From the NCBI GenBank assembly GCA_000994815.1, contig LCJU01000005.1, positions 1 through 32,496 on the forward strand: DNA of 32,496 nucleotides, given 5' to 3'. The stretch is from a candidate division WWE3 bacterium GW2011_GWC2_44_9 (lineage in GTDB: Bacteria; Patescibacteriota; WWE3; UBA101185; UBA10185). The notes beneath the pieces are model-generated. The model was not told the DNA's origin. It saw nothing but the letters and a program-made list of their open reading frames with translations, and searched no databases. A program made the position numbers and the translations under genes. Numbering within the stretch: the first letter of the stretch is position 1; each line of letters starts with the position of its first letter. Below are positions 1 through 32,496 of this stretch, piece after piece.

Positions 1-2
1 CG

Positions 3-563
3 GTTATTGCTACTTTCTATGGAGATAGCGACGACTACCTTAAACTTTACCGCCTAGACGATAGTACTTTGCGACTAGCCGGAAGTTTTGCCGGAACTTC
101 CGTAAATGCTGATTATGCTTCGCCTACGCTTAACGCCGGAACCATTTACACTTTTGAAATAGCCTATACAAACGGAGGAAATCTGATATTACGGGTTGAT
201 GGAACCCAGCAAGCCAGCGCTTCGGGTGTGGTTTCTTTTAGTACAACCCCAACTACAGCCTACTTTGGCTCGGACAATTCCGGAGCAAACCAATACGATG
301 CCACATATGCCGCGGCGGATTCGCCGGTTACAGTTTCCGCGCTTTCTGCCAGCGAAAAAATATATGGCGGGGGCTATAAAACAACAACCACGGCTCTTTC
401 TAATGCAGGATTGTATCAGGATATATCTACAACAGGCGGAGCGGACTATGTAGTACGAGCGGTTGCCCACAGCGACGGGGTTTGCTCACCAAGAGCAATT
501 TTGTACGACCAAACAGGCGGAGCAGAAATTGGTCATTTGGATGGCACAACCGCCTCCACCTGA
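3..563 (+). CDS. N-terminal-side fragment of giant surface protein (LamG/concanavalin A-like domain), truncated at window edge and ending at an in-frame TGA
   Basis: Frame is open from base 3 (VIATFYGDSDDYLKLYRLDDSTLRLAGS...). It resembles the second LamG-like module at about 1200-1660 (FDIYG..NYIRAYW..., ILSVDG, TTLYMGS). Stop TGA at 561-563; same frame as the ORF 597-4754. Confidence 0.8.
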   Translation, partial: VIATFYGDSDDYLKLYRLDDSTLRLAGSFAGTSVNADYASPTLNAGTIYTFEIAYTNGGNLILRVDGTQQASASGVVSFSTTPTTAYFGSDNSGANQYDATYAAADSPVTVSALSASEKIYGGGYKTTTTALSNAGLYQDISTTGGADYVVRAVAHSDGVCSPRAILYDQTGGAEIGHLDGTTAST

Positions 564-596
564 ACCGCACCAAATGTACTTTTATTTACTGGGGAA

Positions 597-3500
597 ATGC
601 CGGGATCCGGAGCTAAAACATTACGGGTAAAACTAGTTAACACAGCATCTAGTGGTACCTGTTACTGGCATCAGGTTGAGGCGCTTTCTAACATATACTC
701 GAATCCTTCTCTCGAAAATTGGCAAGGGACGTCACCAGATATACCATCCTCTTTTAGTAACATGGGCCTCGATGCTGGAGATACAGCGCAATCTACAAGT
801 GTTGTTCATAGCGGAGCAAAAGCATTTCAGGCTAACACAACAGCAACAACTGGAGAGAGGCTATATAACATAACAGGATTTTTAACAGGTAAGTTTTACT
901 CTATAGGGCACTTTAGCTACGGTGATGGTGCTAAAGGTTTTTACTTTACCAACGATTCTATCAACGCGCATCTTCAATATAGCACAAGTGCGCTCACCTT
1001 TAAGAGTAACGTTTTAAGCCAGTGGAAACCAACGCTTACTGTTTGGAGATCTGCAAGAGATTCTGGACAAGCATGGAAATATTTTGATTGGGAAAGTGGG
1101 GCAACAGGGCTGCGGTACCTTGACGACTTATATTGGTTTCAACTATCCGACGTCTCCCTCCTTACCGTCACCCCTGCCACCCTAGCAAACAGCACAGAAA
1201 GCACAGGTATTAGGGTAGATGGACGTGATACCTATACTCAAACAGTATCAGGGTTAACCTCTACAGCAGGAAGCTTTGGTGTTAACTACACACCCCGTCA
1301 CAGTGCCGGAGATGTGGCTAAGTTTGGAGTATCCACTCCATATATATTTGATATTTACGGAAACTCTACTAACTACATACGCGCATATTGGAGTGCAGCT
1401 AATGTTATTACTTTAGCTTTTAACGATGGGGGTACAGAAAGATATGCCAACTGGGATGCAACAGGAGTAATTGTTGCCGGCACAACATACTCTACTAAAG
1501 TAACCTATTCTCCAACCTCTGCCATACTCAGTGTAGATGGAGTAGATAAGGCAACTGCGGGAGCGGGAACACCTCCTAGCTTTGCAACTGTCCCCACAAC
1601 CCTGTACATGGGATCTAAGAATGATGGAACTTTACAAGGGGATGCTACTTTTGCCTCATACAACTTTGGCCCAACAGGGTCCGTTTCTATTAACTCTGCC
1701 GCGGCTTCAGTTGGAAGTTCTTCTGTTACCCTTACCCTTTCCGGTTCCGATGATAACTCCAGCGAGGCTAATTTGGACATTAAAGTTTCCAATCTTTCTG
1801 ATTTATCCGATGCCTCGTGGGAAGACTTTTCTGCATCCAAAGCTTGGACTATCAATACTTCCGGAGGAGATGGGGTTAAAACCGTATACTATTTATTAAA
1901 AGATGAAAGCTCTCTGGAGTCGGCTACTTTTTCCGATACCATAATTTATGACACCACTAACCCCACTGCTCCGGGAACTCCAAGCACCACATCACCCACC
2001 AGCGATAAAACACCCACCTGGACCTGGGATGCTTCAACGGACGCTGGATCCGGTTTGCATGCCACAACCCCGTATACGGTAGAGTGGGCAAATGATAGCT
2101 CCTTTACCAATGAAACAGGTACCACAACATCTTCTTCTACCTCGTATACTCATGTCTCTAATCTCCATGATGGAACCTGGTACTTTAGGGTAAAGGCTAT
2201 GGATGCGCTGTCTCATGAAAGCAGCTACTCATCTAGCGGCTCGGTAGTTATTGAAACCGGATCGCCCTCTAATACGTCGATTAGTATTAATGATGGAGAC
2301 GCCTACTCCATAAGTCAAGCTGTAACTCTCACTCTAAATGCTGAGGACACCAATACCCCCATTGAGATACGCGTTGCCAACTCCCGCTCCGGTGTAACCG
2401 GCTCCTCGTGGGAAACTTATGACTCGTCAACCAGCCACTCTTTAACAGCTACTGACGGCTCAAAAACCGTATATGCCCAATTTAGAGATTCTTTAGAGAA
2501 TGAAACAGACATAATATCCGATTCTATTACCCTGGATACTACCGATCCTACCGGAGTAGGTATCCCATCTACCTCCTCGGCTAGCAACGATAATACTCCT
2601 ACTTGGGTATGGACAGGCGGATCCGATGCTACTAGTGGTCTTTCTACAACGGCTAGCTATACTCTGGAGTGGTCTCAAAGTGCAGCTTTTAGCTCTACTA
2701 CCGGTAGCTCCACTGTAGGTACCAACTCATGTTCCGGGGGAAGTTGCTCCTTTACCCATACTACGGCTCTTGATGATGCCACCTGGTACTTTAGAGTTAA
2801 GGCAACTGACAATGCAGAAAATGAAACCGCATACTATACAAGTGACAGTTTTTTAATCTCCACCGACGGTGATCCACCAACCGGTTCGGTTTCTATTGAT
2901 GGGGGTAACTCATATACTCAAGATGGCTCGGTAGCCCTTACTATCTCCGCCACCGATAACGTTGACGCGGTTGGGTCTTTGCAAATGAAAGTGGGCAATA
3001 CAGCATCCCTTGATAGTGCCAGCTGGGAAACTTACTCAACATCCAAAACTCACACCTTGGATACCACCTCCGAAGGCACCAAAACAGTGTATATAAAATT
3101 TAAAGATTCCAAAGCCAATGAGTCACAGGTGTACTCCGATACCATTGTTTACGATGCCGCCGCGCCAACAGAGCCTGACTTGGCAGACCCCGATGATGGC
3201 TCATTTACCAACGATGCCACTCCTAAATTCAACTGGGATGCCTCAACCGACAGTGTATCCGGCGTGAGCAGCTACGATTTATACGTTAAAAAAAGCGGCG
3301 ACGACTACGCAAACAAAGGCGATACCGATTCCGACACTACCGAGTATACCCTTAAAGACTCGCAGGAACTCGAAAGCGAGGGCACCTACTACTGGTATGT
3401 CCAAGTGTCCGACAATGCCGGCAACACCAGAGACAGCTCCACGTACTCGTTTACACTGGATAAAACAAAACCAACCATTAGTTTACTGGAGAACTGGGGC

Positions 3501-4754
3501 TCGGTAGGGGACCCGGTAAAGACCTCTGATACAGCTTTCGTTATCAAAGGCGAGGCCGCAGACGACAAAGAATACAGTTATCTGCATGTTAAAGTGGACT
3601 CAATAACCACTCTGTTGGGGGCGGTTATAGGCTACGCCAAATTGCTAGAGGGTAACGTTAACCTTACAGAAGAGGCCTGGCAGTACACCTATGGCGGGGA
3701 TCTGGCTTACGGCAACTATCGGTTTACCTTTTCGGTTTTTGACTCTGCTGGTAATGAGTCCAGCAAGGCATATGCGTACGTAAACTTAATCACAAAAGCC
3801 CAGGAAGAAGCGCTTAAGCGCGAGGAAGCGGGGGAGGGGCTAACCAAGCTGGCGGAAGACCTTAAAAACACTGTGGACAATATAGGCATCTCGCCGGAAG
3901 AAAAGCAGGAGATCGTGGAGCGAGTTCAGGAATACAGGTTAAAACAAAGTGGAAACTTGGCAGAGCTGGCGGAAAAACCCTTTAAAACCTACACCAGATT
4001 TGACCGGTTTGTGGAGGAACAGATAGGCGTGCTTGACGGACTGGCGGTGTTTCTTAAAGATTCTGGCACGTTTAAGGCTCAAGAAATGGCATTAGGCCTG
4101 CATCAACTCTCCCAACAGCTTGTTCAAATCATTCAAGGCTCTACAAACGTCATAAGTTCGGCAGTGCAAACAACAAGTGCAATGCTTGGGGCCGGCAGCA
4201 ACCTGTTGGCAAACACCCTGGGTAAAGCCTCGCTCGACGCACAAGATGCTATAGCTAACACTATTTTTACCAAAAACTTTATCGTGATCGGAGTTTCCAA
4301 CACCGCAAAAGACCTTTCCGGCAAGTCCACTGTTTTGGTAAGAACATCGTCCGCCAACATGCAAAACACTTTCGATTCGATAACCCAAAGCCAGGCGGTT
4401 AAGTCCGCACGCTTTGCCGGCGAGTCCTTTATAGCAAAATACAAAACCACCAAAGAATTTATTGCCTCGGTATGGTTTGAAACCGAGCCCACTCGCATTT
4501 ATGACGTAAAAATAACTCAAGTGGGGGCCAACCATGCAATGATCTCATGGAAAACCAACCATCCGGCTAAGTCTAAAATAAACTACGGCACCAGTACCTC
4601 CTATGGCCAGGAAAAACATGCCAACGACTACACAACCAACCACGCCTACACATTAGACAACCTAAACATGGGAACCAAGTACTATTTTGAGGTGATGAAC
4701 TGGAATAAAGTATATGTGTTTGACGCCTACTATACTTTTGATACACTAAACTAG
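597..4754 (+). CDS. Giant surface/adhesin-like protein: LamG-like domain, alternating Ig-like/Fn3-like repeats, coiled-coil segment, C-terminal Fn3-like domain
   Basis: Repeated modules: (DTTxPTxPxxPSTxSxTxDxTPTWxWDxSxDAxSGL...WYFRVKAxD) alternating with (SVSIxxGxxYxxxxxVTLTLxAxD...SWExY...KTVYxxFxD). C-terminus ISWKTNHPAKSKINYGTSTSYG...YFEV. Likely the continuation of the 3-563 ORF. Confidence 0.85.
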   Translation: MPGSGAKTLRVKLVNTASSGTCYWHQVEALSNIYSNPSLENWQGTSPDIPSSFSNMGLDAGDTAQSTSVVHSGAKAFQANTTATTGERLYNITGFLTGKFYSIGHFSYGDGAKGFYFTNDSINAHLQYSTSALTFKSNVLSQWKPTLTVWRSARDSGQAWKYFDWESGATGLRYLDDLYWFQLSDVSLLTVTPATLANSTESTGIRVDGRDTYTQTVSGLTSTAGSFGVNYTPRHSAGDVAKFGVSTPYIFDIYGNSTNYIRAYWSAANVITLAFNDGGTERYANWDATGVIVAGTTYSTKVTYSPTSAILSVDGVDKATAGAGTPPSFATVPTTLYMGSKNDGTLQGDATFASYNFGPTGSVSINSAAASVGSSSVTLTLSGSDDNSSEANLDIKVSNLSDLSDASWEDFSASKAWTINTSGGDGVKTVYYLLKDESSLESATFSDTIIYDTTNPTAPGTPSTTSPTSDKTPTWTWDASTDAGSGLHATTPYTVEWANDSSFTNETGTTTSSSTSYTHVSNLHDGTWYFRVKAMDALSHESSYSSSGSVVIETGSPSNTSISINDGDAYSISQAVTLTLNAEDTNTPIEIRVANSRSGVTGSSWETYDSSTSHSLTATDGSKTVYAQFRDSLENETDIISDSITLDTTDPTGVGIPSTSSASNDNTPTWVWTGGSDATSGLSTTASYTLEWSQSAAFSSTTGSSTVGTNSCSGGSCSFTHTTALDDATWYFRVKATDNAENETAYYTSDSFLISTDGDPPTGSVSIDGGNSYTQDGSVALTISATDNVDAVGSLQMKVGNTASLDSASWETYSTSKTHTLDTTSEGTKTVYIKFKDSKANESQVYSDTIVYDAAAPTEPDLADPDDGSFTNDATPKFNWDASTDSVSGVSSYDLYVKKSGDDYANKGDTDSDTTEYTLKDSQELESEGTYYWYVQVSDNAGNTRDSSTYSFTLDKTKPTISLLENWGSVGDPVKTSDTAFVIKGEAADDKEYSYLHVKVDSITTLLGAVIGYAKLLEGNVNLTEEAWQYTYGGDLAYGNYRFTFSVFDSAGNESSKAYAYVNLITKAQEEALKREEAGEGLTKLAEDLKNTVDNIGISPEEKQEIVERVQEYRLKQSGNLAELAEKPFKTYTRFDRFVEEQIGVLDGLAVFLKDSGTFKAQEMALGLHQLSQQLVQIIQGSTNVISSAVQTTSAMLGAGSNLLANTLGKASLDAQDAIANTIFTKNFIVIGVSNTAKDLSGKSTVLVRTSSANMQNTFDSITQSQAVKSARFAGESFIAKYKTTKEFIASVWFETEPTRIYDVKITQVGANHAMISWKTNHPAKSKINYGTSTSYGQEKHANDYTTNHAYTLDNLNMGTKYYFEVMNWNKVYVFDAYYTFDTLN

Positions 4755-4755
4755 T

Positions 4756-5508
4756 ATGCATGTATTAAAAAGAATCATCCTATACAAGCACGCTTTTTTT
4801 AACTTCCTTTTGGTATTAGGCACTTACTTTTTCACCAGTTCCAAATATACGGCCTCGCTTGCACTTATTGTTTTTATCGCCGGGGTGTTCTTTTTTATCG
4901 GTTTTGTTGCTTTTAAGCGCAAACCCGCCGGCGAAAGCGTAAAAGATTTTTATAAACTCGTTTATCTGGTGGAGTTTTTACTTTTAACCTTGGTGGGAAC
5001 CACCGGCTGGTTCTACAGTCCTTTCTTTTTCCTTTTGTATTTTGCCGCGTTTGGTATTTCGTTTTTGGTGGCCAAATCCTCCGGTGCCGCGTTTTTGGCA
5101 TGTTTGCTCTTGATCTTTGTCCAAAATATAGGGGATGTTGACTTTGTACTAGATCTAATTACAGCTCTTTCTCTGGCCTTATCGATTCCAGCGTCTTACT
5201 ACTTTGCCAAATACTTTATGCACCTTAGGGAATCCGAAAAGAAAATACTTATTCTGGAAAAGGAAAAACAAGGCTACAGAAACGTGGTGGAGCAAGTTTT
5301 GGCTAATAAAGTTAACGACTTTGCTGTTGGCCTCAAACAGCCGGTAAATGACGTAAAACAAATGGCCAGCAGAATATTGGACGGTAAAGCCGACAAACTG
5401 GAAGTTGAATACCTAAAAAGAATTGTTGCTTCAAGCGAGGAGGCGCTGCAAATGATTAAGGGTTTTGAGCAGGAAACAACAGGCAAAAAGCTGTTGAGCT
5501 CAATTTAA
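4756..5508 (+). CDS. Polytopic membrane protein with C-terminal coiled coil resembling a degenerate histidine-kinase dimerisation helix
   Basis: Several hydrophobic segments, then ILEKEKQGYRNVVEQVLANKVNDFAVGLKQPVNDVKQMASRIL. Starts 1 nt after the previous stop. No HATPase domain. Confidence 0.7.
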   Translation: MHVLKRIILYKHAFFNFLLVLGTYFFTSSKYTASLALIVFIAGVFFFIGFVAFKRKPAGESVKDFYKLVYLVEFLLLTLVGTTGWFYSPFFFLLYFAAFGISFLVAKSSGAAFLACLLLIFVQNIGDVDFVLDLITALSLALSIPASYYFAKYFMHLRESEKKILILEKEKQGYRNVVEQVLANKVNDFAVGLKQPVNDVKQMASRILDGKADKLEVEYLKRIVASSEEALQMIKGFEQETTGKKLLSSI

Positions 5509-5880
5509 TGCTAAATACTCGTTGACCTTGTTAACTAGATCGCCGGGAAAAATATCGGTTTTGATAATGTAGCCTGATGCCCCTAATTCGGTTGCCTTCT
5601 TAATTACCGGATCGTGGGCCAGATTCGTAAGCAAAACAATTCTGACTTTAGGGTTTTTGGCCGGCTTGAACTTTAGCGCCTCTAATACCTCAATGCCATC
5701 TTTTTTTGGCATCATTATGTCAAGCAAAACTAAATCGTACGGGTTTTGTTGAATAAACAAAAGGGCGTCGTTGCCGTTAGCGGCTGTATCCAAGTCAAAG
5801 GCGGCCTCGCGCAGAACTTGCTGGTAAACTTCGGATAATGTAGCGTCGTCTTCAACTAACAAAAGTTTGCGAGCAGGCAT
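5500..5880 (-). CDS. Single-domain response regulator (CheY-like receiver)
   Basis: KLLLVEDDATLSEVYQQVL...DLVLLDIMMPKKDGIEVLEALK...VLLTNLA...GASGYIIKTD: receiver motifs DD, D, T and K are present. Confidence 0.93.
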   Translation of the reverse strand: MPARKLLLVEDDATLSEVYQQVLREAAFDLDTAANGNDALLFIQQNPYDLVLLDIMMPKKDGIEVLEALKFKPAKNPKVRIVLLTNLAHDPVIKKATELGASGYIIKTDIFPGDLVNKVNEYLALN

Positions 5881-5886
5881 AGTTTG

Positions 5887-5914
5887 ATATTAGCACATCA
5901 TCGGTTCATTGCAA
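5887..5914 (-). promoter_or_regulatory. Promoter of response regulator: TTGCAA-16-TAATAT (TGC extended -10), 6 nt before ATG
   Basis: Reverse complement reads TTGCAATGAACCGATGATGTGCTAATATCAAACTATG. Confidence 0.6.
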
Positions 5915-5931
5915 CATGATCCTTGATTTGA

Positions 5932-5940
5932 TGATACTAT
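5932..5940 (+). promoter_or_regulatory. Extended -10 TGATACTAT upstream of membrane protein ORF 5951
   Basis: TGATACTAT followed by 10 nt and then ATG at 5951. Confidence 0.4.
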
Positions 5941-5950
5941 TTACGTACTT

Positions 5951-7009
5951 ATGCGTAAATCCAGGGCCGTTTTGGGCAGTATTATTGTAACTGCGCTACT
6001 TTTAACGGTGGGCAATCTGGTTTATCCCTCTGCCACAAGGATACTCCTTAATATTCTGTGGTTCATATCGTTAAGCGTAGCCTTTATGTTCCTGGCCATG
6101 GGTATAATGGCCATTTTTGGTATGAAAAAAGAGGTAGGCCGGTTGCTGGAAATACTAATGGAGGGTTCCTTTTCTGTACTAGACGTTATTGACTTTATTA
6201 AGCAAACCATTAGGCTATTTGTTGAAAAAATCAAGGAAATACTGTTAAGCGTCGCTCCGATGTTTTCCTACATCATAGCCATTGCTATGTACCTTGGCGC
6301 TTTGTACCTGTATAAAATGGTTGGCAGAACCTACGACGTTACCATCCTTACTGTTGTAGTAACTGTTACCGGTATCTCCCTTTTAAGTCTACTTAACCTA
6401 CCGGGCAGGGGAGACCTAACCAAAACGGGCTGGAAGTATGACTTTGCCAAGAAAATCAATAGAAGTTTTGTGGACTCGTTTGAAGTGGTGCTTTTTGTGT
6501 TCTTTTTAACTATGGACTCCACACACCTTTTTTACGTTCCGGCCGATCTGAATATTCCTTTGCATGCCAATTTCTTTGGTTATGATCTAATGCTTAGGGG
6601 CTTTAACCTTAACGACGGTAGGATTACACTAATAGTGGTTGCTATATCTATAGTTGTAGAGGTTATCAGAAACGTCCTAAAAATTGTCTATTCCGCTCGC
6701 AATTATTACTCCGCTTTGCTTGAAACGGAACCGGAAAACAACACAACGGAACATCAACGATTCCAAAATATCAAAAAAGCAACCAGAAAGGCTTTTGCCG
6801 AATCCCGTGACGACTTGATCCGCTTTATTGCCTTTACCACCATCCTGCTTTTTGTGTTTATCATTTTCCCAAGGTTAAAACTGCTTTCAATGATGACCGC
6901 CAACATTACCTTGCTTATGTTCGACTTAACCTTTACCGCCAGACTCTTGACCCACAAACAGGGAACAGATTTAATTTCTCGCCTGCTCGATAAGCTCCTC
7001 AAGCTTTAA
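5951..7009 (+). CDS. Polytopic membrane protein of unknown function
   Basis: 352-aa ORF with many hydrophobic helices; plausible promoter immediately upstream; no recognised family. Confidence 0.7.
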   Translation: MRKSRAVLGSIIVTALLLTVGNLVYPSATRILLNILWFISLSVAFMFLAMGIMAIFGMKKEVGRLLEILMEGSFSVLDVIDFIKQTIRLFVEKIKEILLSVAPMFSYIIAIAMYLGALYLYKMVGRTYDVTILTVVVTVTGISLLSLLNLPGRGDLTKTGWKYDFAKKINRSFVDSFEVVLFVFFLTMDSTHLFYVPADLNIPLHANFFGYDLMLRGFNLNDGRITLIVVAISIVVEVIRNVLKIVYSARNYYSALLETEPENNTTEHQRFQNIKKATRKAFAESRDDLIRFIAFTTILLFVFIIFPRLKLLSMMTANITLLMFDLTFTARLLTHKQGTDLISRLLDKLLKL

Positions 7010-7672
7010 ACTGTTTTCAAGCGCGTACTCGCCGATCTTTGTGCGGACTAGCTTGGTAACCACACCGCCGCAGTGTAAATCTTCACCAATGTCTCTCGCC
7101 AAGGCTCTAATGTATGTCCCTTTGCCGCAAACTACTTTTAATTTGGCCAACGCACCCTGCAACTGCCGGTCCTCTCCGGAATATGTATAACTAATTGATA
7201 CGTTTTCTAAGAATGAGCAAGCAGTTATATCATATATAGTAACTTTGCTGATATTCAGGCTTAAACCGCTGAATGCGTTGGATCTAGCAAGTTTGTATGC
7301 CCGAGTGCCACGGATATGCTTAGCAGAAAACAGCGGCGGCCGCTGATTGATATTGCCAATATAACTAGGAAGGGCGTTTTCAACGTCAGTAATGGTTACT
7401 TGCCTAACTTGATCCGTTTTTGAGACCTCGGTTCCTAAATCGTAAGATGGGGAGGTGTAGCCTAAGAGTACGTCCACTAGATACTCTTTTGTTAATGCCA
7501 TCAACTCGGGCTGCTTTTTTGTGTCACTATCGGTTAAAATCAGCAGCACCCCTTCGGCAAGGGGATCCAACGTGCCAGCGTGGCCAATTTTCTTGTACTG
7601 GCCAGTAGACTTTAGCTTTTTCACCACATCAAAGCTGGACCAACCCCAATCTTTATACACATTAAGGATCAT
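6971..7672 (-). CDS. truB: tRNA pseudouridine(55) synthase TruB
   Basis: MILNVYKDWGWSSFDVVKKLK...KKIGHAGTLDPLAEGVLLILT...RPPLFSAKHIRGTRAYKLAR...GTYIRALARDIGEDL. Confidence 0.95.
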   Translation of the reverse strand: MILNVYKDWGWSSFDVVKKLKSTGQYKKIGHAGTLDPLAEGVLLILTDSDTKKQPELMALTKEYLVDVLLGYTSPSYDLGTEVSKTDQVRQVTITDVENALPSYIGNINQRPPLFSAKHIRGTRAYKLARSNAFSGLSLNISKVTIYDITACSFLENVSISYTYSGEDRQLQGALAKLKVVCGKGTYIRALARDIGEDLHCGGVVTKLVRTKIGEYALENSLKLEELIEQARN

Positions 7673-7678
7673 AGGCCC

Positions 7679-7707
7679 GTTATACCTAATAGTTAACTAA
7701 TGAGCAA
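7679..7707 (-). promoter_or_regulatory. truB promoter TTGCTC-17-TATAAC, 6 nt before ATG
   Basis: Reverse complement reads TTGCTCATTAGTTAACTATTAGGTATAACGGGCCTATG. Confidence 0.6.
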
Positions 7708-7746
7708 CCAAAAGAACTTTTGCTTAACTTAATCACATTTTTAGGA

Positions 7747-7752
7747 TAAAAT
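7747..7752 (+). promoter_or_regulatory. thrS -10 TAAAAT, 12 nt before ATG
   Basis: GGATAAAATTCAAGAAGGACTATGG. Confidence 0.45.
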
Positions 7753-7764
7753 TCAAGAAGGACT

Positions 7765-9561
7765 ATGGCAAAGATAAAAAATGACTTAAAAGATGACCCG
7801 TTAATGCCGCTTAGGCACAGCGCCGAGCATGTTTTACACACGGCGATGCAAAAACTATACCCGGAGCTAAAAAAAGTTATGGGCCCGCCAATTGAAGACG
7901 GTTTCTATTTTGACTTTGATCTGGAAGAAAAGATCACCGCCGAGGACTTTCCAACAATCGAGGCTGAAATGCACAGGATGATTGCTGCCAATCTTCCAAT
8001 CGTAAGAAAAAACGTGAGCGTGGAGGAAGCAAAGAGTCTATTTAAAGACAACAGCTACAAACTAGACACGCTAGAAGAAATTGCCCAGCGCGGAGAAAGC
8101 GTATCCATTTACATTACCGGAGCACCGGAAAACAGTTATTACGACGCTGATCTTTGCGCCGGCCCGCATGTAGCATCCACCGGAGCTATTAAGGCCATTA
8201 AGCTTTTGTCAGTTGCTGGAGCTTATTACAAAGGGAGCGAGAAAAACAAGATGCTTCAGCGGATCTACGCCACAGCTTTTGATTCACAAAAGGCTCTGGA
8301 TGACTACTTAGCTAATCTAGAACAAGCCAAAAAACGTGACCACCGGAAACTGGGTAAGGAGCTGGACCTTTTTGTATTCTCTGACATGGTGGGGAAAGGC
8401 TTGCCGCTATTTACCGAGTATGGAGCTGCGATTTGGCGCGAACTTGAAAGGTATATCGTGGACGAGGAGATAAAGTCAGGTTATAAACACGTGAAAACGC
8501 CTACACTGGCAAAAACGGAGCTATATAAGACATCTGGTCACTATCCATATTATGCCAACACTATGTACCCAGCTATGAAAGTCGACGAGGAGGAGCTCAT
8601 ACTCCGGCCCATGACCTGTCCGCATCATTTTGCTCTGTTCTCCGATAAACTAAGGTCATACAAAGAGCTCCCATTAAGATACGGCGAAATCGCCGGCCTA
8701 TATCGCTATGAACTCTCCGGCACTTTAACGGGCCTTACCAGGGTAAGAAGCTTTTGTTTAGCAGATTCGCACAACTTTATCAGGAAAAACCAGGCAGTAG
8801 ACGAAATAAAACAGGTTCTGGCCTTGATTAAAAAGGTCTCCGGTGTGCTTGGGTTGTATGAAGGCACCGACTACATATACAGGCTGTCGCTAGGCGATAG
8901 GGCCAATAAAAAGAAGTACTATGACTCGCCAGCAGAGTGGGAGGAAGCCGAAGACATCCTTAGAAAGGTACTGCTAGAACTGGATGTACCATACTACGAA
9001 GCTAAGGATGAAGCTGCGTTCTATGGGCCAAAAATAGATATTCAAATGTTTAATGTGTACAAGAAAGAGGATACAGCATTCACCGTTCAGTATGACTTTT
9101 GCCTGCCAAAAAAGTTTGACTTGAAGTTTGTGAACGAGGAAGGCAGGCACGAGCAGCCGGTTGTTATCCATAGGTCATCCATAGGGGCTTTGGAGCGGGT
9201 AATTGGCTTTCTTATTGAGCGTTATGCCGGAGCTTTTCCGGTCTGGCTGGCTCCGGTTCAAGTAAAAGTAATACCTATAGCTGAAAAAAACAACAGTTAT
9301 GCGCTTGGCATTTCTAATGAGCTTGTTAACCGGGGTTTCAGATCCGAGGTCGACCTTAAAGCGGATACAATGCAGGCGAAGATAAGAACCGCACAGATGG
9401 CAAAAGTTCCGTATATGCTGGTAGTGGGGGACAAAGAGCAAAACGCTGGTACGGTTAACGTGAGGGTAAGAACGGGTGAAACTGCAGGGACGATGACTAT
9501 AGCTGATTTTATAAGTAAGGCCGGGGAGAAATATTTGACCAAGGCGCTTGATTTATGGTAA
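7765..9561 (+). CDS. thrS: Threonyl-tRNA synthetase (no N-terminal TGS domain)
   Basis: Editing domain starts near residue 10 (LRHSAEHVLHTAMQKLYP...DLCAGPHVASTG...GAYYKGSEKNKMLQRIYATAF). Class II core: MTCPHHF..., YRYELSGTLTGLTRVRSF. Followed by infC. Confidence 0.95.
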   Translation: MAKIKNDLKDDPLMPLRHSAEHVLHTAMQKLYPELKKVMGPPIEDGFYFDFDLEEKITAEDFPTIEAEMHRMIAANLPIVRKNVSVEEAKSLFKDNSYKLDTLEEIAQRGESVSIYITGAPENSYYDADLCAGPHVASTGAIKAIKLLSVAGAYYKGSEKNKMLQRIYATAFDSQKALDDYLANLEQAKKRDHRKLGKELDLFVFSDMVGKGLPLFTEYGAAIWRELERYIVDEEIKSGYKHVKTPTLAKTELYKTSGHYPYYANTMYPAMKVDEEELILRPMTCPHHFALFSDKLRSYKELPLRYGEIAGLYRYELSGTLTGLTRVRSFCLADSHNFIRKNQAVDEIKQVLALIKKVSGVLGLYEGTDYIYRLSLGDRANKKKYYDSPAEWEEAEDILRKVLLELDVPYYEAKDEAAFYGPKIDIQMFNVYKKEDTAFTVQYDFCLPKKFDLKFVNEEGRHEQPVVIHRSSIGALERVIGFLIERYAGAFPVWLAPVQVKVIPIAEKNNSYALGISNELVNRGFRSEVDLKADTMQAKIRTAQMAKVPYMLVVGDKEQNAGTVNVRVRTGETAGTMTIADFISKAGEKYLTKALDLW

Positions 9562-9592
9562 GTTAACGCTTGTAGTTGCGCACGGAGGATCT

Positions 9593-10099
9593 ATAGACAA
9601 GACTTATCAGATAAACCATAGAATAAAATACCCTAAACTTAGGGTAATCCTTGGTACTGGTGAGAATTTGGGTGTCTTGACCACACAGGAAGCCCTCAAG
9701 GTTGCTGAAGAACATGATTTGGATGTTGTTGTTATAACGGAAAACACGGATCCGCCGGTAGCACGAATAGTGGACTTTAATAAGTTTTTGTACGCCGAAA
9801 AGAAAAAGGCTTCCGAGACCAGGGGCAAGTCTAAACAGACCGAGATCAAAGAGCTCAGGCTTAGCCCTACCATAAGCGGCGGGGATATAACTCAACGAGC
9901 TAACAGAGCCAAGGAGTTCTTGTCTAGCGGCAACATGGTTAAAGTCACGTTGACAATGAAAGGCAGACAGGCGTTGCATCCTGAAGTAGCTCAAGACAAG
10001 ATGAAGCAGTTTTCAGCCCAAATTCAGGCTTTTGCTAAGGCCGAAGCAGACATTAGGCGCGTCGGCAATACGCTGTCAATAATTTTTGTTAAGAAGTGA
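9593..10099 (+). CDS. infC: Translation initiation factor IF-3, proposed ATA start
   Basis: DKTYQINHRIKYPKLRVILGTGENLGVLTTQEALKVAEEHDLDVVVITENTDPPVARIVDFNKFLYAEKKK. GGAGG at 9584-9588. The ORF-track start (TTG 9548) lies inside the thrS 3' end. Confidence 0.85.
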   Translation: MDKTYQINHRIKYPKLRVILGTGENLGVLTTQEALKVAEEHDLDVVVITENTDPPVARIVDFNKFLYAEKKKASETRGKSKQTEIKELRLSPTISGGDITQRANRAKEFLSSGNMVKVTLTMKGRQALHPEVAQDKMKQFSAQIQAFAKAEADIRRVGNTLSIIFVKK

Positions 10100-10108
10100 A
10101 AAACAAAG

Positions 10109-10321
10109 ATGCCAAAGCTAAAAACAAGAAGAACATTGTTAAAAAGGGTTAAACTGACCAAAACTGGTAAGGTTATTAAAAGAAAGGTTGGGTTAAAGCA
10201 CCTAAAAATAAAGGCTGGCGCCAACCAAAAATTGCGAGCCAATAGTCTAACCCAGCTTGGTAGCAAAAAGATGATCAAAAACTTTAAGCTTATGCTTGGA
10301 AAACACGGTAAAAACCTATGA
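10109..10321 (+). CDS. rpmI: 50S ribosomal protein L35
   Basis: MPKLKTRRTLLKRVKLTKTGKVIKRKVGLKHL...; between infC and rplT. Confidence 0.95.
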   Translation: MPKLKTRRTLLKRVKLTKTGKVIKRKVGLKHLKIKAGANQKLRANSLTQLGSKKMIKNFKLMLGKHGKNL

Positions 10322-10668
10322 GAATCAAAGGCGGGCCAAGAGGCCACAGAAAAAAAGTTAAGCTTTTAGGGTTGGCTAAAGGTTATCGAGGTGCCAGAAG
10401 CAAACTTATTAAAAAGGCCAACGAGGCAGTTGTTAGATCCGGCGAGCACGCTTTTGCCGGCAGAAAAATACGGCGGCGAGATTTTAGACGACTGTGGATT
10501 TCCAGAATAAATGCGGCACTAAGACAGGAGGACATCATGTACAGTCGGTTCATTGCTGCTTTGAAAAAGGGCCAAGTGACTTTGGATAGAAAAACCCTGG
10601 CCGAATTGGCGTATTCGGATCTAGAGGCATTTCAAGCAGTAGTTAAGTCTGTAAAGTCTTACCTTTAA
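10318..10668 (+). CDS. rplT: 50S ribosomal protein L20
   Basis: GHRKKVKLLGLAKGYRGARSKLIKKANEAVVRSGEHAFAGRKIRRRDFRRLWISRINAALR; ATGA overlap with rpmI. Confidence 0.97.
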   Translation: MRIKGGPRGHRKKVKLLGLAKGYRGARSKLIKKANEAVVRSGEHAFAGRKIRRRDFRRLWISRINAALRQEDIMYSRFIAALKKGQVTLDRKTLAELAYSDLEAFQAVVKSVKSYL

Positions 10669-10703
10669 CAGTCTAAAGTGTTCCATCTAAGCCTTGGGTG
10701 GGG

Positions 10704-10709
10704 TATAAT
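10704..10709 (+). promoter_or_regulatory. pheS -10 TATAAT, 9 nt before ATG 10719
   Basis: GGGGTATAATCCTAAAATAATG: consensus -10; no Shine-Dalgarno sequence. Confidence 0.55.
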
Positions 10710-10718
10710 CCTAAAATA

Positions 10719-11717
10719 ATGCAGTTAGATGATTTGCGAGCACAGTTTTTAGTCGACATTGAAATCACAAACAAGTCAGGCGAGTATGACGCGCTCTACC
10801 TAAAATACCTTTCCAAGACACACGGCTTGATTACTGAACATATCAAAGCACTGCCAAGACTTAAGCCGGAGGAAAAAAAAGCTCAGGGGCCAAAGCTTAA
10901 TGAACTAAAAAAGTTCATCGAGACAGCAATACTCAAGGCCAGACTGGCACACACAAAGGCGCAAATAGAGGATACCGGTATTGACCTTACGGCGCTGCGC
11001 CAAGCAGAAAACGTAGGCTATCTGCATCCCACAACACAAGTTATCAGAGAAATGAACGCCTTCTTTAGGTATTACGGTTTTTCGGTAGGGGAGGGACCGG
11101 AGATTGAAACCGCGGATTTCAACTTTAGAAAACTCAATTTGCCTGAAGGTCACCCGGCAACAGACTTGCAGGACACACTTTTTATCCGGGAACCGGACAT
11201 TTTGCTGCGTACTCACACATCATCAGTAGAGGCGCGACTGCTTTCCAGTCTGAAGCCGCCGATACGAATTGTAGTGCCAGGCAAATGCTACAGAAACGAA
11301 ACAGCCAACCCCTCTAATTCACCATTTTTACATCAGTATCAAGGCTTTGTGGTAGACAGGGGCGTTACCCTGCAAAATCTTAAATGGGTGTTTGATAGAT
11401 TTTTGCGCTATTTATACGCTGACGACACCATTGAAATTAGGTTTCGGTACAAGTATTACCCCGAAGTGTCACCCGGCATGGGTGTGGATATCAAATGCCG
11501 ATTTTGTGGCGGTAAGGGATGCGCCGTGTGCAAGCAAAGGGGCTGGCTGGAAGTGCTTGGTTCCGGCATGATTCACTACAATACGTTAAAAATGTGCGGC
11601 ATAAATCCGGATGATTATACTGGCTTTGCTTTTGGAATGGGTCTAGATAGACTGGTGATGGCAAAATTTGGCATTCCAGACATTAGAAGGCTTTATGGAG
11701 GGCTAACGTATATATGA
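10719..11717 (+). CDS. pheS: Phenylalanyl-tRNA synthetase alpha subunit
   Basis: GPEIETADFNFRKLNLPEGHPATDLQDTLFI...LLRTHTSSVEARLL...GFAFGMGLDRLVMAKFGIPDIR. ATG 10719 preferred over the track start at 10698. Confidence 0.95.
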   Translation: MQLDDLRAQFLVDIEITNKSGEYDALYLKYLSKTHGLITEHIKALPRLKPEEKKAQGPKLNELKKFIETAILKARLAHTKAQIEDTGIDLTALRQAENVGYLHPTTQVIREMNAFFRYYGFSVGEGPEIETADFNFRKLNLPEGHPATDLQDTLFIREPDILLRTHTSSVEARLLSSLKPPIRIVVPGKCYRNETANPSNSPFLHQYQGFVVDRGVTLQNLKWVFDRFLRYLYADDTIEIRFRYKYYPEVSPGMGVDIKCRFCGGKGCAVCKQRGWLEVLGSGMIHYNTLKMCGINPDDYTGFAFGMGLDRLVMAKFGIPDIRRLYGGLTYI

Positions 11718-13615
11718 AAATACCGCTAGAGTGGCTTAAAGATTACGTCGCCATTAAGAAAAGTCCAAAAGAAATAGGAACTGCGTTTACAGCTTTTGGG
11801 CTTATGGTTGATAAGCCATTTGACGGTAAAACTTTTGACCTCGAGCACCGCTTTGACCGCTCTGACTGGTTGTCGATTCTAGGCTGCGCAAGGGATTTGG
11901 CCGCGTACGAAAGACTTGAATTAAAATTACCAAAAATCTATACCGCCAAAGGCAAGGCGCCTACAGATGAATACAAAGTCGCAATAAAAGTGGAGTGTCC
12001 AGAAATTATCAGGCGGTTTAACACCAGGGTGTTTAGAAATGTTAAAGTTGGCAAGTCTCCTGAATGGCTAAAAACTAGACTTGAAGACTACGGCATTCCG
12101 TCGATTAACAACATTGTAGATATCACTAACTACGTAATGGTTGAACTCGGCCAACCGATGCACGCCCAAGATACCGATAAATTCAGAAAGATGGAAATTT
12201 GTATTCGTAGAGCTGGAGATGAGGAAAAGATTGTTACATTTTTAGGTGATGAGGTTAAACTGTACCCAGAGGCATTTGTGCTTGCACAAGATGGAGTAAC
12301 AACAGTTCTTGGGGGTATTGTAGGCGGTAGAGAAACCGGTGTGGATGAACAAACCAAAAATATAGTGTTGGACGCAGGCAACTACGATCAGGTGGTGATC
12401 AGGAAGGTTTCGCGCAAATTGAAAATCCTAAATGAGTCATCGCTTAGATACGACAAGTATCTGCATCCCGATCTAACCGAATACGCTATCCAACGGGCTG
12501 CTTATTTAATTTTGGAACTGGCCGGCGGAGACTATTACGAAAATGAGGATTGGTATCCAATACCGCAAAAGCTTACTAGTATAAGGCTTTCCACATCGCG
12601 TATTAAGGATTTGGGTGGGTTGGAGCTGGCCGAAAATGAAGTACTGGACATATTGGAACGACTTGGCTACAGGCTGGTGTCAAATGTCAATAAAGTGCTA
12701 ACTCTTGAAGTACCTTACTTTAGAACAGATGTGGAAGTTGCCGATGACATCGTATCGGACATCTTGCGCATCCATGGCTATGCAAAAATCCCAATAACCC
12801 AACTACTCGGAGCACCGCCAAAGGAAGAAACCCCGGCTATTTATACTTTTGAGGACAAGCTTAGGGACATTTTGGTAAAACTAAGAGGCCACGAGCACAT
12901 CACCGATCCGCTAGTTTCTTCTACCGAGAGTCCCGAGGGAGGTCAAATTATCTTAGAAAATTCGCTAAATAGCGAGAAAAATGCCCTTAGAACCTCCATT
13001 GCCCAAGGACTGGAACACGTGGCGAGTAATTACTATAAAAATCAGATGAACTCCGGTGTACTTTTTGAAATCGGACTTGTATATCATAAAGAATCAGAAG
13101 GCGGCGACTATGAATCCTACAAAGAAACCCGATGTTTAGAGTGCCTCACCTTTGACAAGGCTAAAACGCCAAAGAACTTAGGTGTGATAACCTCAACCCT
13201 TTTTTCAGGACTCCTTAAAGAGCTGGGCCTAACTAAGCCAGCTTTTAAAAACGCCAACGAGGTTTACGTTGAAAACACGCTTATTGCAACGCTTAGGTAC
13301 AACGGTTTTACAGGTTTTACTGCAAATTTGCTGCAAGTAACTGGAGGCAAAAGAGATGCTAGGGTACTTTTTGACCTACAAAGCGGCATTTCTCTGGATA
13401 CATCCCTCACTGTAAGTCAAACCGAAATGGCTGGCGCGATATGCTCGGAGATTGCTGCTTCAAGCGATAAGATTAGTGAAAGTTTTGTGGTTGAAGAATA
13501 CACGGGGGAGAAGGTGGAGAAAGGTAAAAGAACGATTCTTATTAGGACCTATTTTACTAAAGGTGTGACGCAGAAAGAGGCAACCAAAATCCTAAATAAA
13601 TGGGGACGGTCCTGA
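11714..13615 (+). CDS. pheT: Phenylalanyl-tRNA synthetase beta subunit (short form)
   Basis: Follows pheS with ATGA overlap; B3/B4 and B5 type sequences (NIVDITNYVMVELGQPMHAQD..., DVEVADDIVSDILRIHGYAKIP). No obvious EMAPII-type tRNA-binding insertion. Confidence 0.9.
   Translation: MKIPLEWLKDYVAIKKSPKEIGTAFTAFGLMVDKPFDGKTFDLEHRFDRSDWLSILGCARDLAAYERLELKLPKIYTAKGKAPTDEYKVAIKVECPEIIRRFNTRVFRNVKVGKSPEWLKTRLEDYGIPSINNIVDITNYVMVELGQPMHAQDTDKFRKMEICIRRAGDEEKIVTFLGDEVKLYPEAFVLAQDGVTTVLGGIVGGRETGVDEQTKNIVLDAGNYDQVVIRKVSRKLKILNESSLRYDKYLHPDLTEYAIQRAAYLILELAGGDYYENEDWYPIPQKLTSIRLSTSRIKDLGGLELAENEVLDILERLGYRLVSNVNKVLTLEVPYFRTDVEVADDIVSDILRIHGYAKIPITQLLGAPPKEETPAIYTFEDKLRDILVKLRGHEHITDPLVSSTESPEGGQIILENSLNSEKNALRTSIAQGLEHVASNYYKNQMNSGVLFEIGLVYHKESEGGDYESYKETRCLECLTFDKAKTPKNLGVITSTLFSGLLKELGLTKPAFKNANEVYVENTLIATLRYNGFTGFTANLLQVTGGKRDARVLFDLQSGISLDTSLTVSQTEMAGAICSEIAASSDKISESFVVEEYTGEKVEKGKRTILIRTYFTKGVTQKEATKILNKWGRS
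13603..13615 (+). repeat. Left inverted repeat/REP-like end GGGACGGTCCTGA
   Basis: Contains the internal dyad GGAC-G-GTCC; followed by the hairpin AGATG-TTGT-CATCT. Confidence 0.85.
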
Positions 13616-13624
13616 AAGATGTTG

Positions 13625-14266
13625 TCATCTCAACCCTAACATACACAACCTCCTGTTGATGTTAGCGACGAACTGTCTAGAGCCCATGTAGTTATTGCAG
13701 ATAACCTCCTTGAATGGATCATCAGGCGTTCTAATTCCGCTGACGACAAATCTATTATATTCCGCAGGAGAAGTGAAATACCCAGCAATGCTTTGTAAAT
13801 CAATGAGTCCATCACCCAACGACCGATCGATATAACACTTAAACGAACTCCATTTATAGTCATCAGGAAAGGAAACTATACCAGCGCTAACAGGGTTTAG
13901 GTGAATATATCTGCTCAACCTCAATAAATAACTGTCTTTGTCAACAAATATACTCTGATACCTATTTCTAAATATGGGGCCGTTGATACTGTACTTTGCG
14001 TTGTAATAGCCAGCGTAATAAGTGTTAAGTCTGTGCATAATTTTCGACAACTTGCATCCATCACCTGTTTCTAAACACAGATGGACATGGGTGCTCATTA
14101 AACAATAACATAAGACTTTAAAATCGCTTTCCTGCTTAACGCGCTGCAGTCTCGCTAAATAAATTCTGAAGTCCGAATTATCTCTAAACAGGTCAACTAA
14201 ACTCACTGATCTACTAATAATGTGGTAACAAGTATGCGGAATATCCACCCTCGGCATTCTAGGCAT
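13625..14266 (-). CDS. REP-associated tyrosine transposase (Y1_Tnp, RAYT family)
   Basis: MPRMPRVDIPHTCYHIISRSV...CYCLMSTHVHLCLE (HUH) ...INGPIFRNRYQSIFVDKDSYLLRLSRYIHLNPVSAGIV...YKWSSFKCY. Confidence 0.93.
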   Translation of the reverse strand: MPRMPRVDIPHTCYHIISRSVSLVDLFRDNSDFRIYLARLQRVKQESDFKVLCYCLMSTHVHLCLETGDGCKLSKIMHRLNTYYAGYYNAKYSINGPIFRNRYQSIFVDKDSYLLRLSRYIHLNPVSAGIVSFPDDYKWSSFKCYIDRSLGDGLIDLQSIAGYFTSPAEYNRFVVSGIRTPDDPFKEVICNNYMGSRQFVANINRRLCMLGLR

Positions 14267-14362
14267 TACATAATATCTATTAGCATAACTAACATGAATA
14301 AGTCAATGGGACTTGATGCAAAAAGTTAGTTGTATGACTTAAAGCCGGCATAGAGACACGTC

Positions 14363-14375
14363 TCAGGACCGTCCC
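14363..14375 (-). repeat. Right inverted repeat/REP-like end (GGGACGGTCCTGA on minus strand)
   Basis: Exact reverse complement of 13603-13615; adjacent to the hairpin GAGAC-AC-GTCTC. Confidence 0.85.
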
Positions 14376-17071
14376 TCTACTCTACGGCCGTTTTTATCTT
14401 TGGCCTTTACCTTAAACTCCTTTTCGCCTGCATCCTCCGGGCTAAAAACAAAATTGTAACCGTACGGGAAAGATTTATCTGTTGTTACTCGCTTATCACC
14501 TAAATAAATTTCCACTTGCTCAATATCGTCTTCAGACCAAGCATCCACTTTAAGTCTAAATTCCAAGGGAACCTTTTGCCCATCATCAAAGCCCACAATA
14601 TCCGTCCAAATCTTGCCGCCGCTAACGTTACCCTCGCTATCAAACGCCAATTTTGACGTGCCGGAAGGCGGAAAATAGGTATCGTCTCCGCCATACTTTT
14701 CGGACACCCACTTGTCTACTTCATCCTGCCACTCTGGCAGCTCTGCCTGTATCTTGATGTAGTTTTTCTCTTTAGTTTTGTCAGCACTCTTGCAGGCTTC
14801 ATTGGCAATCTTACCATCTACCTTACACACTTCCAGCTTTTGATACCAGTCGGAAACAGCAGTTGGTTCGGTACCGTTAACAAACCACTCCACCCGCTTG
14901 TCGTAATCGCGGTAGGGGAGCATACCTGTGAGTTTGTCCACCTCCAGCTTTTTTACGCCGTCGGGTGCGTCAAACTTTTCCACGGGTCTTTTGGCATCCT
15001 TGGCATAGTAATCCTTAATATACTGGGTCATAAACCTGTTCCATATGGGCGTGGCGCCGGTGATACCGGAAGCCAAAATAGGGTTCATCTTATCGTTATT
15101 GTTATTACCAACCCACACGGCCGAAACCACAAACGGGGTAAAACCAATAGCGTAGTTATCTCTTTTGTCGTCAGTAGTACCGGTTTTTGCCGCCACTTCA
15201 TGGCCGGGAATATGCAGGAGACTGTTAAAGCCAAAGGCTTCACTTCTGGCCCCATCGTCGGATAAGATATCGGAAATTAAAAAGGCTACTTGTTGACTTA
15301 GCGCCCGCGTGCCGCCCGAATCGCTCCACTTGTACATGGTAGAACCTTTAGCATCTTTGACTTCAAGTAATGCTTCCGGCTCGCGATATATACCGTTGGC
15401 CGCAAAAACACTGAAAGCTCCGGCCATCTCCAGCAGCTTGGTTTCGCCGCCGCCTAAAGTTAAAGCTAAGCCGTAACCTTCCGGCCGGTCAAACGTGCTG
15501 ATACCCATTTTCTTGGCTTGGTCAATCATAGTGCCGATACCAGCCATTTTTAGAGCTTTAACCGCCGGAATATTTAGTGAATTACCAAGCGATTTACGTA
15601 GCGACATCACGCCACTGAACCCGCCGCTGTAGTTTTCTGGTTTATACACTTTTTGGCCCGCCATATTCTCAAAAGTTGTTGGTACGTCCAAAAACGGAAA
15701 GGCCGAGATGTAGCCGCGGGAAAGTAGAGCAGCGTACGTTATAGGCTTAATGGTAGAACCGGGCTGCCTTTCTGCCAAAGTAACGTTTAAGTTAGGATCA
15801 AACACACATGAGCCCGGCCCGGTGGCGCCGGAAACACAGCCTTCAGGCTCCGGTTCGGCAAAATAGTCCTTAGAGCCAACCATCGCCAATATTTGCCCAG
15901 TCTTTGGATCCAGCACCACCATAGCACCGTTTCCAACAGCCAAACCTTGTTTGGCTGCCTTTGCCACCTCTTCTCCAACCATATTTTCCGCCAGCTGTTG
16001 AGTGGCCAAATCCAAAGTGGTGGTTACAACTAAACCGCCGCCCTCAACAAAGTCCTCACCGTACTTCTCCGCCAAAAGCTCCTTAACATAAAAAACAAAA
16101 TGCGGCGCTAGAAACGAGACGTTGGCGCGTTCAAACTTAAGCTCTGCTTTTTTTGCAGCCTCGTAGTCCTCGTCCGACAAGTAATGCCGCTTGCCATCCT
16201 GCTCGAACCAGCCGCGAACGTTCATTAAGTACAATACATAATCTTTTCTTTCTAAGCCCTTAGCCGGATCCGAGCTATAGTACGAATATACCGACGGGCT
16301 TTGCGGCAATCCAGCCAAATAGGCGGACTCGGCAATAGTTAAGTCCTTGGGGTCCTTATTAAAATAGGCTTTTGCCGCTGTTAACACACCATAGTTCTGG
16401 CCGCCATACGGCGTTTCGTTTAAGTACATTTGGGCGATTTCGTCTTTGGTATACTTGCTTTCAAGCTGAAGCGCCAGCACAAACTCTTTAAGCTTACGGG
16501 TTACGGTTCGTTCTTGGCTAAGCAACGTATTTTTGATCACTTGTTGGGTTAAGGTGGATCCGCCCTGCAAATCGCCGCCAAAAAAGGTATTTTTCATCGC
16601 TCGGAGCATACCCCTTAACGAAAATCCGCTGTGCATGTAAAAATCGGAGTCTTCTGTAGCTAGGGTTGCGTGGACTAAATAGGGAGAAATAGTTTTAATC
16701 TCCACTAACTCACGATTTTTTTCGCCAAAGACCTCGTAAATAGATTGGCCGTTTCGATCCAAAATTTTAGTCGACAATTCCTCACTGCGATTAAGCAATT
16801 TATCCGGTGACGGCAACTGATATGAATACACCGCGAAAACCACCATGGAAAGTACAAAAAAACCCACAATACAGGCCAATAAAGCCGACGCCAAATATGT
16901 TAAAACTACCAACTTCCTACTGGCGTATTTCTTTTTGGAGATATTCACCACCCGAGCATACTCAACACGCGGAGTTCTCGCTAGGACGCCGTTTGCCAAG
17001 GGCAGATTAGTAGCTACGGACTTTGCTGACATCGCAAGTCGTCTGCGCAGTCGTTTTAAGCTATAAGCCAT
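14363..17071 (-). CDS. Class A penicillin-binding protein (GT51 transglycosylase/transpeptidase)
   Basis: ATEDSDFYMHSGFSLRGMLRAMKNTFFGGDLQGGSTLTQQVIKN; RQPGSTIKPITYAALL; AAKTGTTDDKRDNYAIGFTP. Confidence 0.95.
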   Translation of the reverse strand: MAYSLKRLRRRLAMSAKSVATNLPLANGVLARTPRVEYARVVNISKKKYASRKLVVLTYLASALLACIVGFFVLSMVVFAVYSYQLPSPDKLLNRSEELSTKILDRNGQSIYEVFGEKNRELVEIKTISPYLVHATLATEDSDFYMHSGFSLRGMLRAMKNTFFGGDLQGGSTLTQQVIKNTLLSQERTVTRKLKEFVLALQLESKYTKDEIAQMYLNETPYGGQNYGVLTAAKAYFNKDPKDLTIAESAYLAGLPQSPSVYSYYSSDPAKGLERKDYVLYLMNVRGWFEQDGKRHYLSDEDYEAAKKAELKFERANVSFLAPHFVFYVKELLAEKYGEDFVEGGGLVVTTTLDLATQQLAENMVGEEVAKAAKQGLAVGNGAMVVLDPKTGQILAMVGSKDYFAEPEPEGCVSGATGPGSCVFDPNLNVTLAERQPGSTIKPITYAALLSRGYISAFPFLDVPTTFENMAGQKVYKPENYSGGFSGVMSLRKSLGNSLNIPAVKALKMAGIGTMIDQAKKMGISTFDRPEGYGLALTLGGGETKLLEMAGAFSVFAANGIYREPEALLEVKDAKGSTMYKWSDSGGTRALSQQVAFLISDILSDDGARSEAFGFNSLLHIPGHEVAAKTGTTDDKRDNYAIGFTPFVVSAVWVGNNNNDKMNPILASGITGATPIWNRFMTQYIKDYYAKDAKRPVEKFDAPDGVKKLEVDKLTGMLPYRDYDKRVEWFVNGTEPTAVSDWYQKLEVCKVDGKIANEACKSADKTKEKNYIKIQAELPEWQDEVDKWVSEKYGGDDTYFPPSGTSKLAFDSEGNVSGGKIWTDIVGFDDGQKVPLEFRLKVDAWSEDDIEQVEIYLGDKRVTTDKSFPYGYNFVFSPEDAGEKEFKVKAKDKNGRRVEGRS

Positions 17072-17074
17072 GTT

Positions 17075-17104
17075 TTGATTTTAACACCTTTCAAATGGTA
17101 TATT
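17075..17104 (+). promoter_or_regulatory. tyrS promoter TTGATT-18-TATATT, 12 nt before ATG 17117
   Basis: TTGATTTTAACACCTTTCAAATGGTATATTCTACCAAGAACCATG. Confidence 0.55.
17078..17086 (-). promoter_or_regulatory. PBP promoter, extended -10 TGTTAAAAT, 6 nt before ATG
   Basis: Reverse complement reads GGTGTTAAAATCAAAACATGG. Confidence 0.5.
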
Positions 17105-17116
17105 CTACCAAGAACC

Positions 17117-18331
17117 ATGCCAAAAGTACTGGTGGACAAAATAAAAATTGCAAAGTTTCTCACTAGGGGTGCGGAAGCGCTGTATCCCTCAAGCAGTGAG
17201 CTTAAAGCAAAATTAGAATCGGGCCAAAGACTTAGGGTGTATCAGGGATTTGACCCTACAGGACCCTATTTGCACGTTGGGCACGCCGTGGGCATCAGAG
17301 CGCTGCGGCTTTTACAGGAACTGGGCCATGAAGTTATTTTTTTAGTTGGTGATTACACCGCTAAAGTGGGCGATCCGGACAAAGATACCACACGCAAACT
17401 ATTAACCAACGAGGAAATTGAAACCAACATGCAAGGCTGGAAAAAACAAGTGGCAAAGCTTATTGACTTTGAAGGTGACAATCCGGTCCTGTTTATGCGC
17501 AACTATGATTGGCTCTCAAAATTAAATCTAGGCGACTTAATCAAACTCATGGCGCATGCCACAGTCCAACAAATGCTTGAGCGCGACCTTTTTCAAAAAC
17601 GGCTGACCGCGCAGTCCACAATTAGGCTGCAGGAGTTTATCTACCCGCTTATGCAAGGCTACGACAGTGTGGCTATGGAAGTGGACTTGGAGATAGGCGG
17701 CACTGATCAAACTTTTAACATGCTAATGGGCAGGCACTTGGTTAAGGAATACTTAGGCAAAGAAAAATATGTACGCACTAACAAAATGATGGACGCACCA
17801 GACGGCAGAACTATGAGCAAAACAAAGGGCAACGGCATAAATCTTTCTGACACGCCAAACCAAATGTACGGTAAGGCCATGTCTTACGACGATGCACACA
17901 TTCTAGTCGGGCTGGAGCTATTAACCGACACCACAGATCAAGAGCTGGTAGAAATCAAACAGGCTATGGATTCCGGCGCCAACCCCATGCTCTATAAAAA
18001 ACTAATGGCTAAACGCATTGTCGAACTGCTATATGGTAACCAAAGCGCCTGTCAAGCAGAAAAGGACTTTGTACAAACCGTTCAGCGCAAAACCGTTGCA
18101 GAGGATCGGATTGTTAGTGTGAATGCAGTCGGAACCATGCCAATTGCCGAATTCCTAAAACACGCACTGGCCGGCACACAATCCTCTAGCAACATTAAGC
18201 GGACAATGGAGCAGGGTGGGGTAGAAGTAAACGGCGGAAAAGTCACCGACCCAACTAAATCTTTTGACTTTGACCGGGCCGTGCTGGTAAAGTTTGGCAA
18301 ACGAGCTTTTTTTAGACCCCAAAAACCATGA
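17117..18331 (+). CDS. tyrS: Tyrosyl-tRNA synthetase
   Basis: LRVYQGFDPTGPYLHVGHAVGIRALRLLQELGHEVIFLVGDYTAKVGDP; GGTDQTFNMLMGRHLV; TMSKTKGNGINLSD; C-terminal S4-like domain. The track's TTG start at 17075 coincides with the -35 box. Confidence 0.95.
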   Translation: MPKVLVDKIKIAKFLTRGAEALYPSSSELKAKLESGQRLRVYQGFDPTGPYLHVGHAVGIRALRLLQELGHEVIFLVGDYTAKVGDPDKDTTRKLLTNEEIETNMQGWKKQVAKLIDFEGDNPVLFMRNYDWLSKLNLGDLIKLMAHATVQQMLERDLFQKRLTAQSTIRLQEFIYPLMQGYDSVAMEVDLEIGGTDQTFNMLMGRHLVKEYLGKEKYVRTNKMMDAPDGRTMSKTKGNGINLSDTPNQMYGKAMSYDDAHILVGLELLTDTTDQELVEIKQAMDSGANPMLYKKLMAKRIVELLYGNQSACQAEKDFVQTVQRKTVAEDRIVSVNAVGTMPIAEFLKHALAGTQSSSNIKRTMEQGGVEVNGGKVTDPTKSFDFDRAVLVKFGKRAFFRPQKP

Positions 18332-19242
18332 CTTGGTTACTATTAACCCTTGTAAGTCCCACCTTAAATGCGCTGGTAAATTTTATTGACAAATACATGC
18401 TTGAGCGGGTTATGAAAGGCCACGGCATTGGCTCGCTTACTATTATCTCTTCCCTAATGGGCTTACCAATAGCCTTGTTGATCCTATTAGTCAATCCACA
18501 GGTTTTTACTATTTCCCTCGGCCATGCTTTGCTTATTATGCTCAATGGGCTGTTTTATATCCTTTGGGTGCTGCCATACCTATACGCCTTAGACAAAGAC
18601 GAAGCCTCCATTGTTATGCCGCTTTTTCAACTAGCCTCCGTCATGAGTTTTATACTGGCATACATCTTTCTTGGGGAAACATTAACTATCACCCAAATGC
18701 TTGGCTGTGTGCTGGTACTGGCTGGCGGTGTTGGCATCTCGCTGGAAAAAGTTGAAGGCAAGGTGAAAGTAAAAACCGCGGTACTTGGTTTGGTACTGCT
18801 TTCGTGTTTTTTTATTGCGGTAAGTGGCGTGATTTTTAAGTATATCGCGTTGGAAGAAACCTTTTGGGTAACATCTTTTTGGGAGACTATTGGTATCTTT
18901 CTTTCTACCATCCCACTTTTTGCCGTTAAAAGTTATAGAACTCAATTTGCTAAAGTTATAAAGTCAAATGGCCCAAAAGTCCTGCTGATTACTACCGGAT
19001 CTGAGCTTTTGGTTGCCGCAGGCAGGTTGGCGTTAAATCTCGCTACACTCCTTGTTCCAATAAGTTTAGTCTACTTTGTGGACTCCGGTTTTAGCCCATT
19101 TTTTGTTTTGGTCTATGGCATAGTACTCACCAGGCTTTTTCCAAGGTTTGTTAAAGAAAAAATTGACCGTGTGAGCATCGCCAAAAAACTTATTGCGATC
19201 TGCGTTATGTTTGCCGGCACTTTTGTGCTTTCGTTTCTTTAG
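18328..19242 (+). CDS. EamA/DMT-type transporter
   Basis: Polytopic: DKDEASIVMPLFQLASVMSFILAYIFLGETLTITQMLGCVLVLAGG; ATGA overlap with tyrS. Confidence 0.8.
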   Translation: MTWLLLTLVSPTLNALVNFIDKYMLERVMKGHGIGSLTIISSLMGLPIALLILLVNPQVFTISLGHALLIMLNGLFYILWVLPYLYALDKDEASIVMPLFQLASVMSFILAYIFLGETLTITQMLGCVLVLAGGVGISLEKVEGKVKVKTAVLGLVLLSCFFIAVSGVIFKYIALEETFWVTSFWETIGIFLSTIPLFAVKSYRTQFAKVIKSNGPKVLLITTGSELLVAAGRLALNLATLLVPISLVYFVDSGFSPFFVLVYGIVLTRLFPRFVKEKIDRVSIAKKLIAICVMFAGTFVLSFL

Positions 19243-19245
19243 GAC

Positions 19246-19274
19246 TTCACATTTTGTAAAGTCGCGTGTAAAAT
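19246..19274 (+). promoter_or_regulatory. Promoter TTCACA-17-TAAAAT, 6 nt before GTG 19281
   Basis: TTCACATTTTGTAAAGTCGCGTGTAAAATCCACTTGTGG. Confidence 0.55.
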
Positions 19275-19280
19275 CCACTT

Positions 19281-19400
19281 GTGGCTTCAATTAAAAACCT
19301 GCACAAACACGCTAAAAAAACCGACCTGTATAAAAAAGTCTTGGTGGTGATGGCATCTCTCGCCCTTTTGGCCACAACGGTTCTGCCTTTTGTCCTTTAA
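19281..19400 (+). CDS. Small single-TM protein, 39 aa (not in ORF track)
   Basis: (M)ASIKNLHKHAKKTDLYKKVLVVMASLALLATTVLPFVL*: basic N-terminus plus one hydrophobic helix, downstream of a promoter-like sequence. Confidence 0.55.
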   Translation: MASIKNLHKHAKKTDLYKKVLVVMASLALLATTVLPFVL

Positions 19401-19411
19401 CCTTATGGTGG

Positions 19412-19420
19412 TGCTAAAAT
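19412..19420 (+). promoter_or_regulatory. recG extended -10 TGCTAAAAT, 9 nt before ATG 19430
   Basis: GGTGCTAAAATCTAAAAGCTATGGC. Confidence 0.5.
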
Positions 19421-19429
19421 CTAAAAGCT

Positions 19430-21451
19430 ATGGCAACGTACACCGGCAAAACGGGCGTTAGATATATCCCAAAAGTGGGGCCAAAATTTGAGCGGGAGCT
19501 GGAGAGGTTTGGCATTAAAACAGTGAGCGACCTTTTGTATCATTTTCCCTTTAGGTACAACGATTACTCCAACCTGTCCAGCATTGCGGAAGCCAAACCA
19601 GACGAGATTGTTTCCATAACAGGAACAATGGCTAAACCGGTGAACGTTCTTGCCAAAAACGGCAGGAGGCTTACCATTAGTCAGTTGGCCGACGCAACCG
19701 GCCGCATGACGCTTATTTGGTTTAACCAGCAGTATTTGAGAAACATACTTAAAGCTGGCGAGCAATATAGTATAAGCGGCAAAGTCTCTTTATATAACGG
19801 TAAAAAATGCATTTTTGCTCCGGAATATGAAGAAGGGGAGGGTGGAACAAAAACCGGCCGACTTATTGGCGTTTATCCGGCATCATACGGCATATCATCT
19901 AAATTCCTGCGCTCTAGGATTAACGACGTCATACCAAACTTTGTAGCTGACGAATTTTTGCCTGAAGAGCTGCTAATAAAATATGGCTTACCTTCTTTAC
20001 ATAAAGCTCTCATGTATATGCATTCTCCAACTACTTTAGCAGAAACAACAAAAGCCCGTGAGCGCTTTGCCTATGAAGAAATGCTCTTGGAGCTACTGGG
20101 TGTTCAGCAAAGAAAAAGCGACTGGAAAAAAACGGCTGCCGGCTGTAGGATTCTATGTGAACCCTACAAAAACCAGCTAACCGACTTCATAGCTAAATTG
20201 CCGTTTGCGTTGAGCCCCAGCCAGCACAAGACGCTCGTCGATATCTTTGCCGATTTTGAGAGGGAGCATCCAATGAACAGACTTCTGGAAGGCGATGTGG
20301 GCAGCGGCAAAACCGTTGTTAGCCTAGTGGCGGCGTACGTAGCTTATCTAAACGGATATAAAACTGTGCTAATGGCACCAACCGAAATCCTGGCCACCCA
20401 GCATTATGCAACTTTTACCAAACTGTTTAACCATTCTGGCGTTAAAGGCCTAAAATTGGTTCTTAAAGACGCCTCGGCAAAGGACTACGATAACTCTTTT
20501 GACATCGCTATCGGCACACACGCACTGCTTTACACTAAACAGCAACTAACCAAACTTGGCCTTGTAGTAATTGACGAACAGCACCGGTTTGGCGTTGAAC
20601 AAAGAACTTTCCTGCTTGAGTCAACCGACAAAATCGGCATACCAAACATGCTGGCGATGACCGCAACCCCAATTCCAAGAACCCTTGCGTTAACCCTTTA
20701 TGGTGACCTTGACATATCAACCATAGACCCGCATACCAGCAAGGGTAGAAATGTTGTAACAAAGGTGGTTACAGCCGATCAGCGAGCCAAAGTATATGAC
20801 TGGCTAAAATCGCACAATCAACAAACCTTTATCGTCTGTCCGTTCATTCAGGAGTCGGAAAACGCCGACTTTGAAAACGTAAAAGCGGCAGAAAGCGAGT
20901 TTATCAAGCTTAAAAAGATTGTTCCGGCGGACAAAGTCGCCTTAATTCACGGCCGTATGCCCGCTAAGGACAAAAATCACGCACTGGACTTGTTTAGAAC
21001 CGGAAAAATCACATATCTGGTTTCCACACCAGTAGTAGAAGTGGGCATAGATGTTCCGGACGCCGCCGTGATAGTAATAGAAAGCGCCGAAAGATATGGT
21101 CTAGCTTCACTGCATCAGCTTAGGGGCAGAGTGGGTAGAAGAGGGGATAAAGGCTTTTGCTTTTTGATGTACTCTGGCAAGTTTAAAGCCTCGTTTGACA
21201 GGCTAAAACATATGGAGCGCATCGCTAATGGCCTCGAGCTGGCCGAGCTGGACTTAAAACTTAGAGGCCAGGGCGACATTTACGGAACAATGCAAAGCGG
21301 CATAAAAACCTTTAAAATAGCAAACGTCTACGACATAGAATTGCTACAAAGGGCAAAAGAGGATGCGGAGCTGCTTGCTAACGATCTTAACCGATATCCA
21401 GCATTAGTCAACAAATTAATGGAAAAGGGTAAATATATAGGCAACAACTAA
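19430..21451 (+). CDS. recG: ATP-dependent DNA helicase RecG
   Basis: GDVGSGKTVVSLVAAY...MAPTEILATQHY...VIDEQHRFGVEQR...LAMTATPIPRTLALTLYGDLDIS...QLRGRVGRRGDKGFCFLMY. Confidence 0.96.
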   Translation: MATYTGKTGVRYIPKVGPKFERELERFGIKTVSDLLYHFPFRYNDYSNLSSIAEAKPDEIVSITGTMAKPVNVLAKNGRRLTISQLADATGRMTLIWFNQQYLRNILKAGEQYSISGKVSLYNGKKCIFAPEYEEGEGGTKTGRLIGVYPASYGISSKFLRSRINDVIPNFVADEFLPEELLIKYGLPSLHKALMYMHSPTTLAETTKARERFAYEEMLLELLGVQQRKSDWKKTAAGCRILCEPYKNQLTDFIAKLPFALSPSQHKTLVDIFADFEREHPMNRLLEGDVGSGKTVVSLVAAYVAYLNGYKTVLMAPTEILATQHYATFTKLFNHSGVKGLKLVLKDASAKDYDNSFDIAIGTHALLYTKQQLTKLGLVVIDEQHRFGVEQRTFLLESTDKIGIPNMLAMTATPIPRTLALTLYGDLDISTIDPHTSKGRNVVTKVVTADQRAKVYDWLKSHNQQTFIVCPFIQESENADFENVKAAESEFIKLKKIVPADKVALIHGRMPAKDKNHALDLFRTGKITYLVSTPVVEVGIDVPDAAVIVIESAERYGLASLHQLRGRVGRRGDKGFCFLMYSGKFKASFDRLKHMERIANGLELAELDLKLRGQGDIYGTMQSGIKTFKIANVYDIELLQRAKEDAELLANDLNRYPALVNKLMEKGKYIGNN

Positions 21452-21452
21452 T

Positions 21453-21998
21453 ATGATCAGAGTAACATCGGGCAGCGCAAAAGGCAGAAAACTGACAACA
21501 CCTCACAACACCCAAAAAGTAACGGCGGTAAAAGAGGTTGTCAAACTGGCTATTTTCTCCATTATTGGCGACCAAATCATAGATGCCAAATGCTTGGATT
21601 TATATGCCGGCAGTGGCAATCTCGGCATAGAAGCTTTAAGCAGAGGCGCTAAGCATTGTGACTTTGTGGATGATTGTAAACAAGCAGAAGAGGCAATCAT
21701 TAAAAATCTCCGCGCGACGGGCTTTACAGGCCAATCTGACGTACGCCGCATTGACACGCTAAAGTTTTTGGACGGAACAGGGACTACATACGATTTAATA
21801 TTTGCTGACCCCTATTACTCTCAATCCAACCTAAAGCACTTGATCAAGCTGGGGGTAGAAAAACTGAACAATGGCGGATACTTTTTTATCCTGTCTGCCA
21901 CTCAAGTGGAGTTTCCAACTCTCGATCGGCAAGTTTACATTCAAACACGAAAATATGGCAGGACTCTTTTGACCATATTAGTACCTCATCCAGCTTGA
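21453..21998 (+). CDS. rsmD: 16S rRNA (guanine966-N2)-methyltransferase RsmD-like
   Basis: MIRVTSGSAKGRKLTTP...VKLAIFSIIGD...CLDLYAGSGNLGIEALSRGAKHCDFVD...YDLIFADPYYSQ. Confidence 0.88.
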   Translation: MIRVTSGSAKGRKLTTPHNTQKVTAVKEVVKLAIFSIIGDQIIDAKCLDLYAGSGNLGIEALSRGAKHCDFVDDCKQAEEAIIKNLRATGFTGQSDVRRIDTLKFLDGTGTTYDLIFADPYYSQSNLKHLIKLGVEKLNNGGYFFILSATQVEFPTLDRQVYIQTRKYGRTLLTILVPHPA

Positions 21999-22005
21999 AC
22001 TAAGG

Positions 22006-22035
22006 TTGACAAAACCGCCAAAATCAATTTATATA
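22006..22035 (+). promoter_or_regulatory. rpmF promoter TTGACA-18-TATATA, 5 nt before ATG
   Basis: TTGACAAAACCGCCAAAATCAATTTATATAGTCCCATG. Confidence 0.6.
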
Positions 22036-22040
22036 GTCCC

Positions 22041-22190
22041 ATGCAAGTCCCAAAACGCAAAAGCAGCAAGAGCAGGGTAAGAATAAAGAAGAACTCACAC
22101 TATGTACGACCAACAATTCAGGTAGTAAAGTGTGAGAGCTGCGGCAGTCCAAAGCTTCCGCATCGAGTTTGCCCAAAATGCAAAAGATGA
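22041..22190 (+). CDS. rpmF: 50S ribosomal protein L32 (not in ORF track)
   Basis: MQVPKRKSSKSRVRIKKNSHYVRPTIQVVKCESCGSPKLPHRVCPKCKR*: L32 N-terminus and CxxC...CxxC zinc motif. Confidence 0.93.
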   Translation: MQVPKRKSSKSRVRIKKNSHYVRPTIQVVKCESCGSPKLPHRVCPKCKR

Positions 22191-22636
22191 ACAGGTTCCT
22201 TTCTTCGAAAGTAGATTCCAGGCATGAAGCCAGAAAACTAGCCCTTTTAAAGCTATATTCCGAGCTATATGGCGGGCAGGAAGGCCTACCCGAGGATTTA
22301 GTCTTTGAAATACCTCAAACAGCAGAAGCCAACCTAGCTCTACTGGAAACTATGGTTAAAGGTGTTAGGGCCAATTTAAGTCAAATAGACCAAATAATTA
22401 CCGAGTGCGCGCCGGAATGGCCTATAGACAGAATTGCCAAGCTTGATCTGGTAATCATGCGGGTGGCAGTTTATGAACTAATGGCGGCCGATATAAGCAA
22501 AAACGTTGTAATTGATGAGGCAATAGAACTAGCTAAAGAATTTGGAAGTGAGTCGTCAGGCAAGTTTGTAAACGGAGTTTTAGGCTCCGTAGTTGACCTG
22601 CTCCATAAAAAGGCGGCAGAACATGAAGAACAGTAA
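22187..22636 (+). CDS. nusB: Transcription antitermination factor NusB
   Basis: SRHEARKLALLKLYSELYG...PEWPIDRIAKLDLVIMRVAVYELMAADISKNVVIDEAIELAKEFGSESSGKFVNGVLGSV. Start at ATG 22187 (ATGA overlap with rpmF). Confidence 0.9.
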   Translation: MNRFLSSKVDSRHEARKLALLKLYSELYGGQEGLPEDLVFEIPQTAEANLALLETMVKGVRANLSQIDQIITECAPEWPIDRIAKLDLVIMRVAVYELMAADISKNVVIDEAIELAKEFGSESSGKFVNGVLGSVVDLLHKKAAEHEEQ

Positions 22637-22862
22637 TTTTAAAGATAAAGTCAAGCAAATCATCAGTAAAAAAGCCGGTGTTGAACCGTGCGATGTGGAT
22701 GAGGAGCTGTTCTTTGGCGACGACCTCAATTTAGGCGACATAGAACTAACCGAAATTCTGGAGGAACTAGAAGAGCTTTTTAAGGTGGAGCTTTTAGAGG
22801 ACCAGAGTAAAATTGAAAGTGTCAGAGATTTAATGGAACTGCTTGAGGAAAAACTGGAATGA
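22623..22862 (+). CDS. Acyl carrier protein-like protein lacking the phosphopantetheine serine
   Basis: VKQIISKKAGVEPCDVDEELFFGDDLNLGDIELTEILEELEELFKVEL...IESVRDLMELLEEKL: ACP-like size, acidity and helix II pattern at the acpP-rnc position; the DSL site reads GDI. Confidence 0.75.
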   Translation: MKNSNFKDKVKQIISKKAGVEPCDVDEELFFGDDLNLGDIELTEILEELEELFKVELLEDQSKIESVRDLMELLEEKLE

Positions 22863-23563
22863 TTGACCTTGCAGAACTGGCAAAAACCCTGCAAACAGCA
22901 ATACAGGATCACAGCCTCTTTGAAACGGCCTTTACACACAGGTCGTACCTAAACGAGCATCATGCCGTAAATACAAATTCCAACGAGCGGCTTGAATTCT
23001 TAGGTGACGCAGTACTGCAACTTCTCTCTTCTGACTACCTCTTTACCAACTTTCCAAACTCACCCGAAGGCGAACTTACAAACTATCGGTCGGCCATTGT
23101 GTGCACGCCGTCTTTGGCTCAAGAATCACAAAGGCTGGACTACGGCAAGTTCCTATTACTATCCAGAGGCGAAGAGTCCACAGGCGGCAGAACCAGGGAA
23201 TATATTTTAGCCAATACCTTTGAAGCGGTGCTTGGCGCTTTATATCTGCAAAACGGCTTGGACTTTTGCCGTGAATTTGTCAAAAGGGAGCTATTGTACA
23301 AAATAGACGACATTGTTAAGGAAGAAAAGTACAAAGACGCAAAATCCAAGTTTCAGGAGCTGGCACAAGAGAAGTTGGGCATTACACCAGAGTATGAGCT
23401 GGTAAGCTCGTGGGGCCTGGATCACGAGAAAACCTTTAAGATTGCGGCAAAAGTTGGAGGCAAAACATACGGGGAAGGCACTGGCAAAAGCAAACAAAAG
23501 GCAGAAATGGAAGCGGCGGCGGAGGCCTTAAACAAATTAACTGGCACCGGTCAAGCCCTGTAA
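22859..23563 (+). CDS. rnc: Ribonuclease III
   Basis: FTHRSYLNEH...NERLEFLGDAVLQLL...ANTFEAVLGALYLQ...C-terminal dsRBD (YKDAKSKFQELAQEKLGITPEY...GKSKQKAEMEAAAEAL). Confidence 0.96.
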   Translation: MIDLAELAKTLQTAIQDHSLFETAFTHRSYLNEHHAVNTNSNERLEFLGDAVLQLLSSDYLFTNFPNSPEGELTNYRSAIVCTPSLAQESQRLDYGKFLLLSRGEESTGGRTREYILANTFEAVLGALYLQNGLDFCREFVKRELLYKIDDIVKEEKYKDAKSKFQELAQEKLGITPEYELVSSWGLDHEKTFKIAAKVGGKTYGEGTGKSKQKAEMEAAAEALNKLTGTGQAL

Positions 23564-23640
23564 GGTTGATAATTCGAGCGTGTTTTCGCTATGTGAGAAT
23601 TTAGATGTACTCATCGGCTGATGCGCAGCGTCACACAGCA

Positions 23641-23675
23641 AACCACCTGCGTAAGCTGGTGGTTGTTGATTTTTG
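23641..23675 (+). terminator. Intrinsic terminator downstream of rnc
   Basis: AACCACC-T-GC-GTAA-GC-T-GGTGGTT stem with GTAA (GNRA) loop, followed by GTTGATTTTTG. Confidence 0.7.
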
Positions 23676-23694
23676 TCTATCTGACTGCTAGAAT
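23666..23694 (+). promoter_or_regulatory. rpsP promoter TTGATT-17-TAGAAT (TGC extended -10), 9 nt before ATG
   Basis: TTGATTTTTGTCTATCTGACTGCTAGAATTCCCGGGTCATG. Confidence 0.65.
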
Positions 23695-23703
23695 TCCCGG
23701 GTC

Positions 23704-23970
23704 ATGAGCATAAAAATACGATTAGCCAGAATAGGTAAAAGAAACGCCCCCACCTACAAAATTGTGGTAACCCAAACACGGTCAAAAAGAAACGGCAAGG
23801 TTCTTGCAATTTTAGGAGACTACAACCCAATAACATCAACTAAACCCGTGATTAACGCAAAAGGCATTGAAGACTGGGTTAAAAAAGGCGCGCTCGTGAC
23901 GGATGCAGTCAAGAGCTTGCTGGACGGCACATATACTTACCAAAAATATACTCCAAAAGCGAGCGCTTAA
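23704..23970 (+). CDS. rpsP: 30S ribosomal protein S16
   Basis: MSIKIRLARIGKRNAPTYKIVVTQTRSKRNGKVLAILGDYNP. Confidence 0.95.
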   Translation: MSIKIRLARIGKRNAPTYKIVVTQTRSKRNGKVLAILGDYNPITSTKPVINAKGIEDWVKKGALVTDAVKSLLDGTYTYQKYTPKASA

Positions 23971-23973
23971 CTT

Positions 23974-24213
23974 ATGAAAGACTTTATTGACTTTTTAGTC
24001 AAGAAAATAGTTAAAAACCCCGACGCCGTTAGCATTGATGAAACTTCCGAGGGCACAAATTTTATGTTTTTGATAAGCGTTGATCCTACAGACATGGGCC
24101 TCCTGATTGGCAAAGAGGGCAGAACCATAAATAGCATTAGAACTCTTGCTAAGGCTAGGGCAGTTAAAGAAAATATCTGGGTGGATGTAAACGTCAAAGA
24201 AACTCAAGTTTAG
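23974..24213 (+). CDS. khpA: KH-domain RNA-binding protein KhpA
   Basis: MKDFIDFLVKKIVKNPDAVSIDE...DMGLLIGKEGRTINSIRTLAKARA; between rpsP and trmD. Confidence 0.9.
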   Translation: MKDFIDFLVKKIVKNPDAVSIDETSEGTNFMFLISVDPTDMGLLIGKEGRTINSIRTLAKARAVKENIWVDVNVKETQV

Positions 24214-24867
24214 ATGCATAACTACTACGTTGTTACTTTATTTCCTGAACTGATTGAGCCATACCTGGCACATCTTCCGTTTAAGCGCGCCCTGGAAAAA
24301 AACTTAATCCAAGTGCGGCTTGTTAACTTGCGCGACTTTGCCATAGACAAACGGGGTACAGTAGACTCGCCGCCCTACGGAAGCGGACCCGGCATGATTC
24401 TTAGACCCGAGCCGTTATATAACGCCGTACAAAGTGTTGCTAAAGGATTAACAAACAACCCACGGATTATTTTTTTGACGCCGAGAGGCAAAACGTTTAA
24501 TCAGCAAATCGCCCAAGAAATTGCCAAAGCGGAAAACATGATATTGATATGCGGCAGATACGAGGGTTTTGACCAACGGGTGGTAGAAGAACTACAGGCT
24601 GAAGAACTATCCATAGGCAAGTATGTGTTATCAGGCGGCGAAGCCGCCGCAACAGTAGTACTGGAATGCTCCATTCGGCTTATACCGGGCGCCATTGACA
24701 ACGCTAAAGCCCTAGTAAACGAGTCTTTCAACACGGCCAACGTAGAGCATCCACAATATGCCCGACCGCAAACTTGGCGGGGTCGTAGCGTGCCAAAAAT
24801 TTTAACCGAGGGTCACCACAAAAAAATTGCGAGCTGGAAGTTGTCGGCTAAAGCTTGGGTAGAGTAG
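24214..24867 (+). CDS. trmD: tRNA (guanine37-N1)-methyltransferase TrmD
   Basis: VDSPPYGSGPGMILRPEPLYNAV...LTPRGKTFNQ...ICGRYEGFDQRVVEEL...LSIGKYVLSGGEAAA. Confidence 0.96.
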   Translation: MHNYYVVTLFPELIEPYLAHLPFKRALEKNLIQVRLVNLRDFAIDKRGTVDSPPYGSGPGMILRPEPLYNAVQSVAKGLTNNPRIIFLTPRGKTFNQQIAQEIAKAENMILICGRYEGFDQRVVEELQAEELSIGKYVLSGGEAAATVVLECSIRLIPGAIDNAKALVNESFNTANVEHPQYARPQTWRGRSVPKILTEGHHKKIASWKLSAKAWVE

Positions 24868-25630
24868 CGTCAATGGCTTGGGCGTAGTTAGTAAACTCGT
24901 CAAGCCTGCCCATAAAGTCACGGTATTTAGTGTCTTTCAAATCAATAGACGCAGAGGTCTGGGTATAAACTGAAAAACCCGGATTTAAGTAAGGCGAGGC
25001 CATAAGCAGGGAGGTTTCATAAGAAGTGTCATTAAAACTTGAGGCAATTTTTCCGACTTTAAAAAGTCTAATGGAGTTCTCGGAAACCTGCAAGAAGTCC
25101 ACAAGTTTTTGCAGATCTGCAGTTTCGATCTTAACGTCAACATCTTCTTCCCGATACAAGGCGGGGTCGGGGGCAGGGGAAATCGGTTGACCCTCTGTAG
25201 ATGCTTCTGCCACAGGTACGGCAGGCAGATCTTCTGCTTTATTCGTATAGGAAAGTGAGTTAAAGATTACCTTGGCATCGGTGCTCATACGCCGCACCTG
25301 CTCGGAGAGTTCAGGAACTTTATCGCGCTCCTCCAAAGCCCAAGATAGTTTGGTCAAGTCCTCCGTTACCAAGCCTCTGTTAGTCTCCAAGTCCTCCAGC
25401 TGGGCAACTTTTGCCTGAAGTGAGGCCGCTTCCACAGTCTTACTTTCCAGCTGACCGGCTAAGTCCGGCAGGGACTTATACACAGGTGTAATCACAAAAA
25501 CCGCTAAACCAACAATGATGATCAAAAACAACAGAGGAATAGCAAAATTAATAATGAAATCTCTAAAGCCTGCGGCTACCTGTCTAGCTCGTTCTTCGGA
25601 TTTTACGTTGAGGTTTTCAATTACAATCAT
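24848..25630 (-). CDS. pilO: PilO-like type IV pilus inner-membrane component
   Basis: One N-terminal TM helix, coiled coil, then VDVKIETADLQKLVDFLQVSENSIRLFKVGKI; third in a PilM-N-O order. Confidence 0.7.
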   Translation of the reverse strand: MIVIENLNVKSEERARQVAAGFRDFIINFAIPLLFLIIIVGLAVFVITPVYKSLPDLAGQLESKTVEAASLQAKVAQLEDLETNRGLVTEDLTKLSWALEERDKVPELSEQVRRMSTDAKVIFNSLSYTNKAEDLPAVPVAEASTEGQPISPAPDPALYREEDVDVKIETADLQKLVDFLQVSENSIRLFKVGKIASSFNDTSYETSLLMASPYLNPGFSVYTQTSASIDLKDTKYRDFMGRLDEFTNYAQAIDATLPKL

Positions 25631-26238
25631 TTTAGAAACGCTCCTTCGTTAATCTTAAAACTAATGGCATATTCAACGGACCCCGCTTTGCGTGTTTGGG
25701 CTTTTCGATCGTCTACGGACAGAGTCTCAAGCCGTACGTCGGTAAACGCGTTCTTGCCTGTTAGCTCAACTGCCGGGTCACTAGCCGCATTGCCGGAGCG
25801 GGAAAGTTCCGTGATAAATGCGGCAACTTGCGATGGATTAGTGGAAAATCCACTAACGTTTGCCTTTTTACCGCCCGATTCAAACGCAATATCATCCACG
25901 GTAACTTCACTAGGCACCCTGGCAATAAGTTCCTTAACAACACTGGAATAGGCTACCCGTGTTTCCATATACCTTTGTAAAAGAAAATACTTGCCCGCCA
26001 ATTTCTTTGAAACTTCCTCAACATCGCTTAACTCGGCTCTTCTACTCTCCAAGGCCAAAACCCTCTGGTCAACAGCAAAAATTTGCGCCTTATAGCTTAG
26101 GGACCTATAAACTACATACCCAGCGGCAAGCAGACACATAACTAATAGAACCGCGCTAATTTTTGTGGAGGTACCAACAAAGTACTGGGTTTTTTGTCTT
26201 TTGATCTCCTGTGGGGGAGTAAGATCAACTTGAAGCAT
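25627..26238 (-). CDS. pilN: PilN-like type IV pilus component
   Basis: MLQVDLTPPQEIK... single TM helix ...VKELIARVPSEVTVDDIAFESGGKKANVSGFS; downstream of pilM. Confidence 0.8.
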   Translation of the reverse strand: MLQVDLTPPQEIKRQKTQYFVGTSTKISAVLLVMCLLAAGYVVYRSLSYKAQIFAVDQRVLALESRRAELSDVEEVSKKLAGKYFLLQRYMETRVAYSSVVKELIARVPSEVTVDDIAFESGGKKANVSGFSTNPSQVAAFITELSRSGNAASDPAVELTGKNAFTDVRLETLSVDDRKAQTRKAGSVEYAISFKINEGAFLK

Positions 26239-26250
26239 ACATCTATAGTA

Positions 26251-27279
26251 TTAAATAAAGTCCCTTAGTGCAAGTCCTATTGCAACCGAAAAAAGCGGGC
26301 CGTTTGCAATCAAAAAGTCTTTTTGATTTTCTAGCTTTGGTGACAGGATTAAACCCTCAAAAGGGTTGGCCAATTCAACTTCTGTGTCCAACATTTCTGC
26401 GCTGTAAGCCAAAAGCCCGGGCATAACCGAAGAACCGCCGGTGTATACCACACGCTTGAAAACACATAGGTTGTTGCGAGTAAAGTAAAAATTCATAGTC
26501 CGCTTGATTTCATTTATTAGCGACTCCAGAACCGGCAGGATCGCTTTTCTTACCTTATCGTCTAAAACGCCGGCCTCCACCCCGTAGCTCTTTTTATATG
26601 CTTCGGCCTGTTCGTATGAAAGAGCAAGAGCAGAAGAAATCGCTTTAGTCATAGCGATGCCGCCCAAGGCCACATTTCTGGAGAAACTTACATAACCGTT
26701 TTTGATCACCATTGTATCGGTATCGTTTGCCCCGATATTAGCGATCAGGTCAACCTCATTAGCAGCTTGAGTCCGATTGCGCATCAGCGCCCGAACAACA
26801 GCATGAGACTCGGGCTCAACCGCTAGTACCCTAAGACCGGCAGATCTGGCCTTAATAAACATACTTTCCGAAAAATTCCTATCGCAAGCTACAATGCTAA
26901 TTTCGTTTTCGCTTTTATTTTGTTCGCCGGGCCCAACTATTTGAAAGCTGTAAACTATCTCGGACACCGGTTTAGGAAAGACCTTGCCGCCCTGAATATC
27001 CAAGTAATTGCGAATTTCCTTAGGGTCTCTAAACGGCAAACTAACAGAGGTGGAAAAAACTTTTGTCTCCGGCAAAGACAGAAGCACATCCCGCGTGGCA
27101 AAGCCGGAGTCCCTAATGAAGTGCTTAAAACCCTCTTCTGCCTCTTTGGTGTTTTCTTTTACACACTCCGAACATACAAAAGCTTTCTCCAATGTGAGGT
27201 TCTTGCTTTTGCTCTTGCTGAAAACTTCAACGGCTCTATACGAGGTATTACCCAAGTCTAGTCCAATAATGGAGGGCAT
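26251..27279 (-). CDS. pilM: Type IV pilus assembly ATPase-like protein PilM
   Basis: MPSIIGLDLGNTSYRAVEV...VLLSLPETKVFSTSVSLPFRDPKEIRNYLDIQGGKVFPKPVSEIVYSFQIV...YTGGSSVMPGLLAYSAEML. Confidence 0.9.
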   Translation of the reverse strand: MPSIIGLDLGNTSYRAVEVFSKSKSKNLTLEKAFVCSECVKENTKEAEEGFKHFIRDSGFATRDVLLSLPETKVFSTSVSLPFRDPKEIRNYLDIQGGKVFPKPVSEIVYSFQIVGPGEQNKSENEISIVACDRNFSESMFIKARSAGLRVLAVEPESHAVVRALMRNRTQAANEVDLIANIGANDTDTMVIKNGYVSFSRNVALGGIAMTKAISSALALSYEQAEAYKKSYGVEAGVLDDKVRKAILPVLESLINEIKRTMNFYFTRNNLCVFKRVVYTGGSSVMPGLLAYSAEMLDTEVELANPFEGLILSPKLENQKDFLIANGPLFSVAIGLALRDFI

Positions 27280-27291
27280 AGAGAAATTGTA

Positions 27292-27837
27292 CTAATAACT
27301 TCCCCGCAAAACAATACTGGTGTCCAGAGTTGCCCTAGACTCAAAGAGCTTGGTGCCGGCGGTGAGGGGTTTAAGAAAAGTTATCTTAATACTTACCGCC
27401 CGTGGAACTGCAGAAGCATCCTTAATAATGGCGAAACCAGAATTGACAAGATCGAGATCAACTGCCGAAGTAGTTGCGTTACCTGTGGCCAAATCTATCG
27501 TGTCATCGGTTAGTTTAACCTCGCCAACACCTGTATTAACTGTTAAGCAGTTTAGCGCTCCGTTACAAGTTTGTTTGAGAGTATACGTAACAACGCCGGT
27601 GTTCTGCTGGAGGGTCAAAACTCTACCCGTAGCGTCAACAGCAGCGGAGTATGACTTTTTAACGTCGTTCTCAACTTTTAGTAAAATAAAGTTTGAGGCG
27701 TGGTCTATGTCAATATTTGCCTGCAGTTTAGCTGAACTTCTAACCAGATTAACAACCATTGTTGAACTCACTACCGCTACCAAAGCCAGCAGGCCAACAG
27801 CTATTAGCACCTCAATTAAAGTAAAGCCTTTTTTCAT
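27292..27837 (-). CDS. Prepilin-type protein (minor pilin)
   Basis: MKKGFTLIEVLIAVGLLALVAVVSSTMVV: class III signal peptide. Confidence 0.85.
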   Translation of the reverse strand: MKKGFTLIEVLIAVGLLALVAVVSSTMVVNLVRSSAKLQANIDIDHASNFILLKVENDVKKSYSAAVDATGRVLTLQQNTGVVTYTLKQTCNGALNCLTVNTGVGEVKLTDDTIDLATGNATTSAVDLDLVNSGFAIIKDASAVPRAVSIKITFLKPLTAGTKLFESRATLDTSIVLRGSY

Positions 27838-28370
27838 CTGTCCCTCCAGTCCGAAAGAATAGTTTGAACAATGTAACTGCGCGGCCTGTCCCCGATTTTC
27901 CACCAGGTACGCTGGGTAATGAGCGCGGTTGTATCTGTAGCTGTTAAGTTGCCGCCAGTTAGGTTAGTGGCGCCAAATGAGTAGTTCACCTTGTAGTTAG
28001 TAAAAGTTTCCGCCTCGGCGGGACCGGTTTGAACAGCAAAAGTCCCACCGGCCAAAACCTGAATGTGGCAGCCATCCGTTTCACTGGCAGCCGAGTCCGC
28101 ACACCCGTCAACTGCCTGCACAAAAGTGGCCCACTCGGCCTGTGCGTCCCTTAACAGTTTTAGTCTTTCCAGCTCGGCTTGGGCAGTTTTGCCCGCCTCT
28201 GCATTCACTCTGGCGGCAACGCTTGATTTGAGCGAAAACAGGCCCAAAGCCACCAAGCCCACCACAAGCAGCATAGAAATACCAAGCGTGAGTAAAACCT
28301 CAACCAGCGCAAAACCCTTTGACTTGTTAATTAGAACACGGGTTGACACCAAAGCTTCCTTTCGAGACAT
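27834..28370 (-). CDS. Prepilin-like protein
   Basis: MSRKEALVSTRVLINKSKGFALVEVLLTLGISMLLVVGLVALGLFSL; 4-nt overlap with next gene. Confidence 0.8.
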   Translation of the reverse strand: MSRKEALVSTRVLINKSKGFALVEVLLTLGISMLLVVGLVALGLFSLKSSVAARVNAEAGKTAQAELERLKLLRDAQAEWATFVQAVDGCADSAASETDGCHIQVLAGGTFAVQTGPAEAETFTNYKVNYSFGATNLTGGNLTATDTTALITQRTWWKIGDRPRSYIVQTILSDWRDR

Positions 28371-28821
28371 ACGTGTTCCCGGTTGTATATTCAAAAAAGA
28401 TGCAGGTAGGTGTTTCGGTAGAGTCCATTTTGGCAACCATGGAATAGGGGAGAGCGGAAACAGAATCTTGAACAGTTTTGGCGGCGTCCAACGTGCCACA
28501 AACCGAGTCAGACAGATCGCTTGACCTAAAAGAAATATACTCGCCGGAGTCCTTAACAAACCGCACACCGGCATACTTGTATTTTTGGTCTGCTCCCACT
28601 CCCGGACTTCCCACCTCGGCTTGCGCCTTATTTTGGGCAGTCCGCAAAGAGTCTTTGGCAGCGTTGTAGGCTTCTTGCAAATTTAGCTCCTTGCTTCGGT
28701 TAGAAAAGGACGAAAGTGAGGCCGACATTACTATGCTTATAATGCTCATAGCAATTATAACTTCAAGTAGAGTGAAGCCTTTGTTAAAGGTAAAGCCTTT
28801 GGTAGACATTTTAGTCATCAT
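28327..28821 (-). CDS. Prepilin (GspH/FimT-like)
   Basis: MMTKMSTKGFTFNKGFTLLEVIIAMSIISIVMSASLSSF. Confidence 0.85.
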   Translation of the reverse strand: MMTKMSTKGFTFNKGFTLLEVIIAMSIISIVMSASLSSFSNRSKELNLQEAYNAAKDSLRTAQNKAQAEVGSPGVGADQKYKYAGVRFVKDSGEYISFRSSDLSDSVCGTLDAAKTVQDSVSALPYSMVAKMDSTETPTCIFFEYTTGNTYVSKGSFGVNPCSN

Positions 28822-28822
28822 A

Positions 28823-29320
28823 TCATTCGGCAGACACAAAATATTTTATACCACTAGCGGGAAAGCCGCAGTCGCACCAACCGGCGATTGGACACAAAAC
28901 GCTAGCGGACGACGCAAGCTCCATGTTAGTAGCAAGAACGTATGCGGCGCCATTTGATCTGTAGCCATAGCCGCGCCACTCATTACTGCTGCAAACCGCT
29001 CCCGTAGCTTTAGGATCCGTTGGCAGTGCATTTATGTAGTCAGGCGAAAGCCCGGTTAAACTGGCAATGGCTACCCAGTTAGACGTTGTAGGATAGCTAC
29101 GATGGTCGGAAAAGTACAACTCAAGAGCGGTTCGCATCTTTGCTATGTCGGCAATTCTCTGGGAATCCCTGGTTTTTTGCTGGATGCCGCGGGCATTTAT
29201 AACGGCAAGCAGCACTCCGGTCATAATGCCCATTAACGAGATAGCAATAAGCAACTCAAGCAAAGTGAAGCCTTTATTAAAAGCAAAGCCTTTCTTGGCT
29301 AGGCAAGTTTTAGCAGCCAT
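28823..29320 (-). CDS. Prepilin
   Basis: MAAKTCLAKKGFAFNKGFTLLELLIAISLMGIMTGVLLAVINARGIQQKTRDSQRIADI. Confidence 0.88.
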   Translation of the reverse strand: MAAKTCLAKKGFAFNKGFTLLELLIAISLMGIMTGVLLAVINARGIQQKTRDSQRIADIAKMRTALELYFSDHRSYPTTSNWVAIASLTGLSPDYINALPTDPKATGAVCSSNEWRGYGYRSNGAAYVLATNMELASSASVLCPIAGWCDCGFPASGIKYFVSAE

Positions 29321-29810
29321 CGGTACCTCCCGTGCAATTTGCCCCCGAGCACTCTCTTATTTTGCCCCAAGTTGACCGATATTTAAAACACTGGCTTGAG
29401 CTGGACGCTTTTGGCACATACGTGCCAAAAGCTGATTGGTCGGAGCTTACCGCATAGTAGTAGAAAACCCCGGCTTTAGGCTCGTTGTTGGGGTGTTTGG
29501 CAATAAATACCTGAACGTCAGCGCTATCCGGCTTGCCGTCGTTATTAAGGTCACCCATTTCGGCCGCAAGCGGGTACTTACCGTAAACGCTTGCATAGGA
29601 TTCAACACCCGTAGCCAGCTTTTCCAAATTTGACTGCCGAATGGTATCTTCCGCCTTGTCCCGCTGAACCTTTGGATTTATTATGGCAATCAATACACCT
29701 GATAAAATAAGTACCACGCTTATTACCACAAGCAGCTCAACCAATGTAAAGCCCGCTGGGCTTTCAACCAATGTAAAACCGTTTGGGTTATTAGCTCTCA
29801 ATCTATGCAT
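29310..29810 (-). CDS. Prepilin with duplicated cleavage motif and EF-hand-like loop
   Basis: NPNGFTLVESPAGFTLVELLVVISVVLILSGVLIAIINPKVQRDKAED...GDLNNDGKPDSADVQVF; SD AAGGAGG upstream. Confidence 0.88.
   Translation of the reverse strand: MHRLRANNPNGFTLVESPAGFTLVELLVVISVVLILSGVLIAIINPKVQRDKAEDTIRQSNLEKLATGVESYASVYGKYPLAAEMGDLNNDGKPDSADVQVFIAKHPNNEPKAGVFYYYAVSSDQSAFGTYVPKASSSSQCFKYRSTWGKIRECSGANCTGGTDGC
29737..29790. repeat. 27-bp imperfect tandem repeat encoding (N/A)GFTLVE in a prepilin leader
   Basis: TCAACCAATGTAAAGCCCGCTGGGCTT / TCAACCAATGTAAAACCGTTTGGGTTA; first 14 nt identical. Confidence 0.9.
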
Positions 29811-30229
29811 GACGAAGCTCCTCCTTCTACCATATTAGCAGACTGACCGGTATCAAAGTTAAAACTGCAATTATAGTAGCATGTACCGCCACCAAATGAA
29901 TCCGGCAGTGATGCACCAAGCTGGATAGTATTTACAGATCTGGAAATGGAATACAATGCACCATCGGGTGTTGAAAGTGAGTTGAGACCAAGATCAGCAA
30001 AAGAATCACAGCTGGGATAGGTGGGGTATGAGGCCCCACAGGCATTTAGTGCCAAGCACATTTTGGAAAAGTTTGCCCGCAGAACCGCTTCGGAAGCTTT
30101 ACGCCTCTGTTGAACGGGGTTAATAAGCACAAAAAGTGCTCCAGCTAAAATAGTAACTATAGAAATAACCACAAGCAGCTCAACAAGCGAGAATCCTCTA
30201 GTTAAAGGTTTGGCAGTATACATAATCAT
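29798..30229 (-). CDS. Prepilin, cysteine-rich
   Basis: MIMYTAKPLTRGFSLVELLVVISIVTILAGALFVLINPVQQRRKASEAVLRAN. Confidence 0.88.
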   Translation of the reverse strand: MIMYTAKPLTRGFSLVELLVVISIVTILAGALFVLINPVQQRRKASEAVLRANFSKMCLALNACGASYPTYPSCDSFADLGLNSLSTPDGALYSISRSVNTIQLGASLPDSFGGGTCYYNCSFNFDTGQSANMVEGGASSCID

Positions 30230-30292
30230 ACTCTTTTAGTTTCACTCAATTAGCTCGATTTGTCAAAAATACTTTTGTCAAAAAAACCTTGT

Positions 30293-31189
30293 CTAATTGT
30301 CGGCGGAAACGCTGCCTGTTTTGGAGACAGCAGCAAAGTTGAACCACGGCCCAAGCTGGGGGGCCAAGTTTTTTTCTACAACTACTTTTTTTCTGGCGGA
30401 AATGCTGCCTGTTAAACCTGACGAATCCGGGGCGGTAACTTCACCCACGGATGTGATCTTAAAGCCCTGTCTCGGCAGAGCCGATGTAGAAATAATGCTA
30501 AAAGCTGAACCGTTTACAAGGGTTGTTAAACTAATCGACCGAGGTTCCCCGTCTAGTGATAAGTCAAAGCAAGGCCTGCCGCCCACAGAGGCAGGCACTT
30601 CTGTTGCGCCCGCCGAATGATACACAACCGGTTTTGTACACCAAGTATTAAGGGGCTGATCGCACTCATACAACGCCCGAGCTGCCTTATAGTCACTGCC
30701 GTCCTTGTAGTAGTAAACGGCGGAGACGCTGGCAAAAGCTTGGCCGCCGGAAGCTCCCACACCCTGCCAGCACACCTGCAGTTCGGAGTCGGTTAAGCCT
30801 TCCAGATTGACATTCATAGCCGAGTTGGCGCCAATAGTAAAGTCATACGCTACGGTGTCTGGGTAGGACTCAACACCAATTACCGCCTTGGCTTCGGCAA
30901 GAGTTAGAACACAGTCGCTTGGCAAGGGGGAGGCAAAACCTTCCTGCGTGTATAACGCCGCCGGCTGGCAAGTTGCGGCAAGTGACGCTAATTCGGTGGT
31001 GTCTTTGGTAAGAAAAAGCTCGGCACCAGCTTCAGCCGCTGACTGGGCTTTAAAATACGAGTTGGATACAAAGGTTCTTCTTATAGTTGTAACTACGCGC
31101 TGGGAAACCCCCACTAATACCACCAAACCCAAACTCAAGGCAAAGATAACTATTAATAAGGCCTGGCCGGATTTGGTCAATTTAGTCAT
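30293..31189 (-). CDS. PilX-like/minor pilus assembly protein
   Basis: MTKLTKSGQALLIVIFALSLGLVVLVGVSQRVVTTIRRTFVSNSYFKAQSAAEAGAE: PilX/GspK-like N-terminus. Confidence 0.65.
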   Translation of the reverse strand: MTKLTKSGQALLIVIFALSLGLVVLVGVSQRVVTTIRRTFVSNSYFKAQSAAEAGAELFLTKDTTELASLAATCQPAALYTQEGFASPLPSDCVLTLAEAKAVIGVESYPDTVAYDFTIGANSAMNVNLEGLTDSELQVCWQGVGASGGQAFASVSAVYYYKDGSDYKAARALYECDQPLNTWCTKPVVYHSAGATEVPASVGGRPCFDLSLDGEPRSISLTTLVNGSAFSIISTSALPRQGFKITSVGEVTAPDSSGLTGSISARKKVVVEKNLAPQLGPWFNFAAVSKTGSVSADN

Positions 31190-32183
31190 ATGTCCATCTT
31201 GCCTGAATCGAGCTAACCGAAGGCAGCACACCGTCTAAAGCCGAAAGATAATATGCATATATCGGATTGAATACCAGCAGTACCGGCGGGTAATCAATAT
31301 CAAGCTCGCGGGCAAACACTATGGGGCCTTTGGCGGCAATAGGGCCTTCTAGCTTGATGGGTTTGTCGGTAGCGGCACCGCCTGTTGAGGCCACTCTAAT
31401 ATCCCAGCTTGCGGAGTCAGCCACGCTAATAATACCAGCTTGGATATTTTCGGCAGTTGTAAAGTAAGTGCCAAGAGCGCTTCGCTCTATGCCAAGAGTG
31501 TTTAAAATGTCGACCCGGGTATTCGTAATAATCATTAGTCTCTGGTCCGGGCCTGACGCAATAACATTATTAGCTATTTCCAACGTGTCTGTTGGACTGG
31601 CGCCATCAACAATTAAAACTGTTACACCATCAGACTTGAGCGAGTACCTGTTTGGACCGGTTAATGCGGAAAGGGCATCATCAAGACAGGCAAGTCTTAG
31701 TTTATATACGACGGGGTCGAGTTTGTTTGAAATTAACATGGAATTACAACTGCCGGAAGGCAGTTCCAAAGCAGACGCCAAAATCTGCTGGTAGTTAACC
31801 AACGGCTCGATAAAGCCGCCAAAACCCCGGGCGTACGCGTCTTCTGTTTCGGAAGTTCCGCCGCCGGAAGCGTTCTCTTTTCTAATGTCAATATCACCCG
31901 AAGCAAGTATGCCGCCAAAAGAGTAATCGGGCAAATCCGGAGTTCGTGAGCCCTCGGAGCCAAAAAACGGCTGAACCAAAATGCTCATAAAGTTACCGGC
32001 GGCGGAAAAGTAGGGCTGGGTGGAAACTACCCCGGTACCGGCAGAGCCGGAAAGAACCCCAGCTTTGTAGGTGGCAAACCACGGCACGGCGGCAAAGGAG
32101 CTAGAAGAGAAAAGTGCAGAAAAAAGAATTAGGCTAGCTATAACTTTAGAAGCTAATATACCTCGTAAAAATCGCATCGCCAT
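31182..32183 (-). CDS. Secreted protein of unknown function in pilus operon
   Basis: Signal peptide MAMRFLRGILASKVIASLILFSALFSSSSFAAVPWF; overlaps neighbours at both ends in the operon. Confidence 0.75.
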   Translation of the reverse strand: MAMRFLRGILASKVIASLILFSALFSSSSFAAVPWFATYKAGVLSGSAGTGVVSTQPYFSAAGNFMSILVQPFFGSEGSRTPDLPDYSFGGILASGDIDIRKENASGGGTSETEDAYARGFGGFIEPLVNYQQILASALELPSGSCNSMLISNKLDPVVYKLRLACLDDALSALTGPNRYSLKSDGVTVLIVDGASPTDTLEIANNVIASGPDQRLMIITNTRVDILNTLGIERSALGTYFTTAENIQAGIISVADSASWDIRVASTGGAATDKPIKLEGPIAAKGPIVFARELDIDYPPVLLVFNPIYAYYLSALDGVLPSVSSIQARWTYD

Positions 32184-32496
32184 ATACTAAAGATAGCACA
32201 CTCCCAAGTATCAAAAAAGGCCCAAAGGGGATAACGTCTTTAATTGACTTTTTCTGAAGCAGCATTAATAAGATGCTAAAGATCGACCCTATAACAAAAG
32301 CAAGAAACACGGCTATAATGCCGTTGGGAAAACCGTTGAACAAACCAATAAGTAGGCCCAACTTCACATCCCCGCCGCCCATGCCGCGCTCTTTTGTTGC
32401 TACTACCAACGCATAGAAAAAGGCGCAGATACCAATACCTGTTGCAATATTTGCACCAAAATGCTTGGCTTCGGAAGTAAGCTCGCGGGTGAGCCT
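32146..32496 (-). CDS. Prepilin peptidase (A24 family), truncated at window edge
   Basis: ...LVVATKERGMGGGDVKLGLLIGLFNGFPNGIIAVFLAFVIGSIFSILLM: GxGGGDVKL motif; frame open to the window end. Confidence 0.85.
   Translation of the reverse strand, partial: RLTRELTSEAKHFGANIATGIGICAFFYALVVATKERGMGGGDVKLGLLIGLFNGFPNGIIAVFLAFVIGSIFSILLMLLQKKSIKDVIPFGPFLILGSVLSLVYGDAIFTRYISF

Follow-up and report, generated by a model that had tools for sequence, protein, structure and literature searches.

The terminal inverted repeats of a Y1/HUH transposon encode the last codons and stops of pheT and a convergent PBP gene in a WWE3 bacterium

Here, we present an analysis of a 32,496-nucleotide stretch of DNA (the window) from the candidate division WWE3 bacterium GW2011_GWC2_44_9. 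Between the convergent genes for PheT and a PBP1A-type PBP lies a 773-bp element (13603-14375), which holds one Y1/HUH transposase gene inside an exact 13-nt inverted repeat, GGGACGGTCCTGA. The features of the locus are as follows.

11714..13615, plus strand: pheT, 633 aa (PF03483, PF03484, PF17759, TIGR00472); the repeat provides its three final codons and its stop.
13603..14375, no strand assigned: whole TIR-bounded element, recognized by the exact 13-nt inverted repeat at both ends and the same architecture around related transposases elsewhere.
13603..13615, plus strand: terminal inverted repeat on the 3' side of the transposase gene; gives the third base of the Trp codon and GRS-stop to pheT.
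13617..13630, plus strand: possible hairpin AGATG-TTGT-CATCT (DNA fold z -0.44), absent in L020 and L006.
13625..14266, minus strand: Y1/HUH transposase, 213 aa (Pfam PF01797, NF047646), with HVH motif (60-62) and Tyr120.
14363..14375, minus strand: terminal inverted repeat on the 5' side of the transposase gene; gives the third base of the Glu codon and GRS-stop to the PBP gene.
14363..17071, minus strand: PBP1A-type PBP with a C-terminal Ig-like domain (PF00912, PF00905, Big_7); the repeat provides its three final codons and its stop, and the final beta-strand is shortened.

Elsewhere in the window (24848-30229, minus strand), genes resemble a type IV pilus assembly cluster, with PilM/N/O-like genes and prepilin-like N-termini, as judged by eye.

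The sequence at 14363-14375 is the exact reverse complement of GGGACGGTCCTGA at 13603-13615 on the plus strand, and both copies lie within the flanking reading frames. PheT, which is encoded by a single-copy gene in the host genome, ends in ...NKWGRS-stop and the convergent PBP in ...RRVEGRS-stop; GGACGGTCCTGA writes both tails, while the first G of the repeat doubles as the third base of the preceding codon (Trp in pheT and Glu in the PBP gene). Beyond the 13 nt, the inverted match continues imperfectly (20 nt at 85%), and there is no third copy of GGGACGGTCCTGA in the window at up to two mismatches (0.32 expected). The first-pass annotation had described a Y1 RAYT-related transposase bracketed by an exact inverted repeat, GRS-stop tails of both pheT and the PBP encoded by the element ends, and 9 nt separating the stops of pheT and the transposase gene; we confirm all three. 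No target-site duplication is visible at the element borders. The pheT-PBP neighbourhood is conserved in relatives, which speaks against misassembly at this junction of the window.

The transposase matches Y1_Tnp (PF01797; E 7e-11 against Pfam) and, with 67.9 bits, the model for REP-associated tyrosine transposases (NF047646), for which the cut-off is 80 bits; it does not match the IS200 model NF033573. Its HVH motif lies at residues 60-62 and its catalytic-type Tyr is Tyr120 in YIHLNP; the two His and the Tyr are invariant across an alignment of related transposases (A2). The last 32 residues gave no Pfam match at E up to 1, a search that a short, divergent HTH could escape. In the host genome (712,044 bases on 53 contigs), this is the single Y1_Tnp match. 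A PHROGs search found nothing, and a scan of viral contigs found no relative of the element. A scan of genome contigs found only two relatives, namely a WWE3 element and one distant relative. The closest relative found, on contig MEVN01000005.1 of WWE3 RIFCSPLOWO2_12_FULL_36_10 from the same family (G012), has a transposase that is 53% identical to that in the window, and a phylum-wide search added further transposase relatives at ~30% identity.

The element in G012 is a 763-bp unit with GGGACGGTTCTTGG at both borders. It lies at a locus other than the pheT-PBP junction, flanked by two genes whose N-termini, on visual inspection, look like those of a prepilin and a prepilin peptidase. Matching (G)GGGAC-type repeats occur at both ends of 11 other CPR elements, mostly as GGGGACGGTTCTC and, at L116 and L121, as GGGGACGCT, while a twelfth (L154) has the GGGAC core at a single end. 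Where measured, the related units span 724-765 bp. Among these loci, L150 and L153 come from two genomes of the same genus and are too closely related to be independent, L124 and L127 lie near contig ends, and L155 was left out of the element count. The recurrence of the boundary core around the 53%-identical and the ~30%-identical transposases in other genomes is observed directly; judged from these sequences, the repeat exceeds chance. At two loci, L034 (G009) and L039 (G049), palindromes that are perfect or nearly so, for example GGGGACGGTCCTCCCAATTGGGAGGACCGTCCCC, lie near Y1 transposases, with a similar GGGGAC core inside a self-complementary repeat.

Ends without a transposase also occur. 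The host genome contains a solitary end of the type found on the 3' side of the transposase gene (G000:C35:5013-5050; 38 nt, 87%, E 3e-6) and a 15-nt solitary match to the repeat on its 5' side (G000:C9:4669-4683). Two of the six exact matches in the genome, on C12 and C15, were rejected as solitary ends; they are Gly-Asp-Gly-Pro codons for GDGP[DE] peptides inside genes. In another genome (G218), a 139-bp unit without a transposase (L157, 1501-1639) has GGGACGGTTCTC inverted repeats and lies 28 nt past a gene, which suggests that the repeats suffice to define a unit. More copies of the GGGACGGTTCTC-type repeat are present on other contigs of G218, and this genome may hold a family of miniature elements.

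RAYT relatives that are bounded by terminal inverted repeats have been described as TIRYTs or TIRtrons, and some of their TIRs have the consensus GGGGWSAS in common (Di Nocera et al. 2013, PMC3733652); they mostly comprise Y1 transposase subclass 2.1 (PMC6006769). The element in the window combines a RAYT-like Y1 transposase that has the HUH motif and the catalytic Tyr with terminal inverted repeats other than REPs (13 nt exact and 20 nt at 85%), an architecture kept in its relatives. Its pheT-side core, GGGGACGG, fits GGGGWSAS at 7/8 positions, and the PBP side reads AGGGACGG. By its transposase and TIR-bounded architecture, we classify it as a TIRYT-type element, i.e., a TIR-bounded RAYT relative, rather than a REP-bounded RAYT.

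We compared the junction among 27 genomes of the family, including that of the window, with a pheT match in 26 and a PBP match in 26. The PBP gene is convergent on pheT in 14 other genomes and the element is present in none of these junctions. In 12 of the 14, the stop-to-stop gap is -27 to +65 nt and without a transposase; G012, the host of the closest relative of the element, has an empty junction with 1 nt between the stops. The other two junctions contain unrelated small genes and have gaps of about 470 and 544 nt. These small ORFs, at L052 (G017) and L057 (G014), have about 130-140 codons, and we conclude that the pheT-PBP junction tolerates insertions.

The first-pass annotation had proposed comparing the C-termini of PheT and PBP with those of relatives, and this comparison turned up no element-free relative sharing GRS-stop. 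Among the PBP relatives, none has a C-terminal GRS or terminates at the same position. On a PBP C-terminal profile of 203 positions, the window protein reaches position 188, while 23 relatives reach 197-203. Thus, the window PBP is an outlier; in the alignment it is 5-12 residues short, and the missing residues fall in a final beta-strand that is present in all relatives. On a PheT C-terminal profile of 245 positions, the window protein reaches 230 and 14 relatives reach 229-245; its stop lies within the natural variation, like those of G010, G013, G014, and G017. In models of the Ig domain, the final strand has 10 residues in G012 (84-93 of 95; mean pLDDT 94) and five in the window (85-89 of 90; mean pLDDT 89), the latter including the repeat-encoded Gly and Arg. 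The alignment of relatives was fed into the model, and the modelled strand thus shows compatibility rather than function. Altogether, the compared sequences indicate that the GRS-stop tails are not ancestral.

We put at roughly 0.7 the probability that a TIRYT-group insertion at the convergent pheT-PBP junction, with loss of the native last codons of both genes during or after it, explains the double tail. According to this model, a TIRYT-group transposon with a Y1/HUH transposase and TIR borders would have landed at the junction, presumably moved by its transposase acting on the borders, and in or after the insertion pheT and the PBP gene would have lost their native last codons. Each reading frame would then continue into the element such that GGGACGGTCCTGA is read as (x)-Gly-Arg-Ser-stop, and identical ends would cap both proteins. 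The stop would be a by-product of the landing site and of an end sequence private to this element rather than an evolved cassette, and the altered ends would be tolerated because both C-termini can be changed at that point; the altered PheT and PBP proteins probably still work. When the flanks were joined in silico, no native-looking tail was recovered for either gene, with scores in the shuffled range in all frames. We therefore infer, rather than see, a deletion, in which several tens of bp of native tail DNA would have been removed rather than displaced.

It is also conceivable, but unlikely, that pheT and the PBP gene overlapped ancestrally and one insertion into this overlap cut both without any deletion, in which case the native tails would lie beyond the far sides of the element. 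This scenario would account for both truncations at once, and pheT and the PBP gene overlap by 14 and 27 nt in two relatives. Elsewhere in the window, three more convergent pairs have overlaps of 9 nt (5500-5508), 39 nt (6971-7009), and 20 nt (24848-24867), and long convergent overlaps seem to be common in the host genome. However, no frame across the joined flanks resembles the tails of the relatives beyond the shuffled range, and the overlap required is longer than any found in the relatives.

The first-pass annotation had interpreted the ends as REP pairs with hairpins. In its full form, this interpretation holds that the element is a true RAYT with its flanking REPs arranged as a REPIN-like pair and the hairpins as recognition sites. 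The match to NF047646 at 67.9 bits, the existence of a solitary end, and the inversion of the two ends relative to each other all fit this idea; nevertheless, we consider it quite improbable. The NF047646 score lies below the cut-off of that model, the ends do not have a GTAG tag beside a conserved palindrome, and in place of a REP population the host genome has one strong and one 15-nt solitary match. The described hairpins can be drawn; however, they are no better than those in shuffled sequences (z -0.4 and -0.8), and neither the ends of the G012 element nor the solitary copy contain them. We rejected REP-type hairpins as part of the element on these grounds, and read the ends as terminal inverted repeats of the TIRYT type.

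The same annotation had gone further in proposing that the ends act as a portable in-frame GRS-stop cassette and that the element is selected for low-cost insertion, i.e., to land at gene ends and restore in-frame termination. Both ends do terminate a gene in the window, and ORFs beside GTAG REPs often take a TAG stop from the repeat (PMC3733652); our literature searches returned nothing relevant on repeats that provide stops in the form seen here or on transposases of Katanobacteria. Related elements often lie just past genes: the distance from the upstream stop to the repeat is 0 nt at L123, where the TAG stop of a Peptidase_M50 gene abuts GGGGACGG exactly, 7 nt at L154, 9 nt at L150, and 10 nt at L121, followed by 38 nt at L117, 98 nt at L153, and 116 nt at L020. 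For these distances, ORFs were called mechanically and only the M50 gene was checked against families. Other related elements lie near gene starts. The solitary end on C35 lies between two ORFs of the same direction, 13 nt past one stop, and the match on C9 is close to the start sites of a divergent ORF pair. The several related elements that follow a stop at 0-10 nt favour a softer version of the proposal. However, none of the 11 two-ended GGGAC elements, L154, or the solitary copies gives in-frame codons and a stop to a gene; the annotation had named the absence of further copies with this gene-end bias as a refutation, and this largely applies.

The stop itself is private to the window element. 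The TGA arises because the repeat reads GGTCCTGA where other elements read GGTTCT... or GCT..., and a TGA at this position is absent from every other element read; some have a TGA further in and in a different frame. At each end of the window element, GRS-stop is read in only one of three frames, the others reaching a stop at 47-86 nt. If frames are random, the chance that both genes meet the TGA frame is 1/9 and, with one case, selection therefore cannot be shown. Accordingly, we find the cassette and its selective advantage very improbable. We attach as little weight to the related idea that the lineage evolved the in-frame stop in the repeat (GGTTCT to GGTCCTGA), which would then cap genes, with gene-end insertions being favoured in streamlined CPR genomes. 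The least credible proposal is that GRS-stop is ancestral to both genes and the inverted repeat a coincidence or a result of conversion between gene ends; RS does end some PheT relatives (L055, with ...EVRS, L064, and L075), such that the tail could look partly native, but GRS or a stop at that point occurs in no PBP relative, the same core borders related transposases elsewhere, and the repeat is found outside both genes, both solitary and bound to a transposase.

What is unusual here is the landing site; the kind of element is already known. At this locus, a single transposon provides the final codons and stop signals for two single-copy housekeeping genes together, a clear-cut example of the way in which mobile DNA can alter protein termini where genomes are highly compact. 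Moreover, our analysis records TIRYT-type elements in CPR bacteria, in a WWE3-like family and in other CPR classes.

In comparison with known systems, the window element is most naturally placed beside the TIRYTs, with which it shares a RAYT-like Y1 transposase between terminal inverted repeats rather than REPs, as well as the occurrence of solitary repeats. It differs from them in its host, which has a CPR (WWE3-like) genome, in one end that deviates at the first G (AGGGAC), and in the position of both ends inside the reading frames of the flanking genes; in addition, Pfam detects no C-terminal HTH domain of the subclass 2.1 kind in its transposase. IS200/IS605 single-strand transposons have subterminal hairpins and no inverted terminal repeats. 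The window element shares with them the Y1_Tnp domain with HUH and a single Tyr; in contrast, it has inverted repeats, its hairpins are not conserved, and its transposase is not matched by NF033573. GTAG REPs and their RAYTs resemble it in having a related transposase, in lying near gene ends and between convergent genes, and in repeat ends that may provide a stop (TAG in GTAG REPs, PMC3733652); however, the window element is without the GTAG tag, the conserved palindrome, and the abundant repeat population. Finally, the rickettsial palindromic elements (cited in PMC3733652) are likewise repeat DNA turned into coding sequence, but they sit within ORFs and keep the frame, whereas the repeat in the window ends the ORF.
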